From NCBI GenBank assembly GCA_013390785.1, contig JACASW010000003.1, positions 1 to 64,000 of the forward strand: DNA of 64,000 bases. The letters are read 5' to 3'. The notes under the pieces were generated by a model, which did no database searches, was not told the origin of the DNA, and saw only the letters and a list, made by a program, of their open reading frames with translations. Made by a program: the position numbers and the translations under genes. The DNA is from Marine Group I thaumarchaeote (GTDB lineage Archaea; Thermoproteota; Nitrososphaeria; Nitrososphaerales; Nitrosopumilaceae). Below, piece after piece: positions 1 through 64,000 of the stretch (positions are counted from its first letter, which is position 1; each line of letters starts with the position of its first letter).

Positions 1-83
1 CCATCTTTCCAGATAGGCTTTTGAGAAAAAGTAAAGATCTATTCCAAGAAACAGTTGAGCTTTTAGAAAAAAAAGTAAAGTGA
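1..83 (+). CDS. C-terminal end of an unidentified protein (cut by window edge)
   Basis: An open frame enters from the left edge (codons in phase from base 3) and ends with TGA at 81-83. The visible tail is lysine-rich and helical, ending LLEKKVK. There is too little to name a family. It lies 45 bp upstream of sucC on the same strand and could be co-transcribed with it. Confidence 0.45.
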   Translation, partial: IFPDRLLRKSKDLFQETVELLEKKVK

Positions 84-128
84 CAGGATTACTGCTACGA
101 TTATAAACTTCTCAATACGATAATTTTT

Positions 129-1235
129 GTGAGATTATTAGAATATCAGGCTAAGGAATTATTCAAGGAATATGACATTAGGATTCCAGATAGTATTGCC
201 TCCAAGGACATAGAAAGCGGGAGAAAGGATGCTGAAAAAATTGGATACCCATTTGTGATAAAGGCTCAAGTTCCTGTGGGTGGGCGTGGAAAAGCTGGTG
301 GTATACAAAAATGCCACAATGAGGATGAATTTGAATTGAAATATCCACAAGTTCTGAACATGACAATAAAGGGTGAAAAAACTCGTGCTATTCTACTTGA
401 AAAAATGTCAGAGTATGAAAAAGAAATTTACCTGTCATTATTCCTTAACAGAAGTAAAAGATGCTATACCATAATCTCCTCAGCTGAAGGCGGAGTTGAA
501 ATTGAATCAGTAAAGAATCAGACTATTCGAGAAGTTGGTTTAGGTGAGGTGACGAAAAAAGTTGCTGAAGAAGTTGCAAAAGAAATTGGTCTTAAAGAAA
601 ACTCAATACCTCATTTTGTGGATATTTTACAAAAACTGTCAAAACTAACAGTAGAAAAAGAAGCGGAGTTAACGGAGATCAATCCACTTGTAATACTCAA
701 GGATGGCTCCATGATGGCACTAGATGGCAAAATGATGACTGATGATAATTCTAACTTCAGACACAAGGAACTTGCAAAATATCAGGAAAAAACTGAGCTT
801 GAAAAAATGGCGGAGGAAAGTGGATTTTCACTTGTAGAACTAGATGGTAATGTAGCTGTTATCGGAAACGGTGCAGGTCTTGTAATGTCAACGCTTGACA
901 TGCTTACTGATAACGGCGGAAAGGCTGCTTGCTTCCTAGATGTTGGTGGAACTGCTACTACAGAATCAGTCTACGAAGCTTTAACTCTCATCAGCAAAAT
1001 GAAAAATGTCAAAGCGGTTTTGGTAAATCTTTACGGTGGAATAGTAAAAACAAGTATTGTAGCATCTGCATTTCTCAAAGCATATGATGACAAAATAATA
1101 GTTTTGCCAGTTTTTGCTAGATTGATGGGTGCAGAATCAGAAAAATCAAAAGAGATGTTGAAAGATAGTGAAACAAAGTTATCGCCATCGATTGAAGAGG
1201 CAATAAACAATGTGGTTATGGAGGTCAATAAATGA
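129..1235 (+). CDS. sucC: Succinyl-CoA ligase (ADP-forming), beta subunit
   Basis: ATP-grasp subunit of succinyl-CoA synthetase, which interconverts succinyl-CoA, ADP and Pi with succinate, ATP and CoA in the cytoplasm. The N-terminus (MRLLEYQAKELF) is the family start, followed by the ATP-grasp region (about residues 1-220, with VPVGGRGKAGGI and EINPLV) and the C-terminal ligase domain (about 240-368, with NGAGLVMSTLD and FLDVGG). The start is GTG at 129. Length (368 aa) is near normal for the family. The stop overlaps the sucD start by 4 bp (ATGA), so the subunits are translationally coupled. In ammonia-oxidizing archaea this enzyme links succinyl-CoA from the carbon-fixation cycle to the partial citric acid cycle; that role is inferred from the organism. 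Confidence 0.95.
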   Translation: MRLLEYQAKELFKEYDIRIPDSIASKDIESGRKDAEKIGYPFVIKAQVPVGGRGKAGGIQKCHNEDEFELKYPQVLNMTIKGEKTRAILLEKMSEYEKEIYLSLFLNRSKRCYTIISSAEGGVEIESVKNQTIREVGLGEVTKKVAEEVAKEIGLKENSIPHFVDILQKLSKLTVEKEAELTEINPLVILKDGSMMALDGKMMTDDNSNFRHKELAKYQEKTELEKMAEESGFSLVELDGNVAVIGNGAGLVMSTLDMLTDNGGKAACFLDVGGTATTESVYEALTLISKMKNVKAVLVNLYGGIVKTSIVASAFLKAYDDKIIVLPVFARLMGAESEKSKEMLKDSETKLSPSIEEAINNVVMEVNK

Positions 1236-2134
1236 CTGACATCTTTGAACTTTTGAAAGGAAAAGGATCTGAAAAACAACCTGTCATAGTACAAGGAATA
1301 ACTGGAAAGTTTGGTACGCGGCATACAAATCTAATGATAGAATATGGTACTAACATTGTTGCTGGTGTTACTCCCGGTAAAGGCGGACAAAAATTTGAAG
1401 ATTCAGTTCCAATTTATGAAACAGCAAAAGAAGCTGTTGATGCAACGGGTGCAAAAATTTCTATCATGTTTGTTCCTGCTAAATTCTTTTTAGGTGCAGC
1501 AAAGGATGCACTAGAAGCGGGAATAAAATTGCTTATAGCTATTCCAGAACATGTACCAGTACAAGATGCAATGAAAACAATTGAGCTTGCAAAACAAAAA
1601 GGTGCAATAATGATTGGTCCAAACACGCCTGGAGTTATGATACCAGATTTAATCAAGATTGGAATCATGCCTGCATCACCATTCAAGTTTGGAAATGTGG
1701 CTGTTCTATCAAAAAGTGGAACTTTGCTTTATGAAATTAGTAACAATCTTTCAACCTCTGGATTCGGACAATGCATAACACTGGGCATTGGTGGTGATCC
1801 AATCAATGGTACTAGACTGATTGACGCATTTGATATGGTAAAGGATTATCCTAATCTTGATGGAATTGTTGTTGTTGGTGAAATAGGAGGAGATGCAGAA
1901 GAAGTATTTGCTCAAAAAATAATTGATGAGAACTTCAAAAAGCCAATTGTTGCTTACGTGGCAGGTAGAAAAGCTCCAAAAGAAAAGAGAATGGGTCATG
2001 CAGGTGCAATTGTCATGGGAAATTATGGATCAGCTGAATCTAAAATAGCAATGTTCTCAAAGGCCAACATTCCAGTTGCCAAAAGACCAGTAGAAGTACC
2101 GATATTACTTGCTGGAAAGATGGAAAAAAAATAG
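1232..2134 (+). CDS. sucD: Succinyl-CoA ligase (ADP-forming), alpha subunit
   Basis: Alpha subunit carrying the CoA-binding Rossmann domain (about residues 18-110, with VQGITGKFGTRH) and the phosphohistidine loop GHAGAIV near residue 255; His256 is the expected phosphorylated residue. Conserved GPNTPG (binding region) and SKSGTLLYEI segments are present. The length of 300 aa is close to that of bacterial and archaeal SucD. The ATG overlaps the sucC stop, and the ribosomal protein L40e gene follows 29 bp downstream on the same strand. Confidence 0.95.
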   Translation: MTDIFELLKGKGSEKQPVIVQGITGKFGTRHTNLMIEYGTNIVAGVTPGKGGQKFEDSVPIYETAKEAVDATGAKISIMFVPAKFFLGAAKDALEAGIKLLIAIPEHVPVQDAMKTIELAKQKGAIMIGPNTPGVMIPDLIKIGIMPASPFKFGNVAVLSKSGTLLYEISNNLSTSGFGQCITLGIGGDPINGTRLIDAFDMVKDYPNLDGIVVVGEIGGDAEEVFAQKIIDENFKKPIVAYVAGRKAPKEKRMGHAGAIVMGNYGSAESKIAMFSKANIPVAKRPVEVPILLAGKMEKK

Positions 2135-2163
2135 TTTATACGGAGTAATTTTGAGGTGAAAAC

Positions 2164-2334
2164 ATGCCAGTAACAGATCCTGAAAAAAAACAGATTGCAC
2201 AAAGAGCTAGACTTCATATGAAAATCTGCTTTACATGTGGAGCACGAAACCCACTCAGTGCAAAAAGATGCAGAAAATGCCATAACAGCTATCTGCGACT
2301 CAAAAACAGAACTCTGGGCGTTAAAAAGACATAA
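2164..2334 (+). CDS. rpl40e: 50S ribosomal protein L40e
   Basis: A 56-residue basic protein with one zinc ribbon: CFTCGARN (C22, C25) and CRKCHNSY (C36, C39). This is the archaeal/eukaryotic L40e, which in eukaryotes is made as a ubiquitin fusion but here stands alone. The start MPVTDPEKKQIA is preceded by GAGGTG (2153-2158), a good ribosome-binding site. The stop lies 2 bp from the stop of the convergent O-methyltransferase gene. Confidence 0.93.
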   Translation: MPVTDPEKKQIAQRARLHMKICFTCGARNPLSAKRCRKCHNSYLRLKNRTLGVKKT

Positions 2335-2336
2335 TC

Positions 2337-2957
2337 TTACAGTTTGATAGTTACTTCCTCACCGTTATCGATTGGCACAGTGACTGACTGAACATTTGGA
2401 TTGCTCCTAACGTGAGATAAATAATCCTTCATCATTTCATTGAACCTTTCCGGAAGCAGAATGTTATCAGCCCCAATTATCCCGCCCTTTCTTACCAGGG
2501 GCAAGCACAGATCAAAATATTCAATATAACTTTCCTTATCGGCGTCGATGAAAATAAAATCAAAATAATTTTCACCGAACTCTTCCTTTATCTCATGCAA
2601 AATTTTTCTAGCTTCACCCTTCTTGATTTTGATTAGAGAACTTACTCCAGCCTCCTCAAAGTTCTGTGTTGCACTATCAATCTTGAATTGCTCTCTGTCA
2701 ATTGTGATGATTTTACCATATTGGGTGTTTGACATTATTGCATCAGCGAACCAGAGCCCAGAGTAACCTACAGACATACCAATTTCAAGAATGTTCTTGG
2801 CGTGTATGGATTTTAGCATGATGTTGTAAAATGTTCCAATGTTTTTTGATATGCAGTTTAGTCTCTTCTCACTAGGAACTTCATCCCTATGGCTATTCTC
2901 ATAATCAATGTCCTTTTCTAATCTTGATAATACGTTCTGGATTTTTTCGTTTATCAT
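2337..2957 (-). CDS. SAM-dependent O-methyltransferase (family 3)
   Basis: Class I methyltransferase of the caffeoyl-CoA/catechol O-methyltransferase type, 206 aa. The SAM-binding motif I is ILEIGMSVGYSGLW (about residues 56-69), the acidic strand-2 residue follows in ITIDRE, and the metal/catalytic motif FIFIDADKESY lies near residue 135. The C-terminal half keeps GGIIGADNIL, typical of the family. The substrate cannot be told from sequence; bacterial homologues act on catechol-like or hydroxyl groups. It is divergent from the next methyltransferase gene, with 32 bp between the starts. Confidence 0.85.
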   Translation of the reverse strand: MINEKIQNVLSRLEKDIDYENSHRDEVPSEKRLNCISKNIGTFYNIMLKSIHAKNILEIGMSVGYSGLWFADAIMSNTQYGKIITIDREQFKIDSATQNFEEAGVSSLIKIKKGEARKILHEIKEEFGENYFDFIFIDADKESYIEYFDLCLPLVRKGGIIGADNILLPERFNEMMKDYLSHVRSNPNVQSVTVPIDNGEEVTIKL

Positions 2958-2989
2958 TATTCTTTAAATTACTTGATGCGTGATATATA

Positions 2990-3667
2990 ATGTTGGCAGA
3001 ATCGGCAAAAAATCTTGTACCTAAATTTTTTGATGAGACTGGAACAACCTATGATGGCGTTGTTTCGTATGGCACATTAGGCAAGGACAGATACTGGAAG
3101 AGTAAGATATTGGAACAAATTTCTGATGGAAATTCTTTCTTGGATCTAGCTTGTGGCACTGGCATTCTTACAAGGAAAATAGCCGAAAAATTTCCCAGTA
3201 CGGAGATAGTTGGCATTGACATTACCAAAAGTTATCTTGATGTGGCAAAGGAAAATTCAAATTCGTTTGATAACATCTCGTTTATTCTTGACGACGCGGA
3301 AAAATTCAAACTGGATTCAAAGTTTGACTGTATTACTGGATCATATCTGCCAAAATACTGTGACCCGGAAATACTTGTGAAAAATTGTGTGGCACATCTC
3401 AAGCCTGGTGGCAAAATCATCTTCCATGATTTCACATATCCAAAAAATCCAGCTGTCAGGGGGCTGTGGAACTTCTTTCTTACTTTCTTGCTGTTGGTTG
3501 GATGTTTCATTCCAAGTTGGAAGGATGCGCTAATCGGACTGCCAAAATTAATTCGAAGAACCAAATGGCTGGACAGTTATTCTGATGTAATGAAGAAAAG
3601 TGGGCTGAAGGTGAGCCAGCAATACCTTACATACGGTGCAGCCGCAATTCTAACTGGTACGAAATAA
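2990..3667 (+). CDS. Class I SAM-dependent methyltransferase, UbiE-like
   Basis: A 225-residue methyltransferase with motif I FLDLACGTGILTRKIAE (about residues 46-62), GIDITKSYL as the acidic loop, and a post-motif HLKPGGKIIFHDF (about 135-147). A hydrophobic segment near residues 160-175 (FLTFLLLVGCF) suggests membrane contact or a lipid-like substrate, as in ubiquinone/menaquinone methyltransferases. Thaumarchaea use menaquinone-type quinones, so a quinone role is possible but unproven. The reductase gene at 3696 follows 28 bp downstream. Confidence 0.8.
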   Translation: MLAESAKNLVPKFFDETGTTYDGVVSYGTLGKDRYWKSKILEQISDGNSFLDLACGTGILTRKIAEKFPSTEIVGIDITKSYLDVAKENSNSFDNISFILDDAEKFKLDSKFDCITGSYLPKYCDPEILVKNCVAHLKPGGKIIFHDFTYPKNPAVRGLWNFFLTFLLLVGCFIPSWKDALIGLPKLIRRTKWLDSYSDVMKKSGLKVSQQYLTYGAAAILTGTK

Positions 3668-3695
3668 GTATGGTATATTTTTAAAAATCACAGAG

Positions 3696-4769
3696 ATGAA
3701 AGCACTAGTCTATGAAAATTATGCGCAGGATGATGATTTTGAATCTATTTTACAGATAAAGGACATTCCGGAGCCCACACCAAAACCAAACGATGTAATT
3801 TTTCGCGTAAAGGCTGCAGCATTAAACTATGATGACATATGGGGCATGAGAGGAAAGCCACTTGCAGTTCCATTGCCACACATTTCCGGAACTGATGCCG
3901 CGGGTGAGGTAATCGCAATTGGTGACAGTGTAAAGAACATCAAAGTTGGAGACAGGATTGTTTCCCATGGAAACATGTCATGTCGCGTCTGTGCACTATG
4001 TACCGATGGCAGGGAATACGATTGCAGACAACGAAAAATTTGGGGATTTGAAACTGGACCACTTTGGGGTGGCTACTGTGAAGTTGCACACCTTCCAGAA
4101 ATTAATGTCATGAAAATTCCGGACAATGTAAGTTATGAGGAAGCTGCGGCTGCGTCAATGACACTTTTAACATCATGGCACATGTTGGTTGGACGAGCCA
4201 AGATTAAACCAGGTCAAACTATTCTTGTCATGGGTGGCAGTTCCGGCGTTGGAATATTTGGAATTCAAATTGCAAAACTGTATGATTGTATAGTTATTGC
4301 CACAGCAAGTCCTGACAAACTGGAAAGGCTCAAAGAACTTGGAGCAGATTATGCTGTGGATCATAGAAAGGAAGACTGGCACAAAGAAGTCAGAGGAATA
4401 ACCAAAGAGATTGCAAAGAGAGATGGTGTCTTGCCGGGAGTTGATGTAATCTTTGAGCACATTGGTGGCTCCCACTGGAACAAGGAACTGACATTGCTGA
4501 AATATGGCTCAACAATTGTAACCACAGGAGCTACGACTGGATATGATGTGCCGACCGACCTGCGCCACATATTTTTCAAGGGCATCAACATTTTAGGCTC
4601 CACACAGGGAACTCGCGCCGAGTTGGAGGCAGGATTTCACTGGATGGGTCAGGGAAAGATAAAGGCGATTATCGACTCTGTCTTTACACTTGAGAATGCG
4701 GTGGAGGCTCACAAAAAGATGCTCAATGGAAAAGGACTAGTCGGAAAGATAATCCTCAAGCCAAACTAA
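3696..4769 (+). CDS. Medium-chain reductase resembling crotonyl-CoA carboxylase/reductase; candidate enoyl- or acryloyl-CoA reductase
   Basis: MDR-superfamily oxidoreductase, 357 aa. The N-terminal GroES-like domain lacks the catalytic-zinc cysteine of alcohol dehydrogenases: the position reads AALNYDDIWGMRG, as in enoyl/acyl-CoA reductases. The structural zinc lobe is intact (CRVCALCTDGREYDC, about residues 97-111). The Rossmann domain has GGSSGVGIFGIQIA (about 180-193). Several segments recall crotonyl-CoA carboxylase/reductase: HISGTDAAGEV, RKIWGFET, VDVIFEHIGG and TTGATTGYD. From family knowledge such enzymes reduce 2-enoyl-CoAs with NADPH. A role in the acryloyl-CoA or crotonyl-CoA step is inference. 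Its 3' end overlaps the convergent membrane-protein gene by 14 bp. Confidence 0.75.
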   Translation: MKALVYENYAQDDDFESILQIKDIPEPTPKPNDVIFRVKAAALNYDDIWGMRGKPLAVPLPHISGTDAAGEVIAIGDSVKNIKVGDRIVSHGNMSCRVCALCTDGREYDCRQRKIWGFETGPLWGGYCEVAHLPEINVMKIPDNVSYEEAAAASMTLLTSWHMLVGRAKIKPGQTILVMGGSSGVGIFGIQIAKLYDCIVIATASPDKLERLKELGADYAVDHRKEDWHKEVRGITKEIAKRDGVLPGVDVIFEHIGGSHWNKELTLLKYGSTIVTTGATTGYDVPTDLRHIFFKGINILGSTQGTRAELEAGFHWMGQGKIKAIIDSVFTLENAVEAHKKMLNGKGLVGKIILKPN

Positions 4770-5448
4770 ACCTTACAGCAAGAAATATTGCAGTGCCAAC
4801 CAAAACTCCAATCGTAAGAAGTTTTAGAATGGTCTCACACCTTTTAATCTCTGAATGACTTCCGTTATCGCGCCTTAGGTGCTTGTACTTTCTTGATGTC
4901 GTTATCAAAATGTAAGTTATGACTGAAGAGATTCCACAAAGTATGATTGCTTCCAGCGATATTGAGTTAGTCTGGATTGCCGAGCCGGCAAAAATTGGTA
5001 GTATTGCCCATGCAATTATTGTTGTTGAATTGTTGTGGAACTTTCCCCTGAACAATTCCAAATTATATGCAAACAGGAAGAACCCTTCCGCAATTCCTAT
5101 CGCAAATAGCAGGGGCGAATCCAAGAAGGCATAGTACATTCCAATTGTAAATGCAATTCCCAGAACAATCATTGATACAGTCCAGAGTTTTCTCTTTGGC
5201 AAATCTCCCCACGGCTTTGTCTTTCCGCCAACCGCGTCCAGCAGGTGGGCTGAAATCCCAAGCGCCAGAAAATAAATCACACAAACTGCAATGAGCCGCT
5301 CCGTTTCAAAAGAGCCGGAGAGCGAGCCCCATGCCGCAAAGCAGGTGACGATGCTGGTGTATGGCAAAAACAGCAGACCTATTGTCACTCGAAAATTTCT
5401 AGAGCCAAATTTTGGAACAAACCATTCTGACGTCCTATCCCGAAGCAT
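4756..5448 (-). CDS. Multi-pass membrane protein, possibly a degenerate UbiA-type prenyltransferase relative
   Basis: A 230-residue hydrophobic protein with about seven predicted membrane segments. The first loop reads GISAHLLDAVGGKTKPWGDLPKRKLW, whose layout recalls the loop after helix 2 of UbiA prenyltransferases (N-D-x-x-D ... RP-P-G), but the aspartate-rich motif is mostly lost. A UbiA-like fold is therefore only a weak suggestion and no function is assigned. It is convergent with the reductase gene (14-bp overlap) and divergent from the cupin gene. Confidence 0.6.
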   Translation of the reverse strand: MLRDRTSEWFVPKFGSRNFRVTIGLLFLPYTSIVTCFAAWGSLSGSFETERLIAVCVIYFLALGISAHLLDAVGGKTKPWGDLPKRKLWTVSMIVLGIAFTIGMYYAFLDSPLLFAIGIAEGFFLFAYNLELFRGKFHNNSTTIIAWAILPIFAGSAIQTNSISLEAIILCGISSVITYILITTSRKYKHLRRDNGSHSEIKRCETILKLLTIGVLVGTAIFLAVRFSLA

Positions 5449-5504
5449 GGAGACTGTAGAACAAAGTATGTTTTTAACTTAGTTTTGATGGAAAACTGGT
5501 ACGA

Positions 5505-5903
5505 ATGAATCGCTATAAGAAATTTATCAAGAAAGGGGTAAGTGAGCAGATTTCAAAAATTCCATTTCATAACTATGCACCAATAAAACGGCTTTCAATG
5601 CTAAGCAAAAAACGATTTCCAAGTTCGAATACACATGTTGCAGTTCACTTCGTCAATGGTAACCATAAAAAAATGTCAGAGTATAGCATGCTGCACAAAC
5701 ATAATGCGGATGAAATCAATCTTATCGTTTCTGAAAATTCAAAATTGAAATATGAGATTCAGTTAGATGATGAAACATACAAAGTAACATCTCCCTCTAC
5801 AATTTTCATACCAAAAGGAACCAAACATAAGGCGAAATTCATATCTGGAAAAGGAATTTTTGTCTGTATAATTTTATCTGGAAAATATAAATCATCAAAA
5901 TAA
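5505..5903 (+). CDS. Cupin-domain protein
   Basis: A single small beta-barrel protein of 132 aa. Cupin motif 1 is recognisable as LHKHNADEINLIV (about residues 64-76), with His-x-His and a following Glu, and motif 2 as FIPKGTKHKAKF (about 99-110). These residues usually bind Fe, Mn or Ni. The N-terminus is basic (KKFIKKGVSEQISKIPF). Neither neighbours nor sequence show a substrate. The stop is 2 bp from the stop of the convergent J-domain gene. Confidence 0.75.
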   Translation: MNRYKKFIKKGVSEQISKIPFHNYAPIKRLSMLSKKRFPSSNTHVAVHFVNGNHKKMSEYSMLHKHNADEINLIVSENSKLKYEIQLDDETYKVTSPSTIFIPKGTKHKAKFISGKGIFVCIILSGKYKSSK

Positions 5904-5905
5904 GA

Positions 5906-7015
5906 TTACTTGTGAAACATTTTTCCAAGGCTGAATTTATTTCCAGAATTCTTTTTGGCTGATTTTTTTATGTTTTCCCTATCATCGATGTAATCGTATG
6001 TGATGTCTTTCCCGCCAAGGCTGATCAGTTTGTCATGCTTCAAGTCACGGATCTTGATCATCTTACCATTCTCAAGATTAATAGTTGCATCGTCGCTTAT
6101 GTCAAAGCCAGAACCCTGATCATAAAATCTAATTTTGCCGCCTTTCTTTAGAAAGAACTCAACATCATAGGTCACCTTAGTTCCATAGACTAGAATATTT
6201 TTTCCTGTGACTTTGACATTGTCAACCAGATTAAGGGTGATAATCGTATCCGCATCAAGCTTGACAGTGTCTCTTACATCTCCTGTTACTATCTTGCCCT
6301 TTGGTGCCTTAAGATGGGTGAAATGTTCCATAACAGTAGTCATTCCAACCCTGCCTTGTGGATCCTCAACGCGTTGTCTTTTACCTCTAACGTTGCCAAC
6401 CTCCATGTTTCCATTGTCCACGGTGATTTTTGTGCCGCCATCAATGTCATACCTGTTTCGTATGGAGTCAATCATTCTAAAATCTCCGTTTGTAATGCGT
6501 ATGTGGGTCTTATGTTTTTCATACGGGCTGATGTATGGGCTTGTCACACTGCCCCACATCATTACAGGATTATCATATGTAAAATTGCCAGCCCAGAATT
6601 TTCCTTTAATTGTAAGCGTCTTGGTTATTTTTCTTTCAAACTCCATTTGACCTAACTCTTTTGAACCAAACAAACGCTGGCCAGTAGCACTTGCACGGTT
6701 AAGAGCACCAGCCCATTCCTGTGCAGTTTTCATTTCACGAGAAATATCCTGAGACAATAGAAGATTTTTTCTGCGCTGATCAGCAACGTCATCACCAGAA
6801 TAGAATTTTGCTTTTTTCTTTTTTTCAACAACGGTATCAGGATATTTTTTGCCAATCCGTAAATCCTCATATGCACGCTTGATTCTTTTGAACTGCTCAT
6901 CGTCACCGCCCCTATCTGAATGAAGTTTTAAGACCAAACTCCGATAAGCCACACGTATATCTTTTTTAGATGCCCCATCCTGTATCTTTAAAATATCATA
7001 ATTGCTTTCTACCAT
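5906..7015 (-). CDS. J-domain protein with altered HPD motif (HSD) and a beta-rich C-terminal domain
   Basis: Residues 5-60 form a DnaJ J-domain (YDILKIQDGASKKDIRVAYR, then FKRIKRAYEDL), but the Hsp70-stimulating HPD triad reads H32-S33-D34. No Gly/Phe region or zinc finger of classical DnaJ follows. Residues about 60-110 are charged and helical, and residues 110-350 are a long run of short beta-strands with many Gly/Asp turns (for example GKIVTGDVRDTVKLDADTI), like a stacked beta architecture. A co-chaperone role is thus uncertain; the J-domain could be structural. It is divergent from the ferritin-like gene, 38 bp between starts. Confidence 0.8.
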   Translation of the reverse strand: MVESNYDILKIQDGASKKDIRVAYRSLVLKLHSDRGGDDEQFKRIKRAYEDLRIGKKYPDTVVEKKKKAKFYSGDDVADQRRKNLLLSQDISREMKTAQEWAGALNRASATGQRLFGSKELGQMEFERKITKTLTIKGKFWAGNFTYDNPVMMWGSVTSPYISPYEKHKTHIRITNGDFRMIDSIRNRYDIDGGTKITVDNGNMEVGNVRGKRQRVEDPQGRVGMTTVMEHFTHLKAPKGKIVTGDVRDTVKLDADTIITLNLVDNVKVTGKNILVYGTKVTYDVEFFLKKGGKIRFYDQGSGFDISDDATINLENGKMIKIRDLKHDKLISLGGKDITYDYIDDRENIKKSAKKNSGNKFSLGKMFHK

Positions 7016-7053
7016 CCCATACCTTTTATTATTTAGAAATTTAAATTATCTTC

Positions 7054-7635
7054 ATGGTAGCGGAAAAAAACCCTCATGTAGTTGGCATCGAGATTCTAAA
7101 AAAAAATGGAATTGATGTTGATAAACTTATCAAAGAATTAGTGTCTAATGCGTCTGTTGAATTTACAGCTTATTACTACTTCACATTATTGCGAGCAAAT
7201 TGTACTGGCATGGAGGGTGAAGGAATCAAGGGTATAATTGAAGATGCCAGACTTGAAGATCTCAGCCACTTTGAATCATGCATAGAAAGAATCTATCAGC
7301 TTGGTGGCTCTCTGCCAAAAGATGCTACTGATTTCATCAAGATGTCTGGCTGTGAGTTTCTTCAACTGCCACCAAATCCAACTGACCTCAATGCAATTTT
7401 AGAAAAATGCCTAAAGGCTGAACAGGGTGCAATTGTTAATTGGGACAGAGTGTGCCAAATGACAAATGGAAGGGATCCCGCAACATATGATCTCGCAAAG
7501 GATATACTTGCTGAAGAAATTGAACATGAATCATGGTTTCTCGAGCTCTTGTATGCAAGACCATCTGGTCATATGAGAAGAAAATATTCCGGAGAAAGAC
7601 CACATACACAAAAACATTCTAGAGCACTTGGTTAG
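7054..7635 (+). CDS. DPS-like (DPSL) ferritin-family protein
   Basis: A four-helix-bundle ferritin-like protein of 193 aa. Helix motifs for a di-iron site are visible: ASVEFTAYYYF (Glu in helix 1), DARLEDLSHFESC (E-x2-D-x2-H), KAEQGAIVNWDRV and AEEIEHESWFLELL. Two cysteines between helices 2 and 4 (MSGCEFL and EKCLKAEQ) match the paired cysteines of the archaeal DPSL/thioferritin group, which consumes H2O2 while mineralising iron. The C-terminus is basic and histidine-rich. A peroxiredoxin lies convergent just downstream, which fits an oxidative-stress patch. Confidence 0.85.
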   Translation: MVAEKNPHVVGIEILKKNGIDVDKLIKELVSNASVEFTAYYYFTLLRANCTGMEGEGIKGIIEDARLEDLSHFESCIERIYQLGGSLPKDATDFIKMSGCEFLQLPPNPTDLNAILEKCLKAEQGAIVNWDRVCQMTNGRDPATYDLAKDILAEEIEHESWFLELLYARPSGHMRRKYSGERPHTQKHSRALG

Positions 7636-7652
7636 TTACAGGAACAACACAA

Positions 7653-8108
7653 CTACAATTTTTTCAAAGATTCAACAATTTCCTTTCCGTGATTTTTCAC
7701 ATCAATGTCTCGGAAAATATTTTTGATGATTCCATTTTTGTCAATGATGAAAGTTGCCCGCTTTGCAAGCCCAGCAATGTTGGTGCCTGGATATTTCTTG
7801 CAAGTGTCCTTTTGAGTATCGCTAAGATGCAAGTATGGAATGTCATATTCCTCAACAAACTTTTTCTGAGATTCTACTGTGTCGATGGAAATTGCAAATA
7901 ATTTTGAATTAGTTGCCAAGATCTCATCATATACAGAAATCACGCCCTTGGCCATGTCAAATACCTTCTTTGATGGGCATGCAAAGAGATGGTTTTTTGG
8001 ATAGAAACAGAGTACAGTGTTATTTTGCCCAGCAAAAGATTTCAGGCTTACCTTAGTTCCATCATTTGCTTCCAACTCAAAATCTGGTGCAGAGTCTCCT
8101 ACTTCCAT
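7653..8108 (-). CDS. Peroxiredoxin (BCP/AhpC-TSA family) with Leu in place of the catalytic Thr
   Basis: Thioredoxin-fold peroxiredoxin, 151 aa from the ATG at 8108. That start is chosen because MEVGDSAPDFEL is the family N-terminus; a longer frame to 8195 runs into the upstream gene. The peroxidatic cysteine is C44 in CFYPKNHLFACPSK. The usual P-x3-T/S-x2-C motif here reads P37-x3-L41-x2-C44, so the hydroxyl residue that activates peroxide is missing. The conserved Arg of the RATFIID segment is present. No resolving cysteine follows five residues later, though another Cys occurs in DTCKKYPG. Either 1-Cys activity or a shifted function is possible. Confidence 0.85.
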   Translation of the reverse strand: MEVGDSAPDFELEANDGTKVSLKSFAGQNNTVLCFYPKNHLFACPSKKVFDMAKGVISVYDEILATNSKLFAISIDTVESQKKFVEEYDIPYLHLSDTQKDTCKKYPGTNIAGLAKRATFIIDKNGIIKNIFRDIDVKNHGKEIVESLKKL

Positions 8109-8112
8109 GTCA

Positions 8113-8493
8113 TTAATCTCCAATTGGTGTTGCAAATGATAGCTTATAACCATCAGGATCCAGTGCGTGAAAAAACCGTTCGCCCCAAGTTGCATCTTGT
8201 GGTTTAGATTCCAACTTACCTAACACTGAAATTGTTTTATCATTTTCCATGTAAGCAAAAAGCTCATCAACATCATCAGTATAAAAAATAATTCTACCGA
8301 AATTTGGTGAACGTGTTTCATCTAGTTTCAGATTAAGATATGACTTTGCCGTGTCGTCTATCAGAAACGACGTAAATTGACTATCAGATCCTCCAAAAAC
8401 CATCTTAAAGTTTGGAATCTTAGAATAATAATCGACCGACTTTTTCATGTCAGAGATTGGTAACGTAACCGCAGAAATTTTTGTGACTTTCAT
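8113..8493 (-). CDS. Glyoxalase/VOC-superfamily protein
   Basis: A single vicinal-oxygen-chelate module of 126 aa: the beta-alpha-beta-beta-beta start is KISAVTLPISDMKKSVDYYSK and the C-terminal strand is WGERFFHALDPDGYKLSFA, the standard VOC ending with a metal-ligand-like Asp/Glu region. No His ligand is seen in the first strand, so metal binding is uncertain. It ends 4 bp before the peroxiredoxin start on the same strand, so both are likely one transcript. Confidence 0.8.
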   Translation of the reverse strand: MKVTKISAVTLPISDMKKSVDYYSKIPNFKMVFGGSDSQFTSFLIDDTAKSYLNLKLDETRSPNFGRIIFYTDDVDELFAYMENDKTISVLGKLESKPQDATWGERFFHALDPDGYKLSFATPIGD

Positions 8494-8516
8494 GTTGTTT
8501 TACGCTCTAGCAAATA

Positions 8517-9713
8517 TTATTTCTTATATTTTTCCGCTTCTTCTGACCCACCAGTAGCTGTTCCTTTACTGTAAGAATGAGCGCCTGCACCCGCAAGTTC
8601 TCCGTTTTGTACAATTAGGTATTGAGGTCTAATTTGCATGTCATCAAAAAAGCATTCTAATATTTCTCTTGTACCAGCAGCATATCTTGTCTGTGCTGAT
8701 AATGATGTGCCTGATGTGTGTGGTGTCATACCATGATTTGGCATAGTTCTCCAGACGTGATCGTTAGGTGCTGGTTGAGGAAACCAAACATCTCCTGCGT
8801 ATCCACTCAAGTGCCCAGACTTTAAAGCGTCAGCAATCGCTTCTCTATTACAAATCTTGCCTCTAGCTGTATTGATAAGATATGCACCTTTTTTCATTTT
8901 ACTGATTAATTCTTTATTAAACATATTTTCTGTTTCTGGATGTAATGGGCAGTTAATTGTAACTACATCACAGACAGCAACCATTGATTCCACAGTTTCG
9001 TGAAACGTTAAATCTAATTCTTTTTCAACTGATTCAGGTAATCTGTGTCTATCAAAGTAGTGTAAATGAGTTTCAAATGGTTTTAATTTTCTTAACGCAG
9101 CTAATCCTATTCTACCTGCTGCTACCGTACCTATATGCATACCCTCTACGTCATAAGAACGCTGTACAGCGTCAGCAATATTCCAACCGCCTGATTTTGC
9201 AATTGCATGTTGATTATGATAGTCTCTAACCATAGCTAAAATCATCATAACAATATGTTCAGATACAGAAATTGAATTACAATACGTAACTTCAACTACA
9301 TCTATCTTATTATCCATCGCAGCCTGCAAATCAACATGATCTGAGCCAATGCCAGCCGTAATTGCCATTTTTAGATTCTTTGCTTTTTCTATTAGTTCTC
9401 TTGTTAAATAGAAAGGCCAAAACGGTTGTGATATTACAACATCAGCATCCATTATTTCTTTAGCAGCAACTGAATTAGGACCATCTTTATCAGATGTGAC
9501 CACCAATGTGTGCCCCCTGTCTTCTAAAAATTTTCTTAAACCTAATTCACCAGAAACACAACCAAGTAATTCACCTGGTGTAAAATCAATTGCCTTTGGT
9601 GTTGGTAGCGTCATACCATCCGGATATTTTTTTAATTCTGGTAGTTCATTTAATGGATAGTTCTTTGGCATTCCATCTTTGGGGTCATCATATAATACAC
9701 ATAATATTTTCAT
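8517..9713 (-). CDS. fdh: NAD-dependent formate dehydrogenase (bacterial/plant type)
   Basis: D-2-hydroxyacid dehydrogenase superfamily enzyme of 398 aa that matches metal-free NAD+ formate dehydrogenase (formate + NAD+ to CO2 + NADH) over its whole length. Diagnostic segments include the FDH N-terminal stretch LPTPKAIDFTPGELLG, SQPFWP (formate pocket Pro-Phe), TAGIGSDHVD, VTYCNSISVSEH (substrate Asn), nucleotide loop GTVAAGRIGL, YFDRHRLPE (Asp-Arg-His selecting NAD+), NTARGK (catalytic Arg), GYAGDVWFPQPAP (Gln), and GMTPHTSGT (catalytic His). The C-terminal tail SYSKGTATGGSEEA is also FDH-specific. The tRNA-Val gene lies 34 bp upstream on the same strand. Such enzymes are rare in archaea, so transfer from bacteria is likely. 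Confidence 0.95.
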   Translation of the reverse strand: MKILCVLYDDPKDGMPKNYPLNELPELKKYPDGMTLPTPKAIDFTPGELLGCVSGELGLRKFLEDRGHTLVVTSDKDGPNSVAAKEIMDADVVISQPFWPFYLTRELIEKAKNLKMAITAGIGSDHVDLQAAMDNKIDVVEVTYCNSISVSEHIVMMILAMVRDYHNQHAIAKSGGWNIADAVQRSYDVEGMHIGTVAAGRIGLAALRKLKPFETHLHYFDRHRLPESVEKELDLTFHETVESMVAVCDVVTINCPLHPETENMFNKELISKMKKGAYLINTARGKICNREAIADALKSGHLSGYAGDVWFPQPAPNDHVWRTMPNHGMTPHTSGTSLSAQTRYAAGTREILECFFDDMQIRPQYLIVQNGELAGAGAHSYSKGTATGGSEEAEKYKK

Positions 9714-9747
9714 AGGTTACTACTTTCTATCATAATAAATTAACATA

Positions 9748-9822
9748 TGGATCCGAAGGGATTTGAACCCTTGACCTCCGCAGTGTGAGTGCGGCATCCA
9801 AACCAAGCTAGACGACGAATCC
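9748..9822 (-). tRNA. tRNA-Val (anticodon CAC)
   Basis: A cloverleaf on the minus strand: acceptor GGATTCG pairs with CGGATCC (one T-G wobble), anticodon stem CCGCA/TGCGG encloses loop CTCACAC with anticodon CAC, and the T-arm carries GGTTCAAATCC. The discriminator is A, and CCA is not encoded. No intron is visible. Confidence 0.95.
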
Positions 9823-9870
9823 AAATTTTCTTCGTAAATACATTATTTAGACATTCGAAAAAGATGTGAA

Positions 9871-9880
9871 AATATATACA
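9871..9880 (+). promoter_or_regulatory. TATA box for the UBP zinc-finger/M3 peptidase operon
   Basis: AATATATACA is centred about 28 bp before the ATG at 9904. At usual archaeal spacing transcription would begin at or beside the start codon, giving a leaderless mRNA. Confidence 0.55.
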
Positions 9881-9903
9881 AACTCTTCAGCCTTACAAGT
9901 TGT

Positions 9904-10161
9904 ATGGGAAACAAATGTGAGCATTATGCACAAGCAAACGACCAAATTTCTCCAAACACAAAGGAATGTGAGGAATGTGAAAAGGAAAAAACTCCTTGGG
10001 TTGCGCTGAGAATGTGTCTAACATGTGGTCATGTAGGTTGCTGTGATTCTTCAGTAGGATTACATGCAACAAAACATTTCAAAGAAACAGGACATCCTGT
10101 TATGGTTGCAATCCCATCAATGTCATGGAAATGGTGCTATATTCATGAGGAGTATTATTGA
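9904..10161 (+). CDS. UBP-type zinc-finger protein
   Basis: An 85-residue stand-alone ZnF-UBP domain. Zinc ligands follow the family pattern: C-x-H at C5/H7, CEECE, CLTCGHVGCC, then HATKHFKETGHPV. In eukaryotes this domain binds the free C-terminal Gly-Gly of ubiquitin; in prokaryotes it occurs as a small protein of unknown role. It is followed 6 bp later by the M3 peptidase gene and is very likely co-transcribed with it. Confidence 0.88.
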   Translation: MGNKCEHYAQANDQISPNTKECEECEKEKTPWVALRMCLTCGHVGCCDSSVGLHATKHFKETGHPVMVAIPSMSWKWCYIHEEYY

Positions 10162-10167
10162 TGTATT

Positions 10168-11940
10168 ATGGTCCTACATGAACTTGGAAAATGGAATCTC
10201 GATGAGCTGGCTAAAAATCCTAATAGAAAAATCATTGATAAAAAACTTGCAAAAATAGAATCTGATGCAAAAAAGTTTGAGAAGATCAAAAAATCACTAA
10301 ATCCAAAAGTTTCATCTGTAAAATTTCTCAAACTATTGCATGATGTGGAAAATATTTCAGAAAAATCAAGTATCATCGGTGGTTATGCATCATTGCGATA
10401 CTCTGAAGATACACAATCAGATGAAGCAACTGCATTACTTACACGAATTAGTAAATTTGGATCCGATATTGAAAATCGCTTACTCTTTTTTGACCTCTGG
10501 TGGAAAAAACAGGTTGATGAAAAAAATGCAAAACGGTTGATAAAATCTGCTGGTCAATTTTCTGAGTATCTGAGATTCAAAAGACTACTTGCAAAATATT
10601 CACTGAGCGAACCGGAAGAAAAGATAATCAATACGCTCGATGTAACTGGCGCTTCCGCACTTGTAAAAATCTACGATAAGATCACCAATGCCTATGTTTA
10701 CGTTGTAACTGTGGATGGCAAAAAAAGAACGATGAATAGGGAACAGCTTACAACACTTGTCCGGAATAAAAAGGCAAAGACTAGAGAAGCAGCATACAAA
10801 TCGCTTTTTTCAAGATACAATGAAAACAAGGGTGTTACTGGAGAAATCTATCAAAATATTGTACTAAATTGGAAGGATGAGGGGATTGGAATGCGTGGAT
10901 TTTCTTCTCCAATAACGATAAGAAACATTTCAAATAATGTTGATGACGAAACGACAAAGACACTGCTTGATGTTTGTAAGAAAAACTCCAAAGTTTTTCA
11001 AAAATACTTTCTGCAAAAAGCAAAATTGCTTGGCATGAAGAAACTAAGACGGTATGATCTCTATGCTCCGAACAAATCAAAAATAAAGGAAAAAAATTAC
11101 TCGTATGATAAATCTGTGAAGTTAGTCTTAGAATCACTGGCAAAATTTAGCCCTGTCTTATCAGATTACGCGAATAATGTATTTAAGAAAAAACATGTCG
11201 ATTCGATCATTCGCCCTGGTAAAACTAGTGGAGCGTTTTGTAGCACACCATCTCCAAAAATAACTCCCTATGTCTTGGTAAATTTTACTGGAAAATCACG
11301 TGATGTATTCACACTTGCACATGAAATAGGTCATGCCATTCACAGCATATCAGCATCAGGCAAATCAATTTTGGTCTCTGATGCATCATTACCATTAGCT
11401 GAAACTGCTTCTACGTTTTCTGAGATGCTATTGTATGATAAACTATCTGAGACTGTAAGTAGACAGGAAAAAAGGATCATACTGTCCGAGAAAATAGATG
11501 ACTTTTATGCCACAGTAGGAAGACAGTCTTTTTTTACGTTATTTGAAATGGAGGCACATAAACAAATTGCTAATAGTACTACTGTGGACGAAATATCGAA
11601 AACATACCTCCAGAATCTCAATGAACAGTTTGGAAATTCAGTTAAGGTTTCTGAAGACTTTGGAATAGAATGGAGCTGTATACCACATTTCCACCATGCA
11701 CCATTTTACTGCTATGCATATGCGTTTGGAAATCTGCTAGCACTATCACTATTTCAGAGATATAAAAAAGAAGGAAAGGAATTTGCCCCAACATACATGA
11801 GGATTTTATCAGCAGGTGGAACAAAAAAACCTGAGAAATTACTCCGTGAATCTGGCATGGATATCACCAAACAAAAATTCTGGCAGGATGGTTTTGATTA
11901 TATCCAAGATCAGGTTAGTGAGTTATCTAAATTAAATTAA
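10168..11940 (+). CDS. pepF: M3-family zinc oligoendopeptidase (PepF-like)
   Basis: Cytoplasmic metallopeptidase of 590 aa. The zinc motif HEIGH lies at residues 385-389 (LAHEIGHAIHS), and the third ligand is in LAETASTFSEMLL about 25 residues later. The N-terminal helical region (about 1-200) resembles the PepF lobe, and the C-terminal HFHHAPFYCYAYAFGNLLAL is the conserved substrate-binding helix with His and Tyr. It cleaves short peptides after proteasomal degradation (family knowledge). Pairing with the UBP zinc-finger gene suggests a joint role in peptide or modifier turnover (inference). Confidence 0.93.
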   Translation: MVLHELGKWNLDELAKNPNRKIIDKKLAKIESDAKKFEKIKKSLNPKVSSVKFLKLLHDVENISEKSSIIGGYASLRYSEDTQSDEATALLTRISKFGSDIENRLLFFDLWWKKQVDEKNAKRLIKSAGQFSEYLRFKRLLAKYSLSEPEEKIINTLDVTGASALVKIYDKITNAYVYVVTVDGKKRTMNREQLTTLVRNKKAKTREAAYKSLFSRYNENKGVTGEIYQNIVLNWKDEGIGMRGFSSPITIRNISNNVDDETTKTLLDVCKKNSKVFQKYFLQKAKLLGMKKLRRYDLYAPNKSKIKEKNYSYDKSVKLVLESLAKFSPVLSDYANNVFKKKHVDSIIRPGKTSGAFCSTPSPKITPYVLVNFTGKSRDVFTLAHEIGHAIHSISASGKSILVSDASLPLAETASTFSEMLLYDKLSETVSRQEKRIILSEKIDDFYATVGRQSFFTLFEMEAHKQIANSTTVDEISKTYLQNLNEQFGNSVKVSEDFGIEWSCIPHFHHAPFYCYAYAFGNLLALSLFQRYKKEGKEFAPTYMRILSAGGTKKPEKLLRESGMDITKQKFWQDGFDYIQDQVSELSKLN

Positions 11941-12014
11941 TTTACAAATAAAATAGGAATGCTGAATTTGAATGATAAGTAAGATTAATAGATTAAATAT
12001 TAAATGAGCAAAAC

Positions 12015-13499
12015 ATGCATAACTTTCTGATAATTCTGTTGCTGTTAGCTGGATCTTCCCTTTTTGCGGTAGAAGCATTTGCATTGGAGGTAGAAATACA
12101 AAAAGAATCTGATAGAATTATTGAATCAAGGGGTTGGCTAACGCCTGAAATACATTCATTTCAGGAACAATACCAAATAATAATTGATCAAACAAATTCC
12201 AAAAGTAGAATATCTATCGGTATGCTGAGTACGCACCCAAACGACATTAGATTCCCTGATTATATAGAAGCAATCAGTTCTAATCCAAGAATATTATCTT
12301 TTACACTTACCAATCAATTTGCTTGTTCCCCTAATCACACTGAACGAGGATGTGTCATTATTGAAGTTGTAAGAGAAGGATTAGGTGATAATTTAGAAGA
12401 AATCAAGAAGAATTCGCGTGAAATAGCCGACAAAATTGTTGGACAAGGTGTTATTGTTTTTGGAGTTGAATTTGATTCTGTTACGCTCAAACCTAAGACT
12501 AGTTTTGATGGTAAAAAGATGATATCCGCTCAAGTGTTGTATACAACAAATAGACAATCAACAGATAATTTGTTTGATGCGTTGAGCACTTTGCTCATCA
12601 GCAGTGATATTAGAAATGCTGGAGGATTTTATGATAATGCGGTAAAACTTTCGGAACATTATTTTGCTGATTTCACTGTTTCATTTGTGCCATTAGAGAA
12701 GAATGCACTACGTTCATTACATGTTTCATTAACGTGCTCAAGTGAAGATCCTATATTACCAGATTGTCCAGGACACTTTGATGAGATGTTCACAAGTGGT
12801 AAGATAAATCCTCTAGAATTACTTGAAATTGAAAACATCAACAGGTCTGGAATATTTGCAGATGAATTTTTACCTCTAAATTCAATCATACAAGTACTGA
12901 TATTTTCTGAAGATGAATTACAAGTTAAGAGTGTTAATTCAGGTGTAATAGAAAAATTGGAACATCTTGGTAATCTGCAAGAGAATGGATGGTTTTTTAC
13001 ATCAGCGTCAGGTAACAAAATTGATGGTAGATATATTTTTGCTGCAGACCCATCAGCTAGTAAAAATGATTTAGCATTTTCAATTGGAGATAACACTGAA
13101 GATGATATTGAGACAAAAAATACTGAAGGGGGTGGTTGTCTTATAGCAACAGCCGCATTCGGCTCTGAATTATCTTCACAGGTTCAATTCCTAAGAGAGA
13201 TTCGTGATAACACTGTACTTCAAACTGAATCTGGAACTAGCTTCATGGTAGGTTTCAATCAATTCTATTACTCGTTTAGTCCAGTTATAGCTGATTATGA
13301 AAGGGAGAACTCAGCATTCAAAGAAGCTGTAAAGATAACACTAACTCCTCTATTAACATCACTAACATTATTGCAATACGCTGACATTGATTCCGAATCT
13401 GAGATGATTGGGTATGGTATTGGTATCATATTACTAAACATTGTAATGTACTTTGTTGCCCCAGCAGTTCTGATAATGAATATCAAGAAAAGAGTTTAG
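12015..13499 (+). CDS. Secreted/membrane-anchored protein with CFI-box C-terminal domain
   Basis: A 494-residue exported protein. It has a signal peptide (MHNFLIILLLLAGSSLFAVEAFA), a long unassigned extracellular part (about 25-370), then the motif GGGCLIATAAFGSEL (about 373-387) that defines the CFI-box C-terminal family, followed by a helical segment and a hydrophobic stretch near the end (GYGIGIILLNIVMYFVAPAV) with a basic tail. The last roughly 120 residues are nearly the same as those of the protein at 52198-52980, while the N-terminal parts differ. The stop abuts the stop of the convergent pdaD gene. Function unknown. Confidence 0.8.
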   Translation: MHNFLIILLLLAGSSLFAVEAFALEVEIQKESDRIIESRGWLTPEIHSFQEQYQIIIDQTNSKSRISIGMLSTHPNDIRFPDYIEAISSNPRILSFTLTNQFACSPNHTERGCVIIEVVREGLGDNLEEIKKNSREIADKIVGQGVIVFGVEFDSVTLKPKTSFDGKKMISAQVLYTTNRQSTDNLFDALSTLLISSDIRNAGGFYDNAVKLSEHYFADFTVSFVPLEKNALRSLHVSLTCSSEDPILPDCPGHFDEMFTSGKINPLELLEIENINRSGIFADEFLPLNSIIQVLIFSEDELQVKSVNSGVIEKLEHLGNLQENGWFFTSASGNKIDGRYIFAADPSASKNDLAFSIGDNTEDDIETKNTEGGGCLIATAAFGSELSSQVQFLREIRDNTVLQTESGTSFMVGFNQFYYSFSPVIADYERENSAFKEAVKITLTPLLTSLTLLQYADIDSESEMIGYGIGIILLNIVMYFVAPAVLIMNIKKRV

Positions 13500-14048
13500 T
13501 TAAAGGACCAAAACCGCAGCAGCAAAAACAGTTGTCCATTTCCCATTTTTCCCTTTCGCAGATTGTGTGATGTTCTTTGTTTTGTATATTTGTCCAGAGA
13601 TAGTCCATTGTTGACGTTTTTCATCCCAGCTTTTATCAATATCAAATGGAATTCCCAAAGAAGATGCCAACATCTGTGCAGCAATATCTTCTGCATAATC
13701 ACCTGACTCTCTTTCATTCTTTCCAAATGTGTCATATTCAGAAAGATATCCATATTTTGATCTGTCTTTTGGCTGCGCAATACCAACAGATGCAGAAACC
13801 AGCCTGTTGGATTCACTAGTTTGATTTCTAGAATAAATTGTAAATAAAATCTGCCCTGGTTTTATGAGTTTTAGACCCTCCTTACGAGGAATCAGTTTTG
13901 CATTTGGTGGAAAAATGCTTGAGATTAATACAATGTTGGTTCCAGCAATACCAGCCTGTCGTAGGGCAAACTCAAAACTTGTTAATTTATCATCTGCAAC
14001 ACCTACCCCCTTTGTAAGAAATAATTTCTTTGCTACTAGATCTAGCAT
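13500..14048 (-). CDS. pdaD: Pyruvoyl-dependent arginine decarboxylase
   Basis: Converts arginine to agmatine, the first step of archaeal polyamine synthesis. The proenzyme self-cleaves between two serines to form the pyruvoyl group: the site is S43-S44 in NIVLISSIFPPNAK, as in the Methanocaldococcus enzyme. Family segments KKLFLTKGVGVADDKLTSFEFALRQAG and the C-terminal WTTVFAAAVLVL are present. The length of 182 aa is slightly above the usual 160-165. Agmatine and its products also feed (deoxy)hypusine formation, which may connect to the HEAT protein at 48295. Confidence 0.93.
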   Translation of the reverse strand: MLDLVAKKLFLTKGVGVADDKLTSFEFALRQAGIAGTNIVLISSIFPPNAKLIPRKEGLKLIKPGQILFTIYSRNQTSESNRLVSASVGIAQPKDRSKYGYLSEYDTFGKNERESGDYAEDIAAQMLASSLGIPFDIDKSWDEKRQQWTISGQIYKTKNITQSAKGKNGKWTTVFAAAVLVL

Positions 14049-14133
14049 TTCAAATTTTTTTCAAGCACTTCTTATAATTAAGAATTTCAATTTTGAACAA
14101 AATCAGAAAATACACAAAATAGTAATATTCTGA

Positions 14134-14352
14134 TTATTTTTTTCTGCTATCTCGGACTTTTGCTTTTTGCGTCAGCAAGATGTATCCCACAAATCCACCC
14201 AGAAGCAAGTTAATCACACCTAGAAGTGTAATGTAAAGTGATTGTATTCCAGTTGCCTGTTCTAGTCCAACATAAATTCCCATAGCGGCACTTCCAAAAA
14301 ACAAGGCAATCAAAACCTTCAGTTTCTTAGGCTTGATATATTTGAGCTTCAT
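14134..14352 (-). CDS. Small membrane protein, two helices
   Basis: A 72-residue protein with a basic start (KLKYIKPKKLK), two hydrophobic helices (about 12-32 and 38-60) and a basic C-terminus (KAKVRDSRKK). No family is recognised. It lies alone between pdaD and tRNA-Thr. Confidence 0.6.
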   Translation of the reverse strand: MKLKYIKPKKLKVLIALFFGSAAMGIYVGLEQATGIQSLYITLLGVINLLLGGFVGYILLTQKAKVRDSRKK

Positions 14353-14415
14353 CGAAATTTTTCATATTTTGTGATTATTAAAGTGATTTGATGTAGATGG
14401 ATAGTTTTGGGAACA

Positions 14416-14423
14416 TTTTAAAT
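14416..14423 (+). promoter_or_regulatory. TATA-like box for tRNA-Thr
   Basis: TTTTAAAT is centred about 29 bp before the first base of the tRNA, a usual archaeal promoter distance with a short leader. Confidence 0.45.
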
Positions 14424-14448
14424 CAGCCAATCTGCTTGCATACGTCAT

Positions 14449-14526
14449 GCCAATGTAGCTCAGCCTGGCTAGAGCAGCTGATTTGTAATCAGCAGGTCGT
14501 GAGTCCAAATCTCGCCATTGGCTCCA
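14449..14526 (+). tRNA. tRNA-Thr (anticodon TGT)
   Basis: The acceptor GCCAATG pairs with CATTGGC, the D-arm is GCTC/GAGC, the anticodon stem GCTGA/TCAGC encloses loop TTTGTAA with anticodon TGT, and the T-stem is GTGAG/CTCGC (one mismatch or wobble). The discriminator is T and a CCA triplet follows directly (14524-14526), so the 3' CCA appears genome-encoded here, unlike the tRNA-Val at 9748. Confidence 0.95.
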
Positions 14527-14606
14527 TCTAAATTTACAAACTTGTATGTGCTGATACGGCTAAGCGTTTATTAGACGTATTCAAAATATTGCAAATATAA
14601 GAAAAT

Positions 14607-14638
14607 ATGACGAATTAGGCAACAGCGTTCTTCGTCAT
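14607..14638 (+). promoter_or_regulatory. Hairpin in the leader of the DEAD-box helicase gene
   Basis: The 8-bp inverted repeat ATGACGAA (14607-14614) and TTCGTCAT (14631-14638) is separated by 16 bases and ends 6 bp before the helicase ATG. In RNA it would place a stem-loop next to the start codon. Confidence 0.5.
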
Positions 14639-14644
14639 GATTAG

Positions 14645-15949
14645 ATGAAGAAAATGACAAAATTTGAAAAATTAGGATTAGAACAAAAACTACTCGACAC
14701 GCTACACGACGCTGGATTTACTACACCATTTCCAATACAAGAACGTACGATTCCAATTTTGCTAGAAGGTAGTGACGTAATTGGGCAAGCCCATACTGGT
14801 ACTGGTAAGACAGCTGCGTATGCACTTCCAATGTTACAACTAATAACTGCAAAACAAGGAACCCAGGGAATTATAATGGCACCTACTCGAGAACTTGCAT
14901 TACAAATAACATCTGAAGTTAATAGATTTGCGATAAAAACTGGAATCAGAACTGCAACAATTTATGGTGGGCAAGGCATGGGGATACAGCTTGATGCACT
15001 AAGAAAAAAACCAGAGATACTAGTTGCCACTCCTGGTAGACTGATTGACCATCTGAAAAGGGGTACTATAAAACTGAATAATGTAAAACATGTAGTACTG
15101 GACGAAGCGGATGTAATGCTTGATATGGGTTTTGTTGAAGATATACAATTTATTTTAGATCTCACACCGGAAGAAAGAGTCACATCGTTATGGTCAGCTA
15201 CGATGCCGCAAGAAATAATGCGATTAGCACAAACTAACATGAATTCTCCGAAGAAAATTCTTGTTGATTCGGATGATCTCAGTGGTGCAGGAATAGACCA
15301 ATCATTTCTGATTATAAAGGACAGAGAAAAACCAAAATTTGTACTTGATTTTATAGATGGAAATATTGGCCAATGTATTATATTCTGTTCAACAAAAATT
15401 CGAACTCGTGATGTTGCAAGAATGCTTCGCAAAGCTGGTAAAAAATCTGTGGCAATTGAGGGAGATATGTCTCAAAATAAACGAGAAGATTCTATGCAGA
15501 GATTTAGAAAAGCAAAAGCTGACATACTCGTTGCAACAGATGTAGCAGCAAGGGGAATAGATGTACCAGAGGTGGCACTTGTAATCAATTATGATATTCC
15601 AAATCAGGATATGGTGTATTTCCATAGAATTGGTAGAACTGCAAGAGCAGGTGCCAAGGGTAGAGCGATTACACTAGTTTCATATTCATCAGTTGGAGAA
15701 TGGAATGAAATCAAAAAACAGACAAATGTTAAGATGACTGATCTTAACCAAAAACTTGGAATTGAATTTAAGATTCCTGATCCGCTCAAGCGGAGAGCAG
15801 ATACTGGACGGCGTTTTAATAGATTTGCAAAAAATACTGGTAGACAGTCTCATGGTAGACGTAGAAATGCCAGAGACCAATATGCTAAAAGAAAAAGTCC
15901 TCAACATATAACAACAAGAAGTTACTTTAGTAAAAAGAAGCGTTGGTAA
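14645..15949 (+). CDS. DEAD-box ATP-dependent RNA helicase
   Basis: A 434-residue RNA helicase with motifs in order: Q motif (FEKLGLEQ ... PFPIQERTIP), I AHTGTGKTAAY, Ia PTRELALQ, Ib TPGRLIDHL, II DEAD in VLDEADVMLDMGF, III SATMP, IV IIFCSTK, V ATDVAARGIDV, and VI HRIGRTARAG. The C-terminal about 50 residues are Arg/Lys-rich (RRADTGRRFNRFAKN), an RNA-binding tail as in CsdA/DeaD-type proteins. It probably unwinds structured RNA during ribosome assembly or cold growth. The leader carries a hairpin that may regulate translation. Confidence 0.93.
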   Translation: MKKMTKFEKLGLEQKLLDTLHDAGFTTPFPIQERTIPILLEGSDVIGQAHTGTGKTAAYALPMLQLITAKQGTQGIIMAPTRELALQITSEVNRFAIKTGIRTATIYGGQGMGIQLDALRKKPEILVATPGRLIDHLKRGTIKLNNVKHVVLDEADVMLDMGFVEDIQFILDLTPEERVTSLWSATMPQEIMRLAQTNMNSPKKILVDSDDLSGAGIDQSFLIIKDREKPKFVLDFIDGNIGQCIIFCSTKIRTRDVARMLRKAGKKSVAIEGDMSQNKREDSMQRFRKAKADILVATDVAARGIDVPEVALVINYDIPNQDMVYFHRIGRTARAGAKGRAITLVSYSSVGEWNEIKKQTNVKMTDLNQKLGIEFKIPDPLKRRADTGRRFNRFAKNTGRQSHGRRRNARDQYAKRKSPQHITTRSYFSKKKRW

Positions 15950-16017
15950 ACTAATTGAAAATATCTATCTTAGAAGATTTAAAGCCTACATCAAGTAAAT
16001 AAAAGTGAAATAAAATA

Positions 16018-16251
16018 ATGCATAAAGGATTTGTGTTACTGAATTGTGATTTGGGTGCTGAGGAATTTATTGTAGAAGAACTTAGAAAAATTTCCCAAGT
16101 TTCGCAGGCATATGTCACATTTGGAGCATATGATGTGATTGCAGAAATAAATACAGACTCACAGGAAGATTTTGATGAAACTGTCTCATTAAAGGTAAGA
16201 CGATTAACACGAGTTGTTAGTACAATGACGCTCAATGTTATTGGTTCTTAA
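16018..16251 (+). CDS. Stand-alone Lrp/AsnC ligand-binding (RAM) domain protein
   Basis: A 77-residue alpha-beta sandwich: KGFVLLNCDLGAEEFIVEELRKI is strand-helix 1, AYVTFGAYDVIAEI is the central hairpin with the conserved G-x-Y/F-D, and VSLKVRRLTRVVSTMTLNVI is the end. It has no helix-turn-helix, so it cannot bind DNA by itself; such proteins bind amino acids or co-assemble with full Lrp regulators. Confidence 0.85.
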   Translation: MHKGFVLLNCDLGAEEFIVEELRKISQVSQAYVTFGAYDVIAEINTDSQEDFDETVSLKVRRLTRVVSTMTLNVIGS

Positions 16252-16284
16252 TGGTTATATGAGTAATAATTTGGATTATTCTAA

Positions 16285-16572
16285 TTGGAAAAAATAGAAT
16301 ACACTGGAACTGTGTTTTTACTTGATCACAAGTATCCAGAACCATTATTGAATCATAGTATCAAAAAATTAGAAGGCCTTGGAATAAAAAAAGAGGATAT
16401 AACAATAACTGATTCACCAGAAAAGCCTAAGATTGGTGCTATTGTAGTGGAAGTTTTTCCATACCACCTAGAGATAGCGCGTGTGAGAACGATTAGAAAT
16501 GATTCATTTATCAGTGGTTCAGTTATGACGATTGAATTGAAGGCTGATGCTGATGGTAAATATATTGATTAA
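16285..16572 (+). CDS. Conserved small protein of unknown function
   Basis: A 95-residue soluble protein from a TTG start (16285), with alternating strands and helices and no cysteine or membrane segment. Motifs such as DHKYPEPLLNHSIKKLEGLGI and EVFPYHLEIARVRTIRND are distinctive, but I recognise no family. It lies 33 bp after the RAM-domain gene, same strand. Confidence 0.6.
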   Translation: MEKIEYTGTVFLLDHKYPEPLLNHSIKKLEGLGIKKEDITITDSPEKPKIGAIVVEVFPYHLEIARVRTIRNDSFISGSVMTIELKADADGKYID

Positions 16573-16604
16573 TCCTGAAAAATATATTTCATTGAGGTAA
16601 AACT

Positions 16605-17147
16605 ATGACTGAGAAACGAAGGGAAAAACGTGTAAACAAACTTACCAAATCAAAAAAAAAGAAACAGACTACTGTATATGTTGCAATTGCAGTAGGAGTG
16701 ATAATAATTGCATTATCGATATTTTTTGTTTATTCTAATGATCAAGCAAAAGAACGTGGCAAGGCTTTTGGTAAGGCGTTAGAATTTATTCAGGATGATT
16801 TAAGAAAGTTAACACACTCATTTGATTCAAAAGTTTCAATGTTCAAACAAGGTAATATTGGAAAAGATATGTTCGTGGAATTTGCTGAAAAACATGAACG
16901 TGAAATGGAAAAAATTATTTTACGATATGATAATTTACAAATACCACAATCGTTTGTTTCATCTGTTGAATTATTCAAATTGTCAGCTGAAACACAGTTA
17001 GAGAGTGATAATTACATGATAGAGTGGGTTATGACTGGCGATGAAACAGCACAAATCAGATCAGATTCTTTATTGCAACAATCATTTGAATATGAAATGG
17101 CTGCATTGTCAAAATTTAAGTTAGCGCAAGGTCAAACAAACCCATAA
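16605..17147 (+). CDS. Single-span membrane protein with helical extracellular domain
   Basis: A 180-residue protein: a very basic cytoplasmic start (KRREKRVNKLTKSKKKKQ), one membrane helix at about 24-44 (VYVAIAVGVIIIALSIFFVY), and then an all-helical domain with heptad-like spacing. The orientation (basic side in) and single anchor suggest a surface helical bundle. No family recognised. Confidence 0.65.
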   Translation: MTEKRREKRVNKLTKSKKKKQTTVYVAIAVGVIIIALSIFFVYSNDQAKERGKAFGKALEFIQDDLRKLTHSFDSKVSMFKQGNIGKDMFVEFAEKHEREMEKIILRYDNLQIPQSFVSSVELFKLSAETQLESDNYMIEWVMTGDETAQIRSDSLLQQSFEYEMAALSKFKLAQGQTNP

Positions 17148-17178
17148 CTTATTTAATTATACAAAAGAATAATTAGTA

Positions 17179-17952
17179 TTGAAAAAGATACTACTATTTC
17201 TACTCTTAATTGTATTTACGATACCTAGTGCCTTTGCTGAAGTCTATATCGATAATGACCACAAGTATATTGGAGATGATGGTACCATCCACATAGTTGG
17301 TGAGATTATAAACGAGTCAAACCAGCCGATAAACCAAGTTAATGTTATTGCAATTTTTTATTCTGGTGGTGATAGTATCTATCAGACAAGCACTGAAAAT
17401 TTGACCAATATGATTATGCCAGAAATGAAAGGAGTTTTTGATTTAATGGTGACTGAAGATATTGGTCATGTTGATTATTACACATTAGATATAGATTTCA
17501 AAGTAACACAGCCAAAAGACCAGGTAATTGAAATTACATCATCTGAATTTACATATGGTCCAGTTGATAACATTGCTATACAAGGAACTGTTACAAACAA
17601 TGGTGAAATAACAGCTAATATGGTAAAAGTTGTTGCCACATTATATGATAGGGATGGTAATGTTGTTGCTGTTTCACAGACAAACACAGAACCAGATTAT
17701 CTACGAGTGAGCGATGAATCGTTCTTTGTAATTCCTATACTAGATAAAACACAAGTAAATGATATAGTAGATTATTCACTTGTAGCAGAATCAGAAGAAT
17801 ATACAGCGGTACCGGAATTTCCTTTGGGTTCAGGTTTACTGTTAGTTGCTTCACTTTCTGCATATATTGCAATAACTAAAAATCCTTCAGTAGTTACAAA
17901 GAGTTTAGGGCATCTAAGCAATCCAAGATGGATTTTATCACGTTTGAGATAA
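17179..17952 (+). CDS. Exported FxLYD-like protein with PEF-type C-terminal anchor
   Basis: A 257-residue surface protein from a TTG start. The signal peptide (KKILLFLLLIVFTIPSAFA) is followed by two similar beta-sandwich units, each with a G-x-I/V-x-N-x-G/S core (VGEIINESNQPINQVNV and QGTVTNNGEITANMVKVVA), typical of FxLYD/DUF3426-like domains. Near the C-terminus VPEFPLGSGLLLVASLSAYI is followed by a basic tail, resembling the PEFG-CTERM sorting signal of thaumarchaea though with PEFP in place of PEFG. The N-terminus of the mature chain (EVYIDNDHKYIGDDG) resembles that of the PEFG protein at 50802. Confidence 0.75.
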   Translation: MKKILLFLLLIVFTIPSAFAEVYIDNDHKYIGDDGTIHIVGEIINESNQPINQVNVIAIFYSGGDSIYQTSTENLTNMIMPEMKGVFDLMVTEDIGHVDYYTLDIDFKVTQPKDQVIEITSSEFTYGPVDNIAIQGTVTNNGEITANMVKVVATLYDRDGNVVAVSQTNTEPDYLRVSDESFFVIPILDKTQVNDIVDYSLVAESEEYTAVPEFPLGSGLLLVASLSAYIAITKNPSVVTKSLGHLSNPRWILSRLR

Positions 17953-17971
17953 TTTTCTTTCTAATAATAAA

Positions 17972-18274
17972 ATGACACTCTCTAATGAAATTCAAACTTT
18001 TCTAGTTAGTCAGATTGAATATTACACTAAAGAAGCTAAATCCTATAAAGAAATGGCTAGCGAATATAACATAGATGACAATTTGGCACATGATACTGCT
18101 TTTGGCATAATTATTGGCTGTATCTACTCGAGTTTTCTTCAAACATTTACAAATCAAAACAGTGTTCCAAACTCACAAGATATGGAAGATTTTACTGAAA
18201 TAATCATCAAGAATTCTAAGAAAATAAAAGAGTCTATCATAACTGAGGACAATCAAAAATTAGAACAAGAATGA
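17972..18274 (+). CDS. Small helical protein of unknown function
   Basis: A 100-residue acidic, mostly helical soluble protein (LSNEIQTFLVSQIEYYTKEAKS...). No motif or family recognised. It sits 19 bp downstream of the FxLYD-like gene. Confidence 0.55.
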   Translation: MTLSNEIQTFLVSQIEYYTKEAKSYKEMASEYNIDDNLAHDTAFGIIIGCIYSSFLQTFTNQNSVPNSQDMEDFTEIIIKNSKKIKESIITEDNQKLEQE

Positions 18275-18320
18275 TTCTTGTACATTTAATTATAGATAAA
18301 TTGCAAAATGTCTATAAGAA

Positions 18321-18641
18321 ATGAGTGAAATAGATGCGTACAAAATACAACAAATTATTGATAGTGGCAATGCGGTACAAATCTCATTAATTGAGGATGT
18401 ACAAACAGAACCATTATCCCAGAAACAATTAATCACAGAAAATGTAGCTAAAAAATTAGATGATGATACAAAAAAACAAGTCATGCCACTTTTAGAAGCT
18501 ATACTTCAAGCACAACCAACCATTAGAGTAAAGAGCTATGCTCAAACAAATATTTCCATCACAATGCCAAAAAATAGATATGAAAAGATGGGAAGACCAC
18601 AAGTTGGCGATAAATTACAAGTGGATCTAAAAAAAATTTAG
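18321..18641 (+). CDS. Conserved hypothetical protein
   Basis: A 106-residue soluble protein: an N-terminal helical half (about 1-65) and a beta-rich C-terminus ([23 protein letters not shown], then [11 protein letters not shown]) that looks like a small barrel. No family is recognised. The stop overlaps the stop of the convergent SPATA20-like gene by 4 bp. Confidence 0.6.
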
Positions 18642-20668
18642 AGTTCCTTTTCTATCTCAGATAAATCAGATAGCGGCAATGAACAACTGAAATTTTTACA
18701 GACAAACACATTTGTTTTATCATCATGAAATTCTTTTCCAGAAAAGAATGTATACTTTGACAATCTGTCCAAATTATTTTGATTTGTAACTAGAACCATA
18801 ATTGATTCTGGTAGGAATTTTTTTCGTAACGATGAAACCAGCTCAGAGTTCTTATCGTTAATTATAGTAATTTCTGTAGGTACTTGATGATACAAATACA
18901 ACACATTAAGTAAATATCCAAATGCAAATGGATTTTCGGCTGCAGATGTTGCTTGTGATTCAATAATTTTTTTGGTGATTTCTAAATATTGTTTATTTTG
19001 AGTTATATAGTATAGTCTAAGCAACATGTATGCAGCGACAGAATTTCCGGATGGCATGGAAAGGTCATAGTTACTCCTTGGACGTATAATCAATTTTTCA
19101 TGATTATCAGACGTGAAAAAAAATCCACTGGTAGAATCATCCCAAAAATGTGTTATTAGATAGTTAGCCAGATTGATTGCAAATAGTAAATACTTTGGAT
19201 CTGAAGTATTTTCAAACATGTCAATTGATGCGTTTGACATATACGCATAATCATCCAAGTATCCATTTAGTTTTGGCTCTCCATTTTTGAATGTTCTATG
19301 CAAGATACTGTTTTTCTCGAAATTACTTTCAAAGAAATCTATTGATTTTTTTGCCATATCAAAATATTTTGAATCGTTAGTTATTCGGTAACCTGACAGA
19401 AAAGCAGAAATCATCAAACCGTTCCACGAAGTTATAACTTTATCATCTTTTCCAGGTTGTTCTCTTTTGTTTCTAACTTCAAGTAATTTATCAGAACATT
19501 TTGAAATTATATTCTGTATCTCAGATTCACTCTTCCCAAATTTGAAGGCTAAGGATGACGCATTAATGTTATTTGCAAGGATCGTGTTTCCTTCAAAATT
19601 TCCACCGTCCGTTACATCATAATAAATACAAAATATTTCAGAATCTTCACCTAAAATTTTTTCAATTTCCCGTTTTTTCCATACAAATGTTTGACCCTCT
19701 TCGCCATTGGTATCAGCATCCTGTGCAGAAAAAAATGTGCCTTCACTTGATGTCATTTCCCGAATAACATAATCAAGAGTTTTTTTTACAACATTCTCAA
19801 AAAAAGGATCTTTGGTAATTTGGTATGCCTCAGAATAAACCATGGGTAGTAGTGCATTATCATACAACATTTTTTCAAAATGCGGTACCAACCATCTTGC
19901 ATCAGTAGAATAACGGTGAAAACCACCACCAATTTGATCAAAGATTCCACCCTTTGACATTTTTTTCAAAGTTAGTAATGCAAATTTTTCAAACTTGGAT
20001 ATTCCAGAAAGTTTTGAGTATCTGAACATGAATGATAGATTAGACGCGTTTGGAAATTTTGGTGCCTGCCCAAAACCACCGTATGTGGTATCAGCAATTT
20101 GTAAAAGATTAATCGCCGCTTCATCAAGTATTGATTTATCAATTTTAGAAGGTGTAGGAAATTGTTTTAGCTTGTCTAGATTTTGCATAAAGTTATCAGC
20201 TGCCTTTTCAATATCTTTTGGTTTTTCCTTCCATGATTGTGCCAACTGTCTGCAAAGACTTCCAAATCCAGGTCTTCCATACGAATCAATGGAAGGAAAA
20301 TATGTTCCAACATAAAATGGCCTTTGATCAGGAGTGAGAAATACGCTTAATGGCCAACCACCTTGTCCTGTAGACATTTGACAAACTTTTTGATAAATAT
20401 CATCTAGATCAGGACGTTCCTCTCTGTCTACTTTGATGTTAACGAAATTTTCATTCATGATTTTTGCAATTTCTTCATCTTCAAATGATTCATGTGCCAT
20501 AACATGACACCAATGACATGAACTGTATCCAACACTTAGAAAGATTGGCTTGTTTTCTTTTTTTGCTCTGTCAAGTGCCTCTTCATTCCATGCATGCCAA
20601 TCTACTGGGTTTTGAGCATGCTGTAATAGGTATGGACTAGATTCATTCCCTAACTTGTTTTCAGCCAT
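18638..20668 (-). CDS. YyaL/SPATA20-like protein: thioredoxin domain fused to a six-hairpin glycosidase-like domain
   Basis: A 676-residue DUF255-family protein. The N-terminal thioredoxin-like domain starts [23 protein letters not shown] and carries CHWC in [18 protein letters not shown]. The remaining about 500 residues are an alpha/alpha-barrel with [40 protein letters not shown] and [10 protein letters not shown], all hallmarks of the family. Homologues are widespread in bacteria, archaea and animals, but the substrate is not known. Length is normal and no damage is seen. Confidence 0.92.
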
Positions 20669-20762
20669 GAAATTCTCTGATGGTATATGCTATTTGTATT
20701 AATCTCACGCACGCATACACGCTGTTACACATACATACAGCTTACATATTACATGATTTAGA

Positions 20763-20837
20763 ATGAACACAAAAAGACATTATTGTAATAAATGTGGATT
20801 GAAAAATAACAAATGCAAATGTGAGGAATTGAAATGA
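20763..20837 (+). CDS. Tiny zinc-ribbon-like protein (24 aa), first of three overlapping ORFs
   Basis: ATG at 20763 opens a 24-residue frame with C-N-K-C and C-K-C pairs (C8, C11, C18, C20), a plausible one-zinc knuckle. Its TGA overlaps the ATG of the next frame (ATGA). It is short, so the coding call rests on the cysteine pattern and the coupled layout. Confidence 0.45.
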   Translation: MNTKRHYCNKCGLKNNKCKCEELK

Positions 20838-20980
20838 CAGAGAAACCTAAAGATATTGAAAAATATTTTGAAAACTCAAAATGTAAAATATGTGGAGTTG
20901 TAGTCCAACCACATTTTCAGGGAAATACTAAACTCCCAAAAGAAGAACATTTAGCTAAAGAGCATCAGGATTTAGAATGA
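20834..20980 (+). CDS. Small C2H2-type zinc-finger protein (48 aa)
   Basis: A 48-residue protein with C-x2-C (KCKICGVVV) and, about 20 residues later, H-x4-H (EEHLAKEHQD), a C2H2 finger layout common in small thaumarchaeal proteins. The start overlaps the previous stop by 4 bp, and the stop overlaps the next start the same way. Its target is unknown. Confidence 0.65.
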   Translation: MTEKPKDIEKYFENSKCKICGVVVQPHFQGNTKLPKEEHLAKEHQDLE

Positions 20981-21054
20981 AGACAAGATGGGTTATTGTA
21001 GGATTAGCTCTTTTGCCGCTTGCTGGTTTAGTTATGTATCTAACTGGAATCTGA
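20977..21054 (+). CDS. Tiny single-span membrane peptide (25 aa)
   Basis: The ATG at 20977 overlaps the upstream stop (ATGA). The peptide has a basic start (MKTRW) and one hydrophobic helix (VIVGLALLPLAGLVMYLTG). The stop abuts the stop of the convergent gene at 21055. Coding support is the translational coupling and the clean membrane-helix composition. Confidence 0.45.
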   Translation: MKTRWVIVGLALLPLAGLVMYLTGI

Positions 21055-21282
21055 TTATTTCCATATAGCTGCGTCATCATGCTTGTAAATTTCTACATTA
21101 ATTTGGCGAAGTAATTTCTTCTTTGATTTTTCGGCCTTTTTATCATGACCATAATCTTTCTTTTCTATTAGTTCTTGTAGCCGTATAAGCTGTTCAAGAC
21201 TAAAATTTTTGTATTTATTTTTTGAAACCTCCTCAAGAAGTTTTATCCTTTCTTTATCATCGTCAGTGAGTCGGTAATCCAT
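21055..21282 (-). CDS. Small charged helical protein
   Basis: A 75-residue soluble protein rich in Lys/Glu with two probable helices (DDDKERIKLLEEVSKN and SLEQLIRLQELIEKK) and a basic stretch (KKAEKSKKKLLRQ). No family recognised. It converges on the tiny-ORF chain with no gap. Confidence 0.55.
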   Translation of the reverse strand: MDYRLTDDDKERIKLLEEVSKNKYKNFSLEQLIRLQELIEKKDYGHDKKAEKSKKKLLRQINVEIYKHDDAAIWK

Positions 21283-21341
21283 TATTGAAAATAGTTTTAG
21301 ACTGATTTTAATTCTTATTGTTTACAAAAATTTAAGAACTG

Positions 21342-22397
21342 ATGCCAAAATTGAATACTATGCCTGAAAAGATGCGAGCTATGCTACTATCAAAACTTGG
21401 TCCAGTTGAATCAAACCCACTAAAACTTACTGAAATTGATAGGCATGAGATTACAAACCCCAAAGAAGTTCTGGTAAAGATTGAGGCATGTGGTGTATGT
21501 CATTCACAACTACATTCGATAGAAGGAGATTGGAAAGACATAGGAATACCTCCTACATTACCAACAGTTCCTGGACATGAGGTTGTTGGAAAAATAGTAA
21601 AGATTGGCAATGATGTTACAAAATTTAAAGTGGGTGAAAGAGTGGGAATAACTCCTCTACTTGGTTCCTGCTTAGATTGTCAATATTGTAATGAAGGTAA
21701 AGAATACCTTTGCGAAAACATGGATGTTACTGGTGAATCTCTAAAGGGTGGATACACAGAATACATTACCGTATCAGAGGAATTTGCAACTAAAGTTCCT
21801 GATACAATGAAGCCTGAATATGCAGCGCCACTATTTTGTGCTGGAATAACAGCTTACAAAGCGGTGAAAGCTGCAGAACCTAAAAAGAATAAAAAAATTG
21901 CAGTTTTTGGTATAGGGGGAGTTGGACATATGGCAATACAATTTGCCAAAATTGAAGGATGTGAAGTCAGTGGAGTTTCAAGAAAAGAAAAACATCTTAA
22001 AGTCGCAAAAAATATTGGTGCCGATAATATTTTTACATATTCATCTAGTCAAGAACAGTTTCTGCGAGATCTAAATAAAAAATATGGATTATTTGATGCT
22101 GCCATTGTTTTTGCACCAGTTGATCAAGTGACAGATACTGCAATTAAATCAATCAAAAAGGGAGGGACTGTTGTTATTGCTACAGTTGGTAAGATCCCTA
22201 ATTTTTTAGCGTTTGAAGAAAAGACAATTAGGGGAACTTTGATAGGCTCACGAAAAGATATGGAAGATGTAATTAAAATTTCAGATGAACATAATCTAGA
22301 AGTTGTGACAGAATCTTTTCCATTAGAACAGGCAAACGAAGTTCTGATTAGGCTTAAAAATTCAGAAATAAATGCACGTGCAGTTCTTATTCCTTAA
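21342..22397 (+). CDS. Zinc-dependent alcohol dehydrogenase (MDR family)
   Basis: A 351-residue classical zinc ADH. Catalytic zinc ligands are visible as ACGVCHSQLH (Cys) and GHEVVG (His-Glu), with a later Cys in LFCAGITAY. The structural zinc lobe is CLDCQYCNEGKEYLC. The cofactor loop is GIGGVGHMAIQFA, followed by VSRKEKH, where Arg/Lys near the ribose suggests NADP(H) preference (inference). It oxidises alcohols or reduces aldehydes; the actual substrate is not evident. Unlike the reductase at 3696, it keeps the catalytic zinc. Confidence 0.9.
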   Translation: MPKLNTMPEKMRAMLLSKLGPVESNPLKLTEIDRHEITNPKEVLVKIEACGVCHSQLHSIEGDWKDIGIPPTLPTVPGHEVVGKIVKIGNDVTKFKVGERVGITPLLGSCLDCQYCNEGKEYLCENMDVTGESLKGGYTEYITVSEEFATKVPDTMKPEYAAPLFCAGITAYKAVKAAEPKKNKKIAVFGIGGVGHMAIQFAKIEGCEVSGVSRKEKHLKVAKNIGADNIFTYSSSQEQFLRDLNKKYGLFDAAIVFAPVDQVTDTAIKSIKKGGTVVIATVGKIPNFLAFEEKTIRGTLIGSRKDMEDVIKISDEHNLEVVTESFPLEQANEVLIRLKNSEINARAVLIP

Positions 22398-22422
22398 AAT
22401 ACTTGTACCAAATCATAAATTC

Positions 22423-22572
22423 ATGAATTGTGTTAAATGCCATCATACTGATGAGATTCATGAAACAGCAACTAATGATTCTCTTCTGCAACGTGGAAGA
22501 TGCATGATACCATCTTGTGGCTGTACAAAATTTTCTGATGCAATAAAAAAAATTGATGAAGACTTACTCTAA
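22423..22572 (+). CDS. Small cysteine-rich zinc-binding protein
   Basis: A 49-residue protein from the ATG at 22423; an upstream in-frame extension would overlap the ADH gene. It has C-x2-C-H-H (NCVKCHHTDEIHE) and CMIPSCGCTKF, enough ligands for one zinc. The pattern is common in small thaumarchaeal proteins of unknown role. It lies 25 bp after the ADH stop. Confidence 0.65.
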   Translation: MNCVKCHHTDEIHETATNDSLLQRGRCMIPSCGCTKFSDAIKKIDEDLL

Positions 22573-22607
22573 AAATAGTTCATATATGAAGTAACAAATG
22601 ATATTCT

Positions 22608-22835
22608 ATGGAAAAGCACATTCCACTTGATAACACAATAAAGGAACTTGATGATATAATGTCAAGGGTAAACGGTCTTGAAGTTTCATCTACTGATGAA
22701 TATCAAATGGCGATGGTAAGCGTACTCAAGACGCTTGTACAAGGTGAGATAAACCTGTTTAAAGAATTTGAGCATCTCAAAAAGGCAATAGATCTTGTTA
22801 CTTTGGAAATGTTTAAAATAAAAAACAAAAACTAA
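22608..22835 (+). CDS. Small helical protein of unknown function
   Basis: A 75-residue soluble helical protein (IKELDDIMSRVNGLEVSSTDEYQ...), predicted helix-loop-helix. No family recognised. The stop overlaps that of the convergent gene by 4 bp. Confidence 0.55.
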   Translation: MEKHIPLDNTIKELDDIMSRVNGLEVSSTDEYQMAMVSVLKTLVQGEINLFKEFEHLKKAIDLVTLEMFKIKNKN

Positions 22836-23227
22836 TCTTGTTCTGGTTCTGGTTCTGGTTCAGTTGTCTGGGCTATGGTAGTTTTTGTGTTTTGAGAATC
22901 TTCATTTACTTCGTTACAAACTGGCTTGTATTTACTAATAATCTTCTTAACCAATTGATTTCGTTGAGATTGACTAGATTCCCACATTGGATAAATTGAA
23001 AGATATAGATTTTCTTCCTTACCAGTATATGATAACCAGCACTTGAATTGATCATTTTTTGTAAAAAAATCCTTAGATTCAGTTTTTTCTGATTCGGCAA
23101 CGTAAATCATATTAAAAACATCCTTGTTTTTAGAAAAAATTATGTATACTACACGATCCATCGGTGGACCCCATTCTGATAATTTTATTGGTCCCAAGAA
23201 TTCATACTGAAGAATCTGTATAGACAA
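22832..23227 (-). CDS. Hypothetical protein with EP-rich tail
   Basis: A 131-residue protein from a TTG start at 23227. Residues 1-105 look like an alpha/beta domain (YEFLGPIKLSEWGPPMDRVVY, CWLSYTGKEENLYLSIYP). The last 20 residues end in EPEPEPEQD, encoded by a short run of repeated ggttct units (22840-22860). No family recognised. Confidence 0.6.
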   Translation of the reverse strand: MSIQILQYEFLGPIKLSEWGPPMDRVVYIIFSKNKDVFNMIYVAESEKTESKDFFTKNDQFKCWLSYTGKEENLYLSIYPMWESSQSQRNQLVKKIISKYKPVCNEVNEDSQNTKTTIAQTTEPEPEPEQD

Positions 23228-23340
23228 TTCTATTTGTTAACAAGCTCCGCCTTTTTTCTTTTTCCACTAATGCTTAAAATTTATGGCATAAACTGATCTC
23301 CTGAAGGATTAAATGCTACCAGTTAAGATTCAGAGATTGT

Positions 23341-23670
23341 ATGAAAGAGCCTCATCATCAGAGAAAAGTTGGATATGGTATGATAATGGTTGCTGCGTCA
23401 TTGGCTTTAATTGGGATCATTCAATTATGGATAGGACCGGATGTTCTTTTTGGTGATGACATACAAAGACAGCAAATAGAAGTTTTTGAAAGTTGTGAGG
23501 CAAATGGTTTTCAAGCACCAGAATGCGCCAAGTGGTTAGATGAAATGCAGCTACAGGAATGTAGAGAAAACAAGGATGTGGAAAGTTCTGAGTGTTATAA
23601 GTATAGGAACTGGGTAATATCAGATCAGGAACTGGAAGAAATATTAGAAAATGCTAAGAATAACGAATAG
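23341..23670 (+). CDS. Single-span membrane protein with cysteine-rich exterior
   Basis: A 109-residue protein: basic start (KEPHHQRKVGYG), one helix at about 14-33 (MIMVAASLALIGIIQLWIG), then an acidic domain with four cysteines (SCEANGF, ECAKW, ECRENK, ECYKY) that could form two disulfides outside the cell. No family recognised. Confidence 0.6.
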   Translation: MKEPHHQRKVGYGMIMVAASLALIGIIQLWIGPDVLFGDDIQRQQIEVFESCEANGFQAPECAKWLDEMQLQECRENKDVESSECYKYRNWVISDQELEEILENAKNNE

Positions 23671-23675
23671 ATAGG

Positions 23676-24368
23676 TTATAGATAACCATTTGAATAATCA
23701 TCCCACATGTTTTGCTTTGTAGTCAATTTATTCATTTCATAAAATGCACCAGAAATAATTCCAGCGTAGAAAAATGTGTAAAGAAATACCTGTGAATGAG
23801 TTGGATCAGTCTGTGTGAGACTAACTGAAATCATTGAAAAGAAAACAAACGTTCCAACAAATGAAATAATTTTACCTAAATAACCACTTCCTAATCCCAC
23901 AATTTTTCGGGTAGCAGCTGCCATCAAAACTATACTGGATACAATCATGAAGGTTATTCCGCCATTATATTTGATCAATTGTATCGCTGATTCAACTATA
24001 TCACCGTCAAACAAATTGGCAGGCATCATACTGCCTCCATGTAATGCAAAATTCACTGAACTGAATAAACCACCAATAACAAAGAAGAACAGAAACATCT
24101 TAACAATTCCACGCTTCAGAGGACTTCTTGACTCTGATGGGCTCATAACCCGTTCAGTAATCTTCAATCCATAAAGAAATCCGACTATGAATGTTGGGAG
24201 AAACATAACATATACTGCCATAGGGGTTTCGTTCGTGATGCTCTCAATCATTGGTTGAAATACAACAAACAAGGTTAGAGCCGATATGGCAGCTATGGAG
24301 AAAATGATAAAAGTGGTATATCTAACAAGTATAGAATCAGATTCATTAGATGCTAGCCAATTTGACAT
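23676..24368 (-). CDS. Six-helix membrane protein of unknown function
   Basis: A 230-residue protein with six hydrophobic segments (about 15-36, 47-67, 88-108, 132-152, 160-182, 190-210) and short loops. No conserved charged motif identifies a transporter or enzyme. The promoter region holds the palindrome AATTGATCAATT (24422-24433), related to sites near nirK and the FtsZ-like gene. Confidence 0.65.
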   Translation of the reverse strand: MSNWLASNESDSILVRYTTFIIFSIAAISALTLFVVFQPMIESITNETPMAVYVMFLPTFIVGFLYGLKITERVMSPSESRSPLKRGIVKMFLFFFVIGGLFSSVNFALHGGSMMPANLFDGDIVESAIQLIKYNGGITFMIVSSIVLMAAATRKIVGLGSGYLGKIISFVGTFVFFSMISVSLTQTDPTHSQVFLYTFFYAGIISGAFYEMNKLTTKQNMWDDYSNGYL

Positions 24369-24470
24369 GTAAAATGCTTAAAAAATATGGATTAAACGAG
24401 AAGTAAAAAAATCATTTAGTCAATTGATCAATTCTGTTTACCTACACATGCGTTATCACAGTAAATATGC

Positions 24471-25667
24471 CTAAAATCCTGAGGTTAACGGGTTTTCGGG
24501 TTTAATTATTTCACGTAGAACAATTGTCGCAAAAGAACCCCTAGAAAGCGAAAATGATACAGTACCATCTTTCATTATGTAATCATCACATTTTATGGAG
24601 GAATTTCTAAACCCACCCTCACTGCTTATTTCTTGTATCTCTTTAGAGAAAAAATCTTTATGTGTGATTCCCTCGTTACGTAAAATCTTTTCAATGTAAT
24701 AATGGAAACGGGTTTTTTTGTAATATGAGTAACCAACAAATGGAATAGATAATCTTTGTGAAGGATCATTTTCAAATTTTCCTAATTCTCCATTTTTACC
24801 ATAACAAACATCATCAGATTGTGGAAAAAATAATTCTTCACCAGCATCTAAAGACATACTCAATGTATGATTGAAAATATACGACTGGTATGACTGAACA
24901 AAAAATCGTCTAATTGATAATGGTAAAGCGCGTAAAGTCTTAACTGGATCACCATGCTCTATCATTTCCTTTAATGCAATCTTTTCAAGATCCATGCCAT
25001 TTGGGAGTATTTTCAAGGCTTCAGGATATTTTGTTACATCAGACATTAATTCTCGTAGTTTGGTATTTTCAACTTTATCATATTCAGAAGTATAAGAAAG
25101 TAAAAGATCAACTGCACCAGCAAAGTCTTTTTGTATTATAGATCTTCCTATCAGATGCGTTACAGGTCTGCGCGAACCAAATCTTTGATAACCATAAAAA
25201 TTTAAAATTTTATCAAATTCATTGAATTTTATTAGTTCGTTTGATGCCCCAGTAATCTTTATCTGAAAATTATTGCCAATCATTTCTTTCTTTGATAGTA
25301 TTTTATCCGTAAACCCAACTTTTTTTAGATTGTATTTTGACCCACTTACTTCAAAATGCTGATTAGTTTTGTATGTAGTAAACACAAACTGCTCTGTTAC
25401 CGCAGAAGCATCCTTGAGACCGAGGGATTTTAATCTAATTCCATGCTTTTTAAAAATCTCATTTAGGGCATGTGTTGTATCAATTCCTTTTTTTTGTAAT
25501 TTATAAACAGCAAAACCACTGTCTGAGCATATCTTAGAATTGGCCTTTTCCGTTATTAATTCTGAAACAGCAAAATCTTCTTTTTGCTTTCGTATTGTTC
25601 CCCCACACCCAGGAAAATTTGTCGTATATGCTAATATTCCAATCTCAGAATCAATTTTTGGAATCAC
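24471..25667 (-). CDS. truD: tRNA pseudouridine(13) synthase
   Basis: TruD-family enzyme of 398 aa that isomerises U13 of tRNA. The catalytic motif is GLKDASAVTEQ, with the nucleophilic Asp. Other family segments are FGSRRPVTHLIGRSIIQKDF (the N-x-F-G-x-R-type motif, here YGYQRFGSRRP), RRFFVQSYQSYIFN and the C-terminal SFSLSRGSFATIVLREI. The start overlaps the stop of the upstream beta-propeller gene by 4 bp. Confidence 0.93.
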   Translation of the reverse strand: MIPKIDSEIGILAYTTNFPGCGGTIRKQKEDFAVSELITEKANSKICSDSGFAVYKLQKKGIDTTHALNEIFKKHGIRLKSLGLKDASAVTEQFVFTTYKTNQHFEVSGSKYNLKKVGFTDKILSKKEMIGNNFQIKITGASNELIKFNEFDKILNFYGYQRFGSRRPVTHLIGRSIIQKDFAGAVDLLLSYTSEYDKVENTKLRELMSDVTKYPEALKILPNGMDLEKIALKEMIEHGDPVKTLRALPLSIRRFFVQSYQSYIFNHTLSMSLDAGEELFFPQSDDVCYGKNGELGKFENDPSQRLSIPFVGYSYYKKTRFHYYIEKILRNEGITHKDFFSKEIQEISSEGGFRNSSIKCDDYIMKDGTVSFSLSRGSFATIVLREIIKPENPLTSGF

Positions 25668-27328
25668 ACTATTGTCACTATGATAAACTGAGAAATAGCA
25701 ATATCATCAGTGTATCCACCAAGAAGAACCTTATGCGTGCCTGATAATGCATGTTCACTTGCAGTAATTTCTACTGAGATGGTTGTTGGGACATCAGAGG
25801 GTGAAAAATTATTTAATTCAGGTTTGATGGTTATGTCTGAAAATGTAGACGTTGAGGAATAATTTACATTAATGGGTTGCATGATGTGTTGACTTGGTGT
25901 TTTGATTACTTGGAGTGTAACCACTACTGTTTCACCTTTCTTCAAGGTGATTTCTTTTGTGTCAATATCAATAGAGAAGGGAAGTGGAATTGATGTATCT
26001 ACTACTCCAATATTATTTTCAACCCACTCAGTAAACCAAATTTTTTTACCATCAACTGCAAAATCAAAGACTTGGGCAACCCCACAATACTCAATTCCTT
26101 CACAATCAGCCCAATTTGGGTTTCTTGAAGGAACCGTATATTCCACCAATGTTTCAGATGATGGATTAAACACACCAATTCTGTTTGCGTTATGTTCATT
26201 CATAATGAGATTACCATCAGAATGTTCAATCCAGTATGGATTTGACACTGGATTTTTACCAAAATTGCCGTAAGAATCGCTGGTAGGTATAGATGTAACA
26301 TATTTTGTAAATTCTTCGGTTTTAGGATCAAAGCTGAAAAAGTAATTGCTTGATGTATCAACTATCCAAATTTTTTGTTCTGGTCCTATTGCAACACCAT
26401 TTGGTGTTGAAAGCCCAACTGGAAAATTATACCACTCGATAAAATCTTGTAGAAGAAGACCCTGCGTTACCTCACCTTGTGCTGATTCAGATTCATACCC
26501 AGGATAATCAAAGTTTATTAGAATTCCCTGTCCACGTGGAACCCAGTTTGTATACCAAACATTTTTGTCCAAATCAATGGCAAAGTCACCAGTTACAGCA
26601 TCCTCCATGACAGAAGGTATTGCGTAGTGTCTTAATCCTTGCCTATCTTGTGCATAATCCAGAAAAGAAAGTTTTCCACCAGAAAAATCATTAATTATAA
26701 TTTTTGACCCATCGATGATTAATTTTTGTGGCAATGAATTACCTTCGTCTGTCTGTGTGTAAGAAATTCTATCATATGATTCTGAATCAATTGAAAATTT
26801 CCATATTGCATCTGTTCTCTCATCAGTAAACCATATACTACCATCAGGAAAAGCATCCATACCCCACATCATCGAACGTAATTTTTCTGGCATTACCTGA
26901 TTTTGAATTGCATTTAGTATGAATTTTTTTTCTATATTTTGCCATACTGGATTTGTATATTCTGTAAATGTCTCTGTTAGCGGATCAAATTTTGCAACTT
27001 TACCAGTATTTGTTTGTGCAAACCATACAATACCATTATGATCCACTGTGATTGCAAGAGGCTGTGTGCATGTAGTAGGTATTTTGTATTCTTTTACATA
27101 TTCATTTGACATTGCATATTCATTTGTTGAACAAAATTGCAAAACCTCATCATCACTATATCCAATATCCAATCCAAGTGCATCAAACTCTTCGTCGGTT
27201 AATTCATCCTCCAGAACAGTTGTAGGTCCAAACCATTGAGCAGGATTTGCCGCTAGCATAACTGCAGAACTTAACATGATAAATGCAACAACTGCAAAAA
27301 AGAGAATTCCTTTTTTTCTTGTGTTCAC
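25664..27328 (-). CDS. Exported beta-propeller protein (virginiamycin-B-lyase-like/NHL type)
   Basis: A 554-residue exported protein. It has an N-terminal signal or anchor (KKGILFFAVVAFIMLSSAVML), then repeated propeller blades with G-x-I/V-W-F-A/T-D/E motifs (HNGIVWFAQTNTGKVAKFDP, DGSIWFTDERTDAIWKF, GKKIWFTEWVENNIGVVD), and a final Ig-like region (about 455-554, KKGETVVVTLQV). The blade sequence resembles streptogramin lyase, but an antibiotic role is unlikely; extracellular binding or hydrolysis is more plausible. It is coupled to truD by a 4-bp overlap, which looks like gene packing rather than shared function. Confidence 0.8.
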   Translation of the reverse strand: MNTRKKGILFFAVVAFIMLSSAVMLAANPAQWFGPTTVLEDELTDEEFDALGLDIGYSDDEVLQFCSTNEYAMSNEYVKEYKIPTTCTQPLAITVDHNGIVWFAQTNTGKVAKFDPLTETFTEYTNPVWQNIEKKFILNAIQNQVMPEKLRSMMWGMDAFPDGSIWFTDERTDAIWKFSIDSESYDRISYTQTDEGNSLPQKLIIDGSKIIINDFSGGKLSFLDYAQDRQGLRHYAIPSVMEDAVTGDFAIDLDKNVWYTNWVPRGQGILINFDYPGYESESAQGEVTQGLLLQDFIEWYNFPVGLSTPNGVAIGPEQKIWIVDTSSNYFFSFDPKTEEFTKYVTSIPTSDSYGNFGKNPVSNPYWIEHSDGNLIMNEHNANRIGVFNPSSETLVEYTVPSRNPNWADCEGIEYCGVAQVFDFAVDGKKIWFTEWVENNIGVVDTSIPLPFSIDIDTKEITLKKGETVVVTLQVIKTPSQHIMQPINVNYSSTSTFSDITIKPELNNFSPSDVPTTISVEITASEHALSGTHKVLLGGYTDDIAISQFIIVTIV

Positions 27329-27373
27329 AGTGGAAATTCTAAACTTCCATGTTATATCTGATTGCTATCAGCG

Positions 27374-27730
27374 TCACAAAAGTTTTAAATCGCCAGTAAT
27401 CTTATCGATTTTTTCTTCAGGTGCAGGACCTATGGATATACAAGTTATTGTTCCAGGAGCAATCTGCGTATGACCTGCATCAGTCACCTCAGACCAAGGT
27501 AAACCGAATTCAATTGCATCTTGTTTAACATGTTCAAGTTCTTTTAGATTTAGAACTTTGAGTACAACCTTTTCTTGTCCTTTCCACCACTCTGAAAACC
27601 AATCAGGATTAGATTTTCTAACGTGCTCAGCACCTAATACACATGCATGACCAACTTGGGCAGCAATCTTTCCTTTTCCCATATCAAGATCAGTTCTAAC
27701 TACAATAACCTGTTTTATCGTCATACTCAT
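27374..27730 (-). CDS. pth: Peptidyl-tRNA hydrolase, Pth2 type
   Basis: A 118-residue archaeal/eukaryotic Pth2 that releases peptides from stalled peptidyl-tRNA. Hallmarks are KQVIVVRTDLDMGKGKIAAQVGHA (catalytic Lys/His region), KVVLKVLNLKEL, VTDAGHTQIAPGT (catalytic Asp/Thr) and ISIGPAPEEKID. Confidence 0.95.
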   Translation of the reverse strand: MSMTIKQVIVVRTDLDMGKGKIAAQVGHACVLGAEHVRKSNPDWFSEWWKGQEKVVLKVLNLKELEHVKQDAIEFGLPWSEVTDAGHTQIAPGTITCISIGPAPEEKIDKITGDLKLL

Positions 27731-27805
27731 ACAAGAATTGTGTATTATGAAAAACTTTCCAATTCATTCGAAACATAATTGTATTAATGTGCATTTGTAG
27801 TAATT

Positions 27806-28975
27806 ATGGAAGACTATGATGTAGTAATCGCAGGTGGTAGTATTTCTGGGTTAATATCATCTAGGGAGATAGCAAAAAAAGGGTATAGAACTTTAGTTCT
27901 AGAGGAAGGATTTGAGGTTGGAACACCTGATCACTGTGGTGGTTTAGTAAGCAAATCTGCGTTACATGACTTGGGAATACAACCAACACAAAAAACGTTT
28001 GATTCAGTGATTAATTCGGCACTAATTTTTTCTCCAAATGGAAAACAGGTTGAAATTGATTCAAAGAAACAGGAAGTTGTTGCTGTTAATAGAAGAGAGC
28101 TTGATAAACAAATAGCGTTACAGGCTCAACAAGCCGGTGCAGAAATTAGGGTTAAAACAAGTTTCAAAGAAAAAACCAAACATGGTGTTAGAACATCGGT
28201 TGGTGAAATTGGCTGTAGGATTTTGATTGACTGTAGAGGAGTAGGTGTATTGGTGAATAATGACAGAGGTGGAGTATTACTATCTGCGCAATATGAGATC
28301 TATGCAGATTGGATAACTGATGGTAGAGTTGAAGTATACTTTGATCAAATAAAATATCCTGGATTTTTTGCTTGGATAATTCCAACTGGACATGGAGTGG
28401 GTAAAGTGGGCATTGCTGGAAGAGAGATTAACGTATCCGATGCAATGGAGCAATTTCTAAGAAGCAAAGGGAAATATTCAACTATAAGAAAAATTTTTGC
28501 GCCGATATGGGTTAAAGGTCCTATCAAGAATTTTGTTTCTAAAGATGTTGTAATAGTGGGTGATGCAGCAGGACAGTCAAAACCAACTACAGCAGGTGGA
28601 ATTTATTCTTGCGGAATGGGTGGAGTTTTAGCTGGAAATGCAATCACAAAATATTTGGAAACAAACGAGTATTTTCAGCTTCAGCAGTACCAAAAATTTT
28701 GGCATGATAAATTCGGTAAAGAATTTGAAAAACAACGTATGGCTAGAAAAATTCTTGAAAAAGTTGATAACAAAACAATTGATATGATTTTTGATAGAAT
28801 AACACCAGAGATCGTATATGAGATTTCAAACAAAGAAGATTTTGACTTTCATGCAACATCTATTGTAAAATTACTTGGTGTGCGTACGTCTCTAAGTACT
28901 GCCCAGAATATTATGAGTGCAGAAATCAAACGTCTATTAACAAGTCATTCACATACAGAGGCGAGCAAGGTATAA
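27806..28975 (+). CDS. Geranylgeranyl reductase family protein
   Basis: FAD-dependent reductase of 389 aa. It has an N-terminal dinucleotide fold (DVVIAGGSISGLISSREIAKKG, acidic end LEEGF), CGGLVSKSALHDLGI as the conserved substrate-gate region, and the family motif GDAAGQSKPTTAGGIYSCGMGG binding FAD. Family members saturate the geranylgeranyl chains of membrane lipids or of quinones. Thaumarchaeal membranes and menaquinones both need such enzymes, so either substrate is possible. Confidence 0.9.
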   Translation: MEDYDVVIAGGSISGLISSREIAKKGYRTLVLEEGFEVGTPDHCGGLVSKSALHDLGIQPTQKTFDSVINSALIFSPNGKQVEIDSKKQEVVAVNRRELDKQIALQAQQAGAEIRVKTSFKEKTKHGVRTSVGEIGCRILIDCRGVGVLVNNDRGGVLLSAQYEIYADWITDGRVEVYFDQIKYPGFFAWIIPTGHGVGKVGIAGREINVSDAMEQFLRSKGKYSTIRKIFAPIWVKGPIKNFVSKDVVIVGDAAGQSKPTTAGGIYSCGMGGVLAGNAITKYLETNEYFQLQQYQKFWHDKFGKEFEKQRMARKILEKVDNKTIDMIFDRITPEIVYEISNKEDFDFHATSIVKLLGVRTSLSTAQNIMSAEIKRLLTSHSHTEASKV

Positions 28976-29002
28976 ATTCAATTGATAGACAGCGACTTGT
29001 AT

Positions 29003-29185
29003 ATGTCAACAAATCTTGAATTACCTGTGTGTAGTTGTTGCCACAGACATATCATGCCTAATGATAAATGTGTAAAATTTGATTGTCCAAATTGTGATAA
29101 TGGTGATCTTATTTGGCGATGCGAAAGTTGTAGAGTCGCAGTAAGAAATTATACATGTTCATCCTGTAACTTTCAAGGACCTTAA
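29003..29185 (+). CDS. Zinc-ribbon RNA-binding-like protein (DUF1610/HVO_2753 type)
   Basis: A 60-residue protein from the ATG at 29003; a TTG at 28982 is also in frame but less likely. It carries four C-x2-C knuckles: CSCCHRH, CPNCDN, CESCRV and CSSCNF, making two zinc ribbons. This pattern, with DCPNC.NGDLIWRCESC, is conserved across archaea next to the aEF-1beta gene, as here (3 bp apart), which supports a translation-linked role. Confidence 0.88.
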   Translation: MSTNLELPVCSCCHRHIMPNDKCVKFDCPNCDNGDLIWRCESCRVAVRNYTCSSCNFQGP

Positions 29186-29188
29186 AAA

Positions 29189-29470
29189 TTGGCACAGTTA
29201 TTGTTGATTACAAAAATCCTACCTACTGGAATAGAGGTTGATTTAGACAAAGTAGCACAAACTATCAAAGGATCATTAAAAGATGGAATAGAACTGAAAA
29301 ATCACCAATTAGAACCACTTGCTTTTGGTTTACATTTTATCAAAGCAGAATTTGTTTTAGATGATAAAGAAGGTCAGATGGATTCACTAGAAAATGCAGT
29401 AAAAAATGTAGTAGGAGTTAGTGAATTTGAAGTTCTGAACATGAGTAGGATGTCAGTAGATATGAAATAG
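29189..29470 (+). CDS. ef1b: Elongation factor 1-beta (aEF-1beta)
   Basis: A 93-residue nucleotide exchange factor for aEF-1alpha. The ferredoxin-like fold is seen in [19 protein letters not shown], then [21 protein letters not shown] and [12 protein letters not shown], all family hallmarks. The start is TTG at 29189, 3 bp after the zinc-ribbon stop. Confidence 0.95.
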
Positions 29471-29478
29471 GTGATTTC

Positions 29479-31650
29479 TTGTCTAATGAAAAAAATCTAT
29501 TACAAATGAGAGTGGATGAATCTAAGCAAAGAGATGTTGGGAAAAGAAGAGCAAGGATAGGTCATCATGCTATGGACTACTTGGATGTTTCACCAGGTGA
29601 CGTTATTGAAATAAAGGGAACTAGGATAAGTTGTGCTATTGTATGGCCATCTGATGAAGATGAAAAAAATCCAGATTCTATTCGTATAGATGGTCAAACA
29701 AGAAAAAATATCGGTGCAGCACTTGGTGATGTAGTTTATGTGAAAAAAATTAAGGTAAAAACTGCCAAATCAGTTAAACTCATGCCAGTAAATGATGTAG
29801 TAACTATAGACAAGGAATTTACTGACTTCGTTAAAAATAGATTGAAAGGATTACCATTAACTATGGGCGACGAGATTTCAGTAATGATACTAGGAAACTC
29901 GATGGAGTTTAAGGTTAGCAAGTGTGCACCAAAGGGAATTGTTAAGATTGAGCGCTCTTCACTTCTAAAAATACTTTCTGAGACTGCAAGTGACAAGAGA
30001 ACTCGTATCACGTATGAGGAAATTGGTGGGTTGGTAGACGAAGTCAAGGCAATGCGTGAAATTGTTGAACTACCATTAAGACATCCAGAACTTTTCAGTA
30101 GGTTAGGTGTTGAACCTCATAGTGGTGTGTTACTCTATGGACCACCTGGTTGTGGTAAAACACTTCTTGCTAGAGTTATTGCAAGCGAATCAGATGCTAA
30201 CATGTATTTGATTAATGGACCTGAGATCATGAACAAATACTATGGAGAAACAGAAGCCAAGCTTAGAGATATATTCAAAGAAGCAAAAGACAACTCTCCC
30301 AGCATTATATTTATCGATGAAATTGATGCGATTGCACCAAAGCGAGAAGAGGTTTATGGTGATGTTGAGAAACGTGTAGTTGCCCAACTTTTAGCGCTTA
30401 TGGATGGATTGACTGAAAGGGGTAACGTCATTGTACTTGGCGCATCAAACCGTCCTGATAGTGTGGACCCTGCATTGCGAAGACCTGGAAGATTTGATAG
30501 GGAGGTAGAAATCTCTGTTCCCAACGCAGATGGAAGATTAGAAGTTTTACAAATACATACACGTGGAATGCCACTTGCAGCAGACGTGGATTTGAAAAAC
30601 TTTGCAAATGAGCTTCACGGTTACACAGGAGCTGACATTAAATCGTTATGTAGAGAAAGTGCAATAAAGGCAATACGACGTTATCTACCAGAAATCGATC
30701 TTGAAAATGAGCGTATACCATCAAAGATATTGCAATCAATGGAAATAAAATTACGTGACTTTTACGATGCAACACTTGAAGTAATTCCAACTGCCATGCG
30801 TGAGTTTTATGTGGAGAGAGCAAAAGTTTGGTGGAGCAATGTGGGTGGATTAAACAACGAGAAAAAGATATTGAAGGATAATATGGTTGCAGCTATCAAC
30901 GAACCTAGCAAATTCAAAAAGATGGGTGTGAAACCACCAAAAGGTGTGTTACTATATGGACCACCTGGTTGTGGTAAAACACTTCTTGCTAGAGCATTAG
31001 CTGCTGAATGTGGTGCAAATATGATTCTTGTTAGGGGTCCAGAAATATTATCAAAATGGGTTGGTGAATCAGAGAAGGCAATTAGGGAAATTTTTCGGAA
31101 AGCTAAAGCATCTGCACCTTGTGTTGTTATTTTTGATGAGCTTGATTCACTTGCAAAATCTAAAATTAAAAATGAAACAGACCGTGGTGAAACAATACTT
31201 AGCCAGATGTTAACTGAAATGGAAGACGCTGGAACATCAAATATAGTAATAGTTGGGATTACAAACAGACCTGACTTGATTGATAACTCAATGTTACGTA
31301 ATGGTAGACTAGATGTTGTTTTGTTTGTTCAACCACCAGATGAAAAAAGTAGATTAGATATAATTAAGATACTAGTAGATGGTATGCCACTTGCTAGCGA
31401 TATTAACTTGAATGAAATTGCAGTATCTACGCAAAACTATACTGGAGCTGACCTAGCGTCACTATGCAGGGAGGCAGCTGTTAATGCGATGCAAAGAGAT
31501 TCATTAAAAATAAGCAGTAATGATTTCGCCATAGGGTTAAAAAGAGTTAGACCGTCAATCACTAAAGAGATCGACAAATGGTATAGTGATATTAAGTCTG
31601 AAGTTTCAAATGTAATTCCCAAATCTACGGATGAGACATTTTACCGATAA
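29479..31650 (+). CDS. cdc48: Cdc48/p97-family AAA+ ATPase
   Basis: A 723-residue unfoldase with an N-terminal double-psi barrel/CDC48-N domain (about 1-180, LDVSPGDVIEIKGTR), then two AAA+ modules. D1 has GPPGCGKTLLARVI and IIFIDEIDAIAPKRE. D2 has GPPGCGKTLLARALAAECG and VVIFDELDSLAKSK, with SRH segments NRPDSVDPALRRPGRFDRE and NRPDLIDNSMLRNGRLD. It extracts and unfolds proteins for the proteasome. The start is TTG at 29479. It lies between aEF-1beta and a winged-helix gene, and the window also holds a JAMM protease and a UBP finger. Confidence 0.95.
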   Translation: MSNEKNLLQMRVDESKQRDVGKRRARIGHHAMDYLDVSPGDVIEIKGTRISCAIVWPSDEDEKNPDSIRIDGQTRKNIGAALGDVVYVKKIKVKTAKSVKLMPVNDVVTIDKEFTDFVKNRLKGLPLTMGDEISVMILGNSMEFKVSKCAPKGIVKIERSSLLKILSETASDKRTRITYEEIGGLVDEVKAMREIVELPLRHPELFSRLGVEPHSGVLLYGPPGCGKTLLARVIASESDANMYLINGPEIMNKYYGETEAKLRDIFKEAKDNSPSIIFIDEIDAIAPKREEVYGDVEKRVVAQLLALMDGLTERGNVIVLGASNRPDSVDPALRRPGRFDREVEISVPNADGRLEVLQIHTRGMPLAADVDLKNFANELHGYTGADIKSLCRESAIKAIRRYLPEIDLENERIPSKILQSMEIKLRDFYDATLEVIPTAMREFYVERAKVWWSNVGGLNNEKKILKDNMVAAINEPSKFKKMGVKPPKGVLLYGPPGCGKTLLARALAAECGANMILVRGPEILSKWVGESEKAIREIFRKAKASAPCVVIFDELDSLAKSKIKNETDRGETILSQMLTEMEDAGTSNIVIVGITNRPDLIDNSMLRNGRLDVVLFVQPPDEKSRLDIIKILVDGMPLASDINLNEIAVSTQNYTGADLASLCREAAVNAMQRDSLKISSNDFAIGLKRVRPSITKEIDKWYSDIKSEVSNVIPKSTDETFYR

Positions 31651-31652
31651 AA

Positions 31653-31955
31653 TTGACTGTAAAATACAAGAATATAATAATGGAAAAAATTAAAGAGTCT
31701 GGTTCTATTACTGATAAAACCCTTGCTAGAAGTCTAGCAAAAGATGGTTACAACATGCCAGATGATCTTTTCAATAAAACATTACTTGATATGGAAATAA
31801 TGGGATTAGTTACTGTTAATTGGCTTAGTAAGGATACACGTAGAATAGAGATTATTTCGATCCAAGTGGAAGAGGACGAAGTTGAAGCACAAAACAAAAA
31901 AACATTAGAAAAGGATTATGAGAATAGTTTTCCTGAATCTAATAGTAGTGTTTAA
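31653..31955 (+). CDS. Small winged-helix protein
   Basis: A 100-residue protein from a TTG start: a helix-turn-helix with wing in about residues 5-70 (IIMEKIKESGSITDKTLARSLAKDG, LLDMEIMGLVTVNWLSKDTRRIEI), followed by an acidic tail. It resembles DNA-binding winged-helix modules. Lying 2 bp after cdc48, it is co-transcribed. The stop abuts that of the convergent heme o synthase gene. Confidence 0.75.
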   Translation: MTVKYKNIIMEKIKESGSITDKTLARSLAKDGYNMPDDLFNKTLLDMEIMGLVTVNWLSKDTRRIEIISIQVEEDEVEAQNKKTLEKDYENSFPESNSSV

Positions 31956-32828
31956 CTAAAATCTGAAGTGAAAAGCTGCATCTAGTGCAATGCCTATAAA
32001 AATGATAGTAAGGTAAGGAGCTGTTACTTTGTATGCCTTCCATGCAAAATCTGATGTCGGTGTTTTTGTTAGCTTGTAATGATATGCTAACATAAGACCT
32101 CCTGTAATGGCAGCAATTACAGTATAAACAATACCCATACCAAATGCATACAACAACAACGAATATGGTAAAAGTATAATCGTATTTGCAAGAATATATT
32201 TTGACGTTCTTTCCATACCAATTAATACAGGTAGCATTGGGACATTTGCTTCTGCATAGTCATCACGTAATTTCATTGCAAGACACCAAAAATGTGATGG
32301 TGTCCATACAAAAACTAAAAATCCTATTAAGAATCCTAAAATGTCAATCGACCCAGTAGCTGCGGACCATCCAGCCATGGACGCAGCGCTACCAGCAAAG
32401 CCTCCTATTACAATATTTGAGGAATTCAGACGTTTGAGCCACATTGTATAAATTATAACATAAAAGAAAATTCCCAAGGCTACAAAAAATGCACATAGAT
32501 AATTTATTATCAAGGCTGCATAAATAACAGAAAATATGCTAGCTCCAAGTCCATAAACGAGAACTCTTGAATCAACTATTCTGCCTGATGGTATAGGTCT
32601 GTTACTTGTCCGCTTCATTTTTGAATCTATATCTCTGTCATAATAGTGGTTGAGGGCACTTGAGCCAGCTGAAGCAATCGATCCCACAATTATAATATGT
32701 AAAATTTCTAAATAGCCTATCTCAGGACCTACAAGTTTACTCCCGGCATACATAGATGTAACAGCGGTTATAACAAGTAGAACTATTATTCTGGGCTTTG
32801 AAACCTCGAATATCTCTTTTAATGCCAA
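31956..32828 (-). CDS. ctaB: Heme o synthase (protoheme IX farnesyltransferase)
   Basis: UbiA-superfamily membrane enzyme of 290 aa with about nine helices. The first Asp-rich motif NHYYDRDIDSKMKRTSNRP and the second loop CLAMKLRDDYAEANVPMLP with WTPSHFW are specific to CtaB/CyoE. It transfers a farnesyl group to heme b to make heme o for terminal oxidases. It is divergent from the membrane cupredoxin gene, consistent with a respiratory locus. Confidence 0.95.
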   Translation of the reverse strand: MALKEIFEVSKPRIIVLLVITAVTSMYAGSKLVGPEIGYLEILHIIIVGSIASAGSSALNHYYDRDIDSKMKRTSNRPIPSGRIVDSRVLVYGLGASIFSVIYAALIINYLCAFFVALGIFFYVIIYTMWLKRLNSSNIVIGGFAGSAASMAGWSAATGSIDILGFLIGFLVFVWTPSHFWCLAMKLRDDYAEANVPMLPVLIGMERTSKYILANTIILLPYSLLLYAFGMGIVYTVIAAITGGLMLAYHYKLTKTPTSDFAWKAYKVTAPYLTIIFIGIALDAAFHFRF

Positions 32829-32923
32829 CTATTGTTGACGTTAGTATATGTGATTTAATTTATTCGAATCGATCAATCCCGCTGCAAAACGATTAATTAT
32901 CTAGCATATTCCAACAACCATAA

Positions 32924-33730
32924 ATGAGTAATTGGGAATTAGTCATGCCAGGTGGCGGGCTTACTGCAATCGGGATGGCTGGCCTTGTTACATCATATTC
33001 AGGATTAGCACACACATTCATAGATGGAATGCATGCACTTACTGGTCTATTATTTTTCATAGGATTAATCTTCTTAAGTGCTGGAATTCTAGATGGTGGA
33101 GTATCGACATCAAATAGAACAAAAGCGACAGTTTTGGTTGTTATTTCGATAGTTTTGACATTTGGTGCTGGAGCATTTATAGGAAGTGAAAGTACTACGC
33201 TGCCAACAGTTGCAGGACTTCTAATCATGATTGCTGTACCAGGTATTGTCATAGCATATATGGCTACGAAGATGCCACAGTATGTCAAACCTGTCGGTCT
33301 AATCTTCATATTTGCAATTGGTTTGGGTATTACAGTATTTTTTGGCTTTGGTATCCTAGGTCCTACTGGGTACTTACTTCCAGAAGTGGTTGAAGAAGCT
33401 GTTGAAGAGGTTGTTCAAGAGGTTCCTATGGGTAAAATTTTTGCTATTTCAATATTAGCAGGATCTGAAGAACAAGGAAACCCAGATTATGATCCAGATA
33501 TTGCTACTATCTCACAAGGTTTTGTGATTGAATGGACAAATAATGACGAAGTCATGCATACTGTTACTAGTTCGCTAGACTTTGGAGAGACTTTCGATTC
33601 TAGTATACTTAACGCTGGAGAAAGATTCCTGCTTGATTCAAATGAACTAGATATTGGTTCTTATGAATACATGTGTGTGGTACATCCTTGGATGGTTGCT
33701 AGCATTGTAATAGAGGAATCTGCTGAATAA
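32924..33730 (+). CDS. Membrane-anchored cupredoxin (plastocyanin-like)
   Basis: A 268-residue protein with about four or five N-terminal membrane helices (about 1-150, for example ALTGLLFFIGLIFLSAGIL and IFIFAIGLGITVFFGFGIL), a short acidic linker (EEAVEEVVQEV) and a C-terminal blue-copper domain. Type 1 copper ligands are clear: His in NNDEVMHTVTSS, Cys and His in YMCVVHPWM, and Met at the end. Such fused cupredoxins are typical of ammonia-oxidizing archaea, where small copper proteins replace cytochrome c. Its neighbour is heme o synthase, so delivery of electrons to a terminal oxidase is a reasonable inference. Confidence 0.9.
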   Translation: MSNWELVMPGGGLTAIGMAGLVTSYSGLAHTFIDGMHALTGLLFFIGLIFLSAGILDGGVSTSNRTKATVLVVISIVLTFGAGAFIGSESTTLPTVAGLLIMIAVPGIVIAYMATKMPQYVKPVGLIFIFAIGLGITVFFGFGILGPTGYLLPEVVEEAVEEVVQEVPMGKIFAISILAGSEEQGNPDYDPDIATISQGFVIEWTNNDEVMHTVTSSLDFGETFDSSILNAGERFLLDSNELDIGSYEYMCVVHPWMVASIVIEESAE

Positions 33731-33735
33731 ATAAA

Positions 33736-34134
33736 TTGGAATCCGTAGTTTTAGCACAAAAAGAAAAAGATAAACTTGTAAGTCATGCGATAGGCGAACA
33801 ACCTAGTGAATCATGTGCTATGCTATTTGGAAAAAAGGTTGGTGATAACTGGAATGTTAAAGAGGTTTTTCTCACACAAAACATCGATGACTCCCAAACA
33901 AACTTTACTATTTCACCTGAAGAACTATTAAAAGGATATCAAATTGCTGAGAAAAATCAATTAGAAATAGTTGGTATATTTCATTCTCATCCTAATTCAG
34001 ATGCAACTCCTTCAAATACAGATAAAAAATTCATGCAGAATAACCCCGTACCATGGATTATATTTTCAGGTGTAAATAATGATCTTAAAGCATACTTGTT
34101 AGATTCTGATGTAATAGAAATTCCAATAAAATAG
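33736..34134 (+). CDS. JAMM/MPN+ metalloprotease
   Basis: A 132-residue Mov34/PAD-1-type isopeptidase. The zinc motif is complete: H83-x-H85-x7-S93-x2-D96 (IFHSHPNSDATPSNTD), with upstream Glu in SESCAMLFG (E25). In Haloferax, JAMM proteins remove ubiquitin-like SAMP modifiers. The TTG start at 33736 lies 5 bp after the cupredoxin stop. No SAMP/Urm1-like gene is in this window, so its partner is elsewhere. Confidence 0.92.
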   Translation: MESVVLAQKEKDKLVSHAIGEQPSESCAMLFGKKVGDNWNVKEVFLTQNIDDSQTNFTISPEELLKGYQIAEKNQLEIVGIFHSHPNSDATPSNTDKKFMQNNPVPWIIFSGVNNDLKAYLLDSDVIEIPIK

Positions 34135-34176
34135 AATAATTGTTTAGATTAAATATCCCTAATTTTATGCAATATT

Positions 34177-34440
34177 ATGGCAATGGATATACATGTCTAC
34201 GACACTTATGTTAAAGCCAAAGATGGTCATACTATGCACTTTGATGTAATAACAGACGTGAAGGAACTTGAAAAAGCACTTGAATATGCAAAAGAATGGC
34301 TAGCAACAGTTGGTGAAGGTGATGCAAAAGTGACAGGTGAAGAATGCAATTTTTGTCACACACAAGGAGCCCCACCACAAGTTGAAAACGAAATCAAAGA
34401 TAAGGGATACTTCATTCAAAAAATGGAAGGATGCCCATAA
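34177..34440 (+). CDS. DUF2024-family protein
   Basis: An 87-residue soluble protein starting MAMDIHVYDTYVKAKDG, the signature of DUF2024, with HTMHFDVIT and a C-terminal CNFCHTQGAPP that could bind metal. The family is known in bacteria and thaumarchaea, but no function is established. Confidence 0.85.
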   Translation: MAMDIHVYDTYVKAKDGHTMHFDVITDVKELEKALEYAKEWLATVGEGDAKVTGEECNFCHTQGAPPQVENEIKDKGYFIQKMEGCP

Positions 34441-34467
34441 ATTCTTTTTTAATTTATTTTTAAAATT
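34441..34467. terminator. T-rich convergent terminator region
   Basis: The gap between the DUF2024 stop and the convergent pyrophosphatase stop holds runs ttctttttt and tttattttt on the plus strand, as expected for archaeal oligo-T termination of the upstream plus-strand gene. Confidence 0.45.
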
Positions 34468-36528
34468 CTAAAGTATAATTACCGCAAAGAAAACAGGAAC
34501 AAAGACTATTGCAATTGTGTTAAGTAGTTTGATTACAGTGTTTAGTGCTGGACCTGCAGTATCTTTGTAAGGGTCACCGATAATATCTCCTACAACTGAA
34601 ACTTTGTGTTCTTCAGTACCTTTTTCACCCTTCATCTCAATGAGTTTTTTGGCATTATCCCATGCACCACCAGTATTTGCCAAGTGATATGCAAGGCATA
34701 TTCCAGTAACAACTGCACCCATAAGTAAACCTGCAACTGCAGATGGTCCTAATAATACACCAACAACAATTGGTGCAGCAACAGCTATTGATGCTGATTT
34801 CCAAAGCTCGCCTAATGAAGCAACAGTGGCAACGTCTACACATTTTGCATAATCAGGTTTTGATGTTCCTGCAAGTATTCCAGAATCATTCTTGAATTGT
34901 CTTCGTACTTCATCCACCATTCTCTTTGCAGCCCTTTCAACACCGCTAATTAATTGACCAGTTATAATGAATGGAATTAATCCTCCAACAAGTAGACCTA
35001 CAATTACTGCAGGGTTTGATAGACCATAATCAATTACCATGTCGCTGAAATAATGTGTGGCTTCAAATTGAAATGCCTGAATCATTGCTAACGCTGCTAA
35101 TGCAGCACTTGCAATTGCAAAGCCCTTAGTCACTGCCTTTGTAGTATTTCCAACAGCATCAATCTCATCAGTAATTTTACGATTATCTTCACCCATTCCA
35201 GTCATTTCTACAATTCCACCTGCATTATCTGCAATTGGACCAAACGCATCAATAGCAAGAACAATTCCTGCAAGACTTAACATTGCCATTGCAGTAAGTG
35301 ATGTTCCAAATATTCCATAAAGTAATGGGTCAGAGCCTTCAGGTGCTGCTGAAGCACACATGGCAAATGATATGATGATTGCCGCAACTAATGCAATCAT
35401 AAATGGTCCAGTTGATTGTAATCCCTTTATAATTCCCATTAATGTGAGTGATGCATAACCCCACTTTGCAGATTCTGAGATTTCTCTAACTGGTTTGAAC
35501 TTGTAATTTGTATAATAATCTGTGATCTTTTGAATGACAGGAACTAGAATCACACCTATCACAGTAGCACCAAATAATGCATATGCAATTGGGCTTGTAC
35601 CTAGAATTATGTATGTGAATACAAAGTTTAATGCAATTGCGATTGCAGCTGTGACATAAAATGAAATGTTGAGAGGTTTCATTACATCCGTAATCTTTCT
35701 TGTTCCAATTGTAGCAGTACCAATAATTGAAGCAATTAATCCAGACGCACCAATCAATATAGGATACGCAAAGTTTTCTGGTGAACCTATTAGCGCAGCA
35801 ATTAGTAATGATGCCAAAATAGTTACAATGTAAGATTCGTAAACATCAGAGCCCATTCCTGCAGCATCACCGACATTATCACCTACATTATCTGCAATTG
35901 TAGCAGGGTTGCGGGGATCGTCTTCTGGAATATTGGCTTCAACTTTACCGACTAAATCTGCACCCATATCTGCAGCTTTTGTAAATATTCCACCACCAAT
36001 TCTAATGAATAACGCTATTAGACTTGCACCAATTCCAACACCTGCAATAGTAATTGGATTTGGGTATATCATGTACAATATAGCAGTAGCAACCAATGCC
36101 ATAGCTGGAACTGCAAGGCCTACAGTTGCACCACCTCTAAATGCTATTGCGAATGTTTTACCTAATCCAGAACTTGTTGCATTGGCTGCTCTAACAGCTG
36201 CTTTTACAGTAACTTTTAGAGAGATAAATCCTGCAACTGCAGATAGTGTTGCGCCGACCGCAAATGCAATTCCATTTGACTCACCAATAAAGAATCCAAT
36301 AATAACAGATAATCCAATTGCTATTGGAACAATAATTTTCATTTCACGCTTAAGAAACGCAGCAGCACCTTGACGTACAGCATGAGAGATTTCAAGCATT
36401 TCTTTTGTACCTGGTTTCTGTTTTGCAACCCATCCAGTATATGCTGCTGCAACCGAAAATGAGGCGATTGCCGCAATAATCGGCAAGATGACCTCTAATG
36501 GTAGAGGTAAAGTATCTTGAAATGTCAT
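34468..36528 (-). CDS. hppA: Membrane proton-translocating pyrophosphatase, K+-independent type
   Basis: A 686-residue, about 16-helix enzyme that couples PPi hydrolysis to H+ pumping. The pyrophosphate/Mg sites are visible: DVGADLVGKVE-type segment (here DMGADLVGKVE), DPRNPATIADNVGDNVGD and, near the end, DNAKKLIE with VVGDIIGDPYKDTAGPALN. The K+-dependence marker reads GNTTKAVTKGFAI (K-x2-T), matching the K+-independent proton-pumping subfamily rather than A-x2-G. It would recover energy from the PPi made by acyl-CoA synthetases and polymer synthesis. Confidence 0.96.
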   Translation of the reverse strand: MTFQDTLPLPLEVILPIIAAIASFSVAAAYTGWVAKQKPGTKEMLEISHAVRQGAAAFLKREMKIIVPIAIGLSVIIGFFIGESNGIAFAVGATLSAVAGFISLKVTVKAAVRAANATSSGLGKTFAIAFRGGATVGLAVPAMALVATAILYMIYPNPITIAGVGIGASLIALFIRIGGGIFTKAADMGADLVGKVEANIPEDDPRNPATIADNVGDNVGDAAGMGSDVYESYIVTILASLLIAALIGSPENFAYPILIGASGLIASIIGTATIGTRKITDVMKPLNISFYVTAAIAIALNFVFTYIILGTSPIAYALFGATVIGVILVPVIQKITDYYTNYKFKPVREISESAKWGYASLTLMGIIKGLQSTGPFMIALVAAIIISFAMCASAAPEGSDPLLYGIFGTSLTAMAMLSLAGIVLAIDAFGPIADNAGGIVEMTGMGEDNRKITDEIDAVGNTTKAVTKGFAIASAALAALAMIQAFQFEATHYFSDMVIDYGLSNPAVIVGLLVGGLIPFIITGQLISGVERAAKRMVDEVRRQFKNDSGILAGTSKPDYAKCVDVATVASLGELWKSASIAVAAPIVVGVLLGPSAVAGLLMGAVVTGICLAYHLANTGGAWDNAKKLIEMKGEKGTEEHKVSVVGDIIGDPYKDTAGPALNTVIKLLNTIAIVFVPVFFAVIIL

Positions 36529-36590
36529 CTTATAATTGAAAAACGAAATTGTTGTAAATATAAATCATCAAGCAAAAATTTTTAGTCAAT

Positions 36591-36953
36591 TCATTTTCTT
36601 TTTTGATACGGTAGAAACTTCTTCCCTCGCAAGCCCTGCCTGACCAGCTTATTGAACCTCTTTCCATGACCTAGATATGGAAATCTTTGATGGATCAATT
36701 CATGTACGATCGTATTCTCTAGATCTTTCTCATCTGAAATTTTCCTGATATTAATAAATATTAAATTCTGTTTATTGTATGAAAGGCCCAGATACTTGTA
36801 GGCTGAGGTACGCGCACCTTCAGTCATCTCCCTTGGCATGTCAAGAACCTCACGTGTGGTAAGTAGTACTTTTGGTTCTGTAATCGAAAAACGATTGGCA
36901 TATACACCAACTTTCTCATAAATTCTTAGTTTCAGATCAGGATCTAATTTCAT
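36591..36953 (-). CDS. SprT-like zinc metalloprotease-domain protein
   Basis: A 120-residue protein with the HEXXH motif H84-E-L-I-H88 (NTIVHELIHQRFPYLGHGKRF) and a probable third ligand H96, as in SprT/Spartan cores. The zinc ribbon of longer homologues is absent. In eukaryotes Spartan digests DNA-protein crosslinks; the role of short archaeal forms is unknown. Confidence 0.85.
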   Translation of the reverse strand: MKLDPDLKLRIYEKVGVYANRFSITEPKVLLTTREVLDMPREMTEGARTSAYKYLGLSYNKQNLIFINIRKISDEKDLENTIVHELIHQRFPYLGHGKRFNKLVRQGLRGKKFLPYQKRK

Positions 36954-37026
36954 GTAATTTAATGGCAGAATGTTAGTTTATCATATAATGTCAATTGTTG
37001 TTTTGATCTTTGTTTAGCTTTACAAA

Positions 37027-37090
37027 GTAGGGTCAGAGTTTTAGTAGTGTAATCATAAGTCATACAGCCACCGTCTCATCATACCCCTAA
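37027..37090 (-). ncRNA. Candidate C/D box sRNA
   Basis: On the minus strand, directly after the dephospho-CoA kinase stop, are: closing stem GGGG (84-87 of the 37000 block), C box ATGATGA (37082-37076), a C'-like box ATGATTA, a 13-base guide-like stretch CACTACTAAAACT, D box CTGA (37036-37033) and stem CCCTAC. The stem plus 3-base bulge plus tandem G-A layout fits a kink-turn, and the size (about 64 nt) is normal. The D' box is weak (CTGT). Called from boxes alone, without a checked target. Confidence 0.45.
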
Positions 37091-37584
37091 TTCATTGCAT
37101 CAAGTATTTTTTGAACCTTCGCTCGTATTTCAGGCGTGATTGTAACAATAACCAAACCCTCGTTCGGCTGACCGTACATCACGACAGAATTTTCAGGCGC
37201 AGAGATACATGCAGGTATGACAAGAAGATCCTCCTCCCCATCTACTATGATTCTAACAGGCGGTTCACTAGAAAATGCTTTTTTAATAACCTGAATACTT
37301 TCTTCGGTTATTTCACCAGGTGGATTTTTACAAGAAAGTTTTGTATTTATCGTATCATCAATAGGAACCATACGCTGATTACGTTTTTCGAGACCGTCTA
37401 TAATTTGAATCTGTGGTTTGAGACCTAATTGTAACATATTTTCAGTTGTTCTATCTCCTACTGTAATTAAAACTGATTCAGCAGAAATTTTTTTTATAAT
37501 ATTTTCTTTGTTTGGATCATTATCACTGACTAAATTTCCTAATGGGTTTTTAAGCTGACCACGAAGATCATCAGGTAGTTGCAA
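37087..37584 (-). CDS. GTP-dependent dephospho-CoA kinase (DUF359)
   Basis: A 165-residue archaeal enzyme for the last step of CoA synthesis. DUF359 hallmarks are present: VGDRTTENMLQLGLKPQIQIIDG (with substrate-binding Asp), NPPGEITEE and VDGEEDLLVIPA. It starts 6 bp after the Mrp gene stop on the same strand, suggesting one transcript. Confidence 0.9.
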   Translation of the reverse strand: MQLPDDLRGQLKNPLGNLVSDNDPNKENIIKKISAESVLITVGDRTTENMLQLGLKPQIQIIDGLEKRNQRMVPIDDTINTKLSCKNPPGEITEESIQVIKKAFSSEPPVRIIVDGEEDLLVIPACISAPENSVVMYGQPNEGLVIVTITPEIRAKVQKILDAMN

Positions 37585-37590
37585 GAAAAT

Positions 37591-38874
37591 CTAACTAGCT
37601 GGTGGAGTTGTCTGTACCTTGGGTTTTCCAAATAGGTGTTGTATAATAGATACCTGTATTGTGCGTTCTAATTCAGCCCAAGTTTTGTTCTCATCCTCTG
37701 GCAATATGTTACCGCCCAGAGTAACCATCTCATCAATTATTCCAACTAGAATTTTTTTTCTTTCTTCGGGAGACAAACCATCCCATTTTGCTTCTGCTTC
37801 CGCTTCTTCCTTCTGCTTATAGTGTTGAATACTGCACTGCGCTGCAATATTTTTAGCGGCTACAGTAAATGCTTCAGCGCTTGGAGAATCAGGTTGTGTA
37901 ATCATGACAGGCTTTCCCAATTCGGATCCTTCCATAATTCCTGAATTGAGTGGTATCGCACCAAGTAATGGCATGTTATGCTTTTCACTAATTCTTTCTG
38001 CACCGCCCTGACCAAATATGTAATGTTTTTCGTTACACTTTGAACACTCAAAATGACTCATGTTTTCAACAACACCCAGCATTGGTACGTTAAGCTTAGA
38101 AAACATTCCAATTGCTTTACTAGCAACACTACTTGCCACCTCCTGCGGAGTTGTAACAACAAGAATTCCTGTAATTGGAATTGTTTGTGCCAATGTTAAT
38201 GGTATATCACCTGTACCAGGTGGTAAATCAACAATTAGATAATCTAAATCAGTCCAAAGAGTATCAACTAAAAACTGTTTTACAATTCCAGATATGATTG
38301 GACCTCTGTAAATTGCTGCTTGATGCTCTTGCTCTGCAAAAAAACCAAAAGACACAACCTTAATACCTTCATATTCTGGTGGAACTAATTTCCGTTTTTC
38401 TTGATCCATCTCTACGTCCATTTCAGTTCCTTTCATTCCAAGCATTAGTGGTATACTTGGACCATAGATGTCAGCATCTAACAAACCAACTTTAGCCCCA
38501 GTTTTTGCAAGTGCTAATGAAAGATTTAATGCAACAGTGGATTTTCCTACTCCACCTTTACCACTGGCAACAGCCACAATATTTTTAACACCTTTCATAA
38601 ATTCGTCTGCATCTAGTGATCTTCCTTCCATTACTTTTGCAGTTACATTCATGTCAAGATTCTTAATCTCGTCAAGTTCTTTGATTGCATTACGAACATC
38701 TTCTTCAATCTGTTCATTAAACGGGCATGCTGGTGTAGTAAGCTCTAGCGTAAACTTCAAGTTGCCAGAATTAAGATCCAAATCTTTGATCATTCCCATT
38801 GAGACGATATCCTTGTTTAGGTCAGGATCAATTACAGTTGAAAGTTTGTTAATAACATCGTCAATACCAACCAT
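37591..38874 (-). CDS. mrp: Mrp/ApbC-type iron-sulfur cluster carrier ATPase
   Basis: P-loop protein of 427 aa from the ATG at 38874. That start is chosen because MVGIDDVINKL fits the family and a TATA box lies 26 bp upstream; a slightly longer frame begins at 38892. An N-terminal MIP18/DUF59 domain (about 1-85) precedes the deviant Walker A GKGGVGKSTVALNLSLALA and DADIYGPSIPLMLG. The cluster-bridging C-x2-C is CSKCNEKHYIFGQGG. It assembles or transfers Fe-S clusters. A C-terminal extension of about 75 residues follows the usual core. Confidence 0.93.
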   Translation of the reverse strand: MVGIDDVINKLSTVIDPDLNKDIVSMGMIKDLDLNSGNLKFTLELTTPACPFNEQIEEDVRNAIKELDEIKNLDMNVTAKVMEGRSLDADEFMKGVKNIVAVASGKGGVGKSTVALNLSLALAKTGAKVGLLDADIYGPSIPLMLGMKGTEMDVEMDQEKRKLVPPEYEGIKVVSFGFFAEQEHQAAIYRGPIISGIVKQFLVDTLWTDLDYLIVDLPPGTGDIPLTLAQTIPITGILVVTTPQEVASSVASKAIGMFSKLNVPMLGVVENMSHFECSKCNEKHYIFGQGGAERISEKHNMPLLGAIPLNSGIMEGSELGKPVMITQPDSPSAEAFTVAAKNIAAQCSIQHYKQKEEAEAEAKWDGLSPEERKKILVGIIDEMVTLGGNILPEDENKTWAELERTIQVSIIQHLFGKPKVQTTPPAS

Positions 38875-38896
38875 AGCGCAAAATCCTTCCATACTT

Positions 38897-38904
38897 TATT
38901 TAAA
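38897..38904 (-). promoter_or_regulatory. TATA box of the mrp operon
   Basis: TTTAAATA on the minus strand is centred 26-27 bp before the ATG at 38874, placing the transcription start on the start codon (leaderless) and supporting the shorter Mrp. Confidence 0.5.
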
Positions 38905-39007
38905 GATAGGCAGATTTAGCTTGGCATAATTAGAAAATATAGTCTGAATACAAATCTGGTATTGTTTTCCAAAAGGTTCATAAGGTGAAAATCGACATCA
39001 ATTCAAA

Positions 39008-39658
39008 GTGTTTTCACTTTCTACATTAGAAGATATTGTTAGGATACCACCTAACCTTTTTGGCACATCATTGAATAAGGCTGCAATCGATATTCTCAAG
39101 TCAAAATATGAAAGCATGGTTAAAGCTGATTTGGGCTATATCATCATGATCCTTAATGCAGATGTTGAACCGATGGGAAAAGTAATTGCTGGTGACGGTG
39201 GTACATTTCATAGAGTTACATTTGATGCATTAACATTTTATCCAAAACTTCAGGAAATAATCTATGGCGAATTAGTAGACATCACTGACTTTGGCGCATT
39301 TGTTAGAATTGGTCCTACCGATGCATTACTACATCTATCGCAAGTGATGGATGATTATCTAAAAAGTAATATTGCATCTGGTGTCATACTTGCAAATCAA
39401 AGTGGACGAACATTAAAAATTGGTTCTACAATCAGAACAAGAATTACGGCTGTGTCACTTGGAAAAGCGTCAACAATGGGAAAAATAGGTATTACATGTA
39501 GACAGCCATTTTTAGGTACAGATGAATGGATTGAAGAGGATCTTAAAAAGGCAAATGGTGTAGAAGAAAAAGCTGACGTCAAGAAGGAAAAGAAAGAAGA
39601 AAAAGCTGACGTCAAGAAGGAAAAGAAAGAAGAAACAGTAGAAGTAAAGGAGAAATAA
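39008..39658 (+). CDS. rpo7: RNA polymerase subunit Rpo7 (E') with charged repeat tail
   Basis: A 216-residue Rpo7/RpoE1. The N-terminal RNP-like tip domain (FSLSTLEDIVRIPPNLF, DLGYIIMILNADVEP) and S1 domain (YGELVDITDFGAFVRIGPTDALLHLSQVMDDY) are complete. The C-terminus is extended by about 30 residues made of a tandem ADVKKEKKEEK unit, encoded by a 33-bp direct repeat (39572-39604 and 39605-39637). Start GTG at 39008. With Rpo4 it forms the polymerase stalk. Spt4 follows 1 bp after the stop. Confidence 0.93.
   Translation: MFSLSTLEDIVRIPPNLFGTSLNKAAIDILKSKYESMVKADLGYIIMILNADVEPMGKVIAGDGGTFHRVTFDALTFYPKLQEIIYGELVDITDFGAFVRIGPTDALLHLSQVMDDYLKSNIASGVILANQSGRTLKIGSTIRTRITAVSLGKASTMGKIGITCRQPFLGTDEWIEEDLKKANGVEEKADVKKEKKEEKADVKKEKKEETVEVKEK
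39572..39637 (+). repeat. 33-bp tandem repeat inside rpo7
   Basis: Two direct copies of a 33-bp unit (39572-39604 and 39605-39637) beginning GCTGACGTCAAGAAGG, differing only at the last bases, encode the Lys/Glu-rich 11-residue unit at the Rpo7 C-terminus. Confidence 0.85.
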
Positions 39659-39659
39659 T

Positions 39660-39866
39660 ATGGTAAAGGAACTAGCATGCAGAAAATGCAAATGTATTAC
39701 TACAACCAAGGTATGTCCAGCGTGTAGATCGTCAGACCTAACTCCTGACTGGGAGGGAGTAGTTATAGTAGCAAATCCAAACCAATCTAAAATTGCAAAA
39801 ACCCTGAAAATAAGTGTGGAACAATGGAAAAAAGAACATCCAAAATATGCACTTAAGGTAACCTAA
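39660..39866 (+). CDS. spt4: Transcription elongation factor Spt4 (RpoE'')
   Basis: A 68-residue zinc protein: CRKCKCITTTKVCPACRSSDLTPDWEG, with four zinc cysteines, and IVANPNQSKIAKTL, the conserved Spt4 core. It partners Spt5 in elongation. Immediately downstream of rpo7, the usual archaeal arrangement. Confidence 0.95.
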   Translation: MVKELACRKCKCITTTKVCPACRSSDLTPDWEGVVIVANPNQSKIAKTLKISVEQWKKEHPKYALKVT

Positions 39867-39867
39867 G

Positions 39868-40698
39868 TTGGGTACTAATATCAAAAAAGAATTATTACGA
39901 TTTATTTCTGAAGATGTACAAAGTGGTGATATCACAAGTGTGTTATTACCAAAAAAGAAGATTAAAGCTAAAATCATTTCAAGACAAGAAGGTATTTTAG
40001 CTGGTATCAGATTTGCGAAGGATATATTCTATCTAAAAGGTTGTCGCGTTAGAATAATAAAAAAAGATGGTGTTAAGTTAAAACCAAACCAAATAATTTT
40101 GCAAGTATCTGGTGATGCAAAAGCTGTTTTGTCATGTGAAAGGACAGTCTTAAACCTGTTAGCTAGAATGAGTGGGATTGCCACACAAACAAGTTTGCTA
40201 GTATCAAAAATTAGAAAAATAAACAGAAAGACAAAACTTTATTCAACGAGAAAAACAGCCCCTGGTCTTAGATTTTTTGATAAGGAGGCTGTTGTTATTG
40301 GTGGTGGTCACAAGCATAGAATGTCATTGAATGATATGGTTATGATAAAAGATAATCATCTGTTGGTATCCAACTCAATAGAAAATATTACAAAAAATGC
40401 ACGAAGACAGCACAAAGATGTTGAGGTAGAGGTAGAAAATCAAAGAGATGCTATGATTGCAGCTAGTAGTGGTGCAACAATTGTTATGCTTGACAACTTT
40501 TCTCCAGCACAGATCAAAAAAACAATCTCTGCTCTTCAAAAGAAAAAACTACGTAATAAGGTAAAATTGGAAGCGTCTGGTGGAATAAACTCCAAAAACA
40601 TTGCCGCATATGCAAAAACTGGTGTTGATATGATCTCTGTAGGTTCCATCACGAACTCTGTCAAGAGTTTAGACCTTAGCCTGGAAGTTTGTGTTTAG
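39868..40698 (+). CDS. nadC: Nicotinate-nucleotide pyrophosphorylase (carboxylating)
   Basis: Quinolinate phosphoribosyltransferase of 276 aa: makes nicotinate mononucleotide from quinolinate and PRPP. Motifs: SGDITSVLLPKKKIKAKI, ERTVLNLLARMSGIATQT, STRKTAPGLRFFDKEAV (PRPP/quinolinate Arg-Lys), GGGHKHRMSLNDMVMIKDNH, and LEASGGINSKNI. Start TTG at 39868, 1 bp after the spt4 stop. It faces nadA 3 bp away. Confidence 0.95.
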   Translation: MGTNIKKELLRFISEDVQSGDITSVLLPKKKIKAKIISRQEGILAGIRFAKDIFYLKGCRVRIIKKDGVKLKPNQIILQVSGDAKAVLSCERTVLNLLARMSGIATQTSLLVSKIRKINRKTKLYSTRKTAPGLRFFDKEAVVIGGGHKHRMSLNDMVMIKDNHLLVSNSIENITKNARRQHKDVEVEVENQRDAMIAASSGATIVMLDNFSPAQIKKTISALQKKKLRNKVKLEASGGINSKNIAAYAKTGVDMISVGSITNSVKSLDLSLEVCV

Positions 40699-40701
40699 AT
40701 T

Positions 40702-41637
40702 TTAGCTGATTGAAAGCATTCGTTCAATTGCCAGACGTGCCTTATCCGCAATTCTTTTTGCAACTTTCACTTCATATTTTTCATCATACAAAGAACGATA
40801 CACCTTATCCAATGTAATCATCTTCATATACTCACATTCCGCATTTTCTGAAGCGGGAATGAATGTTTTTTGTGGGTTTTGTTGTCTCATTCTGTACAAA
40901 ATTCCAGTTTCAGTTGCAACCACAAACTGCTGTGAATTAGATTTTGAAACATGATTCATCATACCTTCAGTAGAAAGAATCTCAACTTGATGGTTCTTGT
41001 AATGCCCTGATGCAACATCATGCATCATCGGAGTAGTACAACTACATTCTGGATGAATAACAAACTCTGCATTTTTCAGTTCAGCCAATTTTTTTTCAAC
41101 ATGATCAGGGGTAATTCCTGCATGAACATGACATTCCCCAGCCCAAATCTGCATATTCTTTCTGCCGGTAATTTTTGCCACATAAGAACCCAAAAACATG
41201 TCAGGTAAGAACAAGATCTCCTTCTCCTTAGGAATTGCATTTACAACGTTCACTGCGTTAGACGATGTGCAGCAGTAGTCAAGCTCTGACTTTATTTCAG
41301 CCGTTGTGTTAACATAGCCAACTGAAATTGCATCTGGATGTTCTTTTTTCCACTTTCTTAGTTGATCAACTGTAATAGAATCTGATAATGAACACCCAGC
41401 CTCCAGATCAGGAATTAAAACTCTTTTGTCAGGGCTGACAATTGCTGCAGTCTCAGCCATAAAGTGTACACCACAAAATAGAATTGTTTTTTGCTTTACC
41501 TTAGCAGCCTGTCTTGATAGACCTAATGAATCCCCAACAAAATCAGCAACATCCTGCACTTCAGGAATCTGATAGTTGTGCGCAAGTATGACTACGTCCT
41601 TTTCCTTCTTTAGTCTTAGAACTTCGTCCTTTAACAT
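40702..41637 (-). CDS. nadA: Quinolinate synthase
   Basis: 4Fe-4S enzyme condensing iminoaspartate and dihydroxyacetone phosphate. The start MLKDEVLRLKKEKD at 41637 fits the family; a frame 15 bp longer exists. Conserved segments are ILAHNYQIPEVQDVADFVGDSLGLSR, the cluster cysteines in LFCGVHFMAETA, HPECSCTTPMMHD and ENAECEYMKM, and GYVNTTAEIKSELDYCCTSSNAV. The length (311 aa) is normal. Confidence 0.95.
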   Translation of the reverse strand: MLKDEVLRLKKEKDVVILAHNYQIPEVQDVADFVGDSLGLSRQAAKVKQKTILFCGVHFMAETAAIVSPDKRVLIPDLEAGCSLSDSITVDQLRKWKKEHPDAISVGYVNTTAEIKSELDYCCTSSNAVNVVNAIPKEKEILFLPDMFLGSYVAKITGRKNMQIWAGECHVHAGITPDHVEKKLAELKNAEFVIHPECSCTTPMMHDVASGHYKNHQVEILSTEGMMNHVSKSNSQQFVVATETGILYRMRQQNPQKTFIPASENAECEYMKMITLDKVYRSLYDEKYEVKVAKRIADKARLAIERMLSIS

Positions 41638-41728
41638 AACCAAAAAAAACAAACTTGTATAATCATTTAAAGGATAATGTATGGTTCAAATTTGTCTTCA
41701 AAATTAATTTAATTGGCAATTTTTGCCC

Positions 41729-42547
41729 CTACGTTCCTATCTGAACTTCTTTTGTGCAAATCTGCCTTAGTAATTCAATAGCAGAAAGAGTGGCAAGCCT
41801 GCTTGTCTTTGGATTCATAGAATCAGGTACGTTTTCAACAGTGATCTTCATGTTGCCGAATTTTCCATTTGCGTTAATTTCATGCGTGTTTTTGTCTATG
41901 TTTGGATCTGCAACAACTCTAACGCTTGTATTGTCACCACCCAAGCCTACCAGACTGAGGAGTGCAGACACATTGACATTTTTAGGAAATAGTGATACAG
42001 CTTCCTTTGCTGCGCCATCAAAAAGGACAGTTGGTTCGGAAATTTTCTCAGGATCAATATCAGAACTGTCAAAGAATGGAGCACCCTTCAAAGAATTTGG
42101 GTTTTTAGTGGTAACAAGCACAACGGATTCAAGTTCGTCCCTTACCGCCTTTAATGCGTCAAGACCTGCTATTGCACCAGATGGAAGGTACACAGTCTTG
42201 CCAAAGTCCCTGCAGGCATCAGATAGCACCTCAAAGACAGACTCGTCCAACAATGCACCGGCAGACATTATCATCAAATCTTTTTTGTTCTGAAGTATGC
42301 TTACTGCATCACTTCGTACCGCGTCCTGTGATGCAGCCTCAACTACCAATTCAACCGAGTTTGAAGAGAGTAGGTGTGAATTTGCTACAACTTCAGGCTT
42401 TTGTTTTAGCTTTGAAACCAGATTGTCAGCATGTGATCTTTCGATATCATATACATGCGTAAGCGTAGCGGGAATTTTTCCCGAGTCAATTGCAAGCGCT
42501 ATCTGTGTTCCTATGGCACCGCAACCCAAAAGACCAATTCTTTTCAA
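41729..42547 (-). CDS. nadX: L-aspartate dehydrogenase
   Basis: NAD(P)-dependent enzyme of 272 aa converting aspartate to iminoaspartate, the substrate for NadA. It has Rossmann motif RIGLLGCGAIGTQIALAID, IMSAGALLDE, LPSGAIAGLDALKA and the substrate region THEINANGKFGNMKI with catalytic His. It stands upstream of nadA on the same strand, so NadX, NadA and NadC make a full anaerobic-type de novo NAD route (oxygen-independent, unlike NadB). Confidence 0.93.
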   Translation of the reverse strand: MKRIGLLGCGAIGTQIALAIDSGKIPATLTHVYDIERSHADNLVSKLKQKPEVVANSHLLSSNSVELVVEAASQDAVRSDAVSILQNKKDLMIMSAGALLDESVFEVLSDACRDFGKTVYLPSGAIAGLDALKAVRDELESVVLVTTKNPNSLKGAPFFDSSDIDPEKISEPTVLFDGAAKEAVSLFPKNVNVSALLSLVGLGGDNTSVRVVADPNIDKNTHEINANGKFGNMKITVENVPDSMNPKTSRLATLSAIELLRQICTKEVQIGT

Positions 42548-42668
42548 ATCGATAAAAATGCAATTGTGATTATAATTAAACTCTGAGATATAGGCAAAAA
42601 AATTCTCGAATTTTTATTGATAGGTTATTCTGACATTACCACAAGCACGATTTCAAGCTAATTCTGAC

Positions 42669-42687
42669 GGGGTAAATTTTACACCCC
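42669..42687. promoter_or_regulatory. Imperfect dyad upstream of nurA
   Basis: GGGGTAAATTTTACACCCC is an inverted repeat (GGGGT...ACCCC with internal TAAA/TTTA) ending 33 bp before the nurA start. It lies at the BRE/TATA distance and could be an operator of the repair operon. Confidence 0.35.
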
Positions 42688-42720
42688 AATATTCATATTC
42701 AATGAAACCGATCTTGCTAT

Positions 42721-43566
42721 ATGTTAAACAGTGTTCTCAAGGATGCAATCAAGAAACGCGACGAGACGCTGTCAATTTTGAAGGGTCCAACGTTTGAAAA
42801 GATAATCAGACAGGCCAAGTCAAACTGGGTAGATTTTTCACCAACAAAGCAGGATGTTGTGGCTGCTGGTATAGATAGCAGTTTCAACAGTACAAAATTT
42901 CAGGGTGCAGAACTGTGGGCGGTGACTGCAGTTTCTGTAAAGTCAGACAGTGAAATTCTGGTTGACCTGCATGAACACGGCCTTGATTCAAGCAAAGAAC
43001 TCTCTTCACTTGCAAGCAAGATGGAGGTTAACGCATGCGTAGAATCGGTTGATATAACTGAGCTGGTGCTGATGGACGGTTCAATTCATTCCCACTTTTT
43101 AAAAAGACAAAAACCACTAACAACTTCACTCGTTAATGCAATTACAAAGAAGAATAATGTTGTTTTTATCTCAAAAACATCCAATACCAAGAAACAGTTT
43201 GAAGACCTAGGCGCTATAGCAGGCGACATCTTCTATTACAATCATGCAACAGTTACTCCAGGATTCAGTAAGATTCACGAGGACTCTAGATTTGAGGAAC
43301 GTGGTGAAGCGCCGATTATCTCATCAGTTTTCGCCAGATTGGCAGAATCATTACCATTGATCAAGATTGAACTTCTGGGCTCTGGATATGCTGATAATGA
43401 TTTTAAATTAATTTTAAATAAAATTCTAAACAATAGTATTGGTGGATATCCATACGCACTAAAACTTGCACATAACAACTGCAAAATCTCGGGCAAAGAT
43501 TTGACAAAGCTTGCTAGTATTCATGGACTGTCAAATGAGATTGGTTCAAGGGAGGTTTTAGGATGA
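42721..43566 (+). CDS. nurA: NurA 5'-3' nuclease
   Basis: Nuclease of 281 aa acting with HerA in DNA end resection. The catalytic Asp/Glu motifs are AAGIDSSFNSTKFQGAELWAV and LMDGSIHSHFL, followed by KTSNTKK and the C-terminal YPYALKLAHNNCKI. The stop overlaps the herA start by 4 bp, the usual archaeal pairing. Confidence 0.93.
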   Translation: MLNSVLKDAIKKRDETLSILKGPTFEKIIRQAKSNWVDFSPTKQDVVAAGIDSSFNSTKFQGAELWAVTAVSVKSDSEILVDLHEHGLDSSKELSSLASKMEVNACVESVDITELVLMDGSIHSHFLKRQKPLTTSLVNAITKKNNVVFISKTSNTKKQFEDLGAIAGDIFYYNHATVTPGFSKIHEDSRFEERGEAPIISSVFARLAESLPLIKIELLGSGYADNDFKLILNKILNNSIGGYPYALKLAHNNCKISGKDLTKLASIHGLSNEIGSREVLG

Positions 43567-45089
43567 CATTAGGATTTGTTATTGGTGAATCAAAACCAAC
43601 CATAGTAACCGGACAGACATCCAGATCACTGCCAATAGGTGAATATGTTATAATAAATTCAAAGGAAGGAAAGATTGTTGGTCTAGTTGAAAAATCAGTT
43701 GTGTCAAGTGCTGCACTTGGTGATGTTAAAAATTACGACGAGACTTTGGAAAGCATTGAAGTTGCTGCGCTCAACAAACGTGATAAGAGTCACACCGCAA
43801 TGATTAGGATTCTGGGATTTCTAGAATCACTGCAAAAAGGCAAAGCAATACTTCCTGCTATACCACCAACACCTGGAACTGAAATTGTTAAGGCAACAAA
43901 AGATGATCTTGGCCAAATATTTGGACCAGAAAATGAAGAATGGATAAAAATTGGTGGGCTTTTGAGAAACCCTGAGATAGATTCACAGATTAATCTTAAC
44001 AAAATTGTTTCACGACACCTTGGAATTCTTGCAATGACAGGAATGGGAAAGAGTAACTTGGTAACATTACTTGCAAAACAAATTGCAGAGCTTGATGGAA
44101 CTGTGATTATCTTTGATTATCACAATGACTATTCTGGTCTAGATTTTCCAAAAATGAATGTCATTGATGCTAAAATTAATCCTAGATTGTTAGAGGCTGA
44201 TACACTTTCAGATGTACTAGAGATTAGAGAAGGTGCTGATATACAGCAAAGAGTTTTGCGTCTTGCGTTTACGCCAGAAGTAAAGGAGTCAGCAAATTTC
44301 TGGGAGGCATTAGACTCTCAAGTGCAATACATTGGTGCTAACCCTGACAGAAAAGAAGACAGACACTCTGCTGACAGAGTTCAAGACAAGATTGACGATG
44401 CCAGACATAGGGCGTCGGAGATTTTAGACCCTGATATGTCCAATCCAGTTGCACTAATCAAAGAAGGTAGACTAAACATCCTAAACGTATCAGAATTCAC
44501 AGACAGACAAGCAAACGTTGCACTCGCTTACTATCTACAAGAACTCTTAGCAGACAGAAAGGCTGCTGTAAACGCAAAGGGTGGAAAAGTGAAATCAAAG
44601 AGAAGTTACAGATTCAACACTCCTATTTTTGTAATAATTGAAGAGGCACATGTATTCATTCCCAAAAATGAGGATGCAAAAGCAAAGTACTGGGCAGCAA
44701 AGATTGCTCGGGAAGGAAGGAAGTTTGGTCTTGGTTTAGGTATAGTATCACAAAGACCTAGAGATATTGAGGCTAATGTTCTAAGCCAGATGGGATCACT
44801 TGCAGTAATGAAGATTGTGCAGGAGGACGACCAGAGGCAGATTGCATCTGCTGCCGAATCCATTAGTAGAGAATTCATTGGACAGCTCACATCACTGAAT
44901 ATTGGTGATGCAGTTCTTGTTGGGCAGTGGGTAAACCTTCCTGCTATAGTACACATTGACGAAATGAAAGGAAAGAAGATTGGTTCTGATCAAGACGCGG
45001 TTGGTGAATGGTCTGTTGCAAAAAAAATAGAAGGTGCTGGGACAAGCTCGAGCCAAGATTTGGTTAAAAAAGATCTTTTGGTGGATTAA
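43563..45089 (+). CDS. herA: HerA DNA translocase/helicase
   Basis: Hexameric FtsK-like ATPase of 508 aa. N-terminal HAS barrel (about 1-110), Walker A MTGMGKSNLVTLLA, Walker B FVIIEEAHVFIP, and the arginine-rich IAREGRKFGLGLGIVSQRPRDI. It drives NurA and Mre11-Rad50 resection. It is followed by mre11 after 1 bp. Confidence 0.95.
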   Translation: MTLGFVIGESKPTIVTGQTSRSLPIGEYVIINSKEGKIVGLVEKSVVSSAALGDVKNYDETLESIEVAALNKRDKSHTAMIRILGFLESLQKGKAILPAIPPTPGTEIVKATKDDLGQIFGPENEEWIKIGGLLRNPEIDSQINLNKIVSRHLGILAMTGMGKSNLVTLLAKQIAELDGTVIIFDYHNDYSGLDFPKMNVIDAKINPRLLEADTLSDVLEIREGADIQQRVLRLAFTPEVKESANFWEALDSQVQYIGANPDRKEDRHSADRVQDKIDDARHRASEILDPDMSNPVALIKEGRLNILNVSEFTDRQANVALAYYLQELLADRKAAVNAKGGKVKSKRSYRFNTPIFVIIEEAHVFIPKNEDAKAKYWAAKIAREGRKFGLGLGIVSQRPRDIEANVLSQMGSLAVMKIVQEDDQRQIASAAESISREFIGQLTSLNIGDAVLVGQWVNLPAIVHIDEMKGKKIGSDQDAVGEWSVAKKIEGAGTSSSQDLVKKDLLVD

Positions 45090-45090
45090 C

Positions 45091-46233
45091 ATGTTATTCT
45101 CCCACATTTCTGATACACATTTAGGACTACAGCAATATGGGTTAGATGAAAGAGAGCAGGATGTCTATGACTCTTTCAATCAAGCAATTGATATTTCAAT
45201 AAAAGATCATGTAGATTTTGTAATATTTGCCGGTGACATATTTCATACACCAAACCCAAGCGGTACTGCAATCTTACAAATGGCAAATGGATTAAAGAGA
45301 TTAAAACAGAATTCTATCGAGTCGTTCTTTATTCTCGGGGAACATGACAAGAGCAACATGCGTGCTACACCTGTACCTTATGTATATCATAACTTGGAAT
45401 TTTCAAAATATGTTGGAAGGGATGAGCCTGTATATTACAAAGATGTCATGATTGTAGGTTTTGATAAGATTAGAAAACATCAAATGTCAGGATTAGAAGA
45501 GAAGTTTTCAAAATTAGATTCTTTAGCGAAAAAACATAATGGACATAGAATCTTAGTATTACATCAATCTATTACAGAAATATATCCAAAGGATATTGCA
45601 GCTATAAATTCATCTGATTTACCAAAAAACTTCACTTACTATGCAATGGGACATCTACATGACAAATCGGTAAAGCAGTTTGAACAGTTGGGAGGACCTC
45701 TTGCATATCCTGGATCAACGGAGATGACATCAAGTGAGGAAATAAAAGAAACTGAAAAAGGATTTTTTGAGGTAGACATTTCATCAAAAGAGGCAAAGCC
45801 AAACTGGATAAAACTAGATACACGACCACAATTTTCTACAAAAATTGAAGAAGACTTGGATACTTCAATATCTAAAATTCTAGAAAAAATATCTGCGTTT
45901 GATAAAAAGCCAGTGGTTGAGATTAAAATTATTGGTAAGGATATTGAAAGAGACGTAGTACAAACAAAAATTTCCCAGATAATTCCACAAACATTACATT
46001 GTTCATGGAAGATGTTACAGAATGAAGATGTATCATCGGTTCTACTAAATAGGCCTGCACGAATAGACGAGGAATTATTCAAACTTGCAGTAAATGCACT
46101 GAAATCAGAAAAACTTGCTAATTTTGCTGTAAATGACCTGCTTCCTCTCTTATCATCAAACCAACTGGATCAAGCCACACAACTAGTAATTGAAAATTTT
46201 GAGCAGTTCAAGGAGAGAAAAAATGATTCGTAG
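45091..46233 (+). CDS. mre11: Mre11 nuclease
   Basis: Mn-dependent nuclease of 380 aa from the ATG at 45091; the frame extends upstream to 45034 inside herA, but MLFSHISDTHLGL is the natural start. Phosphoesterase motifs: DTHLG, FAGDIFHTP, LGEHDKSN, ILVLHQSI and YYAMGHLHDK. The last 11 bp overlap rad50. Confidence 0.95.
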   Translation: MLFSHISDTHLGLQQYGLDEREQDVYDSFNQAIDISIKDHVDFVIFAGDIFHTPNPSGTAILQMANGLKRLKQNSIESFFILGEHDKSNMRATPVPYVYHNLEFSKYVGRDEPVYYKDVMIVGFDKIRKHQMSGLEEKFSKLDSLAKKHNGHRILVLHQSITEIYPKDIAAINSSDLPKNFTYYAMGHLHDKSVKQFEQLGGPLAYPGSTEMTSSEEIKETEKGFFEVDISSKEAKPNWIKLDTRPQFSTKIEEDLDTSISKILEKISAFDKKPVVEIKIIGKDIERDVVQTKISQIIPQTLHCSWKMLQNEDVSSVLLNRPARIDEELFKLAVNALKSEKLANFAVNDLLPLLSSNQLDQATQLVIENFEQFKERKNDS

Positions 46234-48298
46234 TATAGAGTTGATTGATTTTCTGGCGCATTCTAATACAAAATTAGAGTTTAATAATGATGCAACAGTG
46301 TTTGTGGGTGATAATGGTGCAGGAAAATCAAGCATCATAGATGCAATCACATTTTCACTATTTGGGGAACATACAAGAAAGAATAACAAAGGATTGATTA
46401 GAAGAGGAGCAAACCAAGGATTTGCAAGAATTGAATTTTCAGCTAATGGAAAAAACTATCAAGCAATAAGAAAAATTGATTCTAAGGGAACACTTACTGC
46501 ACAATTTGCAGAAGATGTAGATGGAAAATTAATCCCAATTGCAGAAGGGGAGAGAAAACAGTTTGGGGAATCTATGACCAAACATGTTGAAGAAACACTT
46601 GGGATGGATTTTGAAAAATTAAAGATTGCATCTATAGTTCAACAAGGCGAACTCAATTCAATCATAAATGCAAAACCAAAGGAGTTCAAGGAGCTACTCA
46701 ATACAATAATTGGTATTGACAAGTTAGACACTGCACTAGCATCAATGAGAACTGTGCAAAGGGAATTTAGAAGCACTGTACAGAAAAAATTTGGTTATGA
46801 TGACATACAAGTTGTGGAAAATAAAATTACTGAATATCAAAATGAATCCAAAAAGGCACATCCCAGATTGGAACAGCTTGATGTTGAAAAGAAAGAACAG
46901 GAATTATTGATCTCAAAACTTGAAAAACAAATTCAGAGTGATTCAACCAAGGAATCACAACTAAAGGATTTGGAATCAAGGAAAAAGGAATGGCAGGAAT
47001 ATGCAAAGGATGTTATAAAATCAATCCAAAATGAAGTTGCTGAAAAAGAAGAAATTGTAAACGAATGCAAACCATGCTTTGTACTATCTAAAAACAAAAA
47101 TGAGATTGAATCAGAAATTAATAAAATTCAGAAAGAATTTTCTATTATCGAATCTGAACTAAGCAGTTTGGAGAAAAAACAAGTAAGGCTAGAAGAACAT
47201 GAGGAACTTGCTGAAAAATTAGTACTGAAGGATGGAAAATGTCCAGTCTGTGACTCTACAGTAGACCATCTAAAACCACTGTTCCAAAAAAAGCACATAG
47301 AAGACGAAATTAAAGAAATAGAAAATAAAACTGAAAAATTAGAAAATGAAAAAGATGAACTTGAACAAAATATTGACAGTCTTTCTAATGATCTAGAAAA
47401 ATCCAAAAATGCTGAAACAATTCTTAGTACGTACAAAATTAAAAATGAATCAGAGTTAGATAGAATTGCTGCAGAAATTAAAGCGAAGGTAAAGCAAATG
47501 CAAAAGATACCAATTATAATTAATTCTGGTCAGTTGGTAGAAACTGCTAGCCTAGATTCTCATGCAAAAACTATCTATGAGAATATTGTTTCACTTGAAA
47601 AATCAACTAGTGGTTTTGATCAGCAAGAATATCTCAAAAATATAGAGTCTAGAGATGGTTCTATGACTAGATTAAGTCAAATTAATCAGGAATATGGAGA
47701 AATTTCTGGGAATATCAAAAAAGCTAAGATTGAATTAGAAAAACTTGATTCGACACTAACAGAACTAAAGCATGTTCAAGGTTATGTTACAGAACTTGAA
47801 CAAATTCAAGAGAATGTTTACAACAGAGACGGTCCAGTGGGTAAAAGTCTTCGTTCGTGGTCTTTGGAAATTATTTCACAGAAAGCATCAGAATATCTAG
47901 AAAAACTCAACACAAAGATTCAAAGAATTTCATTATCAGAAAAAACACGTGATGTAGATATTTCATGCTATTCTAGAAATACTACACTTGATCTTGAATC
48001 ACTCAGTGGTGGAGAACAAGTAAGCATTGCTTTAGCGTTAAGACTTGGCATGTCACATCTTTTAGGTGCATCAAATCTTAATTTTATGATACTTGATGAA
48101 CCTACTGCACATTTAGACAGTGAACGAAGAAAATCTCTTGTTAACGTTTTATCTCAACTAACAAATCTCAAAGAGGATGATTCATCAATGCAATTCATTA
48201 TCATAACTCATGACGCGGAAATATTTGATGATTCTTCTGTAGAGAACATATACAAATTTGAATCTGCATCAGATGGAACTATAGTCAGTAGACTTTAA
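46223..48298 (+). CDS. rad50: Rad50 ATPase, short coiled-coil form
   Basis: SMC-like protein of 691 aa from the ATG at 46223, preceded by GGAGAG. Motifs: Walker A VGDNGAGKSSIID, zinc hook GKCPVCDST near the middle, signature LSGGEQVSIALAL, and Walker B FMILDEPTAHLD. The two coil arms are only about 150-180 residues each, shorter than in Pyrococcus (about 880 aa total). Start lies inside mre11 and the stop overlaps the convergent HEAT gene by 4 bp. Confidence 0.95.
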   Translation: MIRSIELIDFLAHSNTKLEFNNDATVFVGDNGAGKSSIIDAITFSLFGEHTRKNNKGLIRRGANQGFARIEFSANGKNYQAIRKIDSKGTLTAQFAEDVDGKLIPIAEGERKQFGESMTKHVEETLGMDFEKLKIASIVQQGELNSIINAKPKEFKELLNTIIGIDKLDTALASMRTVQREFRSTVQKKFGYDDIQVVENKITEYQNESKKAHPRLEQLDVEKKEQELLISKLEKQIQSDSTKESQLKDLESRKKEWQEYAKDVIKSIQNEVAEKEEIVNECKPCFVLSKNKNEIESEINKIQKEFSIIESELSSLEKKQVRLEEHEELAEKLVLKDGKCPVCDSTVDHLKPLFQKKHIEDEIKEIENKTEKLENEKDELEQNIDSLSNDLEKSKNAETILSTYKIKNESELDRIAAEIKAKVKQMQKIPIIINSGQLVETASLDSHAKTIYENIVSLEKSTSGFDQQEYLKNIESRDGSMTRLSQINQEYGEISGNIKKAKIELEKLDSTLTELKHVQGYVTELEQIQENVYNRDGPVGKSLRSWSLEIISQKASEYLEKLNTKIQRISLSEKTRDVDISCYSRNTTLDLESLSGGEQVSIALALRLGMSHLLGASNLNFMILDEPTAHLDSERRKSLVNVLSQLTNLKEDDSSMQFIIITHDAEIFDDSSVENIYKFESASDGTIVSRL

Positions 48299-48825
48299 CC
48301 GCCAGTAAGTTTAGCAAATTTTTCATTCTTGCTCAATTTTTCCATAAACTCCAGATTAGACAACGCAACAACTGCAGAGTCTCTTACTGGTTCATCAGGA
48401 TCATCCAATGCTTTCTCAAGAGTTTCACGTGCTTTTTTAGAACCCATTACACCTAATGCAATGGCTGCCTCATGTCGTACAAACATGCTAGGATCATTTT
48501 TTGTTGCATCCTCTAATGGTACAATTCCATTACTGTAACACATCTGTCCTAGTGAAAATGCAGCCTCGTGTCTGACAAGCTCGTTTGTATCGTCCTTCAG
48601 AACTTTGGCAATATACTGTACCTTGTCCTCACCTCCAATGTCAACAAGGATACAAGTAGCACGACAACGAATCACATAATCGTCATCATCTAACAGTTTT
48701 ACAAAATACTGTGTGTCCTTCTTTTCATATCGCTCTTCCATTTCTGTCAGAAGATCGAGTCTTGATTGAGGAACAACAGTCATTCTGTATCGTTTGGAAT
48801 CAACGTATATTATCCTATTTTTCAA
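48295..48825 (-). CDS. HEAT-repeat protein with paired HE motifs (half-size deoxyhypusine-hydroxylase-like)
   Basis: A 176-residue alpha-helical repeat protein with about four HEAT units. Two successive repeats carry the same His-Glu signature: VRHEAAFSLGQM (H86-E87) and VRHEAAIALGVM (H118-E119), 32 residues apart. Deoxyhypusine hydroxylase has four such HE motifs in two halves about 33 residues apart to bind two irons; this protein corresponds to one half and could act as a dimer. PBS-lyase HEAT repeats sometimes contain HE by chance, so the enzymatic reading is tentative. Confidence 0.8.
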   Translation of the reverse strand: MKNRIIYVDSKRYRMTVVPQSRLDLLTEMEERYEKKDTQYFVKLLDDDDYVIRCRATCILVDIGGEDKVQYIAKVLKDDTNELVRHEAAFSLGQMCYSNGIVPLEDATKNDPSMFVRHEAAIALGVMGSKKARETLEKALDDPDEPVRDSAVVALSNLEFMEKLSKNEKFAKLTGG

Positions 48826-49251
48826 CTAGTAGGCTTTTGTCACTTTAAGGACGGTTGAAATCACTGCCAAGTAAAATGTCGTAGCGATTGCTTCAGAAAC
48901 TAGTGATGCAGCAAATGGCTCAATTTCTACTTCTAGAAAATAGAACATCAGGGACCACCTTATTCCAAGATAGACGATCTCGCCTATCCCAAAGGATGAG
49001 GCTAGCTTGATCAGTTCCTTTTTGATGAGTTTAGGCCTCATAGCCTGGTATCTCTTCTTATTGTCCAGATAGAACAAACACCCAAAAAATCCAAAGAATA
49101 CAGCATATCCAGCCACAATTGTTATTGTCGTATTGAGGTAATTCTCCTCTCCCGAGAGCATTTGGGCTACAAATGCTGAGATTAATGCCGATATTACGCA
49201 GCAGGTTATGAGGTTCCTATTTAGCCTCAAAAGCTGTGGATTTAGTTTCAT
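48826..49251 (-). CDS. Four-helix membrane protein of unknown function
   Basis: A 141-residue protein with about four hydrophobic helices (about 14-32, 40-62, 88-108, 118-138) and a basic loop (DNKKRYQAMRPKLIKKELIK). No motif recognised. Its stop abuts the start of the HEAT gene (same strand). Confidence 0.6.
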   Translation of the reverse strand: MKLNPQLLRLNRNLITCCVISALISAFVAQMLSGEENYLNTTITIVAGYAVFFGFFGCLFYLDNKKRYQAMRPKLIKKELIKLASSFGIGEIVYLGIRWSLMFYFLEVEIEPFAASLVSEAIATTFYLAVISTVLKVTKAY

Positions 49252-49322
49252 CAGGGCATTTAGCGTCCCCTCAAATTAAATCTAAGCCAAGTATGGGTAA
49301 AACAGCGCCTCAGATGTTAATC

Positions 49323-49352
49323 TCATTGATTATCAATGGAGCTAATCAATGG
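49323..49352. promoter_or_regulatory. Inverted and direct repeats in the amoC upstream region
   Basis: CATTGA-TTA-TCAATG (49323-49337) is a perfect 6-bp dyad, and ATCAATGGA occurs twice as direct copies 13 bp apart (49331-49339, 49344-49352). They lie about 150-180 bp before amoC, upstream of a nearly G/C-free stretch (49363-49445). Confidence 0.4.
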
Positions 49353-49473
49353 AACATGAAAAAAATATAATAAAAAATAACAGTAAAATAACATAATTTT
49401 ATAAAATACTTACAAAATTATATTGTAAAATATCAAATTATCATAAAAAACTAGGTTAATCAGCAATCGTTTC

Positions 49474-49482
49474 CTTATATGT
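49474..49482 (+). promoter_or_regulatory. TATA box of amoC
   Basis: CTTATATGT is centred about 26 bp before the amoC ATG at 49504, so the transcript should start at or beside the start codon. The preceding roughly 80 bp are extremely AT-rich. Confidence 0.55.
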
Positions 49483-49503
49483 TAATGAACACATACTATT
49501 AGT

Positions 49504-50067
49504 ATGGCACAAATGCCGGCACTAATTCCAAAAGAGGTGGAAATTCAGAGACTGAAAAAGATCTGGATGATCATCATCGCAATGGGATCTACTGCAGCAT
49601 CAGTAGAGGTCGACAACTTTGTTGACGGTTCTCTACATCAGACTTCTATCAGAGACAGCGCATTTACTCCAGCACATTGGTGGCTATACTCTCACTTTGT
49701 AGCATTGCCACTAGGTTGGGCATCTGTTGCAATCTATGATAGAAAAGTTCCAATTCTCAGAGGACCAAACAATTCTATGAACACTGGATTGAAGATGACC
49801 ATTCTTGGTTATTTGGCAACCATGTTCACAATTGGTATTAACGAGATGTGGCACTTTTGGTTCGTCGAAGAAATCTTTGCCGTGCCAAACCACTGGATGT
49901 TCAATATGGGTGTAGTCGTAGCCTTTATGGGCGCTTTAGCATATGTAGTTAGAGTTTACGCACGACTGGTTGAGCTAGGTGCAGAAACACCAGGTGAAAA
50001 CCCATACGTTGCAGAAATGTACAAGATGGCCTTAGAAGGCAAACTGTACAGCAGATCCATCCCTTAG
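49504..50067 (+). CDS. amoC: Ammonia monooxygenase subunit C (solitary copy)
   Basis: Archaeal AmoC of 187 aa, the standard length, a membrane subunit of the copper enzyme that oxidises ammonia to hydroxylamine. The N-terminus MAQMPALIPKEVEIQRLKK and segments VEVDNFVDGSLHQTSIRDSAF, TPAHWWLYSHFVALPLGW and NEMWHFWFVEEIFAVPNHW show the conserved Asp/His/His copper site residues. There is no truncation or odd residue. No amoA, amoB or amoX is found in the window, so this copy is away from the usual amoAXCB cluster. It has its own promoter and a strong terminator. Confidence 0.97.
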   Translation: MAQMPALIPKEVEIQRLKKIWMIIIAMGSTAASVEVDNFVDGSLHQTSIRDSAFTPAHWWLYSHFVALPLGWASVAIYDRKVPILRGPNNSMNTGLKMTILGYLATMFTIGINEMWHFWFVEEIFAVPNHWMFNMGVVVAFMGALAYVVRVYARLVELGAETPGENPYVAEMYKMALEGKLYSRSIP

Positions 50068-50072
50068 AAAAA

Positions 50073-50112
50073 CGGAAAACAGAAAAGAAGGTTTTCCGCT
50101 TTCTTTTCTTTT
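50073..50112 (+). terminator. Hairpin plus T-tract terminator after amoC
   Basis: Perfect 8-bp stem CGGAAAAC (50073-50080) / GTTTTCCG (50091-50098) with a 10-base loop, followed by cttTCTTTTCTTTTTATTTT. It starts 5 bp after the amoC stop. Confidence 0.8.
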
Positions 50113-50181
50113 TATTTTGTTAAAAAAATGAAAATAAATTGTTGAAGTTATCTTTTTAGGTGTATGATTAAAAATTAATTT

Positions 50182-50823
50182 ATGTCTGTGCAGATTGGCC
50201 AAAAGGCTCCAAACCTTAAAGTTTCCAAGTGGATACAAGGAATGGATACGAATCTAGACGAACAAAATGATAATGTAGTTGTTGTTGAAGTATTCCAAGT
50301 AAATTGTCCTGGATGTTTTATGTACGGAATACCAGAATCCATAGAAATTTACAACAAATACAAGTCAGATGGAATTTCCGTTTTAGGTATGGCTACAGCT
50401 TTTGAAGATTTTGATAAAAATACTCTTGAAAATTTACAGCTTTTGTTAGAAACTGGTGAAACTATTGGTGAAACTAAGAAGATGTTACAACAAGATAAAA
50501 TTCCTTATAAAATTCCATATCCAGTTGCGATGGATTCCTTGATAAAACAATCTGGTGAAGTTACTAAGGAAAAGATGGATTCGTTAATCAAAAACCAGAT
50601 ACCTAACTTTGATGAACAGTCAGAAGATTATAAAAAACAAATCTATGATAGGGTAAAGGATTACTTTAGCTCAAAAGAATTTTCTGCAGAAACATTTGAA
50701 ATGTATTCTTTACAAGGAACACCGTCTAGCATACTTGTTGATCGTAAAGGTATATTGCGCGATATCTCCTTCGGGCAAAACGGATTGTTAGAATCAAAAA
50801 TTCAAACGTTACTTAATGAGTAA
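50182..50823 (+). CDS. Thioredoxin-fold redoxin protein
   Basis: A 213-residue TlpA/AhpC-TSA-like protein with the active site NCPGCFMYGIP (C-P-G-C), N-terminal IGQKAPNLKVSKW and a C-terminal TPSSILVDRKGILRDISFG, where cis-Pro precedes Ser-Ser. About 90 residues inserted between core strands are helical and charged. No signal peptide is visible, so it is cytoplasmic. Its 3' end overlaps the convergent gene by 22 bp. Confidence 0.82.
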   Translation: MSVQIGQKAPNLKVSKWIQGMDTNLDEQNDNVVVVEVFQVNCPGCFMYGIPESIEIYNKYKSDGISVLGMATAFEDFDKNTLENLQLLLETGETIGETKKMLQQDKIPYKIPYPVAMDSLIKQSGEVTKEKMDSLIKNQIPNFDEQSEDYKKQIYDRVKDYFSSKEFSAETFEMYSLQGTPSSILVDRKGILRDISFGQNGLLESKIQTLLNE

Positions 50824-52214
50824 GATATTGAATTTTTCCTTGATAATACAATAATAGAAATTACAGCCACTGCAAGTACAATCATAGCAATTGTTCCAAA
50901 CTCAGGAATTACATAGCTACCATAAACTTCTATTTTTTCGGTGTTCGCAGTATAAGGAATTGTCAAAATTTTATTCTCATATGTTGCAGAATCAATTTCT
51001 TCCCCATCAACAAGCACAAAAAAGCCTCCGTCACTAAACGGTCTTATCAAAAAATCAGATGTTGTGAATGATAATACACCATCTTCAGTCGTTTCAAGGT
51101 TAATTATGAGGGAATCCTCTGATGTTTTGGCGATGATGTTTGTCACCTGACCTGTTGTCATTTCTGCATATACCATATTAGATATATCAAGCTCTTCAGG
51201 TATCTCTACCGTTCCATCAGGCTCATGGAAACCCTTTACGATAACATCACCTTGATAAAATCCTGGCACAGTAAAGTAGACATGCCAGTTTCCCATTTCG
51301 TCAAGACTTTGAAGATTAGTAACCTTCTCTTTGTAAAGTGTAGTTACACCTGATCCTGATGATCCAGCGTTCCAACTTGAACCGTCTAGGTAAACTTCAA
51401 AGTTTTCATTCATTGAACTTTGTGGAAACTCAAAGCTAGCATTCAGCTCTCCAAAAAAACTGTTTAGTGAAGTCATCTTAAGTTCCGTAGTATCAGAGCT
51501 AAATTTACCGTCGTGGAACAATGCACCAGACTCATATCTGAATGTGTATTGCTCACCATTTCTGTCAGCATTAAGTGGTAACACACTTTCATCACCAAAT
51601 GAAAAGCAACTGTAACTGTTTATTTCATTAACAATTTTGGGATCAGGCACCATCTCAAATTTCAAAGTCTCACCAGGATGCATTATACCAAATTGCTGAG
51701 AACTTGCAACATCTAGTATATTTTCATTTTGATCTTTAATCAATGCATAGATTCTGAAGTTTAGGAACGTTTTATCTCCACCATTTTTTATCATTCCAGT
51801 CATACGACCATCGTCATGTAAAACCAAAGAGTCATCGTACAAGATGTAGCCACTCTCATACTTGTATTCAGTTTGTTTGTATGATATTTCTGGTGTTCCC
51901 AATATTGGATTATCAGAAGTTATCTCTGGTAATTTTAACTTAAGAGGCAACATTTGAGCTGGCATGATATGGGAGAATTCCTGCTTATGAGTGAAAATAT
52001 TACCATTATCGCTTACATTTACTGTAATAGTTGGTATTATTGGATACATCTCATTATTTTTCACGCCACCTATGACAGTAAAAATACCATCGTCATCATA
52101 AAATCCAACATACTCATGGTCTGGAATGTAAACTTCACCGCTTGCAAAAGCTGGAACTAGAATGAGAAGTGCAATTGTTGTTGAAGCAATAATTAACTTA
52201 TGCATGTCTTTCAT
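50802..52214 (-). CDS. PEFG-CTERM surface protein
   Basis: An exported protein of about 470 aa (start ATG at 52214; an ATG at 52205 is equally possible). The signal peptide (KLIIASTTIALLILVPAFAS) is followed by beta-sandwich repeats; the mature start GEVYIPDHEYVGFYDDDG resembles the protein at 17179. The C-terminus has VIPEFGTIAMIVLAVAVISIIVLSRK, the archaeal PEFG-CTERM sorting signal (PEFG, hydrophobic helix, basic end), expected to be processed by a thaumarchaeal archaeosortase. The start overlaps the end of the upstream CFI-box gene, so they are co-transcribed. Confidence 0.82.
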   Translation of the reverse strand: MKDMHKLIIASTTIALLILVPAFASGEVYIPDHEYVGFYDDDGIFTVIGGVKNNEMYPIIPTITVNVSDNGNIFTHKQEFSHIMPAQMLPLKLKLPEITSDNPILGTPEISYKQTEYKYESGYILYDDSLVLHDDGRMTGMIKNGGDKTFLNFRIYALIKDQNENILDVASSQQFGIMHPGETLKFEMVPDPKIVNEINSYSCFSFGDESVLPLNADRNGEQYTFRYESGALFHDGKFSSDTTELKMTSLNSFFGELNASFEFPQSSMNENFEVYLDGSSWNAGSSGSGVTTLYKEKVTNLQSLDEMGNWHVYFTVPGFYQGDVIVKGFHEPDGTVEIPEELDISNMVYAEMTTGQVTNIIAKTSEDSLIINLETTEDGVLSFTTSDFLIRPFSDGGFFVLVDGEEIDSATYENKILTIPYTANTEKIEVYGSYVIPEFGTIAMIVLAVAVISIIVLSRKNSISYSLSNV

Positions 52215-53007
52215 CAAATTTTTCCATATTTACTCTTTTTCTAATCTTCGTTATCAGAACAGCTGGAGCAACAAAGTACATTCCAATATTTAGTAATATT
52301 ATACCAATACCATACCCAAGCATTTCAGATTCAGAATCAATATCGGCATATTGCAATAATGTCAATGAAGTTAAAAGCGGTGTAAGTGTTAGTTTAACAG
52401 CTTCCTTGAATGTTGTATTCTCTCTTTCATAGTCAGCTACTGCCGGGCTAAATGAATAGTAAAACTGGTTAAAGCCTGTCATAAATATTGAGCCAGACTT
52501 TGTTTGTAGAACTATATCGTCACGAATCTCTCGTAGTAACTGGACTTGTGGTGCAAGCTCAGAACCAAACGCTGCAGTTGCTATGAGACATCCACCACCG
52601 TTGTACTCATCCATTGTAGTAATACCAATTGTATAATCACCTTTTCCATCAAAGACTACACTGATAATGGAAGACCTCTCTGCTTTATTTACTGGAGCAA
52701 AGATTTCTTTACCGTTAAGCAATACAGTAAGTTCACCATCAAACAGATCTCGTGGAATGATAATCTCTGCTACGTTCTCTTTCTCGTGAATTGCATTCAC
52801 GTTAAACTGTAACATCTTATCTTCTGTGCTAAACGTGTGAGATGATACCTCAAAATTTGCTGTAAAGATAACTTCAAAATTTTGTCCATTAGTGTCAATC
52901 ATATATCTATTTACGAATCCAGCATCACGTAATGATGTATCAACACCAAACGCATCCAAATTTGTAGTAATTAATAACATGAATATGAAAAATATAATGA
53001 ACTTCAG
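52198..53007 (-). CDS. Exported CFI-box C-terminal domain protein; probable non-ATG start
   Basis: The ATG at 52980 gives 260 aa starting MLLITTNLDAFG, which lacks the basic n-region of a signal peptide. In the same frame, 9-11 codons upstream, CTG (53007) or ATT (53013) would add KFIIFFIF or KLKFIIFFIF and complete a normal signal peptide; CTG is listed here. The motif GGGCLIATAAFGSELA follows a beta-domain, then the C-terminal roughly 120 residues that are nearly identical to those of the 12015-13499 protein. The first codons lie just after the L15e stop (53019), so translation may be coupled to L15e. Confidence 0.7.
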   Translation of the reverse strand: MKFIIFFIFMLLITTNLDAFGVDTSLRDAGFVNRYMIDTNGQNFEVIFTANFEVSSHTFSTEDKMLQFNVNAIHEKENVAEIIIPRDLFDGELTVLLNGKEIFAPVNKAERSSIISVVFDGKGDYTIGITTMDEYNGGGCLIATAAFGSELAPQVQLLREIRDDIVLQTKSGSIFMTGFNQFYYSFSPAVADYERENTTFKEAVKLTLTPLLTSLTLLQYADIDSESEMLGYGIGIILLNIGMYFVAPAVLITKIRKRVNMEKFDERHA

Positions 53008-53018
53008 CTTAATTCACG

Positions 53019-53465
53019 TTAATGAATTCTCTTCCTTAGCTCTTTATCTTTTGTGATACTTTTGTGTGATTTATCCGCTAATATTACCTCAAACCAGTAA
53101 TACATACCATCCTTATGCAAAAAATATGAACCGAAAAGTTTCATGTTAGGGTATTTTTCGAGTACCCTTCTTTCTGCAACTTGTTTCATAGAAACAGCAG
53201 CTTTGATTCTAGTTACACCTAGATGTTTTGGTCTCCTTCCACCAGTTGGTCGTTGTTTTCTCATTCCACCTGCTCCTACACGCATACGAACAACAATGAT
53301 TCCTTGTTTTGCCTTATAGCCCAATCTTCTAGCTCGTGCTATTCTACTTGGCCTTTCTATTCTAGTAAGCGCATTTTGAGTTCTCCAAAGAACTGCTTTT
53401 TCACGTAATTCGGCAGAATTTGTTTTCCACATTTTTAACCAAACTTGATCTTGCACACCTTGCAT
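53019..53465 (-). CDS. rpl15e: 50S ribosomal protein L15e
   Basis: A basic 148-residue protein. L15e hallmarks are ERPSRIARARRLGYKAKQG, VVRMRVGAGGMRKQRPTGGRRPKHLG and YFLHKDGMYYWFEVILADKSH. Length is normal. It lies directly upstream of the CFI-box gene, same strand. Confidence 0.95.
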   Translation of the reverse strand: MQGVQDQVWLKMWKTNSAELREKAVLWRTQNALTRIERPSRIARARRLGYKAKQGIIVVRMRVGAGGMRKQRPTGGRRPKHLGVTRIKAAVSMKQVAERRVLEKYPNMKLFGSYFLHKDGMYYWFEVILADKSHKSITKDKELRKRIH

Positions 53466-53516
53466 GAAATGAAGCTGTAAATACCCTTAATATTCGTAAT
53501 AATAACAAGATAAAAA

Positions 53517-54167
53517 ATGAAAATTGCTGGAATATTGCTATCCTCATTGATAATAATGGCAATTCTACCAAGTATTGGTCTGACTTTTGCTGAATCAGCA
53601 ATCAGTATAACAACAAATCAAAGTGTTTACGAATATGGGGACCACTTGGTAATGATAATCAGCGTTTCCGAGATCACTGGAGATGACGCATTTATTTACA
53701 TCAGCGACCCAACAGAAAGAAGAAGCCTGCTTTTACAACAGCCAATTTCCCAAGAATATACTGAATTTCCATCAAAATTTCCTTTTGATGCTACTATATG
53801 GAAACCAGGTACATATGTACTAGAACTTGAATATTTAGGAGATAAATCTTCAACACAGTTTATCATTAAAGAGACAGGAAAAATTGCATTACCATTCTGG
53901 ATTAAGGATCTAGCACATATGTGGATAACTGAACCACTTGTTACAGACAAAGATTTTGCAAGAGCGTTAGAATATTTGATTGATAAAGGAATTATCAGTA
54001 TTCCATATACCGAACCTGGTACAGAAACTGTGTCATCTATACCTGAATGGGTAAAAAACAACGCAGAATGGTGGATTGAAGGAAAAATTTCTGATACGGA
54101 GTTTGCTTTAGCATTGCAATATCTCGTAAAAGCGGGAATTATTACAGTAAATTTGTCTAACGTGTAA
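53517..54167 (+). CDS. Exported protein with two WIKNNAEWW-type repeats
   Basis: A 216-residue protein with a signal peptide (MKIAGILLSSLIIMAILPSIGLTFA), a beta-sandwich (about 25-120, SVYEYGDHLVMIISVSEI) and two C-terminal helical repeats: WIKDLAHMWITEPLVTDKDF... and IPEWVKNNAEWWIEGKISDTEF... each ending in a YLI/V-K-x-G-I-I unit. These repeats recur in many thaumarchaeal surface proteins; their function is unknown. It abuts the convergent gene at 54168. Confidence 0.78.
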   Translation: MKIAGILLSSLIIMAILPSIGLTFAESAISITTNQSVYEYGDHLVMIISVSEITGDDAFIYISDPTERRSLLLQQPISQEYTEFPSKFPFDATIWKPGTYVLELEYLGDKSSTQFIIKETGKIALPFWIKDLAHMWITEPLVTDKDFARALEYLIDKGIISIPYTEPGTETVSSIPEWVKNNAEWWIEGKISDTEFALALQYLVKAGIITVNLSNV

Positions 54168-54875
54168 TTATACAGTCTTTTTTCCACGTACTCGTGAAAT
54201 TAAAAATAGAAAAATTGCAATCACAAATGCAATTAAAAGTGTAAATGTGATGGAATAAATCCACGAGTTAAATCCTTCAGTTGGAACAGAACCTGTATTA
54301 GCAGAAACAGTTTCTGATTCACTAGATTCATCTAGCATGCAAACACCATCTTCAAGATGTGTACCTGGACCGCATTTCTCAGCAAGTTCTTCTTCAGAAA
54401 TTTCTATGGATTCTGTAACTTCTTCTGTAACTTCTTCTGTAACCCCCTCTTCAGATTCTGAATGAATGAAAGTAAAAATTGTAGATGCGTTTCTGTCTGA
54501 ACCTTGACTCACAGATACAGTGTAATCACCATCAATCTTCCATAGAGGACCTTGAGCAAGAATTGATGTAGAGTAAAAGCCATCATCAAGGGAAACCTGT
54601 GAAATACTGACAATGTTATTGTTTGGAGCAATCAATCTTATTGTCACATCAAAATTTGTGTACGGATCAGACTCTCTAAAATCAGATACAGAACCTGAAA
54701 CAGTTATCACTTCGCCCTCCACATATGATGAAGAGTCAGTTTCAATAGTTAACACAGGTCCATCATGCAAATCAACACCACCCCCTAGATGGCCAGAAAC
54801 ATGAACTGCATAAGCAACCCCATAGCTTTGTGATAATATTATAGCCGATAGTGCAAGAAGTAAAATTGATTTCAT
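54168..54875 (-). CDS. Exported membrane-anchored protein with CGPGT...DGVC motif
   Basis: Start ATG at 54875 (MKSILLLALSAIILSQSYGVAYA signal), 1 bp after the serA stop. The beta-domain (about 30-130) has YVEGEVITVSGSVSD, common in archaeal Ig-like domains. A short repeated acidic linker (EEVTEEVTE) and the CGPGTHLEDGVCML motif, typical of thaumarchaeal exported proteins, are followed by a C-terminal helix (YSITFTLLIAFVIAIFLFL) and a basic end. Confidence 0.75.
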   Translation of the reverse strand: MKSILLLALSAIILSQSYGVAYAVHVSGHLGGGVDLHDGPVLTIETDSSSYVEGEVITVSGSVSDFRESDPYTNFDVTIRLIAPNNNIVSISQVSLDDGFYSTSILAQGPLWKIDGDYTVSVSQGSDRNASTIFTFIHSESEEGVTEEVTEEVTESIEISEEELAEKCGPGTHLEDGVCMLDESSESETVSANTGSVPTEGFNSWIYSITFTLLIAFVIAIFLFLISRVRGKKTV

Positions 54876-54876
54876 T

Positions 54877-55809
54877 TTACAATACACCGCGAAGAATCTG
54901 TATTATCTTCTCTGCTATAATATTTGCAGCTAATAGCTGAGCTTCTTTTGTCTGAGCACCCATGTGAGGGGTTGCGATAAAGTTAGGGAGAGTAATAAGC
55001 TTATTTCCAGTGGCTGGTTCTACCTCAAAAACATCAAGTGCGGCACCTGCCAGGCTTCCCTCTTTTAGTGAGTTATACAAAGCCTCTTCATCAATGACTC
55101 CACCACGTGCAGTATTGATAATGCGTGCAGTATTTTTCATCATCTTTAGTTTTTCTGCATTTATCATATGACGCGTACTGTCAAGTAGTGGTACATGAAA
55201 TGAAACATAATCAGCACTGGATAACAATGTATCAAGGTCAGCTTTCATAAGACCAACCTCTTTTGAAAATTCATTATCTATTTCTGTCACATCGTATCCT
55301 ATGATATTCATATTCAAAGCTCTGGCAAGTCTACCAAGTCTTTTACCAATGTTTCCCAGACCAACTATTCCAAGATATTTACCTTTTAGTTCGCTGCCCA
55401 TCAGTTCTTTTTTTATCCAGTTTCCATTGCGTATTTCCCTGTCAGCTCGTGGAATTTCTCTTGCCATTGAAAGCATCAAACCGATAACAAGTTCAGCTAC
55501 TGCAGTAATTGCGCCCTCAACTGCATTAATCACTCTGATGTTTTTTTCCTTTGCAGCATCTTGATCAATGTTATCAAGCCCTACACCTACTCTTGCAATT
55601 ATTTGACACTTATTCGCCTTTTCTACTAGTTCTCGTGTAATTTTTGTCCTGCTTCGTACAACAACCACCTCAAATGTTCCAATCTTCTCAGCAATTTGTT
55701 CAGGAGTAATTTCTGGTTCGTAAGTAACTTTGAGGCCATTCTTCTCCAGAATCTCCTTAAGGGTTGTATTCACTTGATCACAGATTAACACTGACTGGTT
55801 AAGGCTCAT
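54877..55809 (-). CDS. serA: D-3-phosphoglycerate dehydrogenase, short form
   Basis: A 310-residue enzyme for the first step of serine synthesis. Substrate/NAD motifs: VVVRSRTKITRELVEKA, RVGVGLDNIDQDAA, LGIVGLGNIGKRLGRLA, NTARGGVIDEEALY (catalytic Arg), DVFEVEPA (Glu) and TPHMGAQTKEAQ (His). It lacks the C-terminal ACT/ASB regulatory domains of long SerA, so serine feedback through ACT is not expected. Confidence 0.93.
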   Translation of the reverse strand: MSLNQSVLICDQVNTTLKEILEKNGLKVTYEPEITPEQIAEKIGTFEVVVVRSRTKITRELVEKANKCQIIARVGVGLDNIDQDAAKEKNIRVINAVEGAITAVAELVIGLMLSMAREIPRADREIRNGNWIKKELMGSELKGKYLGIVGLGNIGKRLGRLARALNMNIIGYDVTEIDNEFSKEVGLMKADLDTLLSSADYVSFHVPLLDSTRHMINAEKLKMMKNTARIINTARGGVIDEEALYNSLKEGSLAGAALDVFEVEPATGNKLITLPNFIATPHMGAQTKEAQLLAANIIAEKIIQILRGVL

Positions 55810-55870
55810 GAATTCAAACCTTAAACACGGAATATAATCATTATGCGATTACACAGGATTTTCTAGACTA

Positions 55871-55890
55871 GATAAAAAAAAGAAAAAAAG
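55871..55890 (-). terminator. T-tract after nirK
   Basis: The minus strand just after the nirK stop reads TCTTTTTTTCTTTTTTTATC, an oligo-T type archaeal terminator. Confidence 0.55.
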
Positions 55891-55901
55891 ATGATATAGG
55901 T

Positions 55902-57326
55902 TTAGCCTGCTGCAGCAAGAATTGCTGGAACTGCTTCCCATAGAGGTACGGCGCCGTCATCTATCTGTGCCTGTGCTACTGCGTCAGAACACATACAGTG
56001 AACGTTCTTTGCTGGGTGTTGGATAGATTGTTCTCCATATGGTGGAATTGCATCATATGGGTTTCCTAATACACCCGCGTACATGCCAGTATCAACTGCA
56101 CCTTGAACAACACCAAGTGCTGTTGCGGTTTCGTTAATGTTTGGCAATGGAAGTCCTGCAACTAGAATAGTTGCTGCTCCAGTATAGATTGCTGCGTAGT
56201 CGTGATTAACCGCGACATAAATGCCTGGTTCGTCATAGACAACATCAACAATCATGTTCTGTGAACCACCTAGTAACCAAGTCTCAGTTCCGTGAGACTG
56301 TACTCTGTTACCCTGTGTAATTCTATCAATTATCTCTCCAACAATGTGGAAATAAACTGGTTCGTTACCATGGTTCTCAACAAATATTCTGTTGTGAACA
56401 CCTGTTGGGCTAAAGAGTAGCTGTGATTGGTACTGATGAAGATCCATGGAGTTCCATGGTTGTAGGAAGAAGATGTTTTTGTTGACATCACCATTGTTCA
56501 ATAGGTTGTGGATTTCATTTGGTACGTAACCAAGTGCTTGTCCATTAACTGTTGTCAATGTGTGCTGATGTGCCATCATCTTACCCTGATCATAGTTACC
56601 ATCAGTTAGGTATAGTTGGTTATACTGCAATTGGAATTCAAGAGCATCGCCAGAATAGAACTGTCTATCACGTGAAACGTCACCGTTTGCGTTAACTGCT
56701 GTCTTTTCAACCATTAGTTTACTGTAACCATCGATTGGATCAACGATTGCAATGCCATACATTCCTTGTAGAACGTGTTGGTCCATTGCTGCTACGTTAA
56801 CACCAGAGCAGTGGTATTTGTAAACACCTGGGACTTCTGCAATGTAGCAGTAAGTCTTGGATGTTCCTGGTTGAACTGCACCAAATGTTGGTACTGCAGT
56901 TACTTGTGATGCATGCATATCGTTACCATGAGGGGTTGCCTCATCGGATGGAACAGTTAGTGTCATCTTTACGACGTCACCTTGTGTAACTCTCAATGTA
57001 GGTCCTGGGATCTGTTCACTGAAAGTCATTGCGTTAAAGTCACCAGCTAGACCGGTTGGAAGTGTGATACTTACACCAGTTAGTGGGAACTCAACTACTG
57101 TTCTGCCTGCAAATTCTGCGCTGTCACAATCGCCCATTTCAGCGAATGCACCAGGCATGACAAGTTCTAAACCGCCCATATCTTGAATTTTCTGAAGTGC
57201 ACTAACATCTGATTTTACATCAAATGCTGTTGCATTCAGCTGAGCAGTAAAGGTACTTCCGAATAGCGCGCCGCCCATTACAGCTATTGCTGCAATGGTA
57301 AACATGAAGTTCATGCGCTTATTCAT
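55902..57326 (-). CDS. nirK: Copper nitrite reductase/multicopper oxidase of AOA type
   Basis: An exported two-domain copper enzyme (474 aa from the ATG at 57326; a frame from TTG 57335 adds three residues). Signal peptide NFMFTIAAIAVMGGALFGS. Domain 1 has type 1/2 ligands H-G-N-D-M-H and YHCSG...MDQHVLQGM (His-Cys, His, Met). Domain 2 has YFHIVGEIIDRI and VAVNHDYAAI, matching class II NirK (FHVIGE type). A C-terminal extension holds VHCMCSD. In AOA the enzyme is one of the most expressed proteins and is linked to NO production. It is divergent from fumC. Confidence 0.93.
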   Translation of the reverse strand: MNKRMNFMFTIAAIAVMGGALFGSTFTAQLNATAFDVKSDVSALQKIQDMGGLELVMPGAFAEMGDCDSAEFAGRTVVEFPLTGVSITLPTGLAGDFNAMTFSEQIPGPTLRVTQGDVVKMTLTVPSDEATPHGNDMHASQVTAVPTFGAVQPGTSKTYCYIAEVPGVYKYHCSGVNVAAMDQHVLQGMYGIAIVDPIDGYSKLMVEKTAVNANGDVSRDRQFYSGDALEFQLQYNQLYLTDGNYDQGKMMAHQHTLTTVNGQALGYVPNEIHNLLNNGDVNKNIFFLQPWNSMDLHQYQSQLLFSPTGVHNRIFVENHGNEPVYFHIVGEIIDRITQGNRVQSHGTETWLLGGSQNMIVDVVYDEPGIYVAVNHDYAAIYTGAATILVAGLPLPNINETATALGVVQGAVDTGMYAGVLGNPYDAIPPYGEQSIQHPAKNVHCMCSDAVAQAQIDDGAVPLWEAVPAILAAAG

Positions 57327-57327
57327 C

Positions 57328-57343
57328 GTGATCAAGTGATCAA
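57328..57343 (-). promoter_or_regulatory. Tandem TTGATCAC repeats at the nirK start
   Basis: Two perfect head-to-tail copies of TTGATCAC (minus strand) lie directly between the nirK TATA box (57352-57359) and its ATG. At this position a bound repressor would block polymerase. Confidence 0.5.
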
Positions 57344-57351
57344 ATAGGGAA

Positions 57352-57359
57352 TTAATATA
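57352..57359 (-). promoter_or_regulatory. TATA box of nirK
   Basis: TATATTAA on the minus strand, centred about 29 bp before the ATG at 57326; transcription would start about 3 bp before the start codon. Confidence 0.5.
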
Positions 57360-57474
57360 GCTTTATGCTGTTTTTCCCGTTAGTTTGCCATTGTTAATTG
57401 TTTGAACACTACACCATATTTTGTGAAATTTATTTTTTACGAAAATATATACTGAGATTAAGCTATTTGTATAT

Positions 57475-58836
57475 GTGAGATATCGAAGCGACAAAGATTC
57501 GCTAGGTACTGTTAAAATTCCAAGCGATGTATATTATGGGCCATTTACTGGTCGCGCCATAAAACAATATCAGGTTACTGGACAGAAACCACATCCATAT
57601 TTGATAAAATCATTTGTTATGATAAAGCGCTCTGCTACAATTGCAAACATGAAAACCAAAACATTAGATAGAAAACAAACTAGTACAATAATCAAAGCAT
57701 GTGATAAAATTCTTGCGGGAAAATACCAAGACCAATTTGTTGTTGACATGATAAACTCTGGTGCTGGAACCGCGTTCAACATGAACACAAACGAAGTAGT
57801 TGCAAACGTTGCATTAAAAATTATGCATAAAGGATTAGGTCAGTACAAGTATCTTCATCCTAACGACCATGTGAACATGTCACAGTCAAGCAATGATACT
57901 TTTCCAACAGCTATGCATGTTGCAATTCTTTTTGCTGTACGTGATATGATGCCTGCTATTGATAAATTGATCAAGTCGTTAGGAAGAAAAGCAAAACAGT
58001 TTTCTTCATACAAGAAAGTTGGGAGAACACATCTGATGGATGCACTGCCTGTAACATTGGGAAGTGAATTTGAAGCCTATACAACTGCATTAACTGTTGC
58101 ACGTGATAGTATAATATCAGCAAAAAAAGAACTTGAAAAGGTTGCTTTGGGTGGTACAGCAGTTGGTACTGGTGCTAACACACCAAAAGGTTATAGAAAT
58201 ATTGCAATTAGGGAACTAAGTAAAATATCCAAGTTGAATCTAAGTCCACAACGGGATATGCAGTATGCCCTTCAGAGTAGATATGCTGTTGCAAACATGT
58301 CTTCTGCATTGAAAAACTATGCGGTGGAGCTTGGTAAGATAGCAAACGATATCAGACTTATGGCATCAGGACCAGTTGCAGGACTATCAGAATTAGGTAT
58401 ACCTGCAGTGCATGCTGGATCATCAATCATGCCAGGTAAGGTAAACCCATCACTTGCAGAATGCATGAACATGATTTGTTTTGCTGTAATTGGTAACGAT
58501 ACTACTGTAACTGTTGCCGCACAGGCAGGTCAATTTGAGCTGAATGTCATGCTTCCAGTGATGTTAAAGGCTGTACTAGATTCTACAGATATGCTAACTA
58601 ACTTTTTACCAATCTTCTCGGCCAATCTTATTGATGGACTTACTGCTGATAAGAAAAAACTTCAAGCCAACATTGAAAAAAGTCCTGTAATAGTAACATT
58701 GCTGGCACCAAAGATCGGTTACCAAAAGTCAGCTGATCTTTTCAAAGAATCAATGAAAACAGGCAAAACCATTCGTGAGCTTGTGATTTCAAAAAAATTA
58801 ATGACTAAAAAGCAAGTTGATTCTTTGTTAAGTTAG
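57475..58836 (+). CDS. fumC: Fumarate hydratase, class II
   Basis: Iron-independent fumarase of 453 aa interconverting fumarate and malate. Family motifs: NSGAGTAFNMNTNEVVANVA, HVNMSQSSNDTFPTAMHVA, GRTHLMDALPVTLG, and signature GSSIMPGKVNPS with the catalytic Ser. Start GTG at 57475. It is followed by the methylthiotransferase gene 2 bp later. Confidence 0.95.
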   Translation: MRYRSDKDSLGTVKIPSDVYYGPFTGRAIKQYQVTGQKPHPYLIKSFVMIKRSATIANMKTKTLDRKQTSTIIKACDKILAGKYQDQFVVDMINSGAGTAFNMNTNEVVANVALKIMHKGLGQYKYLHPNDHVNMSQSSNDTFPTAMHVAILFAVRDMMPAIDKLIKSLGRKAKQFSSYKKVGRTHLMDALPVTLGSEFEAYTTALTVARDSIISAKKELEKVALGGTAVGTGANTPKGYRNIAIRELSKISKLNLSPQRDMQYALQSRYAVANMSSALKNYAVELGKIANDIRLMASGPVAGLSELGIPAVHAGSSIMPGKVNPSLAECMNMICFAVIGNDTTVTVAAQAGQFELNVMLPVMLKAVLDSTDMLTNFLPIFSANLIDGLTADKKKLQANIEKSPVIVTLLAPKIGYQKSADLFKESMKTGKTIRELVISKKLMTKKQVDSLLS

Positions 58837-58838
58837 AT

Positions 58839-60107
58839 ATGGCAAAAATTTGGGTTGAGGCTTACGGTTGTTCAGCAAGCTTTGCTGACTCTGAAATGAT
58901 ATCAGGTTTGATTGTAAATGGCGGTCATACACTTGTACAAGACAAATCAGAATCAGACCTTAATCTAATCGTAACCTGTTCTGTAAAGGATGTTACTGCA
59001 TCGAGAATGATTCATCGTATAAAGGAATCACAATCAAAGCCACTTATTGTTGCAGGTTGTCTTCCAAAGGCAGAAAGGCAGACTGTTGAAAAGTTTGCCC
59101 AAAATGCAAGCCTAATGGGACCTAATTCTATTGGCAAAACACTACAAGTGATAGAAACCACGTTGAGTGGATCAAAAGTAGTAGCTCTTGAGGATACTGA
59201 TGTATCCAAAGTTGGAATACCGAAAGTAAGGCTGAATCCAGCAGTAGGAATTGTGGAAATCGCTAATGGCTGTATGAGTGAATGTACATTCTGCCAAACA
59301 AAACTTGCAAAAGGTGATCTACAAAGCTACAGAATTGGAGATATTACAAGACAGGTTAAACGAGAACTCGATGATGGTTGTAAGGAAGTATGGCTTTCTT
59401 CAACTGACAATGGTTGTTATGGCTTGGATATAGGTGAGGATTTATCCTCTCTAATTGACCAAGTTGTACAGATACCTGAGGATTTTAGAATTAGAGTTGG
59501 AATGATGAATCCTATGTTTATGCCAAAGATTAGAGATAATCTCCTTAAATCATTTGAAAATACCAAAGTCTTCCGATTCTTACATATTCCAGTTCAGAGT
59601 GGAAGTAATGCAGTACTAAATGATATGAAGCGTGGGCATACAGTAGAAACATTCAAGAATGTTGTAAGCAAGTTTAGAACTAAATTTGGTTCATTCACAA
59701 TCTCAACTGATATAATTATAGGATACCCAACCGAAACACAAGAAAACTTTGAAGAAACCATAGAACTTTTGAAAGAAACTACACCTGACATTGTAAATAT
59801 TTCACGCTATAGTAGAAGACCTGGAACCGTAGCTGCAGAAATGCCGCAGATTGATGTTACAGAAGTTAAGCGGAGAAGTAAGCAAACAACTGAACTGATA
59901 AATAAAATTTCACTTGAAAATAATAAAAAATGGGTTGGATGGAAAGGCGATGTTTTGTTTGATGAAAATTTAGATGGTCAGATAAAGGGTCGAAACTTTG
60001 CATACAAACCGATATTTATCAATGAGATTGCAGAAATAGGACAAATCTGCACAGTTAAAGTGGTAGATGCCACTATCCATAGCCTCATTGGTGAGATCGC
60101 AAGTTAA
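58839..60107 (+). CDS. tRNA t6A37 methylthiotransferase (archaeal MtaB type)
   Basis: Radical-SAM enzyme of 422 aa that adds a methylthio group to t6A37. N-terminal cluster Cys in YGCSASFADSE, CSVKDVT and AGCLPKAE; radical-SAM motif C-M-S-E-C-T-F-C; C-terminal TRAM-like domain (about 360-422). Length and N-terminus match the archaeal/eukaryotic (CDKAL1) branch. Probably co-transcribed with fumC. Confidence 0.93.
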   Translation: MAKIWVEAYGCSASFADSEMISGLIVNGGHTLVQDKSESDLNLIVTCSVKDVTASRMIHRIKESQSKPLIVAGCLPKAERQTVEKFAQNASLMGPNSIGKTLQVIETTLSGSKVVALEDTDVSKVGIPKVRLNPAVGIVEIANGCMSECTFCQTKLAKGDLQSYRIGDITRQVKRELDDGCKEVWLSSTDNGCYGLDIGEDLSSLIDQVVQIPEDFRIRVGMMNPMFMPKIRDNLLKSFENTKVFRFLHIPVQSGSNAVLNDMKRGHTVETFKNVVSKFRTKFGSFTISTDIIIGYPTETQENFEETIELLKETTPDIVNISRYSRRPGTVAAEMPQIDVTEVKRRSKQTTELINKISLENNKKWVGWKGDVLFDENLDGQIKGRNFAYKPIFINEIAEIGQICTVKVVDATIHSLIGEIAS

Positions 60108-60123
60108 AAAATTTTGATCGATG

Positions 60124-60135
60124 TTTTGATCAAAA
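60124..60135. promoter_or_regulatory. Palindrome TTTTGATCAAAA upstream of the FtsZ-like gene
   Basis: Perfect 12-bp palindrome 45 bp before the ATG at 60180; TTTTGATC also occurs 12 bp earlier (60112-60119). It shares the TTGATCA core with the repeats at the nirK start. Confidence 0.4.
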
Positions 60136-60179
60136 CTTAGTTAACTGTTATTTACCGGAATTTTACATTATAACTTGCT

Positions 60180-61121
60180 ATGACATTTCAGTTGACTGAA
60201 CCCATTCTGGTAATTGGCTTGGGTGGAGTTGGTACTAGGCTAGCTGAAAAGACAAAAAAGTCCCTAAATTCTGATTGCCTCATGATTAGTCATGACCAGA
60301 ATGACATAACTACTGAAAATTCAATTAAAATTTCAACAAAGTCAGTTGTTAACCCATCAACCAATCTAATCAGAGGTTCAACATTAGAAACTTCAGATGA
60401 AATTAAAAAAAATATCACAAATTACTCTACAATTATTTTGATGTCCAATCTAGCTGGGAAAGCTGGTACTGGTATTGGACCAATAGTTTCTAAAATTTGT
60501 AAGCAAGAACAAAAAAATTTACTGTCTTTCGCTGTAATGCCATTCAAGTTCGAAAAGGAAAGAATATTCCAATCAGGTATTGCATTAAAAAGAATTAGAC
60601 AAGATTCACAATGTACAATTGTTGTTGATAATGATGCACTTCTTGATAGTAATCCTGATCTTACTCAAAAGCAATGCTATGATATTTCCAACAATGCAAT
60701 TGCAAGTATGGTACATTCACTTAAATCGTCTGAGATTTCTGATAATACAAACATTCTGTCAACAAGCAAGACCGCTGATGACATTGAGGTTTCTCTAAAA
60801 GATTCTCTTAGAATGTTGTATGAAGATGTACCACCCAATAGCATTAAAAGATCTATGTTGTATGTGTATGGTGATGGTAATATTCCAGTTGGTGTTTTAA
60901 ATACAATTTCTAATATAACTGGCGGAACATTTGATGAAGATAGTACACATGTAGAGATGTCATCTGAAGAATCTAAAGTTATAATGCTAAGTTCAATTCA
61001 AGGCGAGACTAAATTTGACAAATATGATCCGCTGGGAATTATTTCGTCAGAAAAAACAATTGATTGGGACGAACCAGAATGTAGTATTGACTGTAAACTT
61101 GATTTAAAACAGTTAGAATAG
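60180..61121 (+). CDS. Divergent FtsZ/tubulin-family protein
   Basis: A 313-residue protein of the thaumarchaeal FtsZ-like branch. It begins VIGLGGVGTRLAEK, the N-terminal nucleotide loop. The tubulin signature GGGTGTG is degenerate: LAGKAGTGIGPI (residues 91-101). VMPFKFEKERIFQSGIAL and the DNDALLD segment match FtsZ T5/H6-like regions. Crenarchaeal-type cell division in these organisms is run by Cdv proteins, and Nitrosopumilus FtsZ has been reported not to polymerise; a changed role is likely. Confidence 0.78.
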   Translation: MTFQLTEPILVIGLGGVGTRLAEKTKKSLNSDCLMISHDQNDITTENSIKISTKSVVNPSTNLIRGSTLETSDEIKKNITNYSTIILMSNLAGKAGTGIGPIVSKICKQEQKNLLSFAVMPFKFEKERIFQSGIALKRIRQDSQCTIVVDNDALLDSNPDLTQKQCYDISNNAIASMVHSLKSSEISDNTNILSTSKTADDIEVSLKDSLRMLYEDVPPNSIKRSMLYVYGDGNIPVGVLNTISNITGGTFDEDSTHVEMSSEESKVIMLSSIQGETKFDKYDPLGIISSEKTIDWDEPECSIDCKLDLKQLE

Positions 61122-61141
61122 AATTTTTAATATTTAGATTT

Positions 61142-61675
61142 TTATTTAGACTTCTTCTCTTCGTCTTTGTTCTTGAAAAATTCAGGTGTATCATCTAGTT
61201 TAGCTTTTGGTTCTGATTCAGCTTTTGGTTCTGGTTTAGGTTCTGATTCAGCTTTTGGTTCTGGTTCAGCTTTTGGTTCTGGTTCAGCTTTTGGTTCTGG
61301 TTTAGGCTCTAGTTCAGCTTTTGGTTCTGGTTTAGGCTCTAGTTCAGCTTTTGGTTCTAATTCAGCTGGTGGCTCTGACTCGACTTTTTTCTCATCTTCT
61401 TTTATTGATTCCTCCTCACCTTCGTATATTGAAACTAAAACATAACCCTCATCTGTTTTTGTCATTCGAACCCTAATTTTTCTAGGTGGATGTTTAATGC
61501 CTTTAGACCAAAGTAGATGGCTTACATCTTCTTCAAGTTTAACTTGTTCCATCTTCATATGATGTCTAGCAAATTCCTTGATCATGTTCACTGCCCTTTT
61601 AGCACGCTGGTTATCAGGCGAAAGTAATACCTTTCCTAAATTTACTGTATAAACACGTTCAACATCCTGCGACAT
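61142..61675 (-). CDS. rpl31e: 50S ribosomal protein L31e with long EP/KA-rich tail
   Basis: The first about 85 residues are a complete L31e ([42 protein letters not shown]). The remaining about 90 residues are a repetitive tail of [15 protein letters not shown] units ending in [17 protein letters not shown]. Usual L31e is 80-100 aa, so the tail nearly doubles it. The ATG follows directly on the L39e stop. Confidence 0.93.
61200..61366 (-). repeat. Degenerate tandem repeat in the L31e tail
   Basis: Units of 18 and 30 bp built on gcttttggttctgg (plus strand) are repeated about eight times, encoding the EPKAE-type tail. Confidence 0.85.
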
Positions 61676-61834
61676 TTAACCCACTTCCACATCAGTAGAT
61701 CTCCAAGCTCTTCGTTTAGGATTGGTTCTTACTGACCTTTTTGTTCTAAGAATAATCCATGCAGGAACAGGAGATGTTTCCTTTATTTTCTTTAACAAGC
61801 GTATTTTTCTTCCAGAACGCTTACGTGCTGCCAT
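61676..61834 (-). CDS. rpl39e: 50S ribosomal protein L39e
   Basis: A 52-residue, very basic protein: ARKRSGRKIRLLKKIKET, VPAWIILRTKRSVRTNPKRRAWRSTDV. This is the typical L39e with the Trp-Ile-x-x-x-T core. The TAA is immediately followed by the L31e ATG, the usual archaeal pair. The initiation factor aIF6 gene that often follows is not here. Confidence 0.93.
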   Translation of the reverse strand: MAARKRSGRKIRLLKKIKETSPVPAWIILRTKRSVRTNPKRRAWRSTDVEVG

Positions 61835-61890
61835 GAAATCTCAGGCATGATAAGCTCTTTTTAAATTAAACTAAAATAATTCTATGAATC

Positions 61891-62454
61891 TTAAAGTAGT
61901 TTTTTGTCAGAAAATATGGTATTGATCTGTTTCAGCATTCTTGCCGAAGCCCCCCAAACATGATGGTTTTCAAATGTAAACGTGTACATTTCCTTTATTG
62001 AACGGTGTTCTGGAAGATCATCCTCACCCATGGTGTTCAAAAAAGGTGTTAGTGGTATATGTAAAATAGACTCTACCTCAGAATTTGCAGTTAAAGATGG
62101 GACTGTATCCAAGATGGCTATGAATGGTGTAATCCTATATCTGGAATTTAATGTAATCACACTATCTAACTGACCTATCACATGTTCCCTTGACACATCT
62201 AGACATAATTCTTCTTTTGTTTCACGTATTGCAGTTTCTAGTAAATCTTGATCATTTTCACACCATTTGCCACCAGGAAATGCTATCTCTCCTGCATGAA
62301 CTTTCAAATTACTTGCCTTCTTTGTCATAATTACAAATGGGCTTTCTCCATAAATTATAATTAAAACTGAAGCAAGTTCATTTCCATCTAAATCAGCTGG
62401 TGGTATTGTCTTAATTTCACTTGTTAAGACAGAACGTATTTGTCCAGTATCCAT
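61891..62454 (-). CDS. Nudix hydrolase, CoA-diphosphatase-like
   Basis: A 187-residue Nudix protein. The Nudix box is GGKWCENDQDLLETAIRETKEEL (G...E...RE-x2-EE), and the preceding MTKKASNLKVHAGEIAFPGG matches the UPF0035 motif of CoA pyrophosphatases such as NudL. Likely hydrolyses CoA or its derivatives; a role in CoA turnover fits the CoA kinase at 37087. Confidence 0.88.
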   Translation of the reverse strand: MDTGQIRSVLTSEIKTIPPADLDGNELASVLIIIYGESPFVIMTKKASNLKVHAGEIAFPGGKWCENDQDLLETAIRETKEELCLDVSREHVIGQLDSVITLNSRYRITPFIAILDTVPSLTANSEVESILHIPLTPFLNTMGEDDLPEHRSIKEMYTFTFENHHVWGASARMLKQINTIFSDKKLL

Positions 62455-62527
62455 ATAATAAAAAAAGCACAGTATGTTATGGATTTATCGCTCAAAGGTT
62501 TTAATCATGTATAATCAAAAACCAACT

Positions 62528-63256
62528 ATGACAATTAGATATGAGATAAATCCGCCGAAAATTTCTGATGATGGGCAAGATGCTAGAAACGTTCTATTTG
62601 GAAGGATTAAAATTATTAGTTCTGTATGTGATGGAATACATCTTACTGACTCGGTACTAGGAATCCCAAGAGTGTCTCCTTTTGAAATTGCAAAACAAAT
62701 ACGAGAATCTAATAAAAATATCAAACTTACTTGTAGTTTGAGAGTTAGAGACAAAAATCTAAATGATATTGAAAAAATAATACAAGAATCAGTTGGTACG
62801 GTTGATGGCATACTTGTATTGATGGGTGACAAATCTGACACAACATCAAATACAACGGATCTAGTCCCAAGCCAGGTTGTTAAGGCTCTAAACGATAGTG
62901 GATTAAGCAAAAAGATTGAACTGTTTCTTTCAATTCCAAGTAATCCAAACTTTGCAAAAATTCAAAAAAAAATTGATGCCAAACCTACAGGATTTTTCAC
63001 TCAAGTAATTCATTCAAAGAATCAAATAGAGAAAATTTCTGATAAGCTAAATGACTTTAAGATCATTCCGTGTTTGCTTCTTCCATCAGAAAATAATTTA
63101 AAATCTGCGAAATTTCTCAAAATTGACTGGTCAAATTACAACGAAGATGTTCTTGGATTTGTCAACGAAATACATAGTATAACCAATGACGTTCTCATTA
63201 CTTCTCCAAATGATTTTAAAAGGGCGTATGAGACAATTTCAAAGTTAGCAAGTTGA
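62528..63256 (+). CDS. Methylenetetrahydrofolate reductase-like protein
   Basis: A TIM-barrel protein of about 242 aa from the ATG at 62528 (upstream in-frame ATGs at 62507 and 62474 are possible). The start RYEINPPKI and DGIHLTDSVLGIPRVSPFEIAKQI resemble MTHFR/MetF-type flavoproteins (EhxPP and the VTD region), and GILVLMGDK matches the later loop. It probably supplies methyl groups to the MetE-like enzyme whose start overlaps its stop by 4 bp (TTGA). Confidence 0.75.
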   Translation: MTIRYEINPPKISDDGQDARNVLFGRIKIISSVCDGIHLTDSVLGIPRVSPFEIAKQIRESNKNIKLTCSLRVRDKNLNDIEKIIQESVGTVDGILVLMGDKSDTTSNTTDLVPSQVVKALNDSGLSKKIELFLSIPSNPNFAKIQKKIDAKPTGFFTQVIHSKNQIEKISDKLNDFKIIPCLLLPSENNLKSAKFLKIDWSNYNEDVLGFVNEIHSITNDVLITSPNDFKRAYETISKLAS

Positions 63257-64000
63257 TCTCGTCATACACATTTGGAATTTATCCACGCTCAGAGGAATTA
63301 ATTGAAGCAACTAGAAAGAATACTGAAAACCTAGATTCGCTCTCTCAAAAGGAAACTGATGAATATATCAATACACAAAAAAATGCAAATCTTGGATTTG
63401 TTTCAGATCCTTTGCTAAAATGGGATGACATATTCAGACCGTTTTCAAGTTTAACATCAGTTAATCTTTCATCACTAAACAGAATATATGAAATGAATAC
63501 GTTTTATCGCATACTATCTTTTGATGGAGATGATTTCACTGACGGTGGTAATATTGTTCAATCTAACTTAGATTCGTCACTACCAAAAAACAAAACTATT
63601 GCAATTCCTGAACCATTTACATTCGCTGAACTCCATACTAGTAAAAAATTCAAGAAGAAGGATGATTTTATAATTAATCTTGCAAAAATGCTAAGACCAG
63701 AAATAGATTCTTTAGTTGAATCTGGTTTCGAAGTAATCCAACTTTTAGCACCATCAATCGCATATAACAAGGAAGTTGACTTTGGTGTTATTTCTGATGC
63801 ACTAAAGATAATCACTGATGGATTAAATGCAAAAACAATACTTCACACATACTTTGGAGACGTTTCAAAAAAGATTGAAAGTCTTTTGGATTTACCTGTT
63901 TCTGGCTTGGGATTCGATATAACCACAACACCTACCAATTCTATAGAAAAACACAGTTTTTCAAACAAGTCACTTACGATAGGCATAATCAATTCTTTCA
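63253..64000 (+). CDS. metE: Methionine synthase (MetE-like), N-terminal part, cut by window edge
   Basis: An open frame from TTG at 63253 continues past the end. The visible part has a TIM-barrel MetE pattern: SSYTFGIYPRSEELIEATRK, IPEPFTFAELHTSKKF, SLVESGFEVIQLLAPSIAYN, and ILHTYFGDVSKK. In archaea core MetE uses a methylcobalamin or folate-like donor. The overlap with the MTHFR-like gene indicates one operon for methyl transfer to homocysteine. No C-terminal zinc site is visible because of the cut. Confidence 0.8.
   Translation, partial: MISSYTFGIYPRSEELIEATRKNTENLDSLSQKETDEYINTQKNANLGFVSDPLLKWDDIFRPFSSLTSVNLSSLNRIYEMNTFYRILSFDGDDFTDGGNIVQSNLDSSLPKNKTIAIPEPFTFAELHTSKKFKKKDDFIINLAKMLRPEIDSLVESGFEVIQLLAPSIAYNKEVDFGVISDALKIITDGLNAKTILHTYFGDVSKKIESLLDLPVSGLGFDITTTPTNSIEKHSFSNKSLTIGIINSF

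Follow-up and report, generated by a model that had tools for sequence, protein, structure and literature searches.

The stretch of DNA analysed here (the window) comprises 64,000 nucleotides of contig JACASW010000003.1 from a Marine Group I thaumarchaeote. Near its start, on the forward strand, lies an intact open reading frame with an ATG start and no internal stop, the product of which has no Pfam matches other than two generic MDR domains, ADH_N and ADH_zinc_N (the latter at residues 184-316). The gene, its upstream neighbours and the residues that bear on its function are as follows.

129-2134, forward strand: a sucC/sucD-like succinate-CoA ligase pair, scoring slightly under the NCBIfam equivalog cut-offs
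2990-3667, forward strand: a UbiE/MenG-like methyltransferase, 28 bases upstream of the reductase gene on the same strand
3696-4769, forward strand: a predicted zinc-independent MDR enoyl-CoA reductase of 357 amino acids; within the thaumarchaeal acryloyl-CoA reductase family it is copy A, the Asp46 type
3825-3836, forward strand: N44-Y-D46-D, placed and numbered by alignment
3888-3896, forward strand: G65-T66-D67, in place of the GHE motif (zinc His) of alcohol dehydrogenases (ADHs); GSD in crotonyl-CoA carboxylase/reductases (CCRs)
3981-4025, forward strand: the structural zinc lobe, C96-x2-C99-x2-C102-x7-C110
4041-4055, forward strand: W116-G-F118-E119-T, aligned with WGFET of CCRs
4158-4160, forward strand: M155, in place of the third catalytic-zinc Cys of ADHs
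4233-4253, forward strand: GGSSGVG, the dinucleotide-binding turn of the Rossmann domain
4602-4604, forward strand: T303, aligned with His365 of the K. setae CCR

The methyltransferase gene is linked to the reductase gene in close relatives only. An earlier note on this DNA had taken the sucCD pair as a supporting neighbour; the pair exists, but together with methyltransferases it accompanies copy A in just 4 of the best 80 loci, all four at least 92% identical, and it was rejected as a functional argument. Across those 80 loci copy A has no conserved neighbourhood. On the complementary strand, a gene for an apparent membrane protein of 230 amino acids (4756-5448) overlaps the reductase gene tail to tail by 14 bases (4756-4769); no NCBIfam match was found for its product. 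Further downstream, also on the complementary strand, a gene that strongly matches NAD-dependent formate dehydrogenase (8517-9713; NF005750, 669 bits against a cut-off of 329) is present in only 4 of 61 Nitrosopumilaceae genomes, which suggests that marine ammonia oxidizers acquired formate oxidation patchily.

Homologues of the window protein with 75-97% identity occur in at least 80 named contigs, nearly all from Nitrosopumilaceae, and chance can thus be excluded as the source of the features listed above. In an alignment of 75 sequences, the window protein keeps none of the three ligands that hold the catalytic zinc in ADHs (Cys, the His of GHE, and Cys): it has N44, T66 and M155 there, with N44 standing at the first cysteine. 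The four cysteines of the structural lobe, by comparison, are invariant in 78 family members. The segments RKIWGFET, DVIFEHIGG and TTGATTGYD are all present in the translation, and phmmer aligns them with QRIWGYETG, VDIVFEHPG and AGTTGFN of the CCR 4GI2 (135 bits, E 2.5e-38). The earlier note had read the protein as having lost the catalytic zinc Cys, kept the structural lobe and acquired CCR-like segments, and on each point the fuller comparison agrees with it.

None of the curated NCBIfam models reaches its own cut-off with the window protein. It scores 180.9 bits with the CCR equivalog model (cut-off 378.55), 148 with the Sulfolobales acryloyl-CoA reductase equivalog NF041172 (500), 64 with the AcuI acrylyl-CoA reductase equivalog NF051456 (440) and 186 with the PIG3 quinone oxidoreductase subfamily TIGR02824 (297); a putative ADH model also gives 186 bits, under its cut-off. 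The best sequence matches in the PDB are 2EIH from Thermus thermophilus (234 bits, 36% identity), 5K1S, which we take to be the enoyl-CoA reductase AibC, and the CCR 4GI2. When an AlphaFold model of the window protein was searched with Foldseek, the same three entries came first in the same order. The model has a mean pLDDT of 82 but is unreliable at residues 94-125 (pLDDT below 50), a region that includes F118 and E119, and side-chain geometry therefore carries no claim here. Like the window protein, 2EIH has none of the three catalytic zinc ligands, which makes its title of NAD-dependent alcohol dehydrogenase doubtful and probably wrong. It differs in falling outside the clade of ammonia-oxidizing archaea (AOA) described below and in having ILGEH where the window protein has WGFET.

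The main tree, of 36 rows, was designed to break up the long CCR branch. AOA family members form a single clade in it (support 99/99; 100/99 in another tree), and the window protein groups there with the members from Nitrosopumilus maritimus and Nitrososphaera viennensis. The sister group of this clade is CCR (96/95). Because CCR is a long branch, attraction could affect this placement, but it survived the addition of further CCRs. Forcing the AOA clade together with ADHs is rejected (p-AU 0.006), whereas a grouping with the zinc-free, Thermus-like group around 2EIH is not (p-AU 0.20), so the affinity to CCR is supported without being exclusive. The placement in an MDR tree that had been proposed as a check thus separates the protein from ADHs and leaves a 2EIH-like grouping standing. 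A quinone oxidoreductase or alcohol dehydrogenase with no role in the carbon-fixation cycle is the least probable of the functions considered here. The scores with the PIG3 and putative ADH models and the title of 2EIH point towards it, but both scores are under their cut-offs, 2EIH too is without the catalytic zinc ligands, the ADH grouping fails and the distribution of the family follows AmoA, as set out below.

A union with the Sulfolobales acryloyl-CoA reductases, the Metallosphaera type that had also been suggested for comparison, is rejected as well (p-AU 1e-4). These enzymes (NF041172, Msed_1426 type) carry out the counterpart reaction in the crenarchaeal cycle and belong, like the window family, to the MDR superfamily, but LCYRD and GHE, the most distinct motifs of their active sites, resemble those of ADHs, unlike in the window protein. 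The thaumarchaeal and crenarchaeal acryloyl-CoA reductases are not orthologous, which agrees with an independent origin of the two cycles as proposed in the literature (PMC7845616). The AcuI/YhdH acrylyl-CoA reductases, also MDR proteins, catalyse the same reaction as the AOA family but have no structural zinc lobe.

The statement in the earlier note that the thaumarchaeal acryloyl-CoA reductase has no assigned gene is outdated. The enzyme was still on the list of missing N. maritimus activities in a 2018 model paper (PMC6038301). The characterisation of an acrylyl-CoA reductase from N. maritimus in 2019 (doi 10.1021/jacs.9b03431) is reported in PMC10176493, PMC7918591, PMC8252502 and PMC12542715; the first three, which are reviews, also describe its engineering toward carboxylation in that year, and PMC10176493 and PMC7918591 mention a low carboxylation side activity. 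No single-mutant detail was found in this literature that would tell which N. maritimus copy, A or B, was engineered. In N. viennensis, according to a 2025 proteome study (PMC12542715), the protein Adh4 (NVIE_024420) rises together with cycle enzymes when carbon is limited; the study also states that its N. maritimus equivalent reduces acryloyl-CoA. The acryloyl-CoA reductase step of the thaumarchaeal cycle is no longer without a gene.

The position of Adh4 was traced in genome G151, which is presumably N. viennensis. Three strong thioredoxins there, at 2,020,671, 2,453,320 and 2,501,948, fit NVIE_024000 (TrxX), NVIE_029260 (TrxA1) and NVIE_030000, tags named in PMC12542715. Interpolation between the TrxX and TrxA1 anchors predicts NVIE_024420 at about 2.055 Mb, close to a family member at 2,053,619-2,054,665, and Adh4 thus maps to that gene. 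A third MDR (34% identical) at 1,968,465 had been a candidate for NVIE_024420 and was overturned by the thioredoxin anchors. Adh4 is about 56-58% identical to the window protein, compared with 78% for N. maritimus copy A and 71% for N. maritimus copy B; all are zinc-free members of the same clade with the structural zinc lobe.

The cycle has another reductase step without an assigned gene, the reduction of succinic semialdehyde, and the enzyme for this step in Metallosphaera, Msed_1424, is presumably an MDR too. PMC12542715 leaves open a succinic semialdehyde reductase activity of Adh4 in addition to its other one. It is nevertheless very unlikely that the window enzyme serves this step, since the three catalytic zinc ligands of MDR aldehyde reductases are all missing and the same genome encodes other MDRs (L003 and L004), the former with ADH-like zinc motifs.

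The family is almost universal in AOA. At a membership threshold of E 1e-60 or better, it is present in 147 of the 148 genomes with archaeal AmoA in a sample of 200 Nitrososphaeria genomes. The one exception (G010) is 91% complete, and its sister genome (G045) has a family member. Members in AOA families match at E 1e-125 or better, save one fragmented gene (G159), whereas homologues in AmoA-negative families are just 38-43% identical and fall outside the AOA clade. Domains of 4-hydroxybutyryl-CoA dehydratase occur in most genomes that carry the reductase family. Searches for acyl-CoA dehydrogenase (PF02771) gave no match in the MAG that holds the window, in G046, which we take to be N. maritimus, or in three further Nitrosopumilaceae.

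This distribution belongs to the family and not to the window gene. In Nitrosopumilaceae the tree resolves two paralogs, A and B, that arose by a duplication within that family; a duplication of the reductase in Nitrososphaeraceae was a separate event. Among the 63 examined Nitrosopumilaceae genomes with any copy, all counts being from draft genomes, copy B (Asn46/Gln119) is present in 62, the exception being 68% complete, whereas copy A, the window type (Asp46 with Glu119 or Gln119), is present in 39. Present in 147 of 148 AmoA-positive genomes, the family tracks the AOA carbon-fixation cycle, and copy A by itself does not. Copy A is absent from the high-completeness autotrophic genomes G006, G015, G033, G116 and G145, of which G006 is a single contig, and the cycle therefore does not need it. 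The window's own genome (G000) carries both copies, with copy B at 817-1893 of contig C5. At the copy B locus the genes for S19e and a DNA-binding protein come before the reductase and a CitE-like lyase follows it; N. viennensis Adh4 and a Nitrosocaldus-type genome show the same arrangement. Copy B presumably carries the core flux, and the window gene is its accessory, optional sister. The earlier proposal of an acryloyl-CoA reductase candidate therefore stands as to family membership, which the tree clade bears out, but not as to a core gene of the cycle, the window copy being a dispensable paralog.

The two copies are about 70% identical and have T303, F118, N44 and the zinc-free core in common. 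Their differences can be set against the CO2 pocket of the K. setae CCR, which we take to consist of Asn81, Phe170, Glu171 and His365 (letters and numbers checked against the 6NA3 sequence), residues whose roles in CO2 binding were reportedly described by Stoffel et al. in 2019. At these positions the window protein has D46, F118, E119 and T303 and so matches two of the four. Position 303 is Thr in all 78 family members and His in all compared CCRs. Position 46 is Asp in 45 of 45 copy A sequences, and position 119 is Glu in 35 of them; all 15 copy B sequences have Asn46 and Gln119. Among the remaining AOA sequences, Asn46 is found in 17 of 18 and Gln119 in 18 of 18; N. viennensis Adh4 shares the Asn46/Gln119 pair with the universal copy, in contrast to Asp46/Glu119 in the window protein. 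Throughout the 63-genome set every Asn46 copy has Gln119, and Glu119 is seen only with Asp46, although one Asn46 sequence falls inside the copy A clade in a quick tree. Two of the differences between A and B thus sit at CO2-pocket positions.

A true CCR, that is, a carboxylating enoyl-CoA reductase, would fit the sister position of the CCR clade, the presence of F118 and E119, and the low carboxylation side activity mentioned for the N. maritimus enzyme. CCR/ECR proteins (K. setae 6NA3, 4GI2) also resemble the window family in their WGFET, FEHxG and TTG(Y/F) segments and in having no catalytic zinc. However, the window protein falls far below the CCR cut-off (181 bits), the AOA proteins are some 50-90 residues shorter, and every compared copy A has Asp at the Asn81 position and Thr at that of His365, the latter difference extending to all copies. 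The loss of both equivalents argues against efficient carboxylation, and we regard carboxylation as the enzyme's function as highly improbable. What holds of the CCR-like assignment first made for this protein is an MDR of the zinc-free, CCR-related enoyl-CoA reductase type.

The product of the window gene is probably a 2-enoyl-CoA reductase that uses NAD(P)H and belongs to the thaumarchaeal acryloyl-CoA reductase family, as an accessory Asp46-type paralog that needs no catalytic metal. If the reaction proceeds as in CCR and related non-carboxylating enzymes, hydride from NAD(P)H would be transferred to C3 of the enoyl-CoA and the resulting enolate protonated at C2, with no metal taking part in the reduction. 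Which cofactor and substrate this copy uses, and what it does in vivo, are inferred here, acryloyl-CoA being taken over from the family; the enzyme is probably a second, non-carboxylating acryloyl-CoA reductase.

The main rival is that copy A remains an enoyl-CoA reductase but has shifted from acryloyl-CoA to another substrate, such as crotonyl-CoA or a branched enoyl-CoA. Such a shift may be reflected in the two active-site positions at which copy A has changes of its own, and the duplication within Nitrosopumilaceae, the fixed Asp46 with frequent Glu119, the patchy retention and the unconserved neighbourhood all fit. The high identity of the two copies and their shared core residues speak against it, and a dosage or regulatory duplicate would account equally well for the retention of copy A; a shifted substrate seems unlikely. 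Somewhat less doubtful, though still tentative, is the broader idea that Nitrosopumilaceae re-tuned the duplicate at CO2-pocket sites (Asn to Asp and often Gln to Glu) for another substrate or another way of quenching the enolate, and that marine lineages then retained it patchily.

A second acryloyl-CoA reductase, as preferred here, would act at a step through which dark-ocean carbon fixation by ammonia-oxidizing archaea passes. Pointing to the existing assignment of that step guards against a duplicate claim, and labelling every family member as the cycle's acryloyl-CoA reductase merges two paralogs. The split between A and B offers a natural pair, about 70% identical and differing at CO2-pocket positions, with which the divergence of reductases from reductive carboxylases may be probed.

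Two further observations concern the wider family. The genomes G034, G037, G044, G054 and G058 carry additional copies or copies that do not fit the usual A/B pair, among them two proteins, L278 and L279, about 54% identical to the window protein. The universal reductase copy is directly adjoined in the window's own genome by a lyase of the CitE/HpcH type (L002, 1901-2752 of contig C5), which scores 225 bits with TIGR01588, under the cut-off; such a lyase also stands beside copy B, or the gene that corresponds to it, in L124, L126, L129, L131, L132 and L134, an adjacency that extends from Nitrosocaldus-type genomes through Nitrosopumilus.
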